A model generated the notes under the pieces. The model was given only the letters and a program-made list of their open reading frames with translations. It searched no databases and was not told the DNA's origin. The position numbers were made by a program, and so were the translations under genes. Positions 1 through 64,000 of a stretch of 64,000 nt of DNA are shown in pieces (position 1 is the first letter of the stretch; every line of letters starts with the position of its first letter). The stretch comes from Nitrosospira multiformis (GTDB taxonomy: Bacteria; Pseudomonadota; Gammaproteobacteria; Burkholderiales; Nitrosomonadaceae). The stretch lies in contig NZ_FNKY01000001.1 of the NCBI RefSeq assembly GCF_900103165.1, positions 2,294,001-2,358,000 on the forward strand. The letters are read 5' to 3'.

Positions 1-933
1 GCGGCTGGAGCAGGATTCCTGAAACGCACTCGTGCCTAACGCCGCAGCCATGACGGCATAACCCACCGATTCCATCCAGCCAGCGGATTGAGGTTGCCCA
101 GCCCCCCTCCTTGCGCCTGCTTCGCGGGTGGATACCTGCCGGGAAACAGAGGTCCATCCTCCTGCTGTGTTCCAGCCAAGCGATTCGCATCCGTCTGAAG
201 GCGAAAGACCGGAACAATGGAGATGGATGGCATCCGGTCCATCGAGCCGGTAAGCCAGGAAGCCTGGCCAATAGGTAAAAGAACCGGGGTTAGGCCCGCT
301 TGCCGCTATGCTATCCGCCCGCATCTGCGTGGAAGAATGCTCTGCGGAAAGAAAATTCTCTACGATGGAAAAACTGCCCTGATTCTCGATGAGCCGAGAG
401 GCAAGAATACCTCCCGCGCTGTGCATCGGCGATGCGGCGGCCCATACGTGGCGAAGCTCGGGAATACCGGGGGAAATACCGTGCATGAAGGCGTCATCAC
501 CGGAAGACGCGTGTGAACCCAGCAAGATCAGCCTGGCGCCGGCATTGCGCGCCAGTTCCATGAAAATCGCCGCGCTGCCATCGTCCATTACGGCAATCCA
601 CCGCGTATCGCGGGATTTTTCCAGCAATCCGGTCACTCTCTCATAGTCATTGAGCAGCCCGCCTGTCAGCTTTACCACCTGGGGTGCGTCGAGTCCCGCC
701 ACCCCTGCCCCAGTTGCCCCGCTCTCCATACCATCGTATCGGGCATTGGCGGCATAGGCCGTGCGGATGCCGGCGGCAAACTCAGCATCCAGGGGCGTGT
801 TCCCCAGCAGCAACCCGAACCTTCCGGCCCTCCCGGCGGGTGCGCTAGCAAATGCTCCCGGTGGGATGCCCAGCGCCAGCAGCGTGCCACCCGTCAATAC
901 ACCTTTCATGAGATTGCGCCGGTTAACGTCCAT
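1..933 (-). CDS. Tat-exported protein of unknown function (partial, runs off left edge)
   Basis: The reading frame is open from an ATG at 933 to the window edge (311 codons) without a stop. The N-terminus reads MDVNRRNLMKG followed by a hydrophobic stretch and an A-x-A-like site (AFASA), which is a twin-arginine export signal. The mature part (for example GRFGLLLGNTPLD and WIAVMDDGSAA) is well formed but I do not recognise the family. It starts 25 bp after the stop of a small cytochrome c gene on the same strand, so the two probably form an operon and act together in the periplasm. The C-terminus is outside the window. Being a real gene is well supported by the uninterrupted frame and the signal; its function is unknown. 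Confidence 0.8.
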   Translation of the reverse strand, partial: MDVNRRNLMKGVLTGGTLLALGIPPGAFASAPAGRAGRFGLLLGNTPLDAEFAAGIRTAYAANARYDGMESGATGAGVAGLDAPQVVKLTGGLLNDYERVTGLLEKSRDTRWIAVMDDGSAAIFMELARNAGARLILLGSHASSGDDAFMHGISPGIPELRHVWAAASPMHSAGGILASRLIENQGSFSIVENFLSAEHSSTQMRADSIAASGPNPGSFTYWPGFLAYRLDGPDAIHLHCSGLSPSDGCESLGWNTAGGWTSVSRQVSTREAGARRGAGQPQSAGWMESVGYAVMAAALGTSAFQESCSSR

Positions 934-958
934 TGATCAAGCCTTCCTTGCCAGTCTA

Positions 959-1288
959 TTAATTCTTCGAAATATATTCAGCCAGTTTTATGAGCGATTC
1001 ATCGTCGATTTCGGAGGAACGAAAAGCTGGCATCGCCCGGTGTCCATTCCGCACGATGGTACGGATATACGCTGCGGGAAGGCTGCGGCCACGGATCTGC
1101 GGACCGATCTGTGCATCGTGGCAATATCCGCAAACCTTGGCGTAGACTTCGGCCCCATCTTTCCAGACGAAGCCGCGAGAGGGAACGTCCTGCGGCGCTG
1201 CCCAAGCACTATTTGCCGTAATAACAATAACGGTCGCTATCGCCAGCATCAAACCGGATGTTGCGCCTCCCGGTCTTGTAGTTTTCAT
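959..1288 (-). CDS. Small periplasmic class I cytochrome c
   Basis: This is a 109-residue monohaem cytochrome c. A Sec signal peptide (hydrophobic LMLAIATVIVI, cleavage near SAWA-A) precedes a CGYCH haem-attachment motif, and a downstream HRAMPAF supplies the likely axial Met. I chose the ATG at 1288 because GGGAGG lies just upstream; a longer frame from 1324 has no comparable site. The likely role is electron transfer in the periplasm. It precedes the Tat-exported protein by 25 bp and is divergent from the TonB receptor gene. The physiological partner cannot be told from the sequence. Confidence 0.9.
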   Translation of the reverse strand: MKTTRPGGATSGLMLAIATVIVITANSAWAAPQDVPSRGFVWKDGAEVYAKVCGYCHDAQIGPQIRGRSLPAAYIRTIVRNGHRAMPAFRSSEIDDESLIKLAEYISKN

Positions 1289-1472
1289 ATCGCGCCTCCC
1301 GGAAAGATTCATAGTGAATACCATACCGCACGGTTTATCTGCCAGCGGCCAATGAGGGCTTGATAAACGGATTGATGAGTTTAATTAGATTATTACAGAA
1401 TGGTGGTGTTTGTCTATCCAGGTCTCTTTATAGACGCTTCTTTTATATGGAATTATTTTCTATTTATAGTAC

Positions 1473-1491
1473 AATGAGAATGGTTCGTATT
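1473..1491 (+). promoter_or_regulatory. Probable Fur box 1 upstream of the TonB receptor
   Basis: AATGAGAATGGTTCGTATT closely follows the AATGAGAAT-N-ATTCTCATT form of the Fur operator. It sits in the AT-rich intergenic region between cytochrome c and the siderophore receptor. Binding is inferred. Confidence 0.5.
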
Positions 1492-1567
1492 ATTGGCAAC
1501 ATTGGTATTGTCATTGTTATTTAATAACGGGAAAGCGGCAAGCTATCTTAAATAAATAATTGATTTA

Positions 1568-1586
1568 AATAATGATAATCTAATAA
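1568..1586 (+). promoter_or_regulatory. Probable Fur box 2 upstream of the TonB receptor
   Basis: AATAATGATAATC matches the first thirteen positions of the classical GATAATGATAATCATTATC operator except for the first base; the right half is weaker. It lies about 50 bp before the GTG start of the receptor, where bound Fe-Fur would block transcription. The rest of the 345-bp gap is AT-rich with no gene. Confidence 0.55.
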
Positions 1587-1634
1587 AACTTAGAAATTTA
1601 ACCATATAAATAATTGTAATGGGAGAAGAATACT

Positions 1635-4166
1635 GTGTCACGCAATAGTAGATATCATTCAAAATTAGCAGACAATCGCGCCATAAAACTCAAAGAATCC
1701 GCTCTAACCAAACAAAAACACGACCGTAATTCGTTTACAAAAACGCTTAATAGTGGATTAATCTGCTTCAGTATGGGCATCGCCATGGGGCTTCCCCATA
1801 GCGTTCTGGCCGAGCCTTCCGCCGGCACCGAGATTCCTGCCGGCACCACCGTTCACGCGTACGATATTTCTTCGGGTCCACTGGAAACAGCGCTTAATCA
1901 ATTTGCAAATCAGTCAGGCATCAATATTTCATTTGACGCTGCTCACGTAAGCGGAATAAGCGCCCAGGAACTGAAGGGCAGCTTTACTGCTCAAGCCGGG
2001 TTGAACCGCCTTCTGGCGGGAAGCGGTCTGGAACCGGTAGTGCAAGCGGGCGGGTATGTCGTCAGGAAACCCGTTACCACAACCAATCAGCCCGCGACGC
2101 TGTCACCGGTTAATGTAATCGCGCAGACCATCACCGACCCGACGGATGGCTATATGGCCACGAAAAGTTATAGCGCGACCAGGACCGATACACCCTTGCG
2201 CGATGTCCCGCAATCCATCACCGTGGTGACGCGGGATCTCATTAAAGACCAAAACATTCTGAGCATGAGTGACGTGGTGCGTTATGTGCCGGGTGTAGGC
2301 ATATCGCAAGGGGAAGGCAATCGGGATGCGGTTATTTTCCGCGGCAACAATTCAACGGGAGATTTTTTTGTGGATGGACTGCGCGATGACGTTCAGTATT
2401 ATCGCGATATCTACAACATTGACCGGGTTGAAGTTCTGAAGGGGGCCAATGGCATGATTTTTGGCCGTGGCGGAGGGGGTGGCGTGATCAATCGCGTAAC
2501 CAAGGAAGCCGGTTGGACACCGATTACAGAAATTTCAGCCCAGTATGGATCTTACAGTCAGAAGCGCGTGGCGGTCGACATCGGCCGGGCCATAAACGAC
2601 ATAGCTGCGTTTCGTCTCAATGCCATGTATGAGCATTCGAACAGCTACCGTAACGGAGTAGACCTGGAGCGTGGCGGCGTCAATCCAACGTTGACCATCA
2701 AACCCAGCGCCCAAACCAAGATTGTTTTGGGCGGCGAATACTTTACCGACAACCGCGTAGCCGATCGCGGCGTGCCGTCATTTGGGGCCACATTCGCAAG
2801 CGGGAGCATACCTGGGCTCGTGGCTTCAGGCCGCCCCTCCGACACCCATCGATCGACATTTTTTGGCAATGCGGCGAACAGCCCGACCCATACCAACGTC
2901 TGGGCATTGAACTCGCTGTTCGAGCACGCGTTCGACAATGGGCTTACCGTCCGTAATCGCACACGCTATGCCAGTTACGACAAGTTTTATCAGAATGTTT
3001 TTGCCAACGGGCCGGCGACGGCACAGGATGCCACGGGAACGGTAGCCATAGGGGCGTATAACAATGGGACTCAGCGCGACAATATCTTTAATCAGACGGA
3101 TTTCCTGTACACGCTGAATACCTGGGGAGTAAAGCATGAGTTCATGACCGGCGTGGAATATGGCCGACAGGTGACGGATAATCTGCGCAATACCGGGTTT
3201 TTCAATAATACCGCTACCAGCGTGAATGTTCCTTTTTTCAACCCTCTGGCCTCGACTCCCGTCACATTCAGACAAAGTGCCACTGATGCCAGCAATCACG
3301 GCGTGGTGGAGGTAGTAGGTGTCTATTTACAGGATCAGATTACGCTCCATCCCCAGCTCAAAGCGGTTCTGGGCTTACGCTACGATAATTTTGAGACGAA
3401 TTTCCTCAACAACCGTAATGGCCAGCGAGTCCATTCCAATGATAATTTGCTCTCACCCAGGGCGGGACTGATTTACAAGCCCATCGAAACGATGTCGATT
3501 TACGGTAATTATAGCTTGGCCTATGTACCGCGCGCCGGTGACCAGCTCGCCTCGCTGACGCTGACGAATGCAGCACTCAAACCGGAACAGTTCATGAATC
3601 TGGAGCTGGGCGCCAAATGGGATATCCGCCCTGATCTGGCGCTGACCGCAGCGTTGTACCAGCTGGAGCGCAACAATGTCATCGTTCCCGTCCCCAATGA
3701 TCCTACCCGAACAATGCTGGTCGACGGTCAGCGTTCCAGAGGTGCCGAAGTCGGCTTGATGGGTCGCATCACCCCGCAATGGAGCGTCATGGGGGGTTAC
3801 GCCTATACGGATGCGGAGATCACCAAGACCCAATCAGTCACTGCCCAGGCGGGAGCGGTCGTGGCGCAAGTCCCCAAACATACCTTCTCGATGTGGAATC
3901 GCTATGATTTCGCGCCTTGGCTGGGTTTAGCTCTCGGGGTAGTTCATCGCAGCCACATGTACGCCGCGCTGGATAATACCGTGTTATTACCGGGTTTCAC
4001 ACGACTGGATTCAGCCATGTACGTTAGGCTCAACAAGACCCTCCGCGTCCAGGCGAATATCGAAAATATCGCCAATATCGATTATGTTGCGTCCGCTCAC
4101 AACAACAACAACATCCTGCCGGGCGCGCCGCGCATTTATCGCTTGACGGTTGTCGCCAACTTCTAG
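1635..4166 (+). CDS. TonB-dependent siderophore receptor with N-terminal STN domain
   Basis: This 843-residue outer-membrane protein imports ferric siderophore using TonB energy. After a long N-terminal leader ending near SVLA-E comes an STN (secretin/TonB short N-terminal) domain at about residues 72-125, a plug at about 180-290 (TPLRDVPQSITVV, then VEVLKGANGMIFGRGGGGG), and a beta-barrel ending in the terminal Phe typical of outer-membrane proteins (VVANF). The start is GTG, chosen because GGGAGAAGAA lies 4 bp upstream. Two Fur-like sites precede it. STN domains usually signal to a FecR/FecI pair, but no such genes are in this window. The exact siderophore is unknown. Confidence 0.95.
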   Translation: MSRNSRYHSKLADNRAIKLKESALTKQKHDRNSFTKTLNSGLICFSMGIAMGLPHSVLAEPSAGTEIPAGTTVHAYDISSGPLETALNQFANQSGINISFDAAHVSGISAQELKGSFTAQAGLNRLLAGSGLEPVVQAGGYVVRKPVTTTNQPATLSPVNVIAQTITDPTDGYMATKSYSATRTDTPLRDVPQSITVVTRDLIKDQNILSMSDVVRYVPGVGISQGEGNRDAVIFRGNNSTGDFFVDGLRDDVQYYRDIYNIDRVEVLKGANGMIFGRGGGGGVINRVTKEAGWTPITEISAQYGSYSQKRVAVDIGRAINDIAAFRLNAMYEHSNSYRNGVDLERGGVNPTLTIKPSAQTKIVLGGEYFTDNRVADRGVPSFGATFASGSIPGLVASGRPSDTHRSTFFGNAANSPTHTNVWALNSLFEHAFDNGLTVRNRTRYASYDKFYQNVFANGPATAQDATGTVAIGAYNNGTQRDNIFNQTDFLYTLNTWGVKHEFMTGVEYGRQVTDNLRNTGFFNNTATSVNVPFFNPLASTPVTFRQSATDASNHGVVEVVGVYLQDQITLHPQLKAVLGLRYDNFETNFLNNRNGQRVHSNDNLLSPRAGLIYKPIETMSIYGNYSLAYVPRAGDQLASLTLTNAALKPEQFMNLELGAKWDIRPDLALTAALYQLERNNVIVPVPNDPTRTMLVDGQRSRGAEVGLMGRITPQWSVMGGYAYTDAEITKTQSVTAQAGAVVAQVPKHTFSMWNRYDFAPWLGLALGVVHRSHMYAALDNTVLLPGFTRLDSAMYVRLNKTLRVQANIENIANIDYVASAHNNNNILPGAPRIYRLTVVANF

Positions 4167-4201
4167 GCTCATTCACGGCTAGAACTCGAACTGGCAACTT
4201 C

Positions 4202-4239
4202 CGATAGGATGGGTGGAGCATCGCTTCCCCATCCTATCG
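4202..4239. repeat. Hairpin repeat of the GGATGGG family, possible bidirectional terminator
   Basis: CGATAGGATGGG and CCCATCCTATCG form a perfect 12-bp stem around TGGAGCATCGCTTC. It lies between the convergent receptor and hybrid kinase genes and belongs to the dispersed repeat family also seen near 24.4, 46.7 and 54.8 kb. Confidence 0.65.
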
Positions 4240-4304
4240 AAAACCATACAGCGGTATTTATGTAGATGATCTGCCCTGCACCTCCTCCGAATGCATGGGA
4301 AATA

Positions 4305-6695
4305 TCACTCCTTCCTGCCGTGTTCTTCTATCAACGCCAGCAATTGTTTGAAATCGATGGGCTTTGTCATGTGGACATCGAACCCGGCCTCTCTTGCCAG
4401 TTTCTTATCCTTTTCCTGGCCCCATCCCGTGGCCGCAAACAGACGCATATTCGCACCCCAGGGTGCCGATCGAATTTGGCGCGCCACTTCATAGCCATTG
4501 AGATAAGGCATGCCGATATCCAGCAATGCGATATCGGGCAGAAATCGTGCCGCCGTCTCCAGCGCCGCACGGCCATCGTGAACGGCAGTTGTTTCATGCC
4601 CGCCGCGTTGCAGCAACATCGAGATTGCGGTGGCCGCCGACGTATTGTCGTCTGCAACAAGAATCCGGTATTTTGCCTTGAATGCATGAGCTCCAGAATC
4701 CGGAGCTGGCTGCGTCATCCCTGAAGGAGATATCTGCGCGGCGATCTCCGTCGGCTTTGCCAGCGGCAGCCCGACGCGAAAAGTACTGCCCTGCCCAAGC
4801 CCCCTACTCTCGGCACGGGCCCAGCCACCATGCAGCGCGACAATAGCGCGCACCAAGGCAAGTCCAATGCCCAATCCGGCGGTGGTTCGATCACTTGTGG
4901 ATTTTCTCTGTGAAAACATACCGAATATTTCCTCGGTAAACAACGGATCGATTCCAATACCGTTGTCCGTAACGCTTACTACGATGCCTTCGGCGGCTGT
5001 ATTGACATCCAGGGTGATCCTGCCTCCGGGGTTGGTATATTTCGCGGAATTGGCCAACAGATTGGTGAAAACCTGGGTAAGCCGCATCGGGTCGCCATAA
5101 ACCACTACTGATGAAGGGGGCTTCGTTACCGATAATATGTGATGGGCCGTATCGATATGAGGCCGCATGACCTCCACAGCGGCGTCTATGATCGAAGCCA
5201 GCGTCACGCACTGCTTATGAAGCGTCATTCGTCCCAGCGACAAGCGCGAAATATCCAGAAGATCATCCAGGAGAACCTTCATGGCCCTGCATTGACGCTG
5301 TACGATCCGTATGGCTTTTTCGCGCTCCCTGCTGCCCAGATTGGGTGATTCCATTAACATGGCTGAGCTGTCGATCGCTGCCAAAGGATTGCGCAACTCA
5401 TGTGAAAGCGTGGCAATAAACTCGTCTTTCCGCCGATCCGCCTCCTGCAGTTGCTCGGTTATGCGCAGGCGCTCGATAAAATCGGAGGCCTGCCGCGCAT
5501 AGAGATCAAGCATACTCAATTCGTGTTCGGCCGGGGTGCGAGGCAAACGGAAATGTGTGGTGAGCATGCCGAGCGGCTGACCATCGCGGCTAAACAGGGG
5601 TGTGGACTGGACAGCCCTGTAACCCGCCTTATCGGCGGCTGCGCGGTAACCCGCATAGCGTTCGTCCGCCCGGACATCCTCGATCATCCACCGTTGCCGG
5701 CTGGCCAGCGCGCGGGAGCAAGCGGCGTCTCCATCCGCATCGACAGTTTTGAATTGATCGAGAAAATCCTGTTCAAAGCCGTGGTGAGCAGCAATGGTCA
5801 ATAACTTGTTTACCGGGTCATACAACTGAACAACACCCATGTCGGCGCCAAGCAAGACCACGGCCGCTCCCAATATTTCTCTCAGTGCGGCCGGCAAATC
5901 GGAGGTATCAACCAGACGCGAACTGAGCTCGTGCAGACAATTAAGGGAAGAAATCTCGGCTTCAAGCTGGTTCTGGGCGTTTCGCAGCGCCTCCTCGATC
6001 TGCCCCCGTTCCCGGATTTGACGCCGCAACGTTTTATTGACATGTGACAACGCCATGGTGCGCTCGTCCACTCGCTTTTCAAGCAAGTCGCGCGCATCCA
6101 TACTCTTATTAATGGAGCACATAATGTGATAAGCCGCAGAGGCAAAGCGCGACAGGCTGGTCATCAGACGAACATCTTCTCTGTCGAATTTGCGCTCGAT
6201 TGAGTGCTGCATTACCCAAACGGTACCCACGGGCTTGTTCCCATCATGGAACGGCAGGATCAAAGCTTCCATTATCAGTGGGTCCATGCTCTTCAGCGGG
6301 GTGAAATAGCTGCCCGGTTCCAGAAACAGAATTGGCGAATTCTGCTCCAGGACAATACCGCACGGGCTTTCGGCATAAGGTATCCGGGCTCCCGCATTTT
6401 CCGCGAACGACCCGGCACAGGCATGCCAACGGAAGGCTTTACCGTCGGATTCGAGAATACTGATGCCGGCGGACCCGGCATGACACAGCTCAAGGGCGAT
6501 CTCCGCCAGTTTCTGCAAAAGATTGCGGGGCCGGTTCGCAAGCTCATCGGCCAAGATCACGAGCGCGCGGTTTTCAGCCTCGAAATCTTTAGTACGAGAT
6601 GGGCGCTTCAACAGAAAATCCATTCCGAAGGCTAGCTCCGGTGGAAACCGGGATGAATCGAGCGGCGGCAAATCACTACGATCATTGTTAATCAA
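4305..6695 (-). CDS. Cytoplasmic hybrid histidine kinase: GAF-GAF-HisKA-HATPase-REC
   Basis: This 796-residue sensor kinase has no membrane segment. Two GAF-like sensor domains (about residues 55-195 and 265-415) are separated by a helical linker. A HisKA domain follows with the phospho-acceptor in SHELRNPL (about 431), then an ATPase domain (DNGIGI near 578, GLGIGLALV), and a C-terminal receiver (LVADDN, phospho-acceptor Asp in LLDIGMP near 727, and TKP). The start is TTG at 6695, supported by AGGAGGTGAAAA directly upstream. It is convergent with the siderophore receptor. No separate output regulator is adjacent, so its target is unknown. Confidence 0.93.
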   Translation of the reverse strand: MINNDRSDLPPLDSSRFPPELAFGMDFLLKRPSRTKDFEAENRALVILADELANRPRNLLQKLAEIALELCHAGSAGISILESDGKAFRWHACAGSFAENAGARIPYAESPCGIVLEQNSPILFLEPGSYFTPLKSMDPLIMEALILPFHDGNKPVGTVWVMQHSIERKFDREDVRLMTSLSRFASAAYHIMCSINKSMDARDLLEKRVDERTMALSHVNKTLRRQIRERGQIEEALRNAQNQLEAEISSLNCLHELSSRLVDTSDLPAALREILGAAVVLLGADMGVVQLYDPVNKLLTIAAHHGFEQDFLDQFKTVDADGDAACSRALASRQRWMIEDVRADERYAGYRAAADKAGYRAVQSTPLFSRDGQPLGMLTTHFRLPRTPAEHELSMLDLYARQASDFIERLRITEQLQEADRRKDEFIATLSHELRNPLAAIDSSAMLMESPNLGSREREKAIRIVQRQCRAMKVLLDDLLDISRLSLGRMTLHKQCVTLASIIDAAVEVMRPHIDTAHHILSVTKPPSSVVVYGDPMRLTQVFTNLLANSAKYTNPGGRITLDVNTAAEGIVVSVTDNGIGIDPLFTEEIFGMFSQRKSTSDRTTAGLGIGLALVRAIVALHGGWARAESRGLGQGSTFRVGLPLAKPTEIAAQISPSGMTQPAPDSGAHAFKAKYRILVADDNTSAATAISMLLQRGGHETTAVHDGRAALETAARFLPDIALLDIGMPYLNGYEVARQIRSAPWGANMRLFAATGWGQEKDKKLAREAGFDVHMTKPIDFKQLLALIEEHGRKE

Positions 6696-6793
6696 TTTTC
6701 ACCTCCTGGCCGAATATTGCCCGTTGGGAAATACTATTTTTTACAATGTCGCCCTTTTTGTATTTTGTCAGTTTCGTTATATACCCAGGCTGA

Positions 6794-7126
6794 GGCTCGC
6801 TTCTGTGCGGAAGCGCGCATAATAAAAGCCGAAACGGAGAGGCAATCAAAGAAAATCTGCCTTGGCCAGATGGCTTCGGTATCTACAGCGGCGATCTGCC
6901 GGTGGGTGGTTCAGCCGACGGCAGCATTGTGATATTCGACTTCGCTACCTCTACTGCGATCGATTATTTGCGCGACATAAAACCCGATGTCATATCGATA
7001 GACGGATTATGGGATTGCAATTCGGCAATGGCACGAACCTTGGCGAGGCCGATGCATTTTATTTCGTGGTGGGGCAGGAATCTGACTAACCTGGCTATGC
7101 CGCTTGGTAGCTTTGAGCGGCGATAG
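6794..7126 (+). pseudogene. Start-less open frame, possible gene remnant
   Basis: A 110-codon frame is open from just after a TGA at 6791 to a TAG at 7124 and has protein-like composition (for example LPWPDGFGIYSGDLP and IKPDVISIDGLWDC), but it has no ATG near its beginning. Only an internal GTG at 6902 could start it, without a clear ribosome site. I do not recognise the family. It could be the 3' remnant of a lost gene. The rest of the 6696-7260 gap holds nothing I can identify. Confidence 0.35.
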
Positions 7127-7260
7127 ACATCCGGCTGCAACATTTAATCATGCGCATGGCTTAGGTCAGTAGTATTTCGGGCTTGAAGGGTGATTAATGC
7201 GCAGCATGCCATCAATTCAATCCTAATCCCTGCTTTATCAATGGTTCTTTCTAAGGGAAA

Positions 7261-7331
7261 CACTTAGTAAAAAACCAAGGTTTCCCTAATATACGGCGGG
7301 TATTGACTAAGCTAGGATGCAATCATATTAA
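7261..7331 (+). promoter_or_regulatory. Promoter and conserved upstream block of the exported coiled-coil protein
   Basis: TTGACT (7303-7308) and TATTAA (7326-7331) are spaced by 17 bp, a good sigma-70 promoter. Immediately upstream, 7261-7294 (CTTAG..AAAACCAAGGTTTCCC) is also found in front of the paralogous gene at 59.8 kb, in the same position relative to its TTGACT. The block may be a shared operator or activator site; that is inference from conservation. Confidence 0.6.
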
Positions 7332-7351
7332 TCCTAATAGGATTTGCAATC

Positions 7352-7771
7352 ATGAAAACAAAACTTGGAAATGTCTTCGCAACGTTGTCCATGATTGGTC
7401 TGCTGGTTTCGGCAAGCTCATCGGTCGTTGCAGAGCAGTCGATCGACACTCCGGAAATTCGCGCTGCCGCTCGACATTCCGTCACCCGCGGCGATCATGA
7501 ATCTATTGCAAAATACTATGAGAATACCGCTGCGCAGATGCAGGCAAAGGTAAAGGAACAAAAAGCGCTGCTGGAGCAATATGAAAACAGGAGCTATCTC
7601 TACGGCCGGCAAGCTCAAGACCTTCAATCGCACACTTCGGCGTTGATCCGCGATTATGAAAAAGGCGCGGAAGACAGCATACGAGCTGCAACCCTGCATC
7701 GACAAATGGCTGCCAAGATAAATCAAAATCATGCAGCCACGCAGCTGACTGAGTCCGCTACCGGGTTGTAA
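7352..7771 (+). CDS. Exported helical protein, paralogue of the 59.4 kb gene
   Basis: This 139-residue protein begins with a Sec signal peptide (MKTKLGNVFATLSMIGLLV, cleavage near VVA-E). The mature part is predicted helical and rich in Gln, Glu, Lys and Ala, with a conserved core (AKYYE, KVKEQKALLEQYE, YLYGRQAQDLQSHT). The same core and the same MKTKL leader are found in the gene at 59401-59835, so the two are paralogues. I do not know the family's function; a periplasmic helical protein is what the sequence shows. It has its own promoter and is followed by a rho-independent terminator, so it is probably monocistronic. Confidence 0.85.
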   Translation: MKTKLGNVFATLSMIGLLVSASSSVVAEQSIDTPEIRAAARHSVTRGDHESIAKYYENTAAQMQAKVKEQKALLEQYENRSYLYGRQAQDLQSHTSALIRDYEKGAEDSIRAATLHRQMAAKINQNHAATQLTESATGL

Positions 7772-7833
7772 CACTCCGGTAGGACCAATCGATCACGCTC
7801 TTGACCCAAGAGAGATTTCCGCAAACGAGTCAA

Positions 7834-7866
7834 TTGCCCGGTGCTTTATGCGCCGGGCAACTTTTT
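7834..7866 (+). terminator. Rho-independent terminator
   Basis: TTGCCCGG and CCGGGCAA form an 8-bp stem, followed by CTTTTTAT. It lies 60 bp after the exported helical protein gene. The remaining bases to 8041 hold nothing else I can identify. Confidence 0.8.
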
Positions 7867-8041
7867 ATGCCTGCTGCGGTACCGCATGCTCGGCTTTCTT
7901 CCTATCCTGCCTGATGCTCGCATCCCAAAACGCATTGCCTAAATATCGATTAAATCCTTGAACACCCCGAATTAAGATAGTTTAAGGGAGTTATCCACAA
8001 CCTTGTCCAGCTGAGATGTGGATACTCCAAAATGGGAATTC

Positions 8042-8485
8042 TCACGGCTCCATATAAATCATCCATGACACGCCAAAACGGTCGGCTACCATACCGAAGC
8101 GTGGCGAATAGAAAGTTTTAGCCAACGGCATCTGCACCTGCCCGCCCTCGGCCAGCGCAGCGAATAGCCGGTTGGCCTCGGCCTCGCTGGAGACGATGAG
8201 CGACAATGAGAAACCCTGGAAGCTCGGCTTTCCCTGGCAGTGACCGTCGGAAGCCATCACCGTGGTATCACCGATGCGGAAGCTCGCATGCATTACCTTA
8301 TTTTCGGAACCAGCAGGAGGCATACAGGATTCACCGGATTTTCCGGCTTCGCTGGATTCGGCTGGTGCGGGAGGCGCGTCCTTGAAGCGCATGAGCATCG
8401 TCACCTCGGCACCGAGTGCGCCACGATAGAACTCCAGTGCTTCTTCGCACCGGCCATCAAAGAATAGATAGGTTTGAACTTGCAT
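8042..8485 (-). CDS. VOC-family (PhnB/glyoxalase-like) protein
   Basis: This 147-residue protein has the N-terminal pattern of PhnB-like vicinal-oxygen-chelate proteins (QTYLFFDGRCEEALEFYR) and an ending RFGVSWMIYM. VOC proteins bind metal ions and act as isomerases, lyases or binding proteins; the substrate cannot be read here. The start at 8485 is preferred over 8500 because AGGAG lies 5 bp before it. It is the last gene of a same-strand set with a YciI-like protein, an SRPBCC protein and an ArsR regulator, a grouping often seen in bacteria, which suggests a common, unknown function. Confidence 0.88.
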   Translation of the reverse strand: MQVQTYLFFDGRCEEALEFYRGALGAEVTMLMRFKDAPPAPAESSEAGKSGESCMPPAGSENKVMHASFRIGDTTVMASDGHCQGKPSFQGFSLSLIVSSEAEANRLFAALAEGGQVQMPLAKTFYSPRFGMVADRFGVSWMIYMEP

Positions 8486-8544
8486 GATGTCTCCTTTCAA
8501 GGTTGTAAGTAAACTTAGGGAACGTCCATTCAGCCGTGATGCGA

Positions 8545-8970
8545 CTACTGTCTGCCGGCTATCTGCGCACGCATGCGCTCTTCCGACTGCCTGAGCTCGG
8601 GCGTGAATTCGTCACCGAAGTCCTCTGCCTCGAATACCTGGCGAATCTCGATCTCGGACTCCCCTTCAAGAGGATTGGGACAGCGCTTGACCCACTCGAT
8701 CGCCTCCTCCTTCGATTTCACCTGGAACAGCCAGTAACCGGCAATCAGTTCTTTCGTCTCGATGAAAGGCCCGTCAATTACGGTGCGTTTGTCTCCGGAA
8801 AACTTGACACGGGCACCCTTCGAGCTCGGCTGAAGCCCTTCGCCCGCGAGCATCACACCGGCCTTCACCAGTTCCTCGTTGTACTGCCCCATGTCCGTGA
8901 GTAGCTTCTCGCTCGGCATGACGCCTGCTTCTGTGCTTTTGTCAGCTCTGATCATTACCATGAATCGCAT
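8545..8970 (-). CDS. YciI/DGPF-domain protein
   Basis: This 141-residue protein carries the DGPF signature (VIDGPFIETKELIAGYWL) of the YciI-like superfamily and begins MRFMVMIRADKSTEAG, typical of the family. Such proteins are small dimeric alpha/beta barrels often encoded beside extracytoplasmic regulators or, as here, beside SRPBCC and VOC proteins. No catalytic role is established from the sequence. GGAGGTGCAACA precedes the ATG. A 217-bp gap without a convincing gene separates it from the upstream SRPBCC gene, and 59 bp separate it from the VOC gene. Confidence 0.9.
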   Translation of the reverse strand: MRFMVMIRADKSTEAGVMPSEKLLTDMGQYNEELVKAGVMLAGEGLQPSSKGARVKFSGDKRTVIDGPFIETKELIAGYWLFQVKSKEEAIEWVKRCPNPLEGESEIEIRQVFEAEDFGDEFTPELRQSEERMRAQIAGRQ

Positions 8971-9187
8971 TGTTGCACCTCCATTTGGTTTCGGGTTGGG
9001 AGCCAGGCTTCCCGGACGAACTCGGTGGGATAAACCAGGGCTCTATCTCTATGTCGAACGAGGGCCCGCGAAATCGACAAGCCGAACGGTTCTTTATTAT
9101 GAATTGTCCGGGTAGAACCCTGCCATGGCTTATCGAGGCTGATTTTCACCGTCTTGCAAAGATAACTGAGTTCAGCCGCTTCTCACT

Positions 9188-9673
9188 TCATTTTCCGTGT
9201 CTCGACACCTGCACCAGATAATCGGCAAGATTATCAAAGGACTCGTTCCAGCCTCCCTCATGCGAATCACGATTTTCGACCGATTTGAAGATTGCTTGAC
9301 GGAAGACTTGCGTTGTCTTGCCGTCGTGCTCGGTGAGACTTACCGTCACCAGCGTTTCATGATCGGGTTTGCCTTCCGCATCCTCCCAGGTATGAGTAAA
9401 GACGAGCTGCTCCGGTTCCACAATCTCCCGATAGAAACCTCGAACCCAATAATCTTTGCCCTCCGGAGAACGCATGCAGACCCGCCAGGCGCCTCCCGGC
9501 CGAATGTCCGACTGGTGGAAAGGCGTGGTGAAACCGCGCGGACAGCACCAGTGTGCGAGATGCTCAGGCTGAGTCCAGGCCTTGAAGACCAGGCTGCGTG
9601 GTGCATCGAAGATGCGAGTGATGACGAGTATTCGTTCCGCCGATGCCGCGGCGGGCTCATTTTTTTCGCTCAT
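9188..9673 (-). CDS. SRPBCC (AHSA1-like) protein
   Basis: This 161-residue protein belongs to the START/Bet v 1-like AHSA1 family: ITRIFDAPRSLVFKAWTQPEHLAHWCCP, GGAWRV and GGWNESFDNLADYL are typical of the group. Members bind hydrophobic ligands in a cavity; no substrate can be named. The start at 9673 is preceded by AAGGAGAGAAAT. It overlaps the end of the upstream ArsR gene by 17 bp, so the two are almost certainly cotranscribed and translationally coupled. A longer frame to 9826 only reads through the ArsR gene and is not used. Confidence 0.9.
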   Translation of the reverse strand: MSEKNEPAAASAERILVITRIFDAPRSLVFKAWTQPEHLAHWCCPRGFTTPFHQSDIRPGGAWRVCMRSPEGKDYWVRGFYREIVEPEQLVFTHTWEDAEGKPDHETLVTVSLTEHDGKTTQVFRQAIFKSVENRDSHEGGWNESFDNLADYLVQVSRHGK

Positions 9674-10007
9674 ATTTCTCTCCTTTATCTTGCAACTCGA
9701 GTAAGTAATCGTCGAGGCGGTGAAAACTCTGCTCCCAGAAGAGCCGGTAGTGCTCGAGCCAATCTGTCGCTTCCGCGAGCGGCTTTGCCTCCAATCGGCA
9801 AGGTCGCCACTGTGCCGAGCGGCCACGAACGATCAACCGGGCGCGCTCCAGCACTTTGAGATGCTTGGAAACAGCGGGCAGGCTCATTTCGAAAGGCGCG
9901 GCCAGCTCCTTGACGGAGGCCTCACCCATGGCGAGGCGAGCCAGGATCGCCCGCCGGGTAGGATCGGCAAGCGCGGCAAAGGTATTGCTGAGTTGATCAG
10001 GCAGCAT
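9657..10007 (-). CDS. ArsR-family winged-helix repressor
   Basis: This 116-residue regulator starts FAALADPTRRAILARLAMGEASVKELA and has the recognition helix region SLPAVSKHLKVLERARL, typical of ArsR regulators paired with AHSA1 proteins. It has no obvious Cys metal-binding pair, so metal sensing is not supported. It overlaps the SRPBCC gene by 17 bp and heads the ArsR-SRPBCC-YciI-VOC set. A perfect GGTTAATTAACC palindrome 16 bp upstream of its ATG is a likely autoregulatory operator. No strong ribosome site is visible before the ATG. Confidence 0.92.
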   Translation of the reverse strand: MLPDQLSNTFAALADPTRRAILARLAMGEASVKELAAPFEMSLPAVSKHLKVLERARLIVRGRSAQWRPCRLEAKPLAEATDWLEHYRLFWEQSFHRLDDYLLELQDKGEKYERKK

Positions 10008-10023
10008 AAATATTAAACCGGAT

Positions 10024-10035
10024 GGTTAATTAACC
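10024..10035. promoter_or_regulatory. Probable ArsR operator
   Basis: GGTTAATTAACC is a perfect 12-bp palindrome just upstream of the ArsR gene, in the expected promoter position. Direct binding is inferred. Confidence 0.5.
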
Positions 10036-10433
10036 TGATAGTAAAATAAACTTTTGGAAAGATCTTGTCAAGCCACCATTCAAATATGCGGCATATTTGC
10101 CGGAAGGATCACTGTTTACAAAAAGGTATGAGCAGAGAGCGGGTCCCATTCCTACTTGGTCCACTCAGGGACGCGGATTAACAATACCTGTAATTTCTTA
10201 CAGCTATTCAAGAAATACATTTTATTGTCCAATGGCTTGGTCGTTCAATCTCTGACTCGGCACATGGGTGGAGAGCGTGCCGATGCCGCTATCGTTTGTT
10301 TAGCTGGCTCACTCGCTTGGCTTGCTGATCGGCTTAATGGCGGCTGCGATAGTCCGGGGTGTTTGAGGTTGAAGTAGTAGTAATAGGCTTGGAGGAAGAG
10401 GAAGAACCCAAGAAGAAATAACCGGGTCATGGC

Positions 10434-10459
10434 CCTGCCTGGTTTTAGGCCAGACAGGG
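10434..10459. repeat. Short hairpin before the dioxygenase gene
   Basis: CCTGCCTGG and CCAGACAGG pair with one mismatch around TTTTAGG. It lies inside the 5' extension of the next frame, which argues that translation begins after it. The rest of the 10036-10433 stretch shows no gene I can support. Confidence 0.35.
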
Positions 10460-10488
10460 TCTTATGCCTTCCAGTTCGAATACTTGCC

Positions 10489-11046
10489 ATGAATTTAGCC
10501 GTTATCAAATACGATACCGAAAAATATGATTTTCGCGCATGGGCTTCGTCTGTGCTGGGCTTTGAACCGCTAGAGAATATTCATGAGCGAGCCGATTTGA
10601 AAGCTTATGAGGATGTGGCCGCGCAAATCAATACTTGCCGTGACGAATTGACCAGCGGCTTTGGCCATTGCAAGCCAATTTATATGGATTTCATTCAATC
10701 GGTCATCGCACCGTTTTACGGCGGCATCAATTCATACCAGATTCCGCCGTCTTTCCGTTTTCATTTCAGCGGAAAGGGGAGTAGCGCCTTTCACCGGGAT
10801 AGGGATTACGGTGTCAATCCCGGTCATCTCAACGTCTGGATACCGTTGACACAGGTCCGAGGCTCCAACAGTATCTGGATTGAAAGCGAAGAGGGTCTGA
10901 GCGACTTCTCACCAGTCGAACTTGAATATGGCCAGGCACTGATCTTCGACGGCCCCAATCTCTGTCATGGTAGCGTCTTCAATGACACCCCTTCCTCTCG
11001 TGTCAGCATGGATTTCAGATTTTCTCCATGCCGCGCTCGGGACTAA
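10489..11046 (+). CDS. StrG-like Fe(II)/2-oxoglutarate-type dioxygenase
   Basis: This 185-residue protein has the facial-triad pattern of Fe(II)/2-oxoglutarate oxygenases: H102-x-D104 in AFHRDRDYG, and distal H160 in LCHGS with R171 in SSRVSMDFRF as the likely 2-oxoglutarate anchor. The set-up (DFxPVELEYGQALIFDGPNLCHGS) resembles the streptomycin-cluster protein StrG and related hydroxylases. The substrate is unknown. Two starts are possible; I prefer ATG 10489 because the extension to 10429 covers a hairpin and looks non-coding, though neither has a strong ribosome site. It stands alone, with no biosynthetic partners nearby. Confidence 0.75.
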   Translation: MNLAVIKYDTEKYDFRAWASSVLGFEPLENIHERADLKAYEDVAAQINTCRDELTSGFGHCKPIYMDFIQSVIAPFYGGINSYQIPPSFRFHFSGKGSSAFHRDRDYGVNPGHLNVWIPLTQVRGSNSIWIESEEGLSDFSPVELEYGQALIFDGPNLCHGSVFNDTPSSRVSMDFRFSPCRARD

Positions 11047-11151
11047 GGGAACGTCATATTTTTTGCCTATGACAAGGTGATCTATCTGTTCAGGTCGATC
11101 ACTTACTGGCAGTTGGCAACACGTCTTTGGCTATCTGGAATTAAACTGCGG

Positions 11152-11430
11152 TTACACCAGCTCGATTTGTATTTTGCGCCCTACCAGGGTGGCGGCGCGT
11201 TGCAGGCTTGATAGCGTTACATCGCTGGCCGGATTGAGCAGGCGATCCACCTGCGAGCGGCTGGTTCTCAATAACGTGGCCATCCGGCTTTTGGTAAGCG
11301 ACTGCGCCTTCATTGCCTCCACGAGTTGCCAGGCGATAACTTCTTTGATGGCTCTGGTTTGGACTTCCTCAAGAATGCCTTCCTCTTCCAGGAAATCATT
11401 GAGGGTTGATCCGATATGCGTGCTGTTCAT
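11152..11430 (-). CDS. HigA/XRE-type helix-turn-helix protein, possible antitoxin
   Basis: This 92-residue protein contains an XRE-like helix-turn-helix (SLTKSRMATLLRTSRSQVDRLLNP) followed by SLQRAATLVGRKIQIEL, as in small HigA-like antitoxins and Cro/C1 regulators. GGAGCTGGAAAA precedes its ATG. A 46-codon frame ends 31 bp upstream on the same strand, where a toxin gene would be expected, but that frame does not resemble an intact RelE or HigB toxin. It may be an orphan or a remnant pair. Confidence 0.75.
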   Translation of the reverse strand: MNSTHIGSTLNDFLEEEGILEEVQTRAIKEVIAWQLVEAMKAQSLTKSRMATLLRTSRSQVDRLLNPASDVTLSSLQRAATLVGRKIQIELV

Positions 11431-11461
11431 TTTTCCAGCTCCTTACTTTCATCGATGCTCA

Positions 11462-11602
11462 TCACCATAAGTCTTTTTCCGGATACGAAGCATAATCCGC
11501 CGCTTCCGCCATGGTCGCGCTGGCAGGCACCAATCCGTCCAAGGAAGCGGCCTCACCATCAAATTGAAGGTCAAGCGAGGGTAAAAAGTATTTGTAGATC
11601 AT
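11462..11602 (-). CDS. Short 46-codon open frame upstream of the HTH gene
   Basis: An ATG at 11602 opens a frame ending at 11462 that encodes a peptide beginning MIYKYFLPSLDLQFDG and ending PEKDLW. It is acidic and too short for a known toxin fold. It is cotranscribable with the HTH gene. No clear ribosome site precedes it. It could be a truncated partner of the antitoxin-like gene or chance. Confidence 0.35.
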   Translation of the reverse strand: MIYKYFLPSLDLQFDGEAASLDGLVPASATMAEAADYASYPEKDLW

Positions 11603-11713
11603 AACGCTAAACTAAAAATGAGTGATCAGCCGCTGGCTTCAGAACTATGAACGACAGGACTCCTAAATAAGCCATCGGACTCCGGGAATAAATTTCTGCA
11701 GAAATTTCATCGT

Positions 11714-11971
11714 TTAATGAAGACTTGCCGGAATGCCGGAAAAGCGTGCCATCAGTCCGTTGGCATCGATACCCGCTCTACCAGCCATATATAACGCCGC
11801 CTGGATATCAAGACTATCGGATGCGGGATGCAGGACAAGCAGATGAAGGTGATGGGCGATTGCCGACCGTGTGACAGGATCGGGAGGGCACCGCCGTTTG
11901 GCGGTAAGCCATGACAAGGCTGCTAACAGCAGACTGACCGAAGGTTTATGCTCGTCTTTGGAATTTCGCAT
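11714..11971 (-). CDS. Hypothetical protein
   Basis: The frame encodes 85 residues from an ATG at 11971 (MRNSKDEHKPSVSLLL), or 98 from a TTG at 12010; neither start has a good ribosome site. The composition (SLLLAALSWLTAKRR, AIAHHLHLLVLHP, DIQAALYMAGRAGIDANGL) is protein-like and helical. I do not recognise it. It reads away from the Fur box at 12130 and could be under its control. Confidence 0.4.
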   Translation of the reverse strand: MRNSKDEHKPSVSLLLAALSWLTAKRRCPPDPVTRSAIAHHLHLLVLHPASDSLDIQAALYMAGRAGIDANGLMARFSGIPASLH

Positions 11972-12129
11972 ATTCGAGTGATCTGAGGCGCATATCCACC
12001 GGTTTATCAATGGTTAAAGTCTGGCGCACGGCCAAGAACTGGGTTACGGATCATCCTGCCGTGAGACACAGATCTTCAATTATGACCCGTGAATTTATTG
12101 CCCGAACCATGCTATCAGCAATACTAAAC

Positions 12130-12148
12130 GATAATGATAATGATTGTC
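12130..12148. promoter_or_regulatory. Strong Fur box
   Basis: GATAATGATAATGATTGTC matches the consensus GATAATGATAATCATTATC at 17 of 19 positions. It lies between a leftward hypothetical frame and the rightward Cys-rich copper-protein gene, which begins 356 bp away. The intervening 12149-12503 holds an unconvincing 104-codon frame only. Confidence 0.7.
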
Positions 12149-12503
12149 AATTAGATTAATGCTGCCCAGCTCAACCCTGGATAATCCATTAGGTTGCGAA
12201 ATGATGGTGAGACGGGCTGCGAGACAACTTTGCCAGTTAGGAGAAATCTATAGTTTGGACTATGGACGCCGGGCAAGCGGCAAAAATGATCGTAAACTGA
12301 CCGCCAGTGCTTGCGTAGACTCGACGAAGCTGCCTGATGGATTCTCTTTGGTTGGATTCAGCCTTGGTAACTTCTTATGCTGGTTTCCGCACAGACCTGG
12401 GTATGAAGGGGAAGTATATTTTCCACTGGGGCGGACCGCTTCGCTGTCTGGCTTCTAGCGAAGCCAGACAGCGAAATCGCCAATCAATCAATAAGGAGAT
12501 CCC

Positions 12504-12839
12504 ATGAATACTGAATACGATATGCAATCATGTATTGAGGCGTGCACGAATTGCCACCAGACCTGTCTGGAAACAGCCATGAACCATTGCCTCGAAACAG
12601 GCGGCAAACACGTTGAGCCCGGGCATTTCCGTCTAATGATAAACTGCGCCGAGATTTGCCAAACCTCGGCCAATTCCATGCTGAGTGGCTCGGATTTCAG
12701 TAATCAGGTCTGTGCAGTTTGCGCGGATATCTGCGAAGCCTGTGCCGACAGCTGCGAGGAAGTCGGCGGCATGGATGACTGCGTTGCAGCCTGCCGCAAA
12801 TGTGCCGGGAGTTGCCGTGAAATGTCCGGCACAAGCTGA
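12504..12839 (+). CDS. Cys-rich four-helix-bundle copper-binding protein (DUF326/Csp-like)
   Basis: This 111-residue protein contains 16 cysteines arranged along helices (CIEACTNCHQTC, CAVCADICEACADSC, CVAACRKCAGSC), the pattern of four-helix-bundle copper-storage proteins (Csp, DUF326). In that family Cys thiolates lining the bundle bind many Cu(I) ions. No signal peptide is present, so it would be cytosolic. AAGGAG precedes the ATG at 7 bp. It is alone on this strand. A strong Fur box lies upstream, which would link copper storage to iron status if it controls this gene. Ferredoxin-like function is unlikely because the motifs are repeated helical CxxxC or CxxC. Confidence 0.9.
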   Translation: MNTEYDMQSCIEACTNCHQTCLETAMNHCLETGGKHVEPGHFRLMINCAEICQTSANSMLSGSDFSNQVCAVCADICEACADSCEEVGGMDDCVAACRKCAGSCREMSGTS

Positions 12840-13231
12840 TCGGACGTAGGGCTAGGGTGATAATGCAAGGTCGCGCCAATAGGACTTTTACAGCATATCC
12901 TTTGAACATGCACGCCTAGAAAGTGAAATCGCGGGTGCCCTGCACTGCCCAAAAATCTGACTTACACAGTCCCCTAACATCGGTCAAGTGGCGCGGTCCC
13001 TCTCCCGAATGTTCGTTCGTAATGTCTTTATGCGGCGCGGACCCGATATAGGGCCTTCACCTTTTCACGAGTCTCCTGTATTTTGGTAGCATGATCTTAT
13101 ATTTATTTTTCGGACCTTTTTCTCTGCGTCTCGTGGGCGACGATCCCACCTTCATCACTTATCGATTCGCTGGCTGTCGGGATATTGATCTGCTTTACTT
13201 TCCAGGGAATTCTCCATGACGACTCTCAGTT
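12840..13231. other. Intergenic stretch without recognised gene
   Basis: Between the copper-binding protein and the PepSY-like gene I see no open frame of convincing composition, no structural RNA and no strong terminator. It contains short self-complementary stretches only. Confidence 0.4.
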
Positions 13232-13726
13232 TTAATCATCAATCTTGATAAGTTTGCCATTTTCACCAACCTCAATCTCCAACTCCTTACCATCGCGCCT
13301 CTTTACCTTGGCTTCGTAAACGGTCACCAATTTTCCATCTTTTGTCTCCGTTTCCTTCTCGATCTTCTCAATTTTTCCCCCACCCGCGTGTTTGGTTATT
13401 GTCTTTTGAACAGCGGCAGGAACCTGAGACCATTTTATCTTCTCCTCCTTTTTGATAAGTTTGCCATTTTCACCAACCTCAATCTCCAACTCCTTGCCAT
13501 CGCGCCTCTTTACCTTGGCTTCGTAAACGGTCACCGATTTTCCATCTTTTGTCTCCGTCTCCTTCTCGATCTCCTCAATTTTTCCCCCACCCGCGTGTTT
13601 GGTTATTGTCTTTTGAACAGCGGCAGGAACCTGAGACCATTTTATCTTCTCCTCCCCGCCGGCGAAGCTGGAGGTGGCATATGCCATTGTGATCGGAAGA
13701 GCGATTAATAAAAGCGCTTTCTTCAT
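13232..13726 (-). CDS. Exported PepSY-like protein with tandem duplicated domain
   Basis: A Sec signal peptide (MKKALLLIALPITMAYATSSFA-GG) is followed by two nearly identical copies of a 69-residue unit, each with IKWSQVPAAVQKTITKHAGGG, IEKETETKDGK, VTVYEAKVKRRDGKE and EVGENGKLIK. This is the PepSY-like/beta-lactamase-inhibitor-like fold (an alpha helix packed on a small sheet) seen in small periplasmic proteins. Its ligand is unknown. The ATG at 13726 has AGGAGG upstream at ideal spacing. The two copies differ at only a few residues (EEIE/EKIE, KS/KL), indicating a recent in-frame duplication. Confidence 0.9.
   Translation of the reverse strand: MKKALLLIALPITMAYATSSFAGGEEKIKWSQVPAAVQKTITKHAGGGKIEEIEKETETKDGKSVTVYEAKVKRRDGKELEIEVGENGKLIKKEEKIKWSQVPAAVQKTITKHAGGGKIEKIEKETETKDGKLVTVYEAKVKRRDGKELEIEVGENGKLIKIDD
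13244..13655. repeat. 207-bp tandem direct repeat inside the PepSY-like gene
   Basis: Two copies (about 13244-13449 and 13451-13655) run in step with a 207-bp period, for example GATAAGTTTGCC at 13247 and at 13454. They are almost identical at the DNA level, including third positions, which supports a recent duplication. Confidence 0.92.
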
Positions 13727-14339
13727 GGCGGCCTCCTGAATAGTCAATATATGTATTAAAAAATATCTACAAGTCATGCAAAGTTGTGGCTTGTGTAATT
13801 TTTAGCGTAGCAAGCTGACAGCGCGCTGACATACTATACTATGCATCTTTCCTGACGGAGCACGGACGGTAGCGGGTGGTTCAAGCATCAATAACGCTTT
13901 ACTCACTTCGCTGTTGATTTTCGATTTCTCAAAAGGTACATATACCAGGACAATGACCGCAGAGATAGCGTCTGGTGAACTCTCCTTATTTCTCTGTACG
14001 TCAGCCTCAAGTATCCATACATAACAAGGAAAAATTTAAACCAGATCTAACAAGAATGCCTCAGCGTGACTTGCTTGATTCGGCATAGTAAAGAATATTT
14101 CAAGTCAAAGCAGCAGAAGCAGCCTGTTTACGCCCTCTATGGGCTCCCCTAAGCAGAAGGGGGCAGGACGATATGTAACGAAGGAAGTTGAGAAGCAACG
14201 CTGTTCTTGCCTGCCTCAACCGGGCTGGTAACCCTACCTCAGGGACAAGGATGATCCGATCCTGGAGTCTTCCTCCCATCGCTCGGGATTTTCTAACATG
14301 ATGCGGTGAAAATATCCAGGCTCGACCTTGCTACTGCCC
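13727..14339. other. Intergenic stretch, one start-less frame
   Basis: No supported gene lies here. On the minus strand a frame of about 79 codons ending at 13802 has reasonable composition (AISAVIVLVYVPFEKSKINS) but has no start codon at its beginning and no recognised family; it may be a remnant. No terminator for the downstream hybrid kinase is evident. Confidence 0.35.
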
Positions 14340-17144
14340 CTATAGTGAAGCAATCAACTCCTTCAGGAGCTTGAAATCCACCGGCTTCGTCAGATGATGA
14401 TCGAAGCCGGCCTCCTCAGACTGACGGCGATCTTCTTCCTGGCCCCAGCCAGTCAGGGCGATCATCTTGATATCGTCATATTGTGGTTGCTCGCGAATAC
14501 GGCGCGCCACCTCGTAACCATTCATTCCCGGCATACCGATGTCCATCAGGATCACATTTGGCTGGTAATCGGAGAGCGCCGCCAGCGCCGCCAGGCCGCT
14601 ATTGACAACCCGGACGTTAACGCCTATTGACTCAAGCAACATGGAAAGAACTTCGGCCGCGTCATGATTATCATCGACCACCAGTACGCGCAGGCCCTTC
14701 GGCGGAAGAGCCGCTTTCTCCGGCTCGGCACTTTTTCCGCGAGCGGATACCTCCGACAAAGGCAGACGCACAATGAATTCGCTGCCTCGATCCTTCCCTT
14801 CACTTATGGCCTCAATGGCGCCGCCGTGCATTTGCAGAAGGCGGTAGACCAGGTTGAGTCCGATACCCAGACCTTCCTGCGCACCGATACCGTTGCGGCG
14901 CTCCTGCGCAAACATATCGAACAGCCGAGGCAGCATGCCGGCCAGAATACCGATACCGTTGTCGCGCACGGATACCACGGCACTATTGCCTTCCTGGCGG
15001 GCAGTCAGCCAGATCTGTCCACCCGTTTTGGTGTAACGGACCGCGTTGTTGAGTAGATTGGTAAACACCTGCTCCAGGCGTACGATATCAGCGAGAACAA
15101 TTAAAGGCGCTTCGGGAATAAATACGCTCAGTTTATGCTCCTTTTCGTTAATCAGCGGCATGCTCGCTTCCACCGCATTGCGCAGTACAACAGCCAAAGC
15201 GGTTGGTGTGGGCCGCAGCTCGATTTTTCCGCTGGTGATGCGTGATATCTCCAGCAGATCATCTACCAGCCGGATCATATAGTTGACTTGCCGGTTTATG
15301 ACTGGCAGCAGGCGGGGAAGCGCCGTAATCCCGTCCGGCCGCGCGATGAGCGCCAATGCGTTGGAAATTGGCGCAAGCGGATTGCGCAGTTCATGTGCCA
15401 GCGTGGCCAGAAACTCATCCTTGCGGCGGTCGGTTTCGCGTAAGGCCGTTTCCGCATTGACGGTATCGGTGATGTCTATCGATATGCCGACATGACCCGC
15501 ATACTCATCGGTAGCGGTAAACCAGGGCAGCGCGTAGGATTCCAGCCAGCGCCATTCACCCTTCGCGGTCTTGATCCGCACCCGCTGCCGAAAACGCAAG
15601 CGATCGCACAACGCCTGTTCGAACGCCGCCACATAGCCTGTTACGTCATCGGGATGAATAATCGAATGCCAGCCGGTATGCATCAAATCTTCCGCAGCGA
15701 CTCCAATTATCTCCACAAACCGCTGATTAACATAAACATTATTCCCCTGCGCATCTACCTGCCAGATTAGCGCTGGCGAAGCTTCCGCCATGGCGCGAAA
15801 CCGTGCTTCGCTCTCGCGCAGACTCTGTTCGACGTGCTTGCGCCTGGTTATGTCAATCACATATTCAACACCCTCATGTTTGCTGATCTGCTTCGCGGCG
15901 AGCAAGGCCCACCAGCGCGAGCCATCCTTACGGAAGAATTCCTTTTCATAGGGGGTGGTGCGCCCCGTAGCCTTGAACTCCTCGATAGCCCGCAGCGAAA
16001 CCGAAATCCATTCCGGCGGTGTCATCTCATCGCAGCGCAACCGTCCCGCCCTCTCATCCTCGCGGCTGAAGCCGCTCATCGTCAGAAACGCATCATTGGC
16101 TTGGGTAATCTGGCCTTCCGTATCCAGGAAAATGATGCCGACCGTATCGATTTCCAATGCGCAGCGAGAACGTTCCTCGCTTTCACGCAATGCGTTTTCG
16201 GCGCTTTTGCGTTTTTGCACGTGTGCGGTAACGTCAATGCCATGGCCCAGAATGTACTGGCAGGCGCCATGTTCGTCGAAAAGAGGCAGGTAGCTGACGT
16301 CGACAAAGCGCTCTTCCGATTGTCCGCCCGGTGTGCGTATGACTTTCACCGGCTGTTCGAATCCCACGAATGGCTCGCCGGAGGCCATTACCTGGATGAG
16401 GCTGTGCTGGATACCGTCGTGCGCCGCCTCCGGAAGCGCTTCGAAGGCCGGGCGGCCGATCAGCTCGCGGTGGCCGACAAGTTGATAGAACGCCTCATTG
16501 GCAAACTCAAAAACGAACTCCGGCCCCTTGAGTACATACAGGAATGATGGCGCGTTACGAAATACTTCCTCGAACAACTGAATCCGTTTTGCCTGCAGCG
16601 CTCCATACAGACGGATACGCTCCGCTTCGAGCGCGCGCGTACGGACCAATTCGGTCGTCTCGTTTATCGTTACCAGCACCCCCCCCGGCATACTTGTACC
16701 CATGCCATCTCCATGATTGGAGACGTCGCCAGGGATGGGGCTGTAGGTAAGCCTGAAAAAACCCTCTTTAAGTATCCCGCTGCGTTTAACGGTGAGTGGT
16801 TGATCATCGAAAATAAACGATTCGCGCCGCTGCATCACCCCTTCGCAGATCGGCGCGAGGAAATCTCTCACTTCCGGCCAGAACTCGGTGACTGGCTGGC
16901 CCAGGCAGGCAGGATGCTCGGTACCCATCCAATCCCGGCAACGGTCGTTATAGATCTGTACGAGTTTCGGCCCTAAAAACAACATGGCGGGCGACGGTAA
17001 CAACAGTACAATGTTGATCGCAAATTTGAGATTTGACGGCCATGTCTGGATCGGCCCCAGGCCTGATTCAGTCCAGTCATGGGCATGGATGATCTCGCCC
17101 ATTTCGCTGCCGCGCAGCCAGTCCGGGATTTCCGGCTTATTCAT
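14340..17144 (-). CDS. Hybrid histidine kinase with multiple PAS domains and receiver
   Basis: This 934-residue cytoplasmic kinase has an N-terminal PAS-like sensor region, then at least three further PAS/PAC modules (for example FEEVFRNAPSFLYVLKGP, IDTVGIIFLDTEGQITQAN, MAEASPALIWQVDAQGN, each followed by a PAC-like segment). A HisKA domain has H in AHELRNPL near 583, the ATPase has DNGIGI near 726 and GLGIGLNLV, and the C-terminal receiver has VVDDN near 824, the acceptor Asp in LMDIGMPG near 868 and TKP. Its receiver resembles that of the 4305-6695 kinase. It is divergent from the next kinase. No membrane segment or partner regulator is seen. Confidence 0.93.
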   Translation of the reverse strand: MNKPEIPDWLRGSEMGEIIHAHDWTESGLGPIQTWPSNLKFAINIVLLLPSPAMLFLGPKLVQIYNDRCRDWMGTEHPACLGQPVTEFWPEVRDFLAPICEGVMQRRESFIFDDQPLTVKRSGILKEGFFRLTYSPIPGDVSNHGDGMGTSMPGGVLVTINETTELVRTRALEAERIRLYGALQAKRIQLFEEVFRNAPSFLYVLKGPEFVFEFANEAFYQLVGHRELIGRPAFEALPEAAHDGIQHSLIQVMASGEPFVGFEQPVKVIRTPGGQSEERFVDVSYLPLFDEHGACQYILGHGIDVTAHVQKRKSAENALRESEERSRCALEIDTVGIIFLDTEGQITQANDAFLTMSGFSREDERAGRLRCDEMTPPEWISVSLRAIEEFKATGRTTPYEKEFFRKDGSRWWALLAAKQISKHEGVEYVIDITRRKHVEQSLRESEARFRAMAEASPALIWQVDAQGNNVYVNQRFVEIIGVAAEDLMHTGWHSIIHPDDVTGYVAAFEQALCDRLRFRQRVRIKTAKGEWRWLESYALPWFTATDEYAGHVGISIDITDTVNAETALRETDRRKDEFLATLAHELRNPLAPISNALALIARPDGITALPRLLPVINRQVNYMIRLVDDLLEISRITSGKIELRPTPTALAVVLRNAVEASMPLINEKEHKLSVFIPEAPLIVLADIVRLEQVFTNLLNNAVRYTKTGGQIWLTARQEGNSAVVSVRDNGIGILAGMLPRLFDMFAQERRNGIGAQEGLGIGLNLVYRLLQMHGGAIEAISEGKDRGSEFIVRLPLSEVSARGKSAEPEKAALPPKGLRVLVVDDNHDAAEVLSMLLESIGVNVRVVNSGLAALAALSDYQPNVILMDIGMPGMNGYEVARRIREQPQYDDIKMIALTGWGQEEDRRQSEEAGFDHHLTKPVDFKLLKELIASL

Positions 17145-17596
17145 GAATATTCATTCCTGTGCTTCTGATGAAAAGTTTCTGGTGATGGTTATGACACAGG
17201 AGATAATGCTTCCGTGAACCGTTCTCATTTCCTGCTCAGATTAACACAATTATACGTAATATCCCTCCTCGATCGTGCGGAGAAACGCCGGCTACGATGC
17301 CTCATTGACCGGAATGTAAATAGGGTTATACTCCGGGAAATAGTTAAGGATAGGGATGATCCTAAATCTGGTAGTTGACCGCTTATTTAAAAGATCAGTT
17401 TATGATTAATGGCAATATTTCGTATTATTTTGACTCTCGCTTTTTGGGTAGGGCCGCTACGGGGTGAACTGTACAATTCTTTGCAGCCCAGGCTGCGCCG
17501 CAACTTCTTGGGATGGAACGGCCATTCTGCGTCGTTGCGTCTTGCCCTGTACCCCAAAAACCGCGCACTTCACTCTGTCCAACTACCGGATTCAGG
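17145..17596. other. Divergent intergenic region between two hybrid kinases
   Basis: This stretch must carry promoters for both kinases. A 63-codon frame (17409-17600) overlaps the kinase start and has no family features, so I do not call it. No clear operator was recognised. Confidence 0.4.
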
Positions 17597-19714
17597 ATGA
17601 TAGACGATAACGAAGAAAAACTGCTGCGCTCCGTTGCGTTGCAAACCTGCAATACCATACTCCTCGCACGTCAACGGGCCGAGAACGAACTCAAACAAGC
17701 CAAAAAATCGCTGGAGGAGAAAGCCAGACGGCTCGATCACTCTCTATCGATCCTGCGCGCCACCATAGAATCCACCGCCGATGGAATTCTGGTGACTGAC
17801 CAGGATGGCCTGGTACTTCGCTTCAACGAACTGTATCTGCAAATGTGGCAGATCCCCCGGGATATCCCAAACTTGAGCGACCACAGGCAATTGCTGAAAT
17901 TTTGCTGCAAGTGTGCGAAAAATCCTCAATGGCTTATGGAAGAGATAGAAGGCATTTACACATCCTGGCCCGCGGATAGTTATGACGTACTGGAACTCGC
18001 CGATGGCAGAGTATTCGAGCAGTTTTCCAAAATTCAGTATATTGAGAATCAGAGTATTGGCCGTGTCTGGAGCTTCAGGGATATCACTGCACGCAGGCAT
18101 GCTGAAGATGCGCTACGGGAAAGCGGAGAGCGGCAGCACTTCATGGCCGAATCGATGCCCCTGAAAATATTTACCGCCCGGGCTGACGGTGTTGTGGATT
18201 ATTTTAACCAGCAATGGAAAGACTACACTGGACTGCCCCTTGAGCAGATGGAATGCTGGGAAAACACAAAACTCATTCATCCCGATGACCTGGATGAGAA
18301 TACCCGGCGCTGGCGCCACTCTCTTGCCACGGGAGAACCTTTCCAGATGGAAATCCGCCTTCGGCAGGCGGACGGCGGCTACCGCTGGCATCTGACCCGG
18401 GCCCATGCCAAGTGCGACACACTGGGAAAGGTATCGATGTGGGTGTGTTCGAGCACCGATATCGACAGCATAAAGCGGGCGGATGAAGAAAAGAAACAGC
18501 TTCTTGAGAGCGAACGGACCGCAAGGAACGAAGCCGAGCGAGCCAACCGGATGAAGGATGAGTTTCTGGCCACACTGTCTCATGAGCTCAGAACACCGCT
18601 TAATGCGATTCTCGGATGGGCGCAGCTCATTTCGCAAGGGACAATGAATCAGGAAACCGTTCGGCGGGGGCTCGAGACCATCGAAAGAAATGCGCGCATG
18701 CAAAATAAGCTTATCGAAGACCTTCTTGAGATGAGCAGCATCATCTCCGGGAAAATAAGACTTGATGTGCAACAGCTGAATCTTGCCAGCATAGCCGAAG
18801 CGGCGTTGGAGTCGTTGGCCCCGGCGGCGGAGGCCAAGGATATTCATCTGATAAAAAAGATTGATCCCGCCGCCGGGCTGGTCTCGGGCGATTATAACCG
18901 GCTCCAGCAGATAATTTGGAACCTTCTTTCCAATGCGGTCAAGTTTACGCCAAAGGGTGGCAATATCGAGGTTATCGTTGAGCGGGTGGCTTCATATCTT
19001 GAAATTACGGTAAAAGATTCGGGCATAGGCGTAAAGCCCGAGTTCCTGGCATACATTTTTGACCGGTTCCGTCAGGCCGATTCCTCGCTTACCCGGCACT
19101 ACGGCGGCCTCGGTCTGGGACTCTCCATTGTGAAGCAGCTGGTAGCGCTTCATGGAGGAACAGTCCATGCGGAAAGCGCCGGCGAGGGGTTGGGCGCATC
19201 GTTTATCGTGAGCCTGCCGCTTGCATCCGCCGGCGGCAAGAGAGATCAACCTACGGCGGCATCGGCGGCATCGGCGGCCCCGGCTCCGCGCAACCGATAC
19301 ATTACGCTCTCCGGCATAAAAATTCTGGTCATTGACGACGAGTCGGATTCCCGCGAGCTTATCAATGAAGTGCTGACGGAATGCGATGCCAACGTAATCA
19401 CCGCCGCCAGCGCCGCGGAAGGATTGGAGCTCCTGCAGAGCAGGAGGCCGGATGTCATCATCAGTGACATCGGCATGCCGGAAAAAGATGGATACCAGCT
19501 CATTCGCGAAGTGAGGAATCTTCCCGCAGCTCACGGCGGAAAAACGCCCGCCATTGCCCTTACCGCGTTTGCCCGGTCCGAAGACCGGACCCGGGCGATG
19601 ATGGCCGGATATCAGATGCATCTTTCCAAACCTGTCGAATCGCATGAACTGATTGCCACCATCGGGAGTCTGAGCAAATGGACGCGAAAGCCATGGATAG
19701 GGGGGGAAACTTGA
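17597..19714 (+). CDS. Hybrid histidine kinase: PAS-PAS-HisKA-HATPase-REC
   Basis: The 705-residue protein begins with a helical segment (MIDDNEEKLLRSVALQ), then a PAS domain (ATIESTADGILVTDQDGLVLRFN), a PAS_3-type domain (DYFNQQWKDYTG, HPDDLDENTRRWRHSLATGEP), a HisKA domain (H near 328 in SHELRTPLNAIL), an ATPase (DSGIGV near 473, GLGLGLSIV), and a receiver (VIDDESDSREL, Asp in ISDIGMPEKDG near 623, SKP). I chose ATG 17597; a 28-residue longer frame from 17513 has unlikely composition. The ribosome site is weak for both. The MetE-core gene begins 13 bp after its stop, so they may be cotranscribed. Confidence 0.9.
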   Translation: MIDDNEEKLLRSVALQTCNTILLARQRAENELKQAKKSLEEKARRLDHSLSILRATIESTADGILVTDQDGLVLRFNELYLQMWQIPRDIPNLSDHRQLLKFCCKCAKNPQWLMEEIEGIYTSWPADSYDVLELADGRVFEQFSKIQYIENQSIGRVWSFRDITARRHAEDALRESGERQHFMAESMPLKIFTARADGVVDYFNQQWKDYTGLPLEQMECWENTKLIHPDDLDENTRRWRHSLATGEPFQMEIRLRQADGGYRWHLTRAHAKCDTLGKVSMWVCSSTDIDSIKRADEEKKQLLESERTARNEAERANRMKDEFLATLSHELRTPLNAILGWAQLISQGTMNQETVRRGLETIERNARMQNKLIEDLLEMSSIISGKIRLDVQQLNLASIAEAALESLAPAAEAKDIHLIKKIDPAAGLVSGDYNRLQQIIWNLLSNAVKFTPKGGNIEVIVERVASYLEITVKDSGIGVKPEFLAYIFDRFRQADSSLTRHYGGLGLGLSIVKQLVALHGGTVHAESAGEGLGASFIVSLPLASAGGKRDQPTAASAASAAPAPRNRYITLSGIKILVIDDESDSRELINEVLTECDANVITAASAAEGLELLQSRRPDVIISDIGMPEKDGYQLIREVRNLPAAHGGKTPAIALTAFARSEDRTRAMMAGYQMHLSKPVESHELIATIGSLSKWTRKPWIGGET

Positions 19715-19727
19715 AGCCTCGGAAATC

Positions 19728-20804
19728 ATGATGACGATCATACCTACCGAGCCCATCGGCAGCATCCCGAGACCGCCTGAATTAATCGAGGCGTTCGCCA
19801 ACGGTGACCCCATGGACCCGAAGCTGGAGTCCCTCTACGAGATCGCGATACGGGATACCATCCAAAGATTCGAGGCGACGGGGTCGCCAGTCATTACCGA
19901 TGGTGAACAGAGGAAATACCACAATTTCATCACTTACTGCGTAGATGGGCTCGAAAATACGACTCCCGATGGTTTCATCATTCCGTTCGAGGCAGGCCAC
20001 CACCGTCGTATGCCGCAGCTCGCATCAGGACCGTTTCGTTACCGGATCTATGCGGACCGCTTTTTGGAAAAAGCCATGCGGTACACGCGCGTTCCCGTCA
20101 AACAGGCGGTTATTTCACCTTCCGCCTTGAGCCTTATGTATCCGGCCGAAGAGATTCCCGGATATTCGCGCGCGGAGTTTATTGACGATCTTATTCGCGA
20201 GCATGAAACCGAAGTTCGTCGCTGTCTTGATAAGGGTGCGCACAAGGTTCAAATCGACTTCACCGAGGGACGGCTCGCGCTGAAACTTGATCCCACGGGG
20301 AGGCTCCTCAACAGTTTTATCGATCTGAATAACCTGGCGCTCTCGCGTTTTACCTCCGCAGAACTTACGCGGATTGGAATACATACGTGCCCGGGTAGCG
20401 ACCGGGATTCGACGCACAGTGCCGATGTCGATTATGCCGAGTTGTTACCTAGTCTGTTTCAATTGAAAGCGGGAAATTTTTATATCTCGCTGGCGCGTGA
20501 GCGGGATTACGTACGGGTGCTGAAGATCATTCGCGCCCATATGAAACCGGACCATCGGATTTTTATCGGCGTCGTCGATCCCATCAATCCGCAAATCGAA
20601 AACCCGGAACAAATCCGGGATCGCATTCTCGAAGCAGCCGGATATATTCCCATCGATCAGCTAGGCACGACGGATGACTGTGGTTTCTCGCCTTTCTGCG
20701 ATGACACCTCCACAAGCCGCGACACAGCCTTCGAGAAGATACAGGCGCGCGTGCTCGGCACCGCCCTCGCATCAAGGGTACTGACGAGTGGTCAACATGG
20801 CTGA
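19728..20804 (+). CDS. Cobalamin-independent methionine synthase-like (MetE catalytic core) protein
   Basis: This 358-residue protein is a stand-alone TIM barrel resembling the C-terminal half of MetE. Two of the MetE zinc ligand motifs are visible: H-x-C in GIHTCPGSD and the late Cys in TTDDCGFSPF; GEQRKYHNF near residue 60 also fits. The position of the third ligand (Glu in MetE ITIETSR) appears here as ISLARERD, so Glu is not obviously conserved. It lacks the MetE N-terminal half, as in archaeal MetE and in coenzyme M epoxide transferases. It may transfer methyl or alkyl groups to a thiol, but the acceptor is unknown. It follows the hybrid kinase by 13 bp. Confidence 0.82.
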   Translation: MMTIIPTEPIGSIPRPPELIEAFANGDPMDPKLESLYEIAIRDTIQRFEATGSPVITDGEQRKYHNFITYCVDGLENTTPDGFIIPFEAGHHRRMPQLASGPFRYRIYADRFLEKAMRYTRVPVKQAVISPSALSLMYPAEEIPGYSRAEFIDDLIREHETEVRRCLDKGAHKVQIDFTEGRLALKLDPTGRLLNSFIDLNNLALSRFTSAELTRIGIHTCPGSDRDSTHSADVDYAELLPSLFQLKAGNFYISLARERDYVRVLKIIRAHMKPDHRIFIGVVDPINPQIENPEQIRDRILEAAGYIPIDQLGTTDDCGFSPFCDDTSTSRDTAFEKIQARVLGTALASRVLTSGQHG

Positions 20805-20847
20805 TGAGAAGTGGATGGTATGACGGACCCCTGCAGCAGAAGTAGAT

Positions 20848-20870
20848 CGGGCTAGTGTAGCGTAACCCGG
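20848..20870. repeat. Dispersed hairpin repeat copy
   Basis: TCGGGCTAGTGTAGCGTAACCCGG is a degenerate copy of the GGGTTAGCGTAGCGTAACCC repeat, located between the MetE-like gene and the hydrolase gene. Confidence 0.5.
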
Positions 20871-20933
20871 CCATTCACTCACTACGTGGCAAAATAAACG
20901 AGTTTATTTTGCCATCAACCCACCTCAAAACCT

Positions 20934-21830
20934 ATGCGCCGCTGGATTCTGACCGGAGTATCCGCCTGCGTAGCCGCCATCATACTTGGCGCGATTGGCG
21001 TGGGCGAATTGCTGAGCGGCGCGGCGCCCACCGCCGTGGATTCCCTGTCCGGCCCGGTGTCGTCCGATTTTCCGGTCGAATCCGTGCAGATTCCCCTCAA
21101 TGCCGGCTCCCGTGACGCCGGTTTCGGCGTGCACGGCTGGTTGAGACGCGGCGCACACGGCGGCGGCGTGATATTGCTGGTTCATTCGATCCGCAGCAAT
21201 CGCGTCGAGATGCTTAGCCGGGCCAAATTCCTGAATGCGCGGGGATACAGTGTTCTTCTCATCGATCTTCAGGCGCATGGCGAGACACCCGGCGAACGGA
21301 TCACCTTTGGCGCGCTTGAATCAGAGAATGTGGAGGCCGCCGTGGCCTTTCTGCGAGAGAATTTCCCGTCTGAAAGGATTGCCGCCATTGGCGTTTCGCT
21401 GGGTGCGGCCGCTATCGTGCTGGCGAGCCATCCGTTAAGGCTTGACGCCGTGGTGCTCGAATCGCTGCACCCCACTATTGAAGAAGCCGTCGAAAACCGG
21501 TTGAGACTCCACCTTGGCGAGCTGGGACCGGCGCTTTCCCCGCTCCTGCTATGGCAACTAACGTTTCGCCTGAATATTTCGCCCGAGGCGTTGAATCCCA
21601 TTACCCGCATAGGCGACCTCGATACGCCTTTGCTGCTGATATCCGGCACCGATGATCGGCATACGACTGTCGCGGAAACCAGGCGGTTATTTGAGGCCGC
21701 CCGGCAACCAAAAGAAATGTGGATAGTACCGGGAGGCGGACACTTCAACATGCATGCCTATGCAGGCAGGGAATATGAAGATCGCATACTGGATTTTCTT
21801 GATTCTTATATACGTGAACGGAAGAAATAA
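20934..21830 (+). CDS. Membrane-anchored or exported alpha/beta hydrolase
   Basis: This 298-residue protein starts with a hydrophobic segment (WILTGVSACVAAIILGAIGV) that is either a signal anchor or a signal peptide. The alpha/beta hydrolase triad is visible: nucleophile Ser in GVSLGAA near 153, Asp in ISGTDDRHT and His in PGGGHFN. The oxyanion region is LLVHSIRSNR. It resembles the serine aminopeptidase S33/BAAT-like hydrolases. The substrate is unknown. The promoter and ribosome site are not distinct. Confidence 0.9.
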   Translation: MRRWILTGVSACVAAIILGAIGVGELLSGAAPTAVDSLSGPVSSDFPVESVQIPLNAGSRDAGFGVHGWLRRGAHGGGVILLVHSIRSNRVEMLSRAKFLNARGYSVLLIDLQAHGETPGERITFGALESENVEAAVAFLRENFPSERIAAIGVSLGAAAIVLASHPLRLDAVVLESLHPTIEEAVENRLRLHLGELGPALSPLLLWQLTFRLNISPEALNPITRIGDLDTPLLLISGTDDRHTTVAETRRLFEAARQPKEMWIVPGGGHFNMHAYAGREYEDRILDFLDSYIRERKK

Positions 21831-21865
21831 CCGTCTATCTATTCAGGATTTCCGCATATTGTTAT

Positions 21866-21927
21866 GCTATGCTTAATTATGTGAATGTTCTGGCACCATG
21901 GGCCTGTGCGGGATGGTTAAGCATAGC
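21866..21927. repeat. Inverted repeat with 11-bp arms
   Basis: GCTATGCTTAA (21866-21876) and TTAAGCATAGC (21917-21927) are perfect inverted arms separated by 40 bp. The right arm lies in a degenerate copy of the dispersed hairpin repeat (GGATGGTTAAGCATAGCG, then ACCCATC, about 21910-21938). Confidence 0.45.
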
Positions 21928-21985
21928 GTCACCCATCGAAGCCAGTGACGCGATTCAGTTTGGAGAAGTGTGGAATTAACCAATA

Positions 21986-22019
21986 ATGGGGTTGCATCTG
22001 CTCTATCCCATCCTACCGA
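21986..22019. repeat. Dispersed hairpin repeat copy (inverse orientation)
   Basis: AATGGGGTTGCATCTGC followed by CCCATCCTACCG matches, in reverse orientation, the GGTAGGATGGG..CAACCC form seen at 24.37 kb. Confidence 0.5.
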
Positions 22020-22121
22020 AAATCGTATGGAGGCACATGGTTTATGGATATGGCATTACAATTCCTGCCTTTGATCCAGGCTTGACCTCATGAATTTCCC
22101 GGCACTACGAGGTTTTTGGGC

Positions 22122-23606
22122 ATGAAGATATCCCTCGTGCCTCGTGCCGCGCCCAGCAGCTGTCTACGCATATGGGTTGGAATTCTTGCTTCCCAGGCGC
22201 CCTCCCTCACCTGGTTTCTTGACGGCAATCCTGTTGCCGCGGCCCGGATACACCCGCTTCGGCCGCTTGCAAGTGCCATCCCGGTGGAGTTTCGCGGTGC
22301 GCTGCCGGCGGATAATTTTACTGGCGTATTCGAGATCGATGGCCTCCAATCGGGCACCGCCTATAAAATATCCCTCAGTGCAAGCGCCCTTGGCACGACA
22401 GCGAGCGCCGAACTGCGCACGAGAACGCTTCCCTCCAGCGTTCCCAGCGTCCTTGAGAGTACGTTCAACGTCCTGCTGGCCTCATGTTTTTACCAGGGAG
22501 AAGACAAAGCCGGGCTGGCTGGTATTTTCGCGAATCAGCTGAACGGCGCGGTGCGTCCTGATTTGACGCTGCTGCTAGGCGATCAGGTTTACCTGGATTT
22601 GCCCACGCTTGCGAATTTCCCAAATAACAAGGCCGCGCTTGCACGCAGGTTTGAAAGCAGCTACCGCGCAAACTGGCAGAAAGAAGAGGGTTATTCGCAA
22701 TTATTCAAGGTTGCGCCCACCGCGGCCATACCCGATGATCACGAATACTGGAATAATTTTCCGCACTCCAGTCCGTTTATACAAAATAGCTGGACACAAT
22801 CCGGACGCGATAACTGGACCGCGGCTGCGGCTGCATTGTATAAGGCTTTTCAATTCTCCTACGAACCCGATACCTATCATCATGGAGGCCCGGCCGAGTT
22901 GGGCGACGCATCGGTCATCAATGTTGAGCCGCTGTCATTCTTTATGGCGGATGGAAGATCGAAGCGCGACCCCAATCTGGCTACGATACTGACGGCTAGG
23001 GCGAGAAAACAGCTTGATCATTGGATTTCCGATACGATACAGCAGCGGCGGATAGGAGTGTTCATTACCGGGCAATCGATGCTCGGTTTGCCGGTAGGGG
23101 GATTGAGAGGCAGGGTCGCCGATTACCAGTTGGCGAACTATGGCGATTTCAGTGACCTCACGAATGCGCTGGGGCGGCTTGCCGAGGCCGGTCTGCCCGT
23201 CATTATGATCACCGGCGATGTGCACTGGGGGCGGCTCGCGGCAGCCCGGGACGCACGCACCGGACGGGAGTCGATATTCGAAATTATCTCCTCTCCCACG
23301 TCGCTTGTCAGTACCGTGGCAAAAGATCAGCTGCTCGCCCTCCGGGGAACGATTGCCGGCCAAACCGAGGCGTGGCCGCGCCATTCCAGTCCAGGGCCGG
23401 TACCGGAATTTCTGTGGTTCAGCGATTTTGGTTCACGATTTGTCTGCTCTCGGGGTCACGAGCAGCGTGGCAACCATTTTGTATTGCTTTCGTTCACGCG
23501 CAGCGGTGCCGGCATAAATTTGCGCACGACTTACTATCCGATTCACCAAGACTTCAGCCAACGCAGGCCGCAAGCCGTGCGTGAAATCTCACTCATCCCC
23601 GCATAA
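22122..23606 (+). CDS. PhoD-like metallophosphatase
   Basis: This 494-residue protein has the metallophosphoesterase motifs of PhoD-type alkaline phosphatases: LLLGDQVYLD (about 151), PDDHEYWNN (about 204) and ITGDVHWG (about 363). An N-terminal fibronectin-like portion (ending around residue 100, GTAYKISL) precedes the catalytic domain, as in the PhoD family. There is no convincing signal peptide at the chosen ATG, which is preceded by GAGG at a long spacing; a TTG two codons earlier is possible. A partner gene follows after 9 bp. It probably hydrolyses phosphodiesters; the substrate is unknown. Confidence 0.87.
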   Translation: MKISLVPRAAPSSCLRIWVGILASQAPSLTWFLDGNPVAAARIHPLRPLASAIPVEFRGALPADNFTGVFEIDGLQSGTAYKISLSASALGTTASAELRTRTLPSSVPSVLESTFNVLLASCFYQGEDKAGLAGIFANQLNGAVRPDLTLLLGDQVYLDLPTLANFPNNKAALARRFESSYRANWQKEEGYSQLFKVAPTAAIPDDHEYWNNFPHSSPFIQNSWTQSGRDNWTAAAAALYKAFQFSYEPDTYHHGGPAELGDASVINVEPLSFFMADGRSKRDPNLATILTARARKQLDHWISDTIQQRRIGVFITGQSMLGLPVGGLRGRVADYQLANYGDFSDLTNALGRLAEAGLPVIMITGDVHWGRLAAARDARTGRESIFEIISSPTSLVSTVAKDQLLALRGTIAGQTEAWPRHSSPGPVPEFLWFSDFGSRFVCSRGHEQRGNHFVLLSFTRSGAGINLRTTYYPIHQDFSQRRPQAVREISLIPA

Positions 23607-23615
23607 GGAGAACAG

Positions 23616-24353
23616 ATGCCTACATTATCTTCCAGAGCCAAGTCGATCAACAAGGAATTCAAAGAGCACAAGAGGGCACGCGGAAAAACCAACATAGACT
23701 GGTTGCGCGCTCACTGGCGAAATGACAGGGTAGCGATATTGCTGCTGGGCGGCACGGGCCTGGTTGACTTCCGTCTCAGGGTTGCGCAATCGCATTTTCG
23801 TAATGATCTGACGCCCAGCCACTGGTCGCATGTGGCATTGCTGGGGCAAGGCGAAGCCAAAGCCCTGGCCACGGCACCCTTGTATGAAATCTCCCTGATG
23901 CCCGCCGAGGGCTTTGGTTTTCCTCCGGCAAGCAATGGCGTGCAAAAAACAGTTCTCGGCCGATATGCTGATCCCAAAAGCTTTCCCAACATCGCTATTC
24001 TTTATCTTCCGGCTTCAGTGACACCGAAAAAGCTCATGGATACGCTTGAGCAATTCCAGCAACAGCGTATCGTGCTTGATGCGGTGCAACTCCTGCTGGC
24101 GTGGCTGGGATATGTATGGGGCGCGGGGCGCACGGGAAATCCGCTACTGGACGGTATGGGGATTCCCTCGGCCGCCATGCTCGAAACCGTAACCGGCGCT
24201 GAGGGATTCGACCTCACCCCGGGCCTCGAAAGCCGCGCGAGCTGCCCGGAAGCCATCTGGCAATCGGCGCGCTGGTGGCACGATTATCACAAGGAAAACA
24301 AGGAAGGCGCAATTACTGGCGCTTTTTGTACGACCCACTACCTGCCGACTTAA
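23616..24353 (+). CDS. Hypothetical protein, possibly YiiX/NlpC-like papain-fold
   Basis: This 245-residue protein follows the PhoD-like gene by 9 bp with AAGGAGA before the ATG, so it is the second gene of that operon. A central HWSHVALLG motif and a later Cys (ASCPEAIW) resemble the permuted papain-fold YiiX-like proteins (His first, Cys later), but the match is weak and is my inference. It has no signal peptide. I cannot assign a reaction. Confidence 0.75.
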   Translation: MPTLSSRAKSINKEFKEHKRARGKTNIDWLRAHWRNDRVAILLLGGTGLVDFRLRVAQSHFRNDLTPSHWSHVALLGQGEAKALATAPLYEISLMPAEGFGFPPASNGVQKTVLGRYADPKSFPNIAILYLPASVTPKKLMDTLEQFQQQRIVLDAVQLLLAWLGYVWGAGRTGNPLLDGMGIPSAAMLETVTGAEGFDLTPGLESRASCPEAIWQSARWWHDYHKENKEGAITGAFCTTHYLPT

Positions 24354-24367
24354 AAAATACAGTTTCC

Positions 24368-24402
24368 GGTAGGATGGGTGGAGCAAGGGGCAACCCATCA
24401 TT
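24368..24402. repeat. Dispersed hairpin repeat copy
   Basis: GGTAGGATGGGTGGAGCAAG and then CAACCCATCATTG is a copy of the dispersed repeat, placed between convergent genes where it could end transcription. Confidence 0.55.
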
Positions 24403-24410
24403 GTGCACAC

Positions 24411-25685
24411 TCAAACAACCACATCAAGCGCCTGAGCGATATCCTCAATGATATCGTCGATATGCTCTATGCCCACCGATATCCTGACAAGACCCTCCGA
24501 CACCCCTGAGGCCCTCAGTTCATCCGGGTTCAGTTGCCGATGGGTGGTTGATGCGGGATGACAGGCGAGTGATTTTGCATCGCCAATATTAACCAGACGC
24601 AAGATCATCTTCAACGCATCAATGAACTGGCCGCCTGAGGCCGCCCCACCCCTGATCTCGAAGCTCAGTATCCCCGAGGCTTTTCCTTTGCTTAGCTTAT
24701 TACACAGCTCATGATATTTGCTGCCGGGCAATCCCGCATAATTGACCCGTTCCACTTTTGGGTGGCCTTCCAGATACTGCGCGACTTTCAGGGCATTCTC
24801 ACAGTGCCGTTCCATCCTCAAACCCAGCGTTTCCAGGCCTTGCAGTATTAAAAATGCGCTATGCGGTGACAAAGCCGCACCGGTATTACGCAGCGGCACG
24901 ACCCGGCAGCGGCCGATAAAGGCGGCATTTTCAAATGCTTCCGTATACACCACACCGTGATACGAAGGATCGGCTTCATTCAGCAAGCGGAAGCGTGCCT
25001 TGTGCTGAACCCAATCGAATTTTCCCGAATCAACGATCATTCCTCCTACAGTCGTGCCATGCCCCCCAATATATTTCGTCAGCGAGTGCACCACTATATC
25101 CGCCCCAAACTTGAAAGGCTGGCAAAGATAGGGGGTGGAAACCGTACTATCGACGATGAGCGGCACCCCATGCCTATGCGCAATGTCCGCCAGTTTTTCG
25201 ATATCGACGATATTTCCCGCGGGATTTCCGATGGACTCGCAAAAAACCGCCCGGGTATTACTGTCGATATTCCGCTCGATACCCTCATAGTCATCGTACG
25301 ACACCATGCGCGACGCAATGCCTTGTCGGGGGAATGTATGCGCAAACAAATTGTAAGTACCCCCATAAAGCTGACTGGTACTCACAATATTGTCGCCGGT
25401 GCTGGCGATACATTGAATCGCATAGGTGATTGCCGCCATGCCCGAGGCCACGGCCAGCGCACCAACGCCCTCCTCCATCTCCGCGATGCGCTGCTCCAGC
25501 ACCGCGTTGGTGGGATTCATGATGCGAGTATAAATATTTCCCGGCACCTTTAGATCAAATAGATCGGCGCCATGTTGCGTGTTGTCAAACGTATAGGATG
25601 TTGTCTGATAAATGGGAACCGCCGCAGCTCTCGTCGTCGGTTCGGATTTGTATCCATGGTGCAATGCCAGCGATTCCAGTTTCAT
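24411..25685 (-). CDS. metY: O-acetylhomoserine sulfhydrylase / aminocarboxypropyltransferase
   Basis: This 424-residue PLP enzyme condenses O-acetyl-homoserine with sulfide to homocysteine in methionine synthesis. It has the Cys/Met-metabolism family features: YTRIMNPTNAVLEQRIA, ASGMAAITYA, the PLP Lys in VVHSLTKYIGGHGT near residue 205, and SVGIEHIDDIIEDI at the end. Length is normal for MetY rather than MetB/MetC (about 380-400). CAGGAGAGGATCGT precedes the ATG. I looked for a SAM-responsive riboswitch in the 115 bp upstream and did not recognise one. Confidence 0.95.
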   Translation of the reverse strand: MKLESLALHHGYKSEPTTRAAAVPIYQTTSYTFDNTQHGADLFDLKVPGNIYTRIMNPTNAVLEQRIAEMEEGVGALAVASGMAAITYAIQCIASTGDNIVSTSQLYGGTYNLFAHTFPRQGIASRMVSYDDYEGIERNIDSNTRAVFCESIGNPAGNIVDIEKLADIAHRHGVPLIVDSTVSTPYLCQPFKFGADIVVHSLTKYIGGHGTTVGGMIVDSGKFDWVQHKARFRLLNEADPSYHGVVYTEAFENAAFIGRCRVVPLRNTGAALSPHSAFLILQGLETLGLRMERHCENALKVAQYLEGHPKVERVNYAGLPGSKYHELCNKLSKGKASGILSFEIRGGAASGGQFIDALKMILRLVNIGDAKSLACHPASTTHRQLNPDELRASGVSEGLVRISVGIEHIDDIIEDIAQALDVVV

Positions 25686-25802
25686 ACGATCCTCTCCTGT
25701 TTAACTATAGCGCGCAATACTACGAATTTCGTCATTCGGGTTTGATCCGGGATCGGGGCCAAACCAGTGGTGGGCAGGCTATGAACGCTACCGGATACTT
25801 AC

Positions 25803-26504
25803 CTACCATTTCTCCGCGTAAGGCCGAAGGTCGAGTTCGAATGTCCAGGCTTGTTTGTCCTGCTGCGTGAGAAAGTAGACGGATTCCGCAATCCGGAAGG
25901 GTTCCATAAAGAATTCATCCAGCTTGTCAGGCATCAGCTGCCTGGTTCGCGGCAGATTCACGATCCCGTCGAGTATGACATAGCTGACGTGAATATTCTC
26001 TGGCCAGAGATATCTGGCCAGAGACTGGACGAGTCCCCGTTGACCGGCCTTCGCGGATGCGAAGGGAACAAAATGGGCTCCGCCCTTGATGGATGCGGTC
26101 GCACCGATGGCGATGATATGACCGGCTCCCGCAGCGCGCATATCGGGGAGCACCTCCTTTACCGCGAGAAACAGCCCCCTGCAATTAACTTCCCAGGCAG
26201 ACTGGAAATCCGCCAGCGTGGCGTCGTCGATATTGGCAAAAGCGCCTGCACCCGCGTTGTACACAAGAACGTCAATCGAGCCAAGTTGCTGCCGGATTTG
26301 AGCAAAAACTTTGGGTGCGGCTTCGGGGTCCCGGACATCGTACCCGAATGGCCTGGACCCCTTGATAGTCGCCGCAATGTCATTCAATTTCCGTTGGTTA
26401 CGCGCGCAAAGGGCTACCTGGTAACCATTGGCAGAAAACTGGCTTGCGATCGCGGCACCGTTACCCGGACCCACCCCAACAACCACGCAGACACCTTTAT
26501 TCAT
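25803..26504 (-). CDS. Short-chain dehydrogenase/reductase lacking the usual catalytic Tyr
   Basis: This 233-residue Rossmann-fold protein has the cofactor motif VVGVGPGNGAAIA and NAGAGAF. The active-site Ser is in IGATASIKGG, but the Tyr of YxxxK is replaced by Phe (VPFASAKAG). GxGxGNG with a Phe in this place is found in some atypical SDRs, so activity is uncertain. The first residues MNKGVCVVVG have no signal. It lies between the desaturase and metY on the same strand, with gaps of over 100 bp on both sides. Confidence 0.88.
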   Translation of the reverse strand: MNKGVCVVVGVGPGNGAAIASQFSANGYQVALCARNQRKLNDIAATIKGSRPFGYDVRDPEAAPKVFAQIRQQLGSIDVLVYNAGAGAFANIDDATLADFQSAWEVNCRGLFLAVKEVLPDMRAAGAGHIIAIGATASIKGGAHFVPFASAKAGQRGLVQSLARYLWPENIHVSYVILDGIVNLPRTRQLMPDKLDEFFMEPFRIAESVYFLTQQDKQAWTFELDLRPYAEKW

Positions 26505-26681
26505 ATCAGAAGATCTCCGAATGAGTCCTCCGCGGAACGCGCTGCCATGGAATCGGGATGATCATAGGCGTTTGACACAGACGTTTGATATAGGCGGTGG
26601 AAATCGTAGCTTAGTCTACGGCGCCAGGGAGCGCAACATGGCGCGTACACCAGTTTACTGCAATTTGTATACCCCTTGCCC

Positions 26682-26714
26682 CTGTACGGCCCCGGTCAAC
26701 CGGGGGCCGTACAG
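26682..26714 (-). terminator. GC-rich hairpin after the desaturase
   Basis: CTGTACGGCCCCGG and its complement with one extra G pair around TCAA, 6 bp past the desaturase stop. There is no clear T tract, so it may be a weak terminator or an mRNA end stabiliser. Confidence 0.5.
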
Positions 26715-26720
26715 TGTTTC

Positions 26721-27755
26721 TTAGAATGGGGTCAGGAAAGACACTCCGCCAATACCCACTGCTGAACCATCCCACAGGCGCTGTGCAAACCGGTCTCCCT
26801 GCGTCTCGCTATCGTCGCCGAATACGCGTGCGACCCTGTTCTTATGGAAGCTTGATAATTGCTTCCAGAACGGAATGACAACCGACGTATCGTTCCCATA
26901 CAGCGTCTGATGCAACGTTGGCAGCAGGTGCCAGGGCGTGGTGGGCCTGGCGTGATGCGCATTGTGATACCCGAAGTTGAGAGTGAGCAGATTCAGCCAC
27001 GGATGCTTGATCGAAATCAGGTTGCTGAATGTGTGGGATTCCTCATAGTCCCGGTCGCCCCTGTGCTTGATCAGCTCCGCGCTGTCCGCAAACGCCAGGA
27101 CGCCATAGTTATGCTGGAATGCATCCATGAAACGCAACACGGTCAACAGGATGGTATAAGCCAGCAGATAGCACAGATAGGCCATCGGTGAGTAGAGGAA
27201 CAGCGCCAGAAGCAGGCTGAAGCGGATCACTGCTACCCGCATTATACGCAGCCGTTGATCCTTCTTTTCCTTGAAGACGAATGGAGCAAGGATAAGCACG
27301 CCATGCATGATCAATTCCACGGCGGGCACATATAGCCACTCCAATACCTCTACCATTTTGCGTTGGGCCGGATGCCTGGCAAGATAGCCTCTGTAGTCGA
27401 GCGTCCCCACATCCGCATTATCCACATGGTGCTGCATATGCGTCATACGCAAATCCGCGTACGTGCCGTAACAGCCGCCGCTAAGCCAGTTTAACGCCTT
27501 CCCCACCACGGCATTGTGACACGGCGACTTGAACAAGGTATTGTGCCCGCAGTCATGGATCAAATACGAAGCGATCACCATGCCATGCGCCATGGCGAGC
27601 GTGCCGGCCGCCATCAGGATCGGATTCAACGATAAAATAAGCCCGGCGCCGCCAAAATAAGCCAACTGGCAGTAAAACAGCGCTGAAATGTTCGGCAGCA
27701 GTCCGCCTTGATAGCGAAACCAGGTTTTCTCGATCCTATTAATCATTGTCGTCAC
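26721..27755 (-). CDS. Membrane fatty acid desaturase
   Basis: This 344-residue membrane protein has the three histidine boxes of di-iron desaturases: HDCGH (67-71), HMQHH (106-110) and HNAHH near 275, between several hydrophobic segments (for example LILSLNPILMAAGTLAMAHG). It probably introduces double bonds or hydroxyls into acyl chains at the membrane. The first ATG (MTTMINR) follows GAGGGGTGACGACA; MINR is an alternative start. It is divergent from a small winged-helix regulator, with a 24-bp near-perfect palindrome in between, so desaturase expression is probably controlled by that regulator. Confidence 0.92.
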   Translation of the reverse strand: MTTMINRIEKTWFRYQGGLLPNISALFYCQLAYFGGAGLILSLNPILMAAGTLAMAHGMVIASYLIHDCGHNTLFKSPCHNAVVGKALNWLSGGCYGTYADLRMTHMQHHVDNADVGTLDYRGYLARHPAQRKMVEVLEWLYVPAVELIMHGVLILAPFVFKEKKDQRLRIMRVAVIRFSLLLALFLYSPMAYLCYLLAYTILLTVLRFMDAFQHNYGVLAFADSAELIKHRGDRDYEESHTFSNLISIKHPWLNLLTLNFGYHNAHHARPTTPWHLLPTLHQTLYGNDTSVVIPFWKQLSSFHKNRVARVFGDDSETQGDRFAQRLWDGSAVGIGGVSFLTPF

Positions 27756-27822
27756 CCCTCTTTTCCGGGTACTGCTATGGAAACTTCAGCGATCCATCCA
27801 GCAATACCCCTATAAAAGTAAT

Positions 27823-27846
27823 TATACATGTAAAATTACATGTATA
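27823..27846. promoter_or_regulatory. Operator palindrome between desaturase and regulator
   Basis: TATACATGTAA and TTACATGTATA are perfect 11-bp arms separated by AA. It sits 68 bp from the desaturase start and 60 bp from the regulator start, the expected place for an autoregulated divergent operator. Confidence 0.65.
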
Positions 27847-27905
27847 AAAGAGATATAATAATATCTACGGATAATTAAGAATTCTGCAAGGCGCAACCAA
27901 GGGAT

Positions 27906-28325
27906 ATGAGAATGAGCAAACCCGATAGACCCGCGAATGCAAGACGCCGTGAGTTTATTCAATTACTGAACAGCACGGATCAATACTGGATGGATGTCCT
28001 GGGAGACAAGCTCTTCCATGACTTGAACTACTACGATCTTTTTACGCAGATGTGGTTGCGGCTGGACGGAACGACACGAGACACTTTTTATAAATCCGAG
28101 CTGCATCAACTCATGCCGAACATCAGTCAACGCACTGCCATCAAATATATTCAGATTGCAATCGATCATGGCTTGCTCATCGAGCACATGGATCCGGAAG
28201 ATCTCCGCTCCAGACAAATAACCATGTCCGCCGGTCTCAAGAAAAAAATCGAGCTTTTTCTGGATTATTCCATTTCGGTATTCGAAGTGTTCCCCTTGCC
28301 GGTTTCCCGGCGACACAATTCTTGA
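27906..28325 (+). CDS. Small winged-helix-type regulator, divergent from desaturase
   Basis: This 139-residue protein resembles a MarR-like winged helix: a helical N-terminus (YYDLFTQMWLRL), a helix-turn-helix-like segment (SELHQLMPNISQRTAIKYIQIAIDHGLL) and a possible wing (DPEDLRSRQITMSAGLKKKI). The family assignment is inferred from layout rather than a diagnostic motif. It is divergent from the desaturase and a strong palindrome lies between them, which suggests it represses both. The start is ATG 27906 or ATG 27912. Confidence 0.7.
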   Translation: MRMSKPDRPANARRREFIQLLNSTDQYWMDVLGDKLFHDLNYYDLFTQMWLRLDGTTRDTFYKSELHQLMPNISQRTAIKYIQIAIDHGLLIEHMDPEDLRSRQITMSAGLKKKIELFLDYSISVFEVFPLPVSRRHNS

Positions 28326-28574
28326 AGTGGGTGATGGTGATGTGCTTGAAACGCAGGTACCCGCAGGCCGAGTTAGCATAGTGCCGGCCGGCATCCGGCA
28401 AGCACCCATGACATAATCTATACATACGTATACCATAGTGCAGCGATATCGCGTGTGGCCGCTTCATTCCCAGTCAGCCGTCACAGCCCTTTGAGAATCC
28501 CATAAGCCGGGCCATATTGTCTTGCAATACTTTTCCGGTTACATTCATCAGACGCGATTCAGAAAAGTCCCTGC

Positions 28575-28602
28575 TTGATTTCCTGAAGATCTTTTCTATA
28601 CT
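28575..28602 (+). promoter_or_regulatory. Candidate sigma-70 promoter of the graspetide operon
   Basis: TTGATT (28575-28580) and TATACT (28597-28602) are separated by 16 bp, about 55 bp before the precursor ATG. The 28326-28574 stretch upstream shows no other gene. Confidence 0.5.
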
Positions 28603-28657
28603 TGTACTCGTCACGCCGATTAATGTTGATGTCATTCCATTTCAAAAGGAGATAATC

Positions 28658-29212
28658 ATGGCGAAGGAAAAAAGATCAGAAAACGTCACTACGCTGGTTC
28701 TGGGTGAAGAAAACATACTGACAACCAGGGCGGTGGGTGAGGAAGCGCCAATGACCACACTCGCGATAGGCGAAGAGGACAAGAGCTTGAAGGAAAAGGA
28801 CCAGTTTACAACCCTGGTGCTGGGTGAGGAAAGTCCGGCCACCAAGGTTCCCAAGGGAACCAAAGCCAGGCTGCTGCCGACAACGAAACCTAAAGGTGAA
28901 GAGGGCCCAACGCCCACGACACTCGCGATAGGTGAAGAGGGGCCTACCACGCTGCTTAAAGGTGAGGAGAATCCGACTACCAGGGCAAAAGGCGAAGAAG
29001 GTCCTCAGACGACCTTCGCTCTCGGTGAGGAAGGTCCATCCACCCTCCTGAAAGGGGAAGAGAGTCCGTCGACCGGGGAAAAGGGTGAAGAAATACCCGC
29101 CCCCACTACCAAGCTAAAGGGTGAGGAAGGTCTTACAACACTGGTCGTTGGAGAGGAAGGCAAGGGTACCAAGGGAGGGCCCGGCGAGGGCAATCCGTTC
29201 GGCGAATTCTGA
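28658..29212 (+). CDS. Multi-core graspetide-like (omega-ester RiPP) precursor
   Basis: This 184-residue protein is built from thirteen copies of an eight-residue core [T/S]TxxxGEE at residues 11-18, 22-29, 33-40, 51-58, 75-82, 87-94, 97-104, 107-114, 118-125, 128-135, 138-145, 150-157 and 160-167. Eleven have TT and two have ST. The spacing is mostly 2-4 residues (often GP or NP), with longer spacers 41-50 and 59-74. Plesiocin-type graspetides have TTxxxxEE cores, in which ATP-grasp ligases link Thr hydroxyls to Glu carboxylates. Only ten residues precede core 1, so there is almost no leader. The start is ATG 28658 because AAAAGGAGATAATC lies directly before it; an upstream frame to 28517 is rejected. 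Its stop overlaps the ligase start (TGATG). Function inferred from architecture. Confidence 0.85.
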   Translation: MAKEKRSENVTTLVLGEENILTTRAVGEEAPMTTLAIGEEDKSLKEKDQFTTLVLGEESPATKVPKGTKARLLPTTKPKGEEGPTPTTLAIGEEGPTTLLKGEENPTTRAKGEEGPQTTFALGEEGPSTLLKGEESPSTGEKGEEIPAPTTKLKGEEGLTTLVVGEEGKGTKGGPGEGNPFGEF

Positions 29213-30093
29213 TGCTGCTTATTTCGGGCGGGGAACATGACCCCAATATTGCGCATCTGCTCAAGATCACACGCAAGCGCAAGATACCTACCTCGAAAAT
29301 CTTGTTTGGACCCAATACGCATCCCTCGATACATTGGGATATTCAAGCCAACCGGTTGCTGCTTGACGGCATGCAGCTTGAGCCGGGTGCGGCATTTCTA
29401 CGCTATGACGTATTCAATCATATGGCAGACGCCCGCGAGCAAACAGCTTTTCGCGCTCATGCCTGGTACGCCGCGATTGCGGGCTGGATTGCCTCGCGGA
29501 TCGATATACGCGCCTTCAACAGAAATGGAGAACCCAATGTCCTGAAGCCCGCCATTCTGCGCATGGCGTTGGAGTCAGGCATGAACGTTCCGCGTTCGCT
29601 GATATCGAATGACATTGAAAGAATTAATGAAGAAACCGGCGGTGACTTCACGAAATGGATCGGCAAGCCGGTTTGCGGGGGCGAATACACGCAGATACTG
29701 GACGATTTGATAGGGAAAGTCGCGCAGCGCGGAGGCGCGGCGGCGGCACCCGCCATTATCCAGGAGCGGCTGGTCTCGCCTGACGTCAGGATATTCCGTG
29801 TGGGCAAGGAATTCATGGCGTTCGGGATTGAATCAAAAGAAATCGATTACCGGGTGGATAGCGCCTGCAAATTGTCAATGATCGCGAGCCCGCCGAAACA
29901 ACTGACCCGGCAATTGAAACGATTAACCGATCGCATCGGCCTCAATTTTGCGGCGGCAGACTATAAAACGTGTGGCGACACGGGAAAATTGAAATTTCTT
30001 GAGGTGAATACCGCGCCGATGTTCGTTGCATTCGACCGTGCGGGAAAAGGCTCAATTACGGACGCAATGTTGCATTTTCTTCTGCACCCGTAA
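29212..30093 (+). CDS. ATP-grasp ligase, graspetide (PsnB/MvdD-like) maturase
   Basis: The 293-residue protein shows ATP-grasp hallmarks: the ATP-binding Lys in IGKPVCGGEYTQIL, the IIQERLVSPDVRIFRVG strand typical of MvdD/PsnB-type ligases, and the metal-binding end D-x-K...FLEVNTAPMFVAFD. It shares a TGATG overlap with the precursor gene, so it is translationally coupled and is its likely partner. The expected chemistry is ATP-dependent formation of side-chain esters between Thr/Ser and Glu in the cores. There is no obvious protease domain or exporter in this gene or next to it. The assignment to the graspetide class rests on the partner's cores and the domain type. Confidence 0.88.
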   Translation: MLLISGGEHDPNIAHLLKITRKRKIPTSKILFGPNTHPSIHWDIQANRLLLDGMQLEPGAAFLRYDVFNHMADAREQTAFRAHAWYAAIAGWIASRIDIRAFNRNGEPNVLKPAILRMALESGMNVPRSLISNDIERINEETGGDFTKWIGKPVCGGEYTQILDDLIGKVAQRGGAAAAPAIIQERLVSPDVRIFRVGKEFMAFGIESKEIDYRVDSACKLSMIASPPKQLTRQLKRLTDRIGLNFAAADYKTCGDTGKLKFLEVNTAPMFVAFDRAGKGSITDAMLHFLLHP

Positions 30094-30120
30094 AACATTT
30101 GATTCATGAAGCACCTGCAG

Positions 30121-30144
30121 GGCGGGTTAGCGTCGCGTAATACG
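30121..30144. repeat. Degenerate copy of the dispersed repeat
   Basis: GGCGGGTTAGCGTCGCGTAA resembles the left part of GGGTTAGCGTAGCGTAACCC but lacks the complementary end. It lies between the ligase and treS. Confidence 0.35.
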
Positions 30145-30214
30145 ATAATCCAGGCAGGTGGAAAACTGTTCAATAACACCTGTCTGCCCGCTTCAGCAAT
30201 GCCGGCACTCCAGT

Positions 30215-33200
30215 ATGGAAAAAAAGAACACCATGGAACAAGAAGACGACCCGCTTTGGTACAAGGACGCCATCATCTATGAGCTGCACGTCAAGACGTT
30301 CTTTGACAGCAATGGTGATGGCATTGGAGATTTTCCGGGCCTGATCTCCAAACTCGACTATCTGCAGGAGCTGGGCGTCAACACGCTCTGGCTGCTGCCG
30401 TTCTATCCCTCGCCGGGGCGCGATGACGGCTACGACATCGCCGACTATCACAACATTCATCCCGCGGTTGGCGAGATGGCGGATTTCCGCAAGTTTATCG
30501 ACGAAGCGCATCTCCGCGGCTTGCGCGTGATCACCGAGCTGGTAATCAACCACACTTCGGATCAGCATCCCTGGTTCCAGGCGGCGCGGTGTTCGCCGCC
30601 GGGTTCAAGCAAGCGGGACTTCTACGTCTGGAGCGACACCGATTCCCGATACAGCGGAACCCGCATCATCTTCAATGACACGGAGAAATCCAACTGGACG
30701 TGGGATGAGGAAGCAAAGGCTTATTACTGGCATCGCTTCTTCTCGCACCAGCCGGATCTGAATTTTGCCAATCCGCATGTATTCAAGGCAATCATGCATG
30801 TGATGAGATTCTGGCTCGACGCCGGGGTGGATGGTATGCGCCTGGACGCGATGCCCTATCTATGCGAACGCGAGGGTACCAGCAACGAGAACCTGCCGGA
30901 AACCCACGCGGTAATCAGACGCATGCGCGCCGAACTGGATCAACACTACCCCAACCGCATGTTCCTGGCGGAGGCGAACCAGTGGCCGGAAGATGTACGC
31001 GAGTATTTTGGAGACGGCGACGAATGCCATATGGCCTTCCACTTTCCCCTCATGCCGCGCATGTACATGGCCATTGCGCAGGAAGACCGGCATCCGGTCG
31101 TGGAAATCATGGAGCAGACGCCGGACATCCCGGACAATTGCCAATGGGCGGTGTTCCTGCGCAATCATGACGAACTGACCCTGGAAATGGTCACCGATCG
31201 CGAACGGGACTATCTCAACCAGACTTACGCGATTAACCCTGACGCGCGCCTCAATCTGGGCATCTGCCGCCGCCTCGCGCCGCTGCTTGAAAACGATCGG
31301 CATCGTATTGAGCTGATGAGCCTGCTGCTCATGACCATGCCGGGCTCGCCGATCCTCTATTATGGCGATGAGATCGGCATGGGTGACAATTTCCTGCTTG
31401 GCGACCGCAATGGTGTCCGCACACCCATGCAGTGGCGCGGAGAGCTTAATGGCGGCTTTTCCACCGCTGAACCTGATCGTCTGTTTCAACCGCTCATTGT
31501 CGATCCTGTCTATGGCTTCGGCGCGGTAAACGTGGAGTCGCAACAGCGCAACGCTTCCTCACTGCTCAACTGGATGCGCCGGTTGATTGCCATGCGCAAG
31601 GCGCAACGCGCCTTCGGTCGCGGCACGCTCAGCTTTCTGCGGCCGGGCAATCGCAAGATACTTGCCTATCTGCGCGAATACGAAGATGAAATCATCCTGT
31701 GCGTGGCCAATCTGTCACGCGCGCCACAGGCGGTAGAACTGGATTTGAGTCCTTTCAAGGGCCGGGTGCCGGTGGAATTGATGGGCCGCAGCAAGTTTCC
31801 CCCCATCGGCCAATTGCCGTATCTGCTCACCTTGAGCGGCCACGGGTTTTATGCCTTCCGTCTGGCCACGGATGTGGAGGCGCCGGCCTGGCACGAAGAG
31901 CGCCCGGTACCCCCGGATCTGCCCGTGCTGATACTGGTAGACCTGGGATGGCACACCCTTTTTGGGCACACTGAGGACCGTGAGGGTGTGAACCAGCTGA
32001 TGGTGCGCCGCGCGCGGGACCAGCTGGAGCGGCAGATCATTCCACGCTACTTCCGCTCCCAGCCATGGTTCCTGGATAAAGATGCGGCGACGGAGAAATT
32101 CGAGCTTGGCGAGATGAGTGAGTGGTCCACGGAATCCGGCAGCTGGCTGCTGGCCACCGCGGTGTTGACACTCACCAATGGTGAATCGCATCGCTACGCC
32201 ATTCCGCTGGCGCTGGCGTGGGAGGATGAGGACGAGAACCGTATCAGTGCGCTGCTGCATGCTACGCTGGCTAAGGTACGGCGGCGCGCGCGCATGGGGA
32301 TCCTGTTCGACGCATTCTGGGACGACGCATTCTGCCGCACGGTGGTATCGAGCATGGAGTGTGGCTCAACCGTGCCGTTTGGCGGCGGGCAGTTGCAGTT
32401 CGGGGCGACTCTTGCCTTCCCCGGCTTCGCCTATCCAGCGGATACGGCGACGGTGACGCGTACCGTATCCGAGCGCGGACGTCTGGTGGTGAACCTGGGT
32501 GATCACCTGGTGCTGAAGGGCTACCGTTGGTTGCTTCCAGGGGTGCACCCGGAGCTGGAAGTATCGCGATTCCTCACGGAGACGGCGAAGTTTACCCACA
32601 TGACCCCACTGGCGGGCACGGCGGAGTACTCGGACGGCGGCGAGGGACATCGTTCAACGCTTGCGATCCTGGAGCGCTACGGCGAGAACCAGGGCAATGC
32701 CTGGACTTATACGCTGGACTACCTGGAGCGTTTCCTGGACGAGTGTCTCGCACGGCCGGAGCACCCTCCGGATGCGCGCCATGCCGTTTACATGGATCTG
32801 ATCAGGACCCTGGGCCTGCGCACGGCGGAATTTCATCAGGCGCTCGCACTACCCGGCGCCGCCGGTGCTCCTGATGCCATCGATGCCATCGATGCATTTG
32901 GCAGCGAGCCCATCACAGCGGACGACATTGCCGCATGGGTGAACAGTGTGCACATACAGATGGGCGCGATGTACAAGCTGCTGGAAGCGGAATTGCCGTG
33001 GCTGCCTGAGCCGGTGCAGCCGACAGGCAACGATCTGGTGGCGGCCCGGCCCAGGCTCTACCGGCGCATCATGCACGCGGCAACCCTGCATCCCGAGGCA
33101 ACTGGTGCCGCCAAGGCACGCTATCATGGTGACTACCATCTCGGCCAGGTATGGCTTTCAAGTAACGATTTCCTGATTACCAACTATGGTGGCGAACCTG

Positions 33201-33571
33201 GACGGGACTGGGCGCAGCGCCGCTGGAAACACACGCCGCTGCGTGATGTAGCGGGAATGCTGTATTCATTTTCGGAGGTGGCGGCAGCGGCGCTGGATCA
33301 TGTGGCGGCTGATTTGCCCGAAACGGGCGTCGCGCTGCGGCAGCAAGTGGATACCTGGCAAGCGCAGGCAAGCCGGAATTTCTTCAAGAGCTATCGCAGA
33401 GCGATGAAGGGACACGCCTTGTTTCCTTCCGATACACGGATCGCGGATGCGCTGGTCACGCTGTTCATGGTGGAAAAGGCTGCCGCCGGCGTAAGTAACG
33501 CGCTCACGCAAAGTTCAAAAACAGCAGTCACCGCCATGCGGCGGCTGATCCAGCTCGGCCAGCGGAGATAG
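30215..33571 (+). CDS. treS: Trehalose synthase-maltokinase fusion (TreS-Mak)
   Basis: This 1118-residue fusion has an N-terminal GH13 trehalose synthase (maltose alpha-D-glucosyltransferase): [19 protein letters not shown], nucleophile in GMRLDAM (about 210), acid in FLAEANQW (about 252) and NHDE (about 316). The C-terminal half (from about residue 570) is a maltokinase: [10 protein letters not shown] near 970 supplies the catalytic loop. The usual metal motif IDFEGEP is replaced by TNYGGEP near 989, so Asp is Asn and the following Glu is Gly. The downstream [15 protein letters not shown] is normal. Kinase activity is therefore doubtful unless other residues compensate. The start among three ATGs (30158, 30215, 30233) is not settled by a ribosome site. 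It heads the trehalose block. Confidence 0.93.
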
Positions 33572-33605
33572 GTGGTGAAGAGAAACAGTAAAGACAGGAG
33601 CAGGC

Positions 33606-35465
33606 TTGCTCACACGATCCCATGATATGCCCTTCGGAGCACAGATCGCGGAACAGGGTGTCCGCTTCCGTCTGTGGGCGCCCGGTTGCGACCGGGTAGC
33701 GTTGTGCGTCACAGCCGGGCAGGACGAACGGGCATTTTCGATGGACTCGTGCGGTGGCGGCTGGTTCGAACTCATTACATCGCACGCCAGCGCAGGGACA
33801 CGCTATCGCTTCGAGGTGAACGGCGGCCTGCGTGTCCCGGACCCGGCATCGCGTTTCAACCCGGACGATGTGCATGGCGCAAGCGAAGTGATCGACCCGG
33901 CGGACTTTGACTGGCGGGACGCGGCATGGCGCGGCCGCCCGTGGGAAGAAGCCGTGGTCTATGAGTTGCATGTGGGTACTTTTTCACCCGAAGGGACCTT
34001 CACGGGAGTGCTGGAACGGCTCGACTATCTGGTGGAGCTTGGCGTGACGGCGATTGAATTGATGCCGGTGGCCGATTTTCCCGGCGCGCGCAACTGGGGC
34101 TATGACGGCGTCCTACCCTACGCGCCGGACAGCCGTTACGGCCGCCCGGACGATCTCAAGGCATTGATTCGGGCTGCGCAGGCAAGAGGCCTGATGGTGT
34201 TGCTGGACGTGGTGTACAACCACTTCGGGCCGGAAGGAAATTATCTTCACGTTTATGCAAAAGAATTCTTTACCGAGCGCCACCATACCCCCTGGGGCGC
34301 GGCGATCAATTTCGACGGGCCAGGCAGCCGGGATGTGCGCGAATTTTTCATCCACAATGCACTGTACTGGCTGCACGAATATCACCTTGATGGCCTGCGC
34401 CTGGATGCGGTGCATGCGATCGTCGACGGCTCTGAACCACATATTCTCACCGAACTGGCAGAGCGCGTGCATGCAAGCATCGGCGGCAAACGCCGGGTGC
34501 ACCTGATTCTGGAGAACGACGCCAACGCGGCACGCTATCTCGGACGCGGATCTTCCGCCGCCCCCTATGTCACCCCCTATCTTGCCCCGCGTGCCGCCCC
34601 GCATGTCACTCAATATGCGGCCCAATGGAATGATGACATTCATCATGCGCTGCATGTCCTCACAACCGGCGAGACAGATGGATATTACACGGACTACGCT
34701 GATGAGCCGATCCGCCACCTCGGGCGCTGCCTGGCGGAAGGATTTGCTTACCAGGGAGAAGTGTCAGCCTATCGCGGCCATGCGAAGCGCGGCGAAACGA
34801 GCGCGCACCTGCCGCCGCAAGCCTTCGTGTCTTTCCTGCAATGTCACGACCAGGTGGGCAACCGCGCTTTCGGGGAACGCATTGCACATATTGCGCCAGC
34901 GGCGGCCGTGCGCGCGGCGGCGGCTGTCTATCTGCTGGCGCCGGGCATCCCCATGCTGTTCATGGGGGAGGAGTTCGCCGCGAAATCGCCGTTCCAGTTC
35001 TTTTGCGACTTCAGCGGCGAACTGCGCGCAGCGGTGACGCAAGGCCGGCGGCGCGAATTTGCCCGGTTCGCGCGCTTCGCCGATCCGGCGATGCAGGCGG
35101 CCATACCGGACCCGAATGAGATGCAGACCTTTCTTGCGTCGAAGCTCGACTGGAGCTTGCTCAAGGATGCACAGGCGGAATGGCTGGCGCATTACCGGAA
35201 CCTATTGAAGCTGCGGCGGGACGTGATTGTGCCCCGCCTGCGAGGGATGAGTGGGCGTTCGGCGAGGTTCGAAGTATTCGCGCCGGAAAGTCTGCGGGTG
35301 CAGTGGCAGCTGGGTGATGGTTCGACGCTGCGGCTGCTGGCGAATTTTTCGGGTGAGAGAATTCACGCAGACATTCCAGCCGGACAGACTGTGTTCGCCT
35401 CGTCAACAGAGGCGGGGCAAGGCATGCTCGATCCGTGGTCCGTGGTGTGGACGCTCGAAACATAG
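33606..35465 (+). CDS. treZ: Malto-oligosyltrehalose trehalohydrolase
   Basis: This 619-residue GH13 enzyme releases trehalose from maltooligosyltrehalose, the second step of the TreY-TreZ route. A CBM48-like N-terminal domain (VRFRLWAPGCDRVALCV) precedes the barrel with DVVYNHFGPEGNYL, the nucleophile in GLRLDAVHAI (about 263), the acid in LILENDANA and the stabiliser in QCHDQVGN. GMPMLFMGEEF-like text (GIPMLFMGEEFAAKSPF) is typical of TreZ. The start is TTG because AGGAG lies 5 bp before it; ATG 33627 is unsupported. It begins 34 bp after treS-mak and is followed by malQ-treY. Confidence 0.95.
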   Translation: MLTRSHDMPFGAQIAEQGVRFRLWAPGCDRVALCVTAGQDERAFSMDSCGGGWFELITSHASAGTRYRFEVNGGLRVPDPASRFNPDDVHGASEVIDPADFDWRDAAWRGRPWEEAVVYELHVGTFSPEGTFTGVLERLDYLVELGVTAIELMPVADFPGARNWGYDGVLPYAPDSRYGRPDDLKALIRAAQARGLMVLLDVVYNHFGPEGNYLHVYAKEFFTERHHTPWGAAINFDGPGSRDVREFFIHNALYWLHEYHLDGLRLDAVHAIVDGSEPHILTELAERVHASIGGKRRVHLILENDANAARYLGRGSSAAPYVTPYLAPRAAPHVTQYAAQWNDDIHHALHVLTTGETDGYYTDYADEPIRHLGRCLAEGFAYQGEVSAYRGHAKRGETSAHLPPQAFVSFLQCHDQVGNRAFGERIAHIAPAAAVRAAAAVYLLAPGIPMLFMGEEFAAKSPFQFFCDFSGELRAAVTQGRRREFARFARFADPAMQAAIPDPNEMQTFLASKLDWSLLKDAQAEWLAHYRNLLKLRRDVIVPRLRGMSGRSARFEVFAPESLRVQWQLGDGSTLRLLANFSGERIHADIPAGQTVFASSTEAGQGMLDPWSVVWTLET

Positions 35466-35568
35466 CCGGGGCCCGAAAATTATCGTAACCCGCATGAATA
35501 ATGGCATTGAACCTAAATCCGGTTTGTGCCGCGTACTCTGGTGAAGTACCCGACCTAAAAGGAAATAC

Positions 35569-38500
35569 ATGAGCAATACGCTGGATCAACTATGCGACCG
35601 GTATGGTGTGCTGCCGTGGTACAGCGATATCTGGGGCAATGCCCATCACATCTCCGAAGCCGCGAAACGCGCCCTGCTCGGCGCCATGGGAATAGCGGCA
35701 AACACCGAGGAAGAAACCTCCGCGTCCTTGCAGGCTTTCGAGCGGAGCAAGTGGGAACGGCCGCTATCACCGGTACAGGTGGTGCGCGAGGCGGTGCGGC
35801 CGCACCATATCGCCATCGCCCTGCCGGTAAGCGAGGATACGCGGGCCTACCGCTGGTGTCTGCGCAGGGAATCCGGCGCCGAGGACAGGGGCGAATTCAC
35901 CCCAGCCGCACTGAACGATGTGGAGTGCGCTCATTTCGGCGGCCAGGAATTCGCGCGCGGAATGCTGTCGCTGGATCTCGCTGTGGAACCGGGCTATCAC
36001 TACTTCTCGATTGAGCCGGTGGATGGGCATGGCCTCACCGGTGAGATGCCCATTATTGTCGCGCCCGCCGCCTGCTATGAGCCACCGGCAATTAACGGCG
36101 AAGGACGGGTGTGGGGTTTCGCGGCACAGCTCTATGGCATCCGCTCCGAGCGTAACTATGGCATTGGAGACTTCGGCGATTTGCGCCGTCTGGTCGAATT
36201 TTGCGCCGAGGCGGGGGCAAGCACGCTGCTGCTCAATCCGCTACATGCGCTATTCCCGGATGCGCCTGAGCATGCGAGCCCGTACAGTCCTTCCAATCGT
36301 GCCTGGTTCAACATACTTTATCTGGACGTGGAAGCCATCACCGATTTTTCAGAGTGTGCAGAGGCGCGCGCGCTGGTGGCTACGCCCCGATTCCAGGCGC
36401 AGCTGCGCGCGCTTCGCGCCGCGGAACAGGTGGATTATCGCGGTGCCGCGGAGGCAAAATCGAAAGTTTGCGGGTACCTGTACCGGCATTTCCGCACTCA
36501 TCACTTGACCCGCGACACCAGCCGGGCACGGGCTTTTCGCACCTTTCAGGCCGAACGCGGCGACAGCCTGCGCAAACAGGCGCTGTTCGAGGCGCTGCAG
36601 GAGCATTTTCACGCGCAGGACAGCGCAATGTGGGGCTGGCCAGCGTGGCCGGAAGCCTATCACGAGCCGCATGCACCGGAGGTGGCGGCATTTTGCGATA
36701 ATCGCCTGGATCGGGTTGAGTACTTCGAATACCTGCAATGGCAGGCTTCCGCACAACTGGGCGCTATTGGCACCTGCTCGGCGGCGTTGGGGCTCGGCGT
36801 AGGCATAATGTTTGATTTGGCGGTCGGCGTAGCGGAAGGCGGCGGCGCCACGTGGGCCCGGCGCGAACTCTATGCGTTGCGTGCCAGTGCCGGCGCCCCT
36901 CCGGATGATTTCAACCGTCTTGGTCAGGACTGGGGACTGCCGCCATGGATTCCCCATCAATTGACTGCCGCCGCCTACGCACCTTTCATTGAGCTGCTGC
37001 GCGCCAATATGCGCGATTCCGGGGGGCTGCGCGCGGACCACGTAATGGGTCTGTACCGCCTGTTTTGGGTTGCGCACGGCCTGCCCGCTACGGAAGGCGC
37101 CTACGTGCGCTATCCATTCGAAGATCTGCTGGGTATTCTCGCTTTGGAGAGCCAGCGCAATCGCTGCCTGGTGGTAGGCGAAGATCTGGGTACCGTTCCG
37201 GATGAAGTGCGCCGGGCCTTGCAGCCCATGAACGTGATGTCGACGCGACTGCTGTATTTCGAGCGGCGCGGCGACGGCCGGCTGAAGCCGCCACAAGAGT
37301 ATCCGGTGAATGCTGTCATAGCGGTTACGACGCACGATCTGGCAACTTTGGCTGGATTCTGGCAAGGGCTGGACATTGATCTGCGTCAGGAGCGGCATCT
37401 GTTTCCCGACGACGAGGCGCGGAATCGGCAGATCGTTGAGCGCGCCGCGGACCGCGCGCAGATATTGGTGGCACTGGAGAGAGAAGGCATGTTACCAGCA
37501 AGCGGTGGCCTGCATCAGGTTGGTTTCCCCGAGATGGCGGCGGAGCTGGCGGCGGCTGTGTATGCCTGTCTGGCGCGGGCACCGTCCAAACTGCTGCTGG
37601 TACAGATGGAAGATGGTTTCGGCGTGCGTGAGCAGCCGAATTTGCCGGGCACGGTGGAACCGGCCTACCCTAACTGGCGGCTCAAGTTGCCGCTCAACCT
37701 GGAGGAATGGCATGGCAGTGCCTTCCTGCAAGGGTTAACGCTCGCCCTGCGCCGGGAGCGGCCGGTCTCGCATGCGCCCGCCCCTGCCGGGAGCGAAATT
37801 GCAAACGGTGTGAAATTGTGGATCCCCCGGGCGACTTACCGGCTGCAATTGAATCGGGACTTCAACCTGAAGCAGGCAACGGAGCTGATTCCGTATCTGG
37901 ATGAGCTGGGGATCAGCCACTGCTATCTGTCATCGCTGCTCAAGGCCCGCCCCGGCAGCCGCCACGGCTATGACATTACTGACCATCACAGTCTCAATCC
38001 GGAAATCGCCAGCCCCGAAGACTTTGAACAGTTTGTTGCCGCTTTGAAACAGCATGGGATGGGCCAGATCATGGACGTAGTGCCCAATCACATGGGCATC
38101 ATGGGTGCCGACAACAATTGGTGGCTGGACGTGCTGGAAAACGGTCCGGCATCCAGATTCGCCGGCTATTTCGACATCGACTGGTATCTCATCGCCGGGG
38201 ATCTGCCGGGCCGGGTATTGCTGCCGATACTCGGCGACCACTATGGCGCGATTCTGGAAAATGGTGAGCTCAAGCTTGCATTCGATGCCGCGCAAGGCGC
38301 ATTCAGTGTGTTCTACTATGAGCATTGTTTCCCGGTAGATCCGCGGGAATATCCGCGCATTCTGGGTCACGGCCTGGAGCGCCTGCGAACACGGCTGGGG
38401 GATGAGCATGCAGAGCTTCTGCGGTTCCAGTCCCTGATCACGGCCTTTAGCCATTTGCCGCCGCGCGACGGCGCGTCTCCCGAGGCGGTCGGGGAGCGTG

Positions 38501-40782
38501 CCCGCGACAAGGAAATGCACAAGCATCACTTGGCCTCGCTATTTGCGAATAGCGCCGACATTGCCCAGTTCATTCAGGAAAATGTGGCGGCTTTCAACGG
38601 CACAGCAGCGGACACAGTGAATTTTAATCCGTTGCACGAACTGCTGGAGGCCCAGGCCTATCGTCTGGCTTTCTGGCGCGCGGCGGCGGATGAAATCAAC
38701 TATCGCCGCTTCTTCGATATCAATGATCTGGCGGCGCTACGCATGGAAGATCCAGGGGTGTTCGAGCATACCCATCAACGGGTGCGCGAGTGGCTGGCGC
38801 GTGGTGATGTGAACGGGTTGCGCATCGATCATCCGGACGGTCTGTACGCGCCGAAGGAATATTTCGAGCGCTTGCAAGCGATGGCGGTGGCGCTTTCTCC
38901 CCAAACGGCGGGAGAAAACCCCAAGCCGCTGTATATGATCGTGGAAAAGATTCTCGCGTCCCACGAGCATCTTCCGGAGTCTTGGCCGGTCCATGGCACC
39001 ACGGGCTATGACTTCGCGGCGGCGTGCGGCGGCCTGTTTGCCGACGGCGCCGCCGCCGATCATTTTACCCGGCTCTATCAGGGCTTCATCCGGGAACGGC
39101 CGGACCTGGACACGATCATACGGGCAAACAAGCACCTGATCATGGAAACCTCACTGGCGGGCGAACTGCAGGTGCTGGCCACCCAACTGACGCGTATCGC
39201 GAAAGGCAGCCGCCGCACCTGCGACTTTACCTTCAACAGCCTGCGTGGCGCGCTGGCCGAGATCGTGGCGAGCTTCCCGGTCTACCGTACCTATGTCGCC
39301 GATTGTGAGGCTTCAGCGGAAGACATCCGTTATGTGGATTGGGCGGTGGGCGTCGCGAAGAAGCGAAGCCAGGCGGCGGACACCAGCATTTTCGACTTCG
39401 TGCATGACGTGCTGCTGGCGCTGCATGCGCAGGGAAAGAATGAAGCGCAGCATGATGCAGTGTGCGCCTTTGCCATGAAGTTTCAACAGTACACCAGCCC
39501 GGTGATGGCCAAGGCGGTGGAAGACACAACCTTCTACCAGTACAACCGGCTGGTATCCCTGAACGAGGTCGGTGGCGAACTGCAGCGCTTCGGCACGTCG
39601 CTCGCGGCATTCCACCGGGAGAATCAGGAACGTGCACGCCGCTGGCCGCACGCCATGCTGGCTACATCAACCCACGACAACAAGCGTTCGGAGGACGTAC
39701 GGGCGCGCATCAGTGCGCTCTCTGAAATACCCGACGAATGGAGTCGCGCGCTTTCCCGCTGGAGCAAACTCAACCGCGGTAACCGTCGTAAGCTGGAGAT
39801 GCGGCTGGATACCGGGTACGCGCCGAGCCGCAACGACGAGTATCTACTTTACCAGACGCTGCTTGGCATATGGCCCGCCAGTCTGGCCCCACCACCCGGC
39901 CCACCGGATGCGGCGGCGTTGGCCGGGCTCTCCGAACGCGTGGAAGCCTACATGCTAAAAGCCGGGCGCGAGGCGAAGGAACATAGTTCGTGGATCAATC
40001 CGGACACCGGATATGAGGAAGCGACACGCGATTTCGTGCGCGCGCTATTGTCTCCCGAATCCACCAACCTGTTCTTGCGTGATTTTTTGCCGTTCCAGGA
40101 GCGTATTGCACGCGTGGGCACTTTCAACAGCCTGTCGCAATTGCTGCTCAAACTGACTTCACCGGGTGTGCCGGACATCTATCAAGGCAACGAAGTATGG
40201 GACTTCAGCCTGGTGGACCCGGACAACCGGCGTGCGGTGGATTACGCGGCGCGGCATGCAGCACTGCGGACGATCAAGACGATGTATGCCGAAAAGGGTG
40301 CGGCTGCGTGCGCGCAACAGCTGATCGAGAGCCCGGGGGACGGGCGGATCAAACTCTATCTCACCTGGCGGGCGCTGACATTCCGGCGCGAATGCGAACT
40401 GCTTTTCCGTGACGGCGACTACCTGCCGCTGAAAGCGCATGGCGGCCATGCGGAGCAAGTATGCGCCTTCACCCGGCATCTTGGGGACGAAACCTTGCTG
40501 GTTGTGGTACCGCGTCTGCTTGGCGGACTCATGGGAGAACATGATCGGATCCCGGCCGGCAAACTCGTGTGGGGCGACACCTGGCTCGAATTGCCGCCGG
40601 AACGCAAGCATGAGAGTTGGACTAACACCTTGACCGACAAGACCTTCAGCACGCAGGCGCTCGGCGAAGCGCATGGACTCGCGCTGGATCAACTCTTCGA
40701 TACATTTCCCTATGCGCTATTGCGGGCGCACGGGACAGGGGCCGGTTCTCGACCATCATCCGGTTTTGCCCCAATGGGATGA
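35569..40782 (+). CDS. MalQ-TreY fusion: 4-alpha-glucanotransferase and malto-oligosyltrehalose synthase
   Basis: One 1737-residue open frame joins two enzymes. Residues 1 to about 735 form an amylomaltase (MalQ, GH77): nucleophile Asp in GLRADHVMG (about 486), acid Glu in VGEDLGTVP (about 537) and TTHDLATLAGF (about 586). After a short linker rich in Ala and Pro (VSHAPAPAGSE), residues about 749-1737 form TreY (GH13): DVVPNHMGI, NGLRIDHPDGLY (about 1081), VEKILASHE (about 1124), and HDNKRSED (about 1368). MalQ rearranges maltodextrins and TreY converts their reducing end to trehalose, so the fusion would channel chains to TreZ upstream. No stop or frameshift interrupts it. Confidence 0.95.
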   Translation: MSNTLDQLCDRYGVLPWYSDIWGNAHHISEAAKRALLGAMGIAANTEEETSASLQAFERSKWERPLSPVQVVREAVRPHHIAIALPVSEDTRAYRWCLRRESGAEDRGEFTPAALNDVECAHFGGQEFARGMLSLDLAVEPGYHYFSIEPVDGHGLTGEMPIIVAPAACYEPPAINGEGRVWGFAAQLYGIRSERNYGIGDFGDLRRLVEFCAEAGASTLLLNPLHALFPDAPEHASPYSPSNRAWFNILYLDVEAITDFSECAEARALVATPRFQAQLRALRAAEQVDYRGAAEAKSKVCGYLYRHFRTHHLTRDTSRARAFRTFQAERGDSLRKQALFEALQEHFHAQDSAMWGWPAWPEAYHEPHAPEVAAFCDNRLDRVEYFEYLQWQASAQLGAIGTCSAALGLGVGIMFDLAVGVAEGGGATWARRELYALRASAGAPPDDFNRLGQDWGLPPWIPHQLTAAAYAPFIELLRANMRDSGGLRADHVMGLYRLFWVAHGLPATEGAYVRYPFEDLLGILALESQRNRCLVVGEDLGTVPDEVRRALQPMNVMSTRLLYFERRGDGRLKPPQEYPVNAVIAVTTHDLATLAGFWQGLDIDLRQERHLFPDDEARNRQIVERAADRAQILVALEREGMLPASGGLHQVGFPEMAAELAAAVYACLARAPSKLLLVQMEDGFGVREQPNLPGTVEPAYPNWRLKLPLNLEEWHGSAFLQGLTLALRRERPVSHAPAPAGSEIANGVKLWIPRATYRLQLNRDFNLKQATELIPYLDELGISHCYLSSLLKARPGSRHGYDITDHHSLNPEIASPEDFEQFVAALKQHGMGQIMDVVPNHMGIMGADNNWWLDVLENGPASRFAGYFDIDWYLIAGDLPGRVLLPILGDHYGAILENGELKLAFDAAQGAFSVFYYEHCFPVDPREYPRILGHGLERLRTRLGDEHAELLRFQSLITAFSHLPPRDGASPEAVGERARDKEMHKHHLASLFANSADIAQFIQENVAAFNGTAADTVNFNPLHELLEAQAYRLAFWRAAADEINYRRFFDINDLAALRMEDPGVFEHTHQRVREWLARGDVNGLRIDHPDGLYAPKEYFERLQAMAVALSPQTAGENPKPLYMIVEKILASHEHLPESWPVHGTTGYDFAAACGGLFADGAAADHFTRLYQGFIRERPDLDTIIRANKHLIMETSLAGELQVLATQLTRIAKGSRRTCDFTFNSLRGALAEIVASFPVYRTYVADCEASAEDIRYVDWAVGVAKKRSQAADTSIFDFVHDVLLALHAQGKNEAQHDAVCAFAMKFQQYTSPVMAKAVEDTTFYQYNRLVSLNEVGGELQRFGTSLAAFHRENQERARRWPHAMLATSTHDNKRSEDVRARISALSEIPDEWSRALSRWSKLNRGNRRKLEMRLDTGYAPSRNDEYLLYQTLLGIWPASLAPPPGPPDAAALAGLSERVEAYMLKAGREAKEHSSWINPDTGYEEATRDFVRALLSPESTNLFLRDFLPFQERIARVGTFNSLSQLLLKLTSPGVPDIYQGNEVWDFSLVDPDNRRAVDYAARHAALRTIKTMYAEKGAAACAQQLIESPGDGRIKLYLTWRALTFRRECELLFRDGDYLPLKAHGGHAEQVCAFTRHLGDETLLVVVPRLLGGLMGEHDRIPAGKLVWGDTWLELPPERKHESWTNTLTDKTFSTQALGEAHGLALDQLFDTFPYALLRAHGTGAGSRPSSGFAPMG

Positions 40783-40810
40783 GGGTGGCTGCACCGCGTT
40801 TGAGGCTACG

Positions 40811-41752
40811 ATGAATTCTCTCTTACAACTGATCGAGCAATATGGCCTGACTGTCGTATTCTTCAATGTGCTCATTGAGCAATTGGGTGCCCCGCTGCCG
40901 GCTTACCCCACGTTGGTCATCACCGGCGCCTTGTTGGAGCGCAGCGGCTATTCGGCGCCTTTGCTACTGTTCATCGCCGTACTTGCCGCATTAATTGCCG
41001 ATTTCACGTGGTATCTGGCGGGAAGACGTTATGGTAGAAAGGTAATGGGGATACTTTGCCGTATTTCGCTATCACCGGACTCATGCGTGAGGCAAACTGA
41101 ATCGGTGTATTTGCGTTGGGGAGCTTCGTCTTTGCTGGTTGCCAAGTTTATTCCTGGCTTCGCTTCGATCGCCAGTGCGCTCGCGGGCGCCCTCGGGACA
41201 AGGCGCATTAGTTTTATTTTCTTCGACGGCGCAGGCGCTGCGCTTTGGGCTGGATCGGCGATTTATCTAGGTTCGCTATTCAGCACGACGATAGATGACC
41301 TGTTGAACGTGCTCGAGCATATGGGAACGTGGGGTTTGGTCTTGATCGGCGTAGCGCTGCTCGCGTTTATCGCGAGAAAATGGTGGCAACGTGATCGCTT
41401 TCTGAAATCGTTGTACATGGCGCGTATATCGGTCGATGAACTTCACCAGTTGCTGCAGCAAGGCGCGGCTCCCACCATCGTTGATGTGCGCTCCCCGCTC
41501 TCGCAGGATGAAGGTCGTATTCCGGGCGCGATGGCGATGTCCGTCGAAGACCTGACCCTCTCTACCCTCGACACCACGTATGACGGTGAGGTTGTTGTGT
41601 ATTGCTCGTGCCCGAATGAAGCGTCTGCCGCACGGGTCGCAAAGCGGCTTATGAAAATGGGCTACAGCCACGTGCGGCCATTGGCTGGCGGCATCGATGC
41701 ATGGATTGCTGCCGGATACTCTGTCGAATCAGGGAACATTAACCCCCAATGA
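40811..41752 (+). CDS. DedA-family membrane protein fused to a rhodanese domain
   Basis: The 313-residue protein has a DedA (SNARE-associated/VTT) membrane domain (EQLGAPLPAYPTLVITGAL, FTWYLAGRRYG, FIPGFASIASALAGALG) with about four hydrophobic segments, followed by a cytoplasmic rhodanese-like domain (VDVRSPLSQDEGRIPGA; active-site Cys in VVYCSCPNE). DedA proteins transport lipids or help keep the membrane potential; the rhodanese part could transfer sulfur or bind a partner. ATG 40811 lies 28 bp after malQ-treY, and a longer frame from 40673 overlaps that gene and is rejected. Confidence 0.9.
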   Translation: MNSLLQLIEQYGLTVVFFNVLIEQLGAPLPAYPTLVITGALLERSGYSAPLLLFIAVLAALIADFTWYLAGRRYGRKVMGILCRISLSPDSCVRQTESVYLRWGASSLLVAKFIPGFASIASALAGALGTRRISFIFFDGAGAALWAGSAIYLGSLFSTTIDDLLNVLEHMGTWGLVLIGVALLAFIARKWWQRDRFLKSLYMARISVDELHQLLQQGAAPTIVDVRSPLSQDEGRIPGAMAMSVEDLTLSTLDTTYDGEVVVYCSCPNEASAARVAKRLMKMGYSHVRPLAGGIDAWIAAGYSVESGNINPQ

Positions 41753-41840
41753 CCGGTTATGGCACGTTCGAGTCATTGATTGAGTTTAACCTCTGAAGAG
41801 TAGATTCACCCCATCAGCGCTCGAATTTGCCGCGTTTCCT

Positions 41841-42965
41841 TTAGTCGATCGGCCATGGCATTGCCTTCGGCATAGTGACCCCCCTCTTTGCGTCAGGCCC
41901 TGATTGGCGCCCGACTGCGTCGATATCGCGCCACCACGGTTCAACTTGTTCCGCATGCGCTGGCTCAATCGGATTTCCGAGGCGCGGCATCACCAGTTGC
42001 ACGCCCGCTTTCGGTCCCAGCTCCAGCAAGGTTTCCGGGGGCTCGTCCCAGGCGTGCATCGCCAGGTTGAACGTTCCCCAGTGCACAGGCAGGAAAGGAC
42101 CGCCGCCGAGCAGTTTCAGTGCCTCAAGCGCGTTTTTCGGGCCCAGGTGCATGTCGCCCCAGGCAGGATCGAAAGCACCCACTTCCAGCATCACCAGATC
42201 GAACGGCCCAAACCGTTCGTGGATAGTCTGGTATTCCGTCGTGAGGCCCGTATCGCCACTGAAGAACACCGTGTGACGGGGTGAGCGAATCACGAGCGAG
42301 GACCATAATGTGGTGTTGCGGCCGTGGAGCAGGCCGCGTCCGGAAAAGTGCTGCGACGGTGTGGCGGTCACCGTCAGTTCGCTGTTCGGCAAGCGGTGCG
42401 ATTCCCACCAGTCGAGTTCGACGATGCGCTCAGGTTGCACGCCCCAGGCTTCAAGGTGCGCACCGACGCCGAGCGAAGTCACGAACGGCACGTCGCGCTT
42501 GGCAAGTTCGCGGATGGTCGGATAGTCGAGATGGTCGTAGTGGTCGTGCGAAACGATCACCAGATCTAGCGGCGGCATGGCGCGCAACGGGACTGGAACG
42601 GGCTGGAACCGCTTGGGGCCGGCAAGCCGCGATGGCGATGCGCGCAACCCCCAGACCGGGTCGGTAAGTACACGGATGCCATCGATCTCGATCAGAAGCG
42701 TGGAATGTCCGAGCCAGGTGGCGCGCAACCCGCTGGCCGGCCGCCTGGCCCAGGTATCCAGCGGGTTCATTGATGGCAGCGGCCCCCGTGGTACACGCCG
42801 TTCGCCGCCGCAGAGAAACTCGCTGAGCGTCGGCATCGCGGCGTTCGGATCCCGCAAATTCGGAATAATCGGATGTACGTTCCGGAATTGGTCGCCCGCC
42901 CATAGCAGGGATGCGCGCATACGCTCCAGCCGCGCGCCCTGCGATCTTTTGCCCAGCGATTTCAT
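41841..42965 (-). CDS. MBL-fold metallohydrolase (NAPE-PLD/UlaG-like)
   Basis: This 374-residue protein has the metal-binding motif VSHDHYDHLD and further ligands SGDTG and PVHWGTF. The N-terminal LRATWLGHSTLLIEIDGIRVLTDPVWG is characteristic of the UlaG/NAPE-PLD-like group, which hydrolyses phosphodiesters or lactones. There is no signal peptide. It is convergent with the DedA gene and reads in the same direction as glgX, which lies upstream of it. Its substrate is unknown and a link to the glycogen genes is not shown. Confidence 0.92.
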   Translation of the reverse strand: MKSLGKRSQGARLERMRASLLWAGDQFRNVHPIIPNLRDPNAAMPTLSEFLCGGERRVPRGPLPSMNPLDTWARRPASGLRATWLGHSTLLIEIDGIRVLTDPVWGLRASPSRLAGPKRFQPVPVPLRAMPPLDLVIVSHDHYDHLDYPTIRELAKRDVPFVTSLGVGAHLEAWGVQPERIVELDWWESHRLPNSELTVTATPSQHFSGRGLLHGRNTTLWSSLVIRSPRHTVFFSGDTGLTTEYQTIHERFGPFDLVMLEVGAFDPAWGDMHLGPKNALEALKLLGGGPFLPVHWGTFNLAMHAWDEPPETLLELGPKAGVQLVMPRLGNPIEPAHAEQVEPWWRDIDAVGRQSGPDAKRGVTMPKAMPWPID

Positions 42966-42994
42966 GTTGCGACCTCCGATCGCATGAAAATCAT

Positions 42995-45103
<2,109 letters not shown>

Positions 45104-45287
45104 CGGCTATGCGGCGATACCCTGCTCCCTACAGGCGGTTGGAGCGTATGAAGGACAGGAACGATAGGCATGGATTGAGTGAAGGAACGCAAATTTTTTC
45201 TTTTTGGGCCTGCTGTTTCTCACTCTAGCAGAAAACCGCAGTAATATGGGCTATAACTAAACCAGCGTGTTGACCAAGAGGTAAAAG

Positions 45288-46565
45288 GTGGACAACGATA
45301 TGCGGGAAAGAAGGTGCCGGAAAAAAGTCATGGCTTTTGTCATGGCGGGCGGCGAGGGTTCACGCCTGCGGCCATTGACGGCAGATCGTTGCAAGCCGGC
45401 GGTGCCGTTCGGGAGCCGCTACCGTATCGTAGATTTCGTCCTCACCAATCTGGTGAACTCCGACATTCGTTCAATCTATCTTCTGGTGCAGTACAAGCCG
45501 CAATCTCTCATCGAGCATATCCGCAAGGCGTGGACGGTTTCCACCCTGTTTTCCGAGCAGTTCGTCACCGTGGTGCCGCCGCAGATGACATCGGAACGTG
45601 CACTCTTCGGCGGCACGTCGGATGCCGTATATCAGAGCCTGAACCTGATGGACATGCACCGGCCGGACCTGGTGGCGGTATTTGGTGCGGACCATATCTA
45701 CCGCATGGATGTTCAGCAGATGGTGCGCTTCCACCGTGAGAACGACGCGGATATCAGCGTGGCCGCACTTCCCGTACCGCTGGAACAGGCTTCGAACTTC
45801 GGCATTATCGAAACCGATACGTCGGGGCGCATTACCGGCTTTCAGGAAAAGCCCGAACAAGCGCGGCCAATGCCGAATGATCCGCAACGCGCCTATGCGT
45901 CCATGGGCAATTATCTATTCAATGCGGATGTTCTGAGGGCGACGCTGGAGAATGCGCACAAGGATGGCGCGACTGATTTCGGCCATCATGTGCTTCCACG
46001 CCTGTCCCAGTCCCATCAGGTGTTCGCCTACGACTTTGCGACCAATGAAGTGCCTGATACCAAGCCCTATGAGGAAAAAGGCTACTGGCGCGATGTGGGA
46101 ACACTCGATACCTATTTCGAAGCGCATCGGGACATGCTCGGCCTGGAGCCGCGCTTTGATCTTTTCAATCCGCAGTGGCCAATTTTTTCCAGCTATTACC
46201 AGGGACCGACCTCCTGGGTGACGTCTGGCGAACTCGACAATGTTCTATTGGGGGCGGCAAACATCATAAGAAACGCAAAGATACGCAATTCGATCCTCCG
46301 GCGGGAAGTCATGGTTGAGCCGGGGGCGCAGATCGAAGACTGCGTTATCATGGATTATGTACGCATCGGGCGCGGAGCGAAGCTGCGTCACGTGATCGTT
46401 GACCGGCACAATGTGATTCCCGCTGGTGCAGAGATCGGCTTCGATCTTGCACGCGATCGAGAAAAATATCACGTCACCGAAGGCGGGCTGGTAATCGTGC
46501 CGTTGGGCGACGTGCGCTATTACTCCAGGGAAGAAAGGAGGATAGGTGCCGGGTATTCCGATTAG
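45288..46565 (+). CDS. glgC: Glucose-1-phosphate adenylyltransferase
   Basis: The 425-residue enzyme makes ADP-glucose from glucose-1-phosphate and ATP, the first step of glycogen synthesis. It has MAGGEGSRLRPLTADRCKPAVPFG at the nucleotide site, the KPYEEKGYWRDVGT and FGADHIYRMD motifs, and a C-terminal left-handed beta-helix region (IEDCVIMDYVRIGRGAKLRHVIVD). The GTG start at 45288 has AAGAGGTAAAAG directly upstream. No glgA or glgB lies in the window. It may compete with or feed the TreS route for storage sugar. Confidence 0.97.
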   Translation: MDNDMRERRCRKKVMAFVMAGGEGSRLRPLTADRCKPAVPFGSRYRIVDFVLTNLVNSDIRSIYLLVQYKPQSLIEHIRKAWTVSTLFSEQFVTVVPPQMTSERALFGGTSDAVYQSLNLMDMHRPDLVAVFGADHIYRMDVQQMVRFHRENDADISVAALPVPLEQASNFGIIETDTSGRITGFQEKPEQARPMPNDPQRAYASMGNYLFNADVLRATLENAHKDGATDFGHHVLPRLSQSHQVFAYDFATNEVPDTKPYEEKGYWRDVGTLDTYFEAHRDMLGLEPRFDLFNPQWPIFSSYYQGPTSWVTSGELDNVLLGAANIIRNAKIRNSILRREVMVEPGAQIEDCVIMDYVRIGRGAKLRHVIVDRHNVIPAGAEIGFDLARDREKYHVTEGGLVIVPLGDVRYYSREERRIGAGYSD

Positions 46566-46680
46566 ATCTAACCCCGGCAGTTAATTTCTCATCTTGAGAC
46601 TTTCACCTTATGGTGAGCTCACTATGGGGCGGATTCCGTTGAATGTGACAAGCCGGCCACGCACCATGGCTCCTGAAGTG

Positions 46681-46712
46681 GTAGGTTGGGTTAGCGTAGC
46701 GTAACCCAACAA
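46681..46712. repeat. Dispersed hairpin repeat copy
   Basis: GTAGGTTGGGTTAGCGTAGC with GTAACCCAAC is the cleanest copy of the dispersed repeat, able to fold as a hairpin. It lies between the convergent genes glgC and the lipoprotein. Confidence 0.65.
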
Positions 46713-46732
46713 TTTCATCGCCGGAAAACCGC

Positions 46733-47371
46733 TCAAGAAAAAACGATCGATCCCGGCGAACCCAACCATGACAATTCCCCACTTCTTTGCATGTCTTGGA
46801 GCCCCCGCAGAATCATTTGCTCAAGCATTCGTCCAAACGCTTCGTTCGAAGGAAAAACCTCAATACCCTCGGGGATCTCCATATTGCCGAGCGCCGTGTG
46901 GAATGCGTGTTTTATGCCGGTTCGCCTGATCGTCTTTCCTTTTATGGTGATGGCCATTGACATGGTATAAGCGTCGGTAATGGTTTTTCCAACCATCCAC
47001 AGCGGAAACCCCGAGCGAGACGCTTCCGCGGCAACGGTGCCGCTATCTGCAATATTATTCAGGACTATCCGGATGGCACCCTCCCCCTGATCGTCAGCTG
47101 CGGAGACCGCATCAATCGGGGTAATAACACCTGTATCGCCAAGTATCTTTGCGGCATAATCCCGCAAGGGAATGTCTCCCCTGGGGAAGGGATCCCCATT
47201 TCGCTGAAACTCGACAATGAGCTGCAAACGAAGCGGTATCTCTCTCTTTTTGACATCCTCATATTTCATCTTGGGTAACGAAGCGCCCAGAAAAGATCGG
47301 GGAGATGCGCATCCCATCAATACGGAGGAAACGATGACAGATGCCAGTATTACGCGGGGGCCGAGGTTCAT
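46733..47371 (-). CDS. Hypothetical lipoprotein
   Basis: The 212-residue protein has a lipoprotein signal (VILASVIVSSVLMGCAS, lipobox Cys about 20). The rest (YEDVKKREIPLRLQLIVEFQRNG, LGDTGVITPIDAV) shows no family I know. The start at 47371 (MNLGPR) follows GGAGTCTCT; the longer frame to 47413 is not used. It should be anchored to the membrane, facing the periplasm. Divergent from the GGDEF gene. Confidence 0.82.
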   Translation of the reverse strand: MNLGPRVILASVIVSSVLMGCASPRSFLGASLPKMKYEDVKKREIPLRLQLIVEFQRNGDPFPRGDIPLRDYAAKILGDTGVITPIDAVSAADDQGEGAIRIVLNNIADSGTVAAEASRSGFPLWMVGKTITDAYTMSMAITIKGKTIRRTGIKHAFHTALGNMEIPEGIEVFPSNEAFGRMLEQMILRGLQDMQRSGELSWLGSPGSIVFS

Positions 47372-47576
47372 AGAGACTCCGTATGGGTTCACGGTGGATG
47401 ACATGCGCTCCAAAAAATGGTACCCAATGACTGTTTTATGACTAATTCTTTACTATTCTATGTCATCAACACCGGAATTGCTGAGGGTAGTGCATTATGC
47501 TTTACGCTGCAACCTGCAGGATGCCGTCATCTCTTGAGAATCGCCCTGTCTCTATTGGAAACCTCCATGGGAACCT

Positions 47577-48731
47577 ATGAATGAGCGCCACGCTCCATAT
47601 CTGATGGACACTAAAGCCACATTCGATTGCGCCACATTTGGATTTGACAACGCGCGAATCCAGGAGGCGCTGTCGGTACTGGGGCTGCATGCCGAACATG
47701 CCAAACTGGCGGAGCGCATACGGAGCGAAGCCACGGAGGGAGAAGCCGAGGCGCTGGTGCATTCCTGCTGCGTCGCGCTTGCGCGCGAGCGAAGTTTCGC
47801 GTTGATCGAGCGGAGTATGGGTATCGAATGCTTCACGCAAACATGGACCCGGCATTTACGGGACTACGGCCAGGACTTCGATACCCCGAAGTATTTTGGA
47901 GAACGGCTGGCCATCGCCGCCGCTTTCGTTCGCGCAAAAATTCCCCTGGGGATTCTGCAGCTACAGCATAGCCTCACGCAGCAAGCACTGATAAACAATC
48001 TATCGGTCAAATTCGCGGACGATACGGCAACCCTGCGCCCCCTCATCGACTGCATTTTGAAACTCAACTCCCTGGACGTCTACCTCAGTGCCGAAGGTTA
48101 TCGTCTTCCACAAATTGACGAACTGCGAAAGGCGCTCACCAGGCTGCGCAAGGAAACATCCCACTGGCATCAGGAAGCTTCGACTGATCAACTCACGGGC
48201 TTGATGCGCTATAACACGCTGATGGAGACCCTTGATCACCATATCAATATGGCGCACAGGGGGCACGATGGCCGGAGCGGCAGCCCGCTGTGCGTGGCGA
48301 TGATCGATCTCGATTTCTTCAAGAAAATTAACGATACCCACGGGCACGTGGTGGGCGACTTCGTCCTCAAGCATGTGGCGGGACGGATTCAGGCGGCGGT
48401 GCGGGACTTCGACATGGTTGGCAGATTCGGCGGGGAAGAATTCGTTATTATCATGACGAGCACCCATCTGGAATTGGCAAAGGTCATCGCGGAGCGGATA
48501 CGCAAAGGGGTGATGGAAACGCCGTTGCATCTGAAGGAACTCAGCATCCCGGTAACCATCAGTGTTGGCGTGGCGATGTTGAGGCCAGGCGAGCGCAAGG
48601 AAACATTGATTGAGCGTGCGGATAAGGCAATGTACAAAGCAAAGGAAGCGGGGCGCAATCGGGTAATGCTCGCCAAAGATACCGGCGGCACTGGCGATAC
48701 CGGCGATTCGGAAACGCTGCCCGAATTGTAG
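47577..48731 (+). CDS. Diguanylate cyclase with N-terminal globin-sensor-like domain
   Basis: The 384-residue protein has a C-terminal GGDEF domain: STDQLTGLMRYN, IDLDFFKKINDTHGH, and GGEEF near 284 with the RDFD inhibitory site five residues before it. It should make cyclic di-GMP and be feedback-inhibited. The N-terminal 150 residues are helical and resemble a globin-coupled sensor domain (YFGERLAIAAAFVRAKIPLGI), but the position of the proximal His in that motif appears to be Phe, so haem binding is doubtful. No membrane segment. GGGAACCT lies just before the ATG. Confidence 0.88.
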   Translation: MNERHAPYLMDTKATFDCATFGFDNARIQEALSVLGLHAEHAKLAERIRSEATEGEAEALVHSCCVALARERSFALIERSMGIECFTQTWTRHLRDYGQDFDTPKYFGERLAIAAAFVRAKIPLGILQLQHSLTQQALINNLSVKFADDTATLRPLIDCILKLNSLDVYLSAEGYRLPQIDELRKALTRLRKETSHWHQEASTDQLTGLMRYNTLMETLDHHINMAHRGHDGRSGSPLCVAMIDLDFFKKINDTHGHVVGDFVLKHVAGRIQAAVRDFDMVGRFGGEEFVIIMTSTHLELAKVIAERIRKGVMETPLHLKELSIPVTISVGVAMLRPGERKETLIERADKAMYKAKEAGRNRVMLAKDTGGTGDTGDSETLPEL

Positions 48732-48746
48732 CTGTAAGAATACCGC

Positions 48747-50261
48747 CTATCCGGTACTCCCATCCAGACTCAAGCGGATCGTCCGGAGCGTGTCGGCTCT
48801 TTCGCAAGCGCTACTGGAAGCGGAGACCAGCACAACCTGATCGCCGAGTTCCGCCAGACCCTGCGAGACCAGCCACTCTCCGGCTTGAACCAGACAAGCC
48901 TGCGGCCCGGTTCCAGTGCGGGTTCCAGTACCAAATACGGCAGCGGAAAGAAGCGGCGAAACCCCGCGCACCAGCGCCAGGCTCCGATACAATCTCATGG
49001 AACTTGCCACGACGATAAGCGGCGCCTGAGGGCGGAAACGGGCAATCGCCAGCGCCGCTGCCATGGTATGGGCGGGCACGATGATGGCCCGGGCGCTGAG
49101 CCGCGCAGCAAGCTGGCAGGCGGCGAAGCTCAGGGCATTGCCCGGCTGATCCGGGGAACTGGGCATGTCCGTCGCCCGCATCCGGTCATGTGCCATGCGC
49201 AAGCTATATCCCTTCTCCGTCGCCGTGAGCACGCGGGCAAGAAACCGTACGGCGGCGATGGGAAATTGACCGATGGCTGTCTCGGCAGAGAGCATCACGG
49301 CATCCGTTCCATCGAGTACCGCGTTGGCCACGTCGGTGGCTTCGGCCCGTGTCGGATGTTCGCGCTCCACCATCGACTCGAGCATCTGCGTGGCGGTGAC
49401 TACCGGGCGCCCGTGCGCATTGGCCGCCGCGATAATACGCTTCTGCACCACCGGTATCTCGGCGAGATCGGTCTCGACTCCCAGATCACCGCGCGCGACC
49501 ATCACGCCGTCGGACGCTTCCACAATCGCATCGAGATCCGCGAGTGCCTGGCGCTTCTCTATCTTGGCCATCAGCAGCGGCTGCGCCCCCGGACCCGGTC
49601 CAGACGGCAGGCATGCCCGCACCCGCGCAAGATCGCCGGCCGATTGCACAAACGACACGCCGACCCATTCAATCTCTTGCGCCACCGCGAATGCGAGATG
49701 ACGCCGGTCATCATCGGTAGGCACCAGCTCGCTCAGAATTGATTCGGGAACGTTGATCCCGGAGCCGGAGCGCACAGTGCCGCCGATGATCACTTCGCAC
49801 TGGACGCAGGCGGCAGTCGTGGTTCTGACGCGCAGCTCGATCGAGCCATCGGCCAGAAACACCGACTCTCCCGCACGGAGCGCCTGAAGCAGCTCCGGGT
49901 CTCGCACTGGCAAAAGAGTGTTGTACTCTTCCGCACCACCGCCCTCCTCCGCGATGCCGCCTTCCGCAGTCAGCCTGACTATCGCACCTTCGGTCAGCTT
50001 GCGAAAATCATCCGGCAGATCGCCAATGCGGAATTTCGGACCCGGCAGATCAATGAGAATAGCCACCGGCTGGCCGAGCGCATGAGCTGCGTTACGCACC
50101 CGCTCAATGCGCCGCGCATGATCGGCATGATCGCCGTGCGAGGCATTCACGCGCGCAACATCCATGCCGTACTCGATCAGTTGCTCGATAACGCCGGGGG
50201 AGTCCGTCGCAGGGCCCAGCGTACATACGATCTTGGTTCGCTGCCAGCTGTGGGGAATCAT
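48747..50261 (-). CDS. pyk: Pyruvate kinase
   Basis: This 504-residue enzyme converts phosphoenolpyruvate and ADP to pyruvate and ATP. Motifs: TKIVCTLGPATDS, VARVNASHGD, LMAKIEKRQAL with the catalytic Lys, VMVARGDLGVE, TATQMLESMV and DGTDAVMLSAETAIGQFP. The active-site loop reads VNASHG rather than LNFSHG, so Phe is Ala at that place. The C-terminal domain is normal in length. It is convergent with the GGDEF gene (15 bp between stops). Confidence 0.95.
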   Translation of the reverse strand: MIPHSWQRTKIVCTLGPATDSPGVIEQLIEYGMDVARVNASHGDHADHARRIERVRNAAHALGQPVAILIDLPGPKFRIGDLPDDFRKLTEGAIVRLTAEGGIAEEGGGAEEYNTLLPVRDPELLQALRAGESVFLADGSIELRVRTTTAACVQCEVIIGGTVRSGSGINVPESILSELVPTDDDRRHLAFAVAQEIEWVGVSFVQSAGDLARVRACLPSGPGPGAQPLLMAKIEKRQALADLDAIVEASDGVMVARGDLGVETDLAEIPVVQKRIIAAANAHGRPVVTATQMLESMVEREHPTRAEATDVANAVLDGTDAVMLSAETAIGQFPIAAVRFLARVLTATEKGYSLRMAHDRMRATDMPSSPDQPGNALSFAACQLAARLSARAIIVPAHTMAAALAIARFRPQAPLIVVASSMRLYRSLALVRGVSPLLSAAVFGTGTRTGTGPQACLVQAGEWLVSQGLAELGDQVVLVSASSSACERADTLRTIRLSLDGSTG

Positions 50262-50332
50262 ATGGCTATTGTCTCTATATAATTCAACAGATTTCAGATA
50301 TCGTTGTCTTTTGATTTAAATAAGGAGACACC

Positions 50333-50593
50333 ATGCCCAAACTGACGGACTACGTCAAGATGGCGGCAGAGGATTATCTGGAAGAAACGGGGAACACCGA
50401 GCTGAATGCTCGCTGGATAGCCGAATTCTTTCAGGACGGCGGCGTGCAGGATGCCTACCCTCGACAAAATCTGGTCGCGTTCGCGGAAATGGTGCAGAAA
50501 GAGTTGACTAAACATGAAGAGCGAGCCGCCAAAAAAACGCGTTTGCTTCTGGACAAAACCATCCGCGGAATAAAGTATCCACGCAAGTCTTAG
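50333..50593 (+). CDS. Small hypothetical protein
   Basis: The 86-residue protein (MPKLTDYVKMAAEDYLEETGN ... IRGIKYPRKS) is charged and helical, with TAAGGAGACACC at the ribosome site. There is no signal, Cys or known domain. It is divergent from pyruvate kinase. I do not recognise the family. Confidence 0.78.
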   Translation: MPKLTDYVKMAAEDYLEETGNTELNARWIAEFFQDGGVQDAYPRQNLVAFAEMVQKELTKHEERAAKKTRLLLDKTIRGIKYPRKS

Positions 50594-51148
50594 TAAGCCT
50601 GCTCACCGGTTTAGATGCTCCCGGGCAGTGACGCCTGTTATTTCCACCGTCTTGTTGGCGGAACCGGATTCATGTTGCCCGCATCCTCCATCGCTGGATG
50701 GATTTCCTCCACCATTTGGACGAGCAGGAACGCAGAACTAAAGTTTATTCTCTTCATACCTGTAAGATCTTGCAGGTAGTCACGATCTCAATTCTCCTAT
50801 CTAATACTTTCATCGTTAACAACGATGAAAGGAGGCATTGGGAATGGAAGCACCGCTTGCGTAACACGGTCAAGCGCAACCCGCTTGACACATTCACACC
50901 CATCGTGGAACTGGCTCGTATACCGGCAAGTTGAGGTATCCGGGCTGGATTCTATTCATTTAGCCTGGATATTTTATGGCTTCGTGCGATCATCGCGCAG
51001 GGCTTTTGACTGGTAGAAGCTTTTGCAAGGCAGGGCACAGCAGTTCATGCATTCGGCCGGGACAAAATCTCTGATATCAATCAAAAGGTGGGCGAAGATG
51101 CGAGCCAATTCATGAAATATGCCGGTTAGCTCATAAGGAGAATAACAA
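50594..51148. other. Intergenic region with hairpin and a strong ribosome site
   Basis: CTTTCATCGTT and AACGATGAAAG form a perfect 11-bp stem (50807-50831) whose right arm runs into AAAGGAGG (50828-50835). That site is followed 8 bp later by ATG and a six-codon frame (50844-50864) ending TAA. This may be a leader peptide or riboregulator, or chance. A 78-codon frame at 50698 is not convincing. Confidence 0.4.
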
Positions 51149-52864
51149 GTGAGAAACGGATTTGCATTTTGGATCGGCAGCATGGCGTTCACGTCCGCTA
51201 TGCTCGCGCCGCCGCCTTCATCCGCGGCGGCTCCGCTACCCATTGATCAGGGAAAGGAGTGGACGGCTTCCGCCCAAAAAGACTTCTACAGCCGTGACCA
51301 GGGTTCACGGATCATGCCGCTTAGCTGGATCGCGGCGTTGAAACAGCCGAATGGCGAGCCTTTTATGGCCGATAGTCTTAGCCGCTATGGTTATTTGCCC
51401 AACAAGGCGAGTCACCCACCCGGGCTGCCGGTCGGCTTTACCGTCGGCAGCGGAAGTAACGGCCAGGAGATTGGCATGAATTGCTCCGCATGCCATACGC
51501 GCCAGATTGAAGTCAATGGCAGTCTCTACCGGATCGACGGGGGTCCGGGTATTGTCGACTTTCAGAGTTTCCTTGCCGATCTTGATAAGGCGGTAAACAC
51601 CGTGCTGACGAATCAACAGGCATTTACGGAATTTGCCCGTGCCGTGCTGGGTCCGTCGCCAACTTCGGCCGACAAGACGAAGCTGGGCCAGGCGCTGCAA
51701 GCCTGGTATCTGCCTTATCACACGTTAATGAAAGGCGCGCTGCCCACCCCGCCCTGGGGACCGGCACGGCTCGATGCCGTAGCGATGATTTTTAACCGGC
51801 TCACGGGGCTCGACATCGGTCCGCCGCCCACTTATATGATCCCCGAAAATATCAAACCCGCCACCGCGCCGGTGCGCTATCCATTCCTCTGGAATGCCGC
51901 GATTCAGGACAAAACCCAGTGGCCCGGCTTTGCCGGGAATGGCAATAATATCCTGGGACTCGCTCGTAATCTGGGTGAAGTTTACGGGGTTTTCGGCGTT
52001 TTCCATCCTAAGAAAGATGCGTGGCGACTGCTTGGAATCGACTACCTGCATAATAATTCAGCCAATTTCCAGGGACTCGACGCGCTGGAGGACCTGATTC
52101 GTAAAATTGGACCGCCCAGATGGCCGTGGAAAGTAGACCAGGCGCTTGCCACCAAGGGCAAGGCAATCTTTGCACGCAAGACTGATCAAGGCGGCTGCGT
52201 CGAATGCCATGGAATCAGCCCTGGGCAGACCCGGTTCTTCGAGCAGAAAACCTGGGCCACACCGGTTCTGGATGTCGGCACCGATTCCAGGGAATATGAC
52301 ATTCTTGGCTGGACCGTAAAGACCGGCGTGCTTGAAGGGGCAAAAATCCCCTTTCTCGCCCAGCCTCTCAAACCGGTCGACACGGCCTTCAACGTTCTGG
52401 GATTATCGGTAATCGGCTCCATTCTCCAGCATTACGTTCCGGTATTGATGAAGGCGGAAGATCAGGCACAGGTGAAGGGCATGCAATCGCCATTTACGCC
52501 CGAAACCGAATCTCTCAAGGATGCATTCAAGGCACCGGCGCCCACAACACCCTCCTATGCCTATGAATCCCGGGTACTTGAAGGAATCTGGGCAGCTGCT
52601 CCCTATCTGCACAATGGATCGGTGCCATCGCTGGCCGAATTGCTGAAGCCTGCAGCCGAAAGGGTCAGTTCATTCAAGGTTGGCCCTGCTTACGACCTGG
52701 TCAATGTCGGCCTTGCTGTCGATCAGACCAAGTTCGACTATACATTGCAGACCACGGATTGCAGCGACCGGAATTCGGGAAACAGCCGCTGCGGCCACGA
52801 ATTCGGCACCACGCTTTCGGCGGACGAGAAAAAAGCGTTGCTCGAATACCTCAAAACGCTTTAA
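51149..52864 (+). CDS. Exported di-haem cytochrome c (RoxA/MauG-like)
   Basis: This 571-residue protein starts with GTG after ATAAGGAGAATAACAA and has a Sec signal peptide (AFTSAMLAPPPSSAAA). Two CxxCH sites are present, CSACH near 111 and CVECH near 349. The end has APYLHNGSVPSLAELL, a hallmark of the MauG/RoxA-like di-haem family, whose members oxidise rubber, cofactors or peroxide. Long spacing between the haems and the size suit RoxA-like proteins more than peroxidases. The substrate is unknown. It stands alone. Confidence 0.9.
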   Translation: MRNGFAFWIGSMAFTSAMLAPPPSSAAAPLPIDQGKEWTASAQKDFYSRDQGSRIMPLSWIAALKQPNGEPFMADSLSRYGYLPNKASHPPGLPVGFTVGSGSNGQEIGMNCSACHTRQIEVNGSLYRIDGGPGIVDFQSFLADLDKAVNTVLTNQQAFTEFARAVLGPSPTSADKTKLGQALQAWYLPYHTLMKGALPTPPWGPARLDAVAMIFNRLTGLDIGPPPTYMIPENIKPATAPVRYPFLWNAAIQDKTQWPGFAGNGNNILGLARNLGEVYGVFGVFHPKKDAWRLLGIDYLHNNSANFQGLDALEDLIRKIGPPRWPWKVDQALATKGKAIFARKTDQGGCVECHGISPGQTRFFEQKTWATPVLDVGTDSREYDILGWTVKTGVLEGAKIPFLAQPLKPVDTAFNVLGLSVIGSILQHYVPVLMKAEDQAQVKGMQSPFTPETESLKDAFKAPAPTTPSYAYESRVLEGIWAAAPYLHNGSVPSLAELLKPAAERVSSFKVGPAYDLVNVGLAVDQTKFDYTLQTTDCSDRNSGNSRCGHEFGTTLSADEKKALLEYLKTL

Positions 52865-52885
52865 CAACTCGATATGTGACAACGG

Positions 52886-52916
52886 CTTTCCTCTCCCGAT
52901 TGTTGAGAGAGGAAAG
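52886..52916 (+). terminator. Hairpin downstream of the di-haem cytochrome
   Basis: CTTTCCTCTC and GAGAGGAAAG pair perfectly (10 bp) around CCGATTGTTGA, 22 bp past the stop. No T run follows, so termination strength is unclear. Confidence 0.45.
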
Positions 52917-53027
52917 TCGCTCCGGGCTGACGCCAGATGTCGAATCCAGATTCGATTTCTCCCCCTTTCCCCTCTCCCACGCGGCCCTATCGTCCACCTT
53001 TCATTCATCAACCAACGCAGCAAGCAT

Positions 53028-54737
53028 TCAAGAACTGCATGACAACGCCGAGCAACCCGGTTTGTTGCGCGCCCATTCAGGCCGGCGGTCCGCGAGATCG
53101 TCATGCCCGGGCTGCTCGTCATAAGGATGTTTCAATACTTCCATCAGCCGTGTAATGACATAAGCATCACCCTGCTCCAGCGCCTCGATGGCCTGCTGCG
53201 CCAGATAATTGCGTAGCACATATTTGGGATTGGCATATCTCATGCGCTCCAGGCGCACATCCGCAAATTCAGGCAAACTGGTAGCCTCCGCATCCAGGCG
53301 CGCGCGCGCGATATAGCGGCGCAGCCAGCCAGCCAGCCTGGCCATCTGCGCGGGGGCCAGTTCAGTATAGAACGCCCGGTGCAACGGCGCAGCCAGCGTA
53401 GCGTCATCCATGGTAGCCGCCGGATTGTCACCCTGAGTATCCACCGGCATGGCCATCAGTCCACGAAAGAACAGGGTCATATCGGTCTCAACCTGCTGCA
53501 GCAGATCGAACAGGCCGCTCACCAGCGTGTCATCCCCGTCCTGCCCCAACGAAACCAGTCCGAGTTTGTCCGCCAGCATGCCACGCCATGCATTCTGAAA
53601 AGTCTCACCGAAGACCGACAAGCCATACTCCAGCGCCGCGTGGTCCTCGATCAGCGGGGCAAGGGCGTTGGCGAGCCGGGTCAGATTCCAGTGCGCAATC
53701 TCTGGCTGGTTGCCGAAGCAGTACCGCCGCCCCTGCGCATCCGTGGTATTGGGCGTCCACTGGAAATCGAAACCCTCCAGCCAGCCATAGGGACCATAGT
53801 CGATCGTCAGCCCCAGTATCGACATATTGTCGGTATTCATCACGCCGTGGACGAAACCCACCCGCATCCAGTGAGCGGCCAGCGTCCCGGTACGACGGCA
53901 GATTTCTTCGAACCACCGCGCGTAAGTTGACGGTGAAGGCGCGCCCAGTTCAGGGAAATGCTCGCGTATCACGTAATCGGCCAGACGCCGGAGCGTGTCC
54001 AGTTCATTGTGCGCCGCAAGGATTTCGAAATTGCCGAAGCGCACGAACGACGGCGCCACACGACAGACGATGGCGCCCGTCTCGGGACGCGGATTGCCAT
54101 CATAAAACATGTCGCGCACCACCATTTCGCCGGTTGCCACCAGACTTAACGCCCGGGTAGTCGGCACCCCCAGAGAATGCATGGCTTCGCTGCACAGAAA
54201 TTCGCGCACCGACGAGCGCAGCACCGCACGACCATCCGCGGTGCGCGAGTACGGTGTCTTGCCCACCCCCTTGAGCTGCAATTCCCGGCGCTTGCCATCC
54301 GGGCCGAGTATCTCGCCCAGGGTAATGGCGCGGCCATCGCCGAGCTGCCCCGCCCAGTGGCCGAACTGGTGTCCACCATAACGTGCCGCATACGGCTGCA
54401 TACCAGGCAGGACGCGGCTGCCGCCGAGCACTTCGACCGCCGGACCCACCGGTGAAACCGGGCGTGAAATACCGAGCAGTTCGCCCACCGGCTCCACCCA
54501 GGCCAGCAGCCGGGGCGCCCGCACCGGAGTTGGATCAACGCGGGTATAGCAGGCGTTGCGCACCGCACGGGGAATGTTGTGGGTCTCCGGGTCGCCTGGC
54601 AGCTCGCGCACGAAGCTGTTGTCGAATTGCAGATCGCATAGATCGGCGAGACCGGAACTATCGGCGACAGGGATGATAGCAGCCGTAGCGCCGATATCGT
54701 GCGCCGTCATGTCGCGTTTAAGATGGGTTTGACTCAT
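53028..54737 (-). CDS. selO: Protein adenylyltransferase SelO (YdiU)
   Basis: The 569-residue SelO pseudokinase transfers AMP to Ser, Thr or Tyr residues of proteins. Visible features: RYGGHQFGHWAGQLGDGRA, QLKGVGKTPYSR, the HGVMNTDNMSILGLTIDYGP region with the metal-binding Asp residues, and the C-terminus KPGCSALSCSS with two Cys, as in YdiU proteins. The chosen ATG 54737 gives the normal length; the frame to 54788 is an extension into a repeat. It is convergent with the di-haem cytochrome. GAAGATAATT precedes the start. Confidence 0.95.
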   Translation of the reverse strand: MSQTHLKRDMTAHDIGATAAIIPVADSSGLADLCDLQFDNSFVRELPGDPETHNIPRAVRNACYTRVDPTPVRAPRLLAWVEPVGELLGISRPVSPVGPAVEVLGGSRVLPGMQPYAARYGGHQFGHWAGQLGDGRAITLGEILGPDGKRRELQLKGVGKTPYSRTADGRAVLRSSVREFLCSEAMHSLGVPTTRALSLVATGEMVVRDMFYDGNPRPETGAIVCRVAPSFVRFGNFEILAAHNELDTLRRLADYVIREHFPELGAPSPSTYARWFEEICRRTGTLAAHWMRVGFVHGVMNTDNMSILGLTIDYGPYGWLEGFDFQWTPNTTDAQGRRYCFGNQPEIAHWNLTRLANALAPLIEDHAALEYGLSVFGETFQNAWRGMLADKLGLVSLGQDGDDTLVSGLFDLLQQVETDMTLFFRGLMAMPVDTQGDNPAATMDDATLAAPLHRAFYTELAPAQMARLAGWLRRYIARARLDAEATSLPEFADVRLERMRYANPKYVLRNYLAQQAIEALEQGDAYVITRLMEVLKHPYDEQPGHDDLADRRPEWARNKPGCSALSCSS

Positions 54738-54758
54738 AATTATCTTCAATCCGGTTTT

Positions 54759-54790
54759 GGTAGGATGGGTAAGCGTGGCGTAACCCATCG
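54759..54790. repeat. Dispersed hairpin repeat copy upstream of selO
   Basis: GGTAGGATGGGTAAGCGTGG and CGTAACCCATC form a hairpin-like copy of the dispersed repeat, 22 bp upstream of the selO start. Confidence 0.6.
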
Positions 54791-54978
54791 GGACATCGGC
54801 ATATCAAATCATGCCCGGGTACTGGCTAACGTCAGACGATGGCGCGCAATGTTCAGATCGGATGATAATCTTTTCTTCAGGGGTGGTGCGGCCCGTGTGA
54901 TTCTTGTTGAAAAAACGCCCTGTCAAAGTGGGCCACCTATTCAAACGCAATCGCATCACCCGCACGCTGGCAGCCGCT

Positions 54979-55518
54979 TCATTGCGGAGGCGGGGGCGGA
55001 GGATTGCCGGGCGGAGGAGGCGGAGGATTGCCAAGCGGAGGCGGGGGCAGATTGGCACCAGGCGCCTGGTTGCGATAGCTGTCCATGATCTGGCCTGATA
55101 CGGGGACACGATGACCCTTGGCATACATGCATTGGATATAACCCATATCGTAGCGCTGCTGGATGACATACCCCGAAGTTCGGGCGGTACCCGTTCCCAT
55201 CAGTCCTCCCACCAGCAGGCCGCTACCCGCGCCAATCGCGGCACCCGTTCCTCCCCCCAAAGCGGCACCCGCCGCCGCGCCAACCCCTGTACCGATTGCG
55301 GCGGTTCCAGCTCCGCTGGAAACGGCTGCCTGATTTGGTGTCGTTCCCCCTGCCTGTTCACTGGCATACTGTTTACAGTAGGAATCATCTCCCCGGAATT
55401 GATCAAAAGTCTTGCCGGACCCCGGCAGGACCATCACGCTGGGGCCGCTCGGTATGCTCGCACATGCCCCCAACAAGAACACCAGCAGCAACGGAAATCG
55501 TCTATGGTTTTTTAACAT
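54979..55518 (-). CDS. Glycine-zipper lipoprotein with proline-rich tail
   Basis: This 179-residue lipoprotein (LLLVFLLGACAS, lipobox Cys about 19) has a glycine zipper (AAIGTGVGAAAGAALGGGTG, then AAIGAGSGLLVGG) of the type that packs in the outer membrane. A YIQCMYAKGHRVPV segment follows, and the C-terminus is a run of Pro and Gly. ATG 55518 has AAGGAG 5 bp away. It lies 9 bp downstream of the Gly/His-rich gene on the same strand, probably one operon. Function unknown. Confidence 0.85.
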   Translation of the reverse strand: MLKNHRRFPLLLVFLLGACASIPSGPSVMVLPGSGKTFDQFRGDDSYCKQYASEQAGGTTPNQAAVSSGAGTAAIGTGVGAAAGAALGGGTGAAIGAGSGLLVGGLMGTGTARTSGYVIQQRYDMGYIQCMYAKGHRVPVSGQIMDSYRNQAPGANLPPPPLGNPPPPPPGNPPPPPPQ

Positions 55519-55527
55519 GGCCACTCC

Positions 55528-56043
55528 TTATTGGGCGGGCTGAGGAGCCACTTGCAGCCAGCCATCGGGGCATTTTTTTACATAGGGATAATACCCCTCC
55601 GGGTTTCTGCAATAATGCCAATAATTGGCGGGTGCTTGTGGCGGCGGCGGTTGCACCGCTGCCTGCGGTGGTTGCTGCTGAATATACACCGGTGGTACTT
55701 GCGGTACAGCCACTACCGGGGGGTACCCGTAATATGGAGAGTAATAAGGCATTCCGAATCCATAGCCGCCATAACCATAGCCATAACCGCCATAATAACC
55801 CGGACCGTATCCATATCCACCGAAGCCAAAACCGGGATAGAAACCTCCTATGCCAATGAAACCTATTCCCCCATGATGGTGGTGCCCACCCCCGCCATGA
55901 TGACCCCCACCGTGGTGACCTCCACCACCGTGATGACCTCCCCCATCACCTCCGCCCCCGCCTCCATCTCGCGTCCACGCTGAACCGGTGGAAACTGGCC
56001 CAAGCATAACGAGAACAAGCCACATTAATCCGATCTTTTTCAC
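55528..56043 (-). CDS. Exported Gly/His/Tyr-rich protein with C-terminal WHYC motif
   Basis: This 171-residue protein has a Sec signal (WLVLVMLGPVSTGSA-W), a Gly/His repeat (GGGHHGGG repeats), a Gly/Tyr section (FGGYGYGPGYYGGYG), a Pro-rich stretch with VYIQQQ, and a conserved end YWHYCRNPEGYYPYVKKCPDGW with two Cys. A paralogue lies at 61063-61674. The His clusters could bind metal, but that is inference. I do not recognise the family by name. It lies before the glycine-zipper lipoprotein. Confidence 0.85.
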   Translation of the reverse strand: MKKIGLMWLVLVMLGPVSTGSAWTRDGGGGGGDGGGHHGGGGHHGGGHHGGGGHHHHGGIGFIGIGGFYPGFGFGGYGYGPGYYGGYGYGYGGYGFGMPYYSPYYGYPPVVAVPQVPPVYIQQQPPQAAVQPPPPQAPANYWHYCRNPEGYYPYVKKCPDGWLQVAPQPAQ

Positions 56044-56239
56044 ATACGCTCCTGTTCCGCAACCGCGTGTCCCGCATTGTTCCGATTGCCTTCGCCCAAA
56101 GCACCATTTCCTTCGTTACCGGAAAAAAAACGGCAATTGCACATAAGACAAGCGTCACGCTGGAAAATGCCCTATAGCGCTAACATTTTCTGTAGTGCAT
56201 CGCCAACGAAGCGATTGTCACAAAGGAGAATTAAAGGTT

Positions 56240-56320
56240 ATGCTTACCTATACTTCTTCATCGTATCTCGTTATCGCTGATCGGAACAATAGATGGAATT
56301 CAAGGACTATTACAAGATAA
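56240..56320 (+). CDS. Short upstream open frame overlapping cbpA
   Basis: A 26-codon frame (MLTYTSSSYLV...) begins after AAAGGAGAATTAAAGGTT, a strong ribosome site, and ends 28 bp inside cbpA in another frame. The cbpA ATG has no good ribosome site of its own and a TAG directly before it, so this leader may couple translation. Not confirmed. Confidence 0.4.
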   Translation: MLTYTSSSYLVIADRNNRWNSRTITR

Positions 56321-57276
56321 TGGGTGTTGCGCGCAACGCATCGCAGGATGATATCAAGCGCGCCTACAGAAAACTCGCGCGCAAATATCATCCGGATGTG
56401 AGCAAGGAGAAAGACGCCGAAGTCCGCTTCAAGGAGCTGGGGGAAGCCTATGAAGTGCTGAAGGACGCGGAAAAACGAACAGCTTACGATCAACTCGGCA
56501 CAAATTGGAAAGCGAATCAGGAATTCCGCCCGCCACCCGAATGGAATACCGGTTTCGAGTTTTCCGGACAAAAATTTTCCGGTGGCGACACGTCGCAGTA
56601 CAGCGATTTTTTTGAATCCCTGTTCGGCCAGGGTTTTGGCGCCCGCTTTGGCGGCGGCCAGGGAGCCGGCAGGCATGGCACTGCCGGGGCAACATTCCAT
56701 CGTCCAGGCGAGGATCATTATGCCAAGGTACTGATCGACCTGGAAGACTCGTATACGGGCGCAACCCGTACCATCACCCTGCAGGTGCCCGGGGTCGATA
56801 CGCAGGGACATGTATCGACGCGCGAACATGCTCTCAATGTAAAAATTCCCAAGGGTATTCGCGCCCGGCAGCAGATTCGTCTGGCGGGACAAGGTGCACC
56901 GGGGCATGGCCAGGGCAAAGCGGGAGATCTTTATCTGGAGATCGAATTCCGGCCCCACTCATACTACCGCGTCGATGGAAGCGACGTGTATCTCGACCTG
57001 CCGGTGGCGCCATGGGAAGCCGCCCTGGGCGCAACAGTCAAAACACCCACCCCGGATGGAACCATCGAACTCAAGATACCCGCCGATTCGTCCGCCGGAC
57101 GGAAATTGCGATTGAAAGGCCGTGGTATTCCCGGCAAGACGCCGGGTGATTTTTTTGTGGTGCTTCAGATCGTGGTGCCACCCGCTGACAATGACAGTGC
57201 CAAAGATTTCTACCACAACATGGCCGTGCAATTTAAATCTTTCAACCCACGAGCCAGATTGGGAGTGAAAACATGA
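56293..57276 (+). CDS. cbpA: DnaJ-type co-chaperone CbpA
   Basis: The 327-residue protein has an N-terminal J domain (MEFKDYYKIMGVARNAS, HPD near 34, AYDQLG), a Gly/Phe-rich linker (FGQGFGARFGGGQGAG) and the C-terminal substrate-binding domains (VPGVDTQGHV, RLAGQGAPGHG, LRLKGRGIPG). It lacks the zinc-finger region of DnaJ, which is the CbpA pattern. It stimulates DnaK ATPase and may bind DNA. A TAG stop directly before the ATG fixes the start. cbpM follows with a 4-nt overlap. Confidence 0.95.
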   Translation: MEFKDYYKIMGVARNASQDDIKRAYRKLARKYHPDVSKEKDAEVRFKELGEAYEVLKDAEKRTAYDQLGTNWKANQEFRPPPEWNTGFEFSGQKFSGGDTSQYSDFFESLFGQGFGARFGGGQGAGRHGTAGATFHRPGEDHYAKVLIDLEDSYTGATRTITLQVPGVDTQGHVSTREHALNVKIPKGIRARQQIRLAGQGAPGHGQGKAGDLYLEIEFRPHSYYRVDGSDVYLDLPVAPWEAALGATVKTPTPDGTIELKIPADSSAGRKLRLKGRGIPGKTPGDFFVVLQIVVPPADNDSAKDFYHNMAVQFKSFNPRARLGVKT

Positions 57277-57698
57277 CAAATGCCAATCCCCCCTCCTCTC
57301 CACGCGATGTGCCGCTGGATAAACCACGAGATTCGTCCAATGAACCGCTACAAGATGAGCCGCTACAAGAATTGAGCGGAACGCTTCTGGATGAACAAAA
57401 TCTGCTGACCATTGTTGAAATCAGCCGTGTCTGTGCGGTGCAAACCGAATACATTGTTGAACTGGTTGACGAAGGCTTGATCGCGCCGGAAAAACTCCCG
57501 GAAACGTCTATGGGAGACAATGAACCTCATGCCTGGCGCTTTACGGGAACCCACATGCGCCAAGCCAGGATAGCCGCGCACCTGCAAAGCGATCTCGGCG
57601 TCAACGCCGCCGGGGTGGCGCTGGCCCTGCAGCTGCTGGACGAGGTGGAAGTCCTGCGGGCACAGCTGGAGGCAATGGAAACGATGGGCGGCCGCTGA
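57273..57698 (+). CDS. cbpM: Chaperone modulator CbpM
   Basis: The 141-residue protein resembles CbpM/MerR-like modulators that bind the J domain of CbpA: LLTIVEISRVCAVQTEYIVELVDEGLIAP and QARIAAHLQSDLGVNAAGVALALQLLDEVEVLR. It overlaps cbpA by 4 nt (ATGA), so it is translationally coupled. The N-terminal 40 residues are disordered and rich in Pro, Ser and Asp, with a short repeat (PLQDEPLQE). Length is somewhat more than the usual 100 residues because of this extension. Confidence 0.9.
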   Translation: MTNANPPSSPRDVPLDKPRDSSNEPLQDEPLQELSGTLLDEQNLLTIVEISRVCAVQTEYIVELVDEGLIAPEKLPETSMGDNEPHAWRFTGTHMRQARIAAHLQSDLGVNAAGVALALQLLDEVEVLRAQLEAMETMGGR

Positions 57699-57791
57699 TA
57701 TTGGCGTAGGCCGTAAAGACACTCATTGACATCGCCGGTCTTATGCCCCCAAAACGATTCAACAGCCGACTCAACAATCTTCTGACCGCTG

Positions 57792-58307
57792 CTATAAGTT
57801 CGGTAAGCGGCGTTGGAAGCAGATCCCATAACCGAGCGCGCAATCCTCTCCGGTACATACTCGCCACAACCGCCTGCGGCCTCTCCACCTGCCACACCAA
57901 TTCACATAATTCGAATAGGCGAAATTATTAAAGTCGGGATCAAATGCCGATGCACCGTCCGATGAAATGCCTCCTTCGTGATTAAATATGAGCCTGTAAT
58001 CCAGTATTTTTCCACTTTCGATGTTCCGAAACACGATACTTGAAGTTTTCTGCGACGCATTCAATAATTCAACGACATAAAAACCTGTTCGCGGCCGGTC
58101 TCCGGTTGTTTCGAGATACACCAATTCCAGGGGAATTGGACACCCTTTTTCCAATACTTCAGACAATTCCAGCGTGTCCTCTTCTTCAGTGGATACAATG
58201 CGGGAACGCAGGGATTTTATGTTGCCAATAGCAACCTGGGCGATATCTTCTCTGGCAATATTTATCGCACTCGCCTGGGCTTTCTTTAAAAAATATTCGA
58301 TATCCAT
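57792..58307 (-). CDS. Hypothetical protein, possibly frameshifted at the 3' end
   Basis: The 171-residue frame is well formed up to about residue 130 (MDIEYFLKKAQ ... NNFAYSNYVNW), then turns into an unlikely Arg/Trp/Cys-rich end. An alternative frame beginning at the same place (AGGEAAGGCGEYVPERIARS, then ASNAAYRTYSSGQKIV) looks more like protein, which suggests a frameshift near 57895 or a sequencing error. GGAGATATATC precedes the ATG. It follows the next hypothetical gene by 68 bp in the same operon. Confidence 0.65.
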   Translation of the reverse strand: MDIEYFLKKAQASAINIAREDIAQVAIGNIKSLRSRIVSTEEEDTLELSEVLEKGCPIPLELVYLETTGDRPRTGFYVVELLNASQKTSSIVFRNIESGKILDYRLIFNHEGGISSDGASAFDPDFNNFAYSNYVNWCGRWRGRRRLWRVCTGEDCALGYGICFQRRLPNL

Positions 58308-58375
58308 GATATATCTCCATCAGAAAATAAATACGGCCGCCACCTGCTCTTTCTGCCGGGACGACACTTTCCTGG

Positions 58376-58909
58376 TCAATCCCCCCGGTTCCCTCTTCCG
58401 AAAAGGACAATCTTCGAATCGGTGATCGACAACAGGTTTTCGTCCTTGTCGCCCGAAGTGTAGTAAATGCGGCTGCTGACGCCGATTTCCGGGAACATTG
58501 AGCTGACGATAGCGCGGCCTTCGTCAAAGATCAGCTCCGGATTGCAAATAGCGTTGCATACGGTGAGTTCACCGGGAAGGTTGCGTGAAGAGAAATCGAC
58601 GGTGAAATCGGGTGGAATGGCGAAGACCGCCACGCCAACCGGTGAGGTATTGTCGGTGAACCCTTTAAAGTACGACACGAAAACGCGATTAATCTTGTCT
58701 GACTGGTTCGTGACCGACACCACCGTGGCGGATCGAATCCGGCTACCGGTCTGCGAGTTCATGTAGGTCACCAGGTAGCGCGGAGTGCTCGGAATTCCAG
58801 CGGTCTGGCCATCATTGAATTCCCCGAGTTCGATGTACCTCTCGAGCCGCTTCAAAGCACGCGGTTCAGTCGGCATATTCGGTGTTTTTTTGTTAAGTCC
58901 ATTCGCCAT
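58376..58909 (-). CDS. Hypothetical protein
   Basis: This 177-residue protein (MANGLNKKTPNMPTEPRALK) has a start supported by GGAGGTAATCTC and no signal peptide. The middle (TPRYLVTYMNSQTGSRIRS, TVVSVTNQSDKINRVFVSYF) looks like a beta-rich domain. I do not recognise the family. It is the first of two same-strand hypothetical genes and they are likely functional partners. Confidence 0.8.
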   Translation of the reverse strand: MANGLNKKTPNMPTEPRALKRLERYIELGEFNDGQTAGIPSTPRYLVTYMNSQTGSRIRSATVVSVTNQSDKINRVFVSYFKGFTDNTSPVGVAVFAIPPDFTVDFSSRNLPGELTVCNAICNPELIFDEGRAIVSSMFPEIGVSSRIYYTSGDKDENLLSITDSKIVLFGRGNRGD

Positions 58910-59280
58910 GAGATTACCTCCAGATTGGATTGAGTTGATTGAGAAATGGAAGTGTTAATACGTCCACAGGTTACATAAATTCACAGGCAAACTTGAGTTT
59001 CCGCGTTTCGGAATACGATCAAAGCGCGGATCATCGAATTTGCCCGTGCATAGTAAGGGCACCAAACAGGGTTTCCTGTGCGGTACCGAACATATCAGCG
59101 CATTGAGAGAGATTTGAGAAAGAAATTGGTGTTGCCCGCTACGGATGACAAATCCTGGCATGGAAAATGCCAGCCTTCGCGGAGCATCGAGGTAGCGAGA
59201 CAGCCACCGCAACGATTCAGCAAGATCCGATAACGCCTTACCGGCAGCCGGTTGATGAATCGGAAAAATCCGGGCGTAAA
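58910..59280. other. Intergenic stretch without convincing gene
   Basis: An 85-codon minus-strand frame (58955-59212) has no ribosome site or family features and I do not call it. Nothing else is recognised up to the terminator at 59281. Confidence 0.35.
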
Positions 59281-59316
59281 AATAAGTTACCCCGCTCCAG
59301 GGCGGGGTAACTTATT
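59281..59316 (-). terminator. Strong rho-independent terminator
   Basis: AATAAGTTACCCCGC and GCGGGGTAACTTATT are perfect 15-bp arms around TCCAGG. Read on the minus strand it is followed by TTTTTACG, making a classical terminator for the exported helical protein gene upstream. Confidence 0.9.
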
Positions 59317-59400
59317 ACTCATGCTTACTCAATTTTCGATACCCCAAGCGGCAAGGCATCTGATCTGGAAAGATCAACCCATGATTAACATCCTAGCATC

Positions 59401-59835
59401 CTAGAGCTCATCCGCAGCACTAGCCGTTTGAGTGCCGGACACAGCATGATTTTCCTCAAGTTTAGAAGCCATTTGACGATGCAAAGCGGCTTCCTGTATG
59501 TGTGTTTTGACGGTCTTCTCGTAATGACGTACTAACGCCGTGGTATGCGATTGCAGATCTTGTGCCCGCCTGCCATAGAGATAGCTTTTATCCTCATAAT
59601 GTTCAAGCAGTTGCTTTTGTTCTTCCACTTTTGCCTGAATTTGCGTAGCCGCATCTTCATAATACTTTGCTACCGCCTCATGGTCACTCCGCGTTGTGGC
59701 ATTCTGGGCGGCTGCGTGAATCTTGGAGGTCTCGGAGGTGTCATCGGACTGAGCCGCAAATGCAGAAGGATTCAGCGAAGCCAGCAGGCCTACTATCGAT
59801 AACGCCGCAAAAACTTTTGCCAGTTTTGTTTTCAT
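59401..59835 (-). CDS. Exported helical protein, paralogue of the 7.35 kb gene
   Basis: This 144-residue protein has the leader MKTKLAKVFAALSIVGLLA and the same core as the 7352-7771 gene (AKYYEDAATQIQAKV, EEQKQLLEHYEDKSYLYGRR, AQDLQSHTTAL). The start is ATG 59835, in line with the paralogue's MKTKL. The family's function is unknown; a periplasmic alpha-helical protein is all that can be said. It has a terminator downstream and a conserved block upstream (59882-59928). Confidence 0.85.
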   Translation of the reverse strand: MKTKLAKVFAALSIVGLLASLNPSAFAAQSDDTSETSKIHAAAQNATTRSDHEAVAKYYEDAATQIQAKVEEQKQLLEHYEDKSYLYGRRAQDLQSHTTALVRHYEKTVKTHIQEAALHRQMASKLEENHAVSGTQTASAADEL

Positions 59836-59881
59836 GATAGTAATGAACCCAGTTAGAATCAAAGTGGCTTCATCCTACCTC

Positions 59882-59928
59882 AGTCAATATTATGAGTACA
59901 TTGGGGAAACCCTGGTTTTACGCTAAGT
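59882..59928 (-). promoter_or_regulatory. Promoter -35 and conserved upstream block, shared with the 7.3 kb gene
   Basis: On the minus strand the block ACTTAGCGTAAAACCAGGG.. TTTCCCCAATGTAC (59896-59928) is followed by TTGACT (59882-59887), with the same spacing and nearly the same sequence as at 7261-7308. The -10 element is less clear here. Confidence 0.6.
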
Positions 59929-60124
59929 AAAACCCTTAGGAGCGGAAATGGTCCCAGGCGAACCTGAATGCGGCAACCGGAGGGAGCGAAGTGCTTTCTG
60001 GCATCCGGCGCCGGGCACCATGAGCCTGCAAATACTCAATACCTGCCCCGGGGACTTATTCCCACTATCTGCAGCGTGCTCTCCGTCCGGATCGGAAATC
60101 CGGGAATTCATGGATCTGGCATAA

Positions 60125-60580
60125 TCAAAGCATGGATTTGGCCTGATCAAGTATTCTTTGACATACCTCTTTGCCTGCCTTGGCCTTCAGGCCGGCCATG
60201 CTCAAATCCACGCTCTGACCATCACTGCCGCTCAAGATTCCCTTCACGCCATTGACATAGTCAGGGTTATCCGTGGCCGGTTGATCCTGGCTACTGGAGA
60301 GCTTTCCCATCAGTTGATCCTTGACCGGAGATGCTTTGCTATCGCTCAAATAACTGTTCTTGACGCAGTAATCGAGAATACCCGCAGCATTGCCTATACT
60401 TCCCGGCGCTATGGATGACAGTGATCCCAGCGACCCCAGCGAGGAGGCTGCGCCGCTAGCCCCGCTGCCGCCCATGATATCTTTCAACTGACCGAAACCT
60501 TGAGCTGCAATGGAACCGGAAAATATCGCCATTGCAATACTGCTGCTCAATAACAGTGAATAACGTTTGGAAATATTCAT
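60125..60580 (-). CDS. DUF2501/YjjA-family exported protein
   Basis: The 151-residue protein has a signal peptide (LLLSSSIAMAIFSGSIAA-Q), a Gly/Ser-rich segment (MGGSGASGAASSLGSLGSLSS) and the family features ILDYCVKNSYLS and EVCQRILDQAKSML of DUF2501 (YjjA-like). ATG 60580 follows GGAGGAGAATCGA. Function is not established for the family. It stands alone. Confidence 0.87.
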   Translation of the reverse strand: MNISKRYSLLLSSSIAMAIFSGSIAAQGFGQLKDIMGGSGASGAASSLGSLGSLSSIAPGSIGNAAGILDYCVKNSYLSDSKASPVKDQLMGKLSSSQDQPATDNPDYVNGVKGILSGSDGQSVDLSMAGLKAKAGKEVCQRILDQAKSML

Positions 60581-60766
60581 TCGATTCTCCTCCAGACTGT
60601 TGAACGAATTGCGACTAAACGAATTACACAAATCGATACTGCGCATGGCTGGCCGCAACAACCCGCCGTATCAAATTTACCTTTTCTAATCAGGACGAAT
60701 TCCTATCCTGTTTGAGACGCCACCTTGGCGCCTCAGGATCGCGCGGAACGCCCCGTTACTTATGAT

Positions 60767-61066
60767 ATGTCTAAACTCACTTTTTTAATTGCAATTTTAG
60801 TTATTTTTACCTCTCCCTACGTGCAGCAGGCTGAAATTGTCATCGAAACCCACAGCCGCGCGTTAATTCAATTGGATCAGAACTTGCATCCCACCTATAA
60901 CCGGAACGCAAGAGTCGGTAATCCGTGGACATCATTGCGAAACCATCCGCATCAAAGCCCCCGATGCTGCTATAGCCAGGATACGCCAGGAAACAAGGAT
61001 AAATCCGATCCAGACATGGCAAAGAGTCTCCACCGCACAATGGTTAACGTGGAAAGAGTTACATGA
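60767..61066 (+). CDS. Doubtful short frame before the WHYC protein
   Basis: A frame from ATG 60767 (MSKLTFLIAILVIFTSPYV) has a signal-like start and overlaps the next gene by 4 nt (ATGA), a typical operon overlap. It lacks a ribosome site and its later sequence shows no family. It is kept as low confidence. The rest of 60581-61062 holds nothing else. Confidence 0.25.
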   Translation: MSKLTFLIAILVIFTSPYVQQAEIVIETHSRALIQLDQNLHPTYNRNARVGNPWTSLRNHPHQSPRCCYSQDTPGNKDKSDPDMAKSLHRTMVNVERVT

Positions 61067-61674
61067 AAAAGATCCGGCTACTATGCCTCACATGCCTGCT
61101 GGTGCTGATTCCTGTGAACCCGGCATGGACGTTTGATGGCGGGGGCGACGATGGCGGGTCTGATGAGGGGGGATTTGATGACGGAGGATCTGACGATGAA
61201 GGGGATGACCCGGGCGAAGGAGGAAATCATGATGAAGGAGACCGCCATGATGGAGAAGATCCCCATGGGGGAGGTCACCATCATGACCACCGGGTAGGCC
61301 ACCATCATCATGGCGGAGGGATGATGGGACCGGCCTTTGGACTACTCGGTTTCGGTCCCGGTTTCGGGTTTGGCGGAGTCGGCTTTATGCAGCCTTTTTA
61401 TCCATTCCCCTATTACGCGTATCCGTCTGCGATGGCTAGGCCCGCTCCGCCCGTATACATTCAACAACAGAATGCCGGCCAGCCCGCTCCTGATTCACAA
61501 ACCAGTTTCTGGCATTATTGCCGGGCACCGGAGGGCTACTATCCGGAGGTCAGGGATTGCCCTGATGGCTGGCAGCAGGTAGCACCCCAACCCGCTCCCC
61601 AGCCGGCCCCTCAGGCGACCCCTGAAGCAACCCCTACGGCGGCCCCGCAGTTGCCGCAAGATAATCAGGGGTAG
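61063..61674 (+). CDS. Exported Gly/His/Asp-rich protein with C-terminal WHYC motif
   Basis: The 203-residue protein is a paralogue of 55528-56043: signal peptide (LLCLTCLLVLIPVNPAW), an acidic Asp/Gly/Glu section (GGGDDGGSDEGGFDDGG), His clusters (GGGHHHDHRVGHHHHGGG), VYIQQQNA, and the conserved WHYCRAPEGYYPEVRDCPDGW end with two Cys, then Pro/Gln/Ala repeats. The Asp/His clusters suggest metal binding, which is inference. GGAAAGAGTTAC precedes the start. It is followed directly by a toxin gene remnant. Confidence 0.85.
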   Translation: MKKIRLLCLTCLLVLIPVNPAWTFDGGGDDGGSDEGGFDDGGSDDEGDDPGEGGNHDEGDRHDGEDPHGGGHHHDHRVGHHHHGGGMMGPAFGLLGFGPGFGFGGVGFMQPFYPFPYYAYPSAMARPAPPVYIQQQNAGQPAPDSQTSFWHYCRAPEGYYPEVRDCPDGWQQVAPQPAPQPAPQATPEATPTAAPQLPQDNQG

Positions 61675-61675
61675 C

Positions 61676-61762
61676 TATCTAATTCTCTACCAGGAAATCG
61701 ATAAAGGGGTTGAAATTGTCCGGGTACCCCACGGTGCGCGCCAATGGCAAGATCTACCGTAG
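61676..61762 (+). pseudogene. ParE/RelE-type toxin C-terminal remnant
   Basis: The frame reads LILYQEIDKGVEIVRVPHGARQ and ends WQDLP, the characteristic C-terminus of ParE/RelE toxins (...EIVRVLHGARD...). The N-terminal part is missing; upstream is the tail of the WHYC protein gene. Confidence 0.75.
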
Positions 61763-61806
61763 AGGACAACACGAAACGGAATTTTACGTACGCTAGGCTG
61801 TTTTGT

Positions 61807-62025
61807 TTACCGCAATCCGTTAGAGGCAGTTAGCTTGGCTCGTTCACGTTTCACTATTTCCAGTACAGTATTTTTGCTCAAGTCCAATTGCCTGCCGATC
61901 TGGCGATAGGATTGCTCAGCAGCTACCAGCGCCAATACCTTCGGCGTCAACTTGTCAGATTTTACTCGCCGTCCAAGGCGCCGCCTGAACACCACACCAC
62001 GAGCCTGCGCCGCGATTAAACATTA
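61807..62025 (-). pseudogene. Serine recombinase/resolvase C-terminal remnant
   Basis: The frame (LIAAQARGVVFRRRLGRR, then KLTPKVLALVAAEQSYRQIG, DLSKNTVLEIVKRER) matches the DNA-binding helix-turn-helix tail of DNA invertases and Tn3-type resolvases. The catalytic Ser domain is absent and a TAA lies directly upstream, so it is a truncated remnant. Confidence 0.7.
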
Positions 62026-62195
62026 CGAATTGCGAACAGATGATAATCAGAGGCTTACAAAGCATTAGCGTACTTTAATTTCCCTTTCGTCAAACGCCCC
62101 CATAAACAATACCTGCCCTCGTCAATGGTTTTGGCGTACGTAAAGCCGGTTTACCCCATTTCATTGATGCTTGGTTGATGCATGGCGGAATACTG

Positions 62196-63149
62196 TTAAA
62201 TATTACTTGATAAAGCTATTCCGTAAGCATGGTGGCGCATAGCGGTTGCAAGGCAATCGGAGTCCAACCCTCCAAACGCATACACCGGCATAGGCAACTT
62301 ATTTGTTAGGTCAGCAAATTTTTTCCAGCCCATGCCGGAAACATTTGGATGTGTTGGCGTGGAACGTACTGGTGATAATGATACGAAATTTGCACGCAAG
62401 GTAACAGCATGTGCGAGCTCACTTGCATTATGACATGAGACTGACAATAATGGTATGCAAGGTCGGGTACGCATGTTCATTAGCTGATTGGCTGACAGAT
62501 GGATGCCGTCAGCACCGGACTTAAGAGCAAGCGGCTCGTTTCCATTCACTAAGATTTTTGCACCATACTTATGCGCCAAATTGACGATAGGACGCATAAT
62601 CTGTATATGTTGGTCGGGGTTCATGCTCCGTATGCGTACTTGCATCAAACGTACCCCTTGTTCCAACAAATAAATAAGGCGCCTCATAAGTTTCACCTTA
62701 ATACCAGGGCAAGGGCCAGCATTGATAATGGCATATATCAGGGGCAATGCAATTGCTTGAAGGATTTTTTCATTCGCTGGTAACAAGGGCGTCACAGTAA
62801 CTGAACTTGGATTCTCCCAGGATATACGTTGACCTTCCCGGCCCGAAGGCGTCCCTTCCCAGGAAAAAATACGGTAGACGTGTAACTTAACAATTTTGTC
62901 GGGATAAATGTGGCTGTAGCTTATCCATGGATAAGCTACTTTTAATCTAATACCCAATTCTTCATATAATTCCCGTGTGATAGCTTGGTCGGCACTCTCT
63001 CCCGACTCAAATTTACCCCCCGGGAATTCCCAGAAACCGGCAGATTCCTTTCCATAAGGACGCTCTGCCATAAGTACATGTCCATCTTCTCTTTGTACTA
63101 CAGCAAAGGCTACATTTATCGATGGCAAATTTTGCACTGTATCTTGCAT
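62196..63149 (-). CDS. MutT-ThiE-like fusion (Nudix hydrolase + thiamine phosphate synthase-like)
   Basis: This 317-residue protein has an N-terminal Nudix domain with the complete box GGKFESGESADQAITRELYEELG (44-66 by position, GX5EX7REUXEEXG) and a C-terminal TIM-barrel domain (from about 145: GVRLMQVRIRSMN, GADGIHLSANQL, FVSLSPVRSTPTHP, VYAFGGL) of the ThiE family. The Nudix part should hydrolyse 8-oxo-GTP-like nucleotides; the ThiE part may be non-catalytic. Base composition looks AT-richer than neighbours. The ATG lies 2 bp after an IS fragment stop, without a good ribosome site. Confidence 0.9.
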   Translation of the reverse strand: MQDTVQNLPSINVAFAVVQREDGHVLMAERPYGKESAGFWEFPGGKFESGESADQAITRELYEELGIRLKVAYPWISYSHIYPDKIVKLHVYRIFSWEGTPSGREGQRISWENPSSVTVTPLLPANEKILQAIALPLIYAIINAGPCPGIKVKLMRRLIYLLEQGVRLMQVRIRSMNPDQHIQIMRPIVNLAHKYGAKILVNGNEPLALKSGADGIHLSANQLMNMRTRPCIPLLSVSCHNASELAHAVTLRANFVSLSPVRSTPTHPNVSGMGWKKFADLTNKLPMPVYAFGGLDSDCLATAMRHHAYGIALSSNI

Positions 63150-63151
63150 AG

Positions 63152-63294
63152 TTATTGACGCTTTTTCAACTTCCGTACCTCGGCCGCAGATACCACCGCA
63201 TCGTCACTGCGCATCTCCAGCGCCTGTGGCGCTCGATCCCAGTCATTACTTCAATGCGTTCAACACCAGAAGCACTATGCATAGTATCAGGCAT
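63152..63294 (-). pseudogene. IS transposase orfA remnant (IS3/IS66-like)
   Basis: From ATG 63294 (after ATAGGAGATAGGCGT) the frame reads MPDTMHSASGVERIEVMTG and IERHRRW, the N-terminus of IS3/IS66-type OrfA. A second frame carries VVSAAEVRKLKKRQ, like the end of the helix region, to TAA 63152. The two are out of frame and the middle is missing, so it is a decayed fragment. Confidence 0.65.
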
Positions 63295-63536
63295 ACGCCT
63301 ATCTCCTATTATCAGTGCGTCCGTGTCCGGTTCAATTGGGGGTTACTACATCCTGACCATTGAGTTAACAAACCATTGTTCTACCTACATTTAGCCAGGG
63401 CAGGCACATACCGAGTATTTGTTCTTCAGAAGATTTCCAAATCAACAGGGTTCAGCTAATTTTTCCATAAACCCGTGAGTTAATATGTGGACTTTGGTAT
63501 AGCTTTTGGAATTATCTGCCCGAGTTCCGGGCATTA
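63295..63536. other. Intergenic stretch, no gene recognised
   Basis: Between the IS fragment and the RidA gene I see no convincing gene. Inverted-repeat ends of the insertion sequence were not identified. Confidence 0.35.
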
Positions 63537-64000
63537 TTATGACAACCCTGGCGCTGTGCCTTCACCATTAGAAACAATGGCATCAATTTGTACCAATGCA
63601 TCCATGGGGAGAGTTGACACGCCAACTGTTGTTCTTGCAGGAAGATCGCTTCTGAAGAATGTTGTGTAAACTTCGTCTACAGCACCGCTATCCGCGATAT
63701 TTTTAAGGGCGATATTTACTTTAACTATATCATCCATACCGTGATCGATACTTTCCAGGATCGCCTCGATATTCTTTAAGCACTGTCCAGCCTGCTCTTT
63801 TACCCCGCCGGCTACCATTTTGCCGGATCTGGGATCGATACCTAATTGAGCCGAAATATGATTGTAATGAGAAAAAGCTACCGTTTGAGTAGCTAGAGAA
63901 CTTTGTGGTGCATTTTCCGTATTGTTTGCTTCTATGACGATTCTATGTCTGTCCTCAACAGCTTGCGGGGGCGTGCCGTCTCCGTGTGACACGACTGCTT
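63537..64000 (-). CDS. RidA-family protein (partial, runs off right edge)
   Basis: The frame is open to the window edge. Residues from about 20 onward match the Rid family (SGKMVAGGVKEQAGQCLKNI, VKVNIALKNIADS, PARTTVGVSTLPM, VQIDAIVSNGEG). Canonical RidA is about 128 residues, while this has an extra N-terminal segment (GDGTPPQAVEDRHRI) that continues upstream, so it may be a two-domain form. RidA proteins deaminate reactive enamines and imines. The start is outside or at the edge. Confidence 0.85.
   Translation of the reverse strand, partial: AVVSHGDGTPPQAVEDRHRIVIEANNTENAPQSSLATQTVAFSHYNHISAQLGIDPRSGKMVAGGVKEQAGQCLKNIEAILESIDHGMDDIVKVNIALKNIADSGAVDEVYTTFFRSDLPARTTVGVSTLPMDALVQIDAIVSNGEGTAPGLS

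Follow-up and report, generated by a model that had tools for sequence, protein, structure and literature searches.

Plesiocin (PsnA2/PsnB), a graspetide of group 2, is made from a precursor with a leader, and the residue after the TT of its cores sets the protease specificity. Plesiocin possesses four repeats, each of which carries two esters (PMC12291112), its potency goes up with the number of cyclised motifs, and an NHLM-type transporter co-occurs highly with group 2 (both PMC13097080). PMC8939145 states that all graspetides characterised as of 2022 are protease inhibitors and that about half of the graspetide precursors carry the leader motif Phhx(1,2)h. Precursors of groups 34 and 35 are often long and contain repeating motifs, and group 35 consists of synthetase and precursor only (PMC13097080, in part).

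The window, i.e. the whole stretch of 64,000 nucleotides from Nitrosospira multiformis that was analysed, contains a gene pair that resembles these systems in several aspects (Table 1). Like plesiocin, it combines tandem TTxxxxEE hairpin cores with one ATP-grasp enzyme for all linkages, and PsnB is the nearest solved structure to the enzyme from the window. In contrast to the four repeats and the leader of plesiocin, there are 13 cores, no leader and a separate enzyme clade. The label "plesiocin-type" given by the first-pass annotation suits the cores, but as a statement of membership it is not supported, since PsnB is absent from the clade of the enzyme and the precursor lacks a leader. With groups 34 and 35 the locus shares the long repeat precursor, as judged by description only (PMC13097080, in part). 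Fuscimiditide ThfA with a C-terminal leader is similar in having a short PFG-containing recognition sequence on the C-terminal side; however, this arrangement was engineered from an actinobacterial graspimiditide, whereas the PFG tail found here is natural and its function a candidate one (PMC13003496, in part). The multi-core microviridin system AMdnA/AMdnC also has several cores and a quasi-core in one chain, on which AMdnC acts distributively, but it differs by its three cores, its leader peptide and its microviridin topology (PMC5934393, in part).

Overall, a graspetide with plesiocin-like cores is a known kind, and the size of the precursor alone is not new either, because long repeat precursors are reported for groups 34 and 35 (PMC13097080, in part). 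Novelty may lie in the way in which three features come together: the enzymes form a clade of their own, the substrates lack a leader, and a PFG tail is found at the C-terminus. We found no paper that deals with both Nitrosospira and graspetides.

The precursor gene and its surroundings

Table 1. Features of the gene pair (positions in the window)
Feature	Position	Strand	Basis and remarks
Sigma-70-like promoter TTGATT-N16-TATACT	28575..28602	+	consensus match only
Shine-Dalgarno-like AAGGAGA ahead of precursor start	28646..28652	+	direct reading
Precursor gene, 184 aa	28658..29212	+	direct reading; 13 [T/S]TxxxGEE cores, without N-terminal leader
Core array, first to last of 13 cores	28688..29158	+	includes degenerate stretch 28838-28864 (residues 61-69)
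Degenerate Gly-rich stretch GKGTKGGPGEG after last core	29159..29191	+	residues 168-178
C-terminal NPFGEF, candidate follower (recognition tag)	29192..29209	+	putative function
Graspetide-type ATP-grasp synthetase, 293 aa, short pre-ATP-grasp domain	29212..30093	+	NCBIfam, PDB profile, predicted fold, trees

The cores start at residues 11, 22, 33, 51, 75, 87, 97, 107, 118, 128, 138, 150 and 160 of the precursor and thus follow each other at a distance of 10-12 residues, bar two gaps of 18 and 24; the count of 13 excludes both degenerate stretches. Eleven cores read TTxxxGEE and two STxxxGEE, so that the precursor exhibits the TTxxxxEE motif of plesiocin group 2 as well as the conserved acceptor (Thr/Ser) and donor (Glu/Asp) residues expected of graspetides in general. 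Sequences of the same composition obtained by shuffling the precursor 20,000 times contained 0.022 cores on average and two at most, versus 13 observed. The 184-residue protein with 13 cores of the first-pass annotation is confirmed by direct reading and by these shuffles, as is the overlap of the two genes, which have a single base in common (TGA at 29210-29212, ATG at 29212-29214). The idea that 13 cores are exceptional had to be given up: the precursors of three relatives from one genus (G761, G1573 and G1574) each consist of an N-terminal region and 15 TxxxGE[ED]-type motifs, among which 11 are [TS][TS]xxxGEE, and long repeat precursors are already in print (PMC13097080, in part).

A precursor search revealed the pair in three of 23 Nitrosospira genomes, namely that of the window (G000, 3.5 Mb in two contigs, with one full copy of the enzyme gene), G021 and NpAV. 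The three precursors possess 13, 12 and 13 cores, respectively; core 11 of G021 reads GEG and has thus lost E8. Read from core 1 to core 13 of the window, the residues that follow TT are L, R, L, L, K, L, L, R, F, L, G, K and L, and they differ among the three species at three cores only (R/K twice, K/N once). By sequence, the precursor has no match in the PDB even at E<=10, and Pfam offers no family at E<=1 for the precursor, the enzyme or the 139-residue ORF upstream of the pair.

An N-terminal leader, which is usual but not defining in graspetides, is absent from the precursors of the three Nitrosospira genomes compared. Only ten residues precede core 1. Upstream of the ATG, the frame of the window stays open up to a stop at the 74th codon back, with a possible TTG start at 28517, and that of NpAV is open for 26 codons. 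A hidden leader common to all three species is nevertheless ruled out, because in G021 an in-frame TAA lies two codons before the ATG.

The gene pair is under purifying selection. Among the three Nitrosospira species, the precursor has pairwise dN/dS values of 0.098, 0.087 and 0.052, and the enzyme has values of 0.103, 0.139 and 0.148. Within the cores, T1, T2, G6 and E7 are unchanged in all 13 core columns and E8 changes in one of them; their codons vary in 7 (T1), 6 (T2), 5 (G6), 6 (E7) and 3 (E8) of the 13 columns. Amino-acid changes are found at 8 of 39 positions x3-x5, at 13 of 72 linker positions and at two of the last eight residues. Taken together, 1 of 65 T/T/G/E/E positions changes versus 21 of 111 at x3-x5 and in the linkers (Fisher p 0.0006, from three sequences only). 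Since every position of the array retains its own core sequence across the species with few changes, the cores are not being homogenised.

The three genomes share both promoter hexamers and have two differing positions in the spacer; in 2 kb, a scan found five promoter-like sites versus 1.3 expected. Homology of the window with G021 and NpAV restarts at 28574, directly before this promoter. The collinear flank up to the pair comprises a desaturase gene (26721-27755) and the 139-residue ORF, which 22 of the 23 Nitrosospira genomes possess. Between this ORF and the pair, G021 has a divergent tyrosinase gene (Pfam PF00264), of which a homolog is located at the same place in NpAV; in the window, no more than about 100 bases without a match lie at this point. 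Downstream of the pair follows a treS-like gene in the window and in G021. In NpAV, the treS-like gene lies on another contig than the pair, which is followed by an ORF that we take to be glutamine-synthetase-like. The pair is absent from G005, where the 139-residue ORF and treS are about 0.9 kb apart, and from G004, where its site harbours a 1,197-residue DUF748 protein. As the pair is located at a variable site, it is unlikely that its neighbours are part of the unit.

A Pfam scan of 12 flanking ORFs yielded ordinary families or none, and neither a RiPP transporter nor a dedicated leader peptidase; in particular, the NHLM-type transporter, which is frequent in group 2 but does not strictly define it, was not found among these 12 ORFs. 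The peptidase-like match nearest to the pair is an alpha/beta hydrolase at 20934-21830.

The ATP-grasp enzyme and its clade

The enzyme is an ATP-grasp synthetase of the graspetide kind. Both ATP-grasp motifs that had been pointed out before, IIQERLVSPDVRIFRVG and FLEVNTAPMF, are present in the 293-residue protein. Its best NCBIfam model is TIGR04187 (2.4e-16; 59.8 bits versus a curated cut-off of 350), followed by MvdC, MvdD and grasp-with-spasm; these four matches below 1e-3 are all models of ATP-grasp peptide maturases, with scores far under the curated cut-offs, and clade relatives of the enzyme give similar scores. A search of the PDB with the single sequence yielded PsnB (7drm, 9.8e-15), a protein that is also found together with PsnA2 in entry 7drn. 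With a profile of seven rows, only six PDB sequences were obtained at E<=1e-6, namely the five graspetide synthetases PsnB (7drm, 5.5e-33), MdnB, MdnC, AMdnB and CdnC, and in addition PruB (entries besides 7drm: 9bou, 5ig8, 5ig9, 7m4s and 7mgv).

The predicted fold points in the same direction. An AlphaFold2 model calculated with 16 relatives (pLDDT 84.7, pTM 0.84) has PsnB (7dro) as best Foldseek match (E 2.7e-21, TMq 0.78), and the first 14 ranks are all PsnB chains. They are followed by AMdnB, a further PsnB chain, PruB and MdnC, while ArgX/LysX appear from rank 23 on, CdnC at rank 32 and RimK at rank 34. The residues K152, D212, R214, D250, E264 and N266, which we presume to be catalytic, are invariant in seven members of the clade and have counterparts in PsnB. 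A graspetide-type synthetase is therefore located beside a multi-core precursor, as expected of graspetide loci in general, and NCBIfam, PDB, fold and tree all sustain this part of the initial assignment of the locus.

In a tree of 47 rows, the enzyme belongs to a clade of 16 rows (100/100) that contains three enzymes from Nitrosospira, five from another class of the same phylum (proteobacterial) and eight from viral contigs. The 37 rows other than RimK are split at 100/100 from ten RimK rows, all of which pass the RimK family cut-off. A clustering with RimK or glutathione synthetase, named in the first-pass annotation as a refutation, was thus not observed for RimK; rows of glutathione synthetase are outside the coverage of the trees, and its models are not among the NCBIfam matches of the enzyme at E<=1. 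In a second tree with PsnB added (one sequence, residues 27-330 of the chain), the clade stands at 100/99 with PsnB outside, and the tree hence gives no support to a membership of the locus in plesiocin group 2. This second tree leaves out five rows (other_L045, other_L047, other_L049, Halorussus_2 and RimKlike_L034). Both trees include 8 of 20 viral enzymes and omit G1573, G1574, L048 and 8 of 18 RimK-like loci.

Relatives of the enzyme were examined for a partner, defined as a stretch of an ORF in which the motif [TS]xxxGE[ED] occurs at least twice. Such core arrays were found at all nine further bacterial loci, seven with enzymes in the clade of the tree and two being same-genus copies of G761, versus 0 of 18 RimK-like, 0 of 17 other ATP-grasp, 0 of 22 treS-like and 0 of 22 139-residue ORF control loci. 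The control loci cover about 3-4 kb, and four of the nine clade loci are longer (6.5-10 kb); the 17 RimK-like loci compared with the RimK family cut-off (all but L041) are above it. The loci L005, L009, L010 and L069-L071 (no array seen) are outside all control groups, and so is L033, where a graspetide-type ligase occurs with no GEE array at the locus. Among viral loci, 8 of 20 have a partner of this kind and 10 of 20 are without core array in the DNA examined.

The precursor of G1285 has an N-terminal region related to that of G761, G1573 and G1574 and a core array that is interrupted by N, that of G1224 is a putative lipoprotein with two cores, and that of G1225 has at least eight cores and ends at the contig edge. 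In G1402, seven cores follow what we read as an apparent Nif11-type leader; here, the C-terminal tail is absent and an apparently ordinary leader is present. Outside the clade, one of two TTxxxGEE loci has a partner according to the above definition: L007 encodes three TTxxx[G/S]EE cores and L008 a single core, both with N-terminal extensions. Because these two loci carry such precursors, the core type is wider than the enzyme clade.

C-terminal tail, product and competing explanations

The precursors end with NPFGE[FY] in all three Nitrosospira genomes, with NPFGRR in G761, G1573 and G1574 and with TPFGRR in G1285, the latter four belonging to another proteobacterial class. The motif [N/T]PFG is therefore present within the last six residues of seven out of ten clade precursors (the others being those of G1224, G1225 and G1402), and these seven represent three lineages, two of which are sisters. 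Given the composition, PFG would occur among the last seven residues with a probability of 0.0013 for the window and 0.0048 for G761, the motif having been picked after looking. In the three Nitrosospira species, the last eight residues vary at two positions and hence not less than the linkers, but NPFGE itself is fixed. For ThfA, PMC13003496 describes that the 67-residue leader keeps its function after transfer to the C-terminus, and it names RPFG as the key tetrapeptide for recognition. The resemblance of the PFG tail to this RPFG suggests that the tail might be a natural follower. It may also be coincidence, since the likeness is a match of three residues in few lineages and RPFG comes from another graspetide group. 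In graspetides, the only C-terminal follower recognition that we know of has been engineered. Were the tail a follower, it would be a natural precedent for the ThfA construct and would leave the N-terminus of graspetide substrates free for fusions, and its deletion offers a simple test. PFG was found in none of the ten viral core proteins, two of which are cut, so the phage substrates must be recognised otherwise than by a PFG tail.

The arrangement of the genes, the family of the enzyme, the conservation and the lack of a leader are observed, and we consider it likely that the two genes form one translationally coupled graspetide unit in which a chain held by its NPFG is stapled at the cores and is itself the product, probably a multi-headed serine-protease inhibitor. 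By analogy to known graspetides, the enzyme would activate the side chains of the core Glu residues with ATP and join them to the hydroxyl groups of the core Thr or Ser residues. This would give up to two nested esters per TTxxxGEE hairpin and up to 26 esters (-468 Da) on the 184-residue chain, whose calculated mass is 19,086.0 Da when unmodified and devoid of Met. Amides could arise where Lys stands at x3 or x5. Most likely, the enzyme would grip the chain via the C-terminal tail and process the cores one after another. Because leader and linked peptidase are both absent, the whole stapled polypeptide is the simplest product. Its role as an inhibitor is suggested by analogy, and the target of each head would be set by the residue after TT (Leu seven times, Arg and Lys twice each, Phe and Gly). 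Should the product be the entire chain, one gene pair would give rise to a 19-kDa protein bearing up to 26 esters, which would be useful for studies of multi-site processing by one enzyme and of multivalency versus inhibitor potency. For the clade in general, it is possible, albeit doubtful, that its members staple arrays of ester hairpins within full-length leaderless proteins, such as bacterial chains, a putative lipoprotein and proteins of phages, rather than making classical RiPPs, a part of them using a natural C-terminal [N/T]PFG follower.

The alternative that deserves most attention is a classical multi-core RiPP, in which the enzyme reads the cores, the linkers or the initial ten residues, and up to 13 bicyclic hairpins are later freed by an unlinked cellular protease. 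Ten of the 12 linkers are only 2-4 residues long and several are alike (GP, NP, SP), AMdnA likewise holds three cores in one substrate (PMC5934393, in part), and graspetide loci typically lack a gene for the C39-type leader peptidase (PMC8939145, in part). However, by eye no cleavage motif is common to all linkers, and both the position-specific core sequences kept in the three species and the fixed C-terminal NPFGE are hard to reconcile with it, so we regard it as unlikely. The staples might also serve to stabilise the protein rather than to make it an inhibitor: with a pI of 4.7 the chain could act as an acidic structural or osmotic-stress protein, in line with its location upstream of the treS-like, other alpha-amylase-family and glucanotransferase genes and with relatives in which the cores are part of a larger protein (one of 315 aa with an N-terminal region, a putative lipoprotein, phage proteins). 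Yet the treS neighbourhood says little, because G005 and G004 have it but lack the pair and the treS-like gene of NpAV is on another contig; this explanation seems quite improbable to us.

Two further explanations were weighed. A RimK-like side-chain ligase would add amino acids, e.g. glutamate, to the glutamates of GEE without ring closure. The ATP-grasp fold is common to both kinds of enzyme, RimK chains match the model with TMq 0.60-0.68 among the matches listed, and of four clade relatives scanned, three show a weak match to the RimK model (7.5e-6 to 7.3e-4), which in every case ranks below that to TIGR04187. The window enzyme itself, in contrast, has no match to the RimK model of NCBIfam at E<=1 and is separated from all ten RimK rows in the tree, for which reasons a RimK-like enzyme was rejected as a candidate; moreover, Thr and Gly of the cores are kept as strictly as Glu. 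A role as RimK-like ligase is accordingly very improbable. That the array is a decaying or chance repeat without function, for which one could invoke its occurrence in so few genomes of the genus, is extremely improbable in view of dN/dS values of 0.05-0.15 for two genes, frames that are intact in three genomes and the identical promoter hexamers.

Occurrence of related loci

Around the window, genomes with a match amount to 4 of 121 among relatives (one of them, G056, weak and partial), 5 of 369 in the class and 10 of 399 in the order. In the phylum there are 135 of 398, many of the weaker ones being RimK proteins, and loci were taken from the best 30 matches only. Around G761, matches were obtained in 3 of 7 genomes of the genus, 4 of 149 of the family and 5 of 289 of the class, and the only genome in the genus of G1285 has one (1 of 1).

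With P0002 as query, there was no match in phage records and one match in 72,556 plasmid records, on a Halorussus plasmid at whose locus no core array was seen. The enzyme of G761 likewise gave one match in plasmid records, from Halocatena. The viral enzyme had no match in 50,697 phage records at E<=1e-5, nor did a PHROGs search with the viral core protein give any. In viral contigs, 60 stretches fit the pattern of ligase alignment A3 and none of them is a relative, and ligase alignment A5 revealed relatives in 20 of 40 stretches. The clade connects the bacterial gene pairs with viral contigs bearing core arrays.

Enzyme relatives and core-bearing proteins in viral contigs

Half of the 20 enzyme-bearing viral loci (IMG/VR contigs) encode a clade relative of the ATP-grasp enzyme together with a large core-bearing protein, and in these 10 loci the gene of the large protein directly follows that of the enzyme relative. 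The large proteins possess 1 to 7 cores of the pattern Txxx[G/P]E[EDN] (for instance KTMAVGEDD and TTMAYGEE), with a single core in two of the 10 loci. In the other 10 (L073-L077, L082, L083, L088, L091, L092), no core array was found within the contig DNA examined, with an ORF-by-ORF listing made for five of them.

The core-bearing protein of viral locus L086 is related to gp25 of the marine phage HMO-2011, and a homologue occurs in 27 phage records. Cores were absent from all five homologues checked among these records (HMO-2011, CRP-1, CRP-345, CRP-2 and HTVC103P), and the viral enzyme had no match at E ≤ 1e-5 among 50,697 phage records. These findings suggest that phage proteins acquire ester-staple arrays jointly with the enzyme.

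Positions of the features discussed
Locus	Positions	Strand	Source	Feature
L078	906-3344		IMG/VR contig	enzyme relative and core protein
L079	869-2440		IMG/VR contig	enzyme relative and core protein
L080	4686-7871		IMG/VR contig	enzyme relative and core protein
L081	832-2445		IMG/VR contig	enzyme relative and core protein
L084	4651-6603		IMG/VR contig	enzyme relative and core protein
L085	3507-5459		IMG/VR contig	enzyme relative and core protein
L086	4686-7874		IMG/VR contig	enzyme relative and core protein
L087	2063-4075		IMG/VR contig	enzyme relative and core protein
L089	3276-5591		IMG/VR contig	enzyme relative and core protein
L090	4686-5690		IMG/VR contig	enzyme relative and core protein
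L066	4642-5091			core-bearing precursor
L008		minus		core-bearing precursor
L093	4001-4651		plasmid pMspAR10a	N-terminal region homologue
Window	28325-30230		Nitrosospira	139-residue ORF-to-treS interval

Bacterial precursors and their surroundings

Within Nitrosospira, the stretch separating treS from the 139-residue ORF (L148, L149) is a variable site: it holds the precursor-enzyme pair in three genomes and a DUF748 protein in G004, and in G005 it lacks the pair and measures about 0.9 kb.

The Mesorhizobium sp. AR10 protein of L093 lacks cores but is homologous to the N-terminal part of the 15-motif clade precursor from G761 (33.9%, query residues 2-99, E 4e-6). Its gene row comprises tyrosinase, cytochrome P460, a YCF48-related protein, M4 peptidase and emfourin. 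In two Nitrosospira genomes (G021 and NpAV), a divergent tyrosinase gene likewise adjoins the precursor-enzyme pair.

By reading, the starts of the L066 and L008 precursors contain an apparent lipobox (GVASGC) and an apparent Sec signal peptide (AVLPLLVSVPAEA). Because of these signals, it is suggested that stapled chains may be exported via general secretion.

Other ATP-grasp groups

The enzymes of L016, L017 and L019 (G833, G739, G750) form a related group in the 47-row tree (support 100/97). Their short precursors have one core-like stretch each (ITLAIGED, TQAIGEN, TQALGET); as read from the sequence, LuxR-like ORFs lie upstream in all three loci and ABC-transporter-like ORFs also in L016 and L017. 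The ATP-grasp enzymes of L020, L021, L023, L025 and L027 constitute a single group in the same tree (100/100). In these loci the ATP-grasp gene comes after a tandem set of two or three small, Gly-rich proteins, which have DNTSIG[D/T]I[N/S]I[S/T]S as their common C-terminus.
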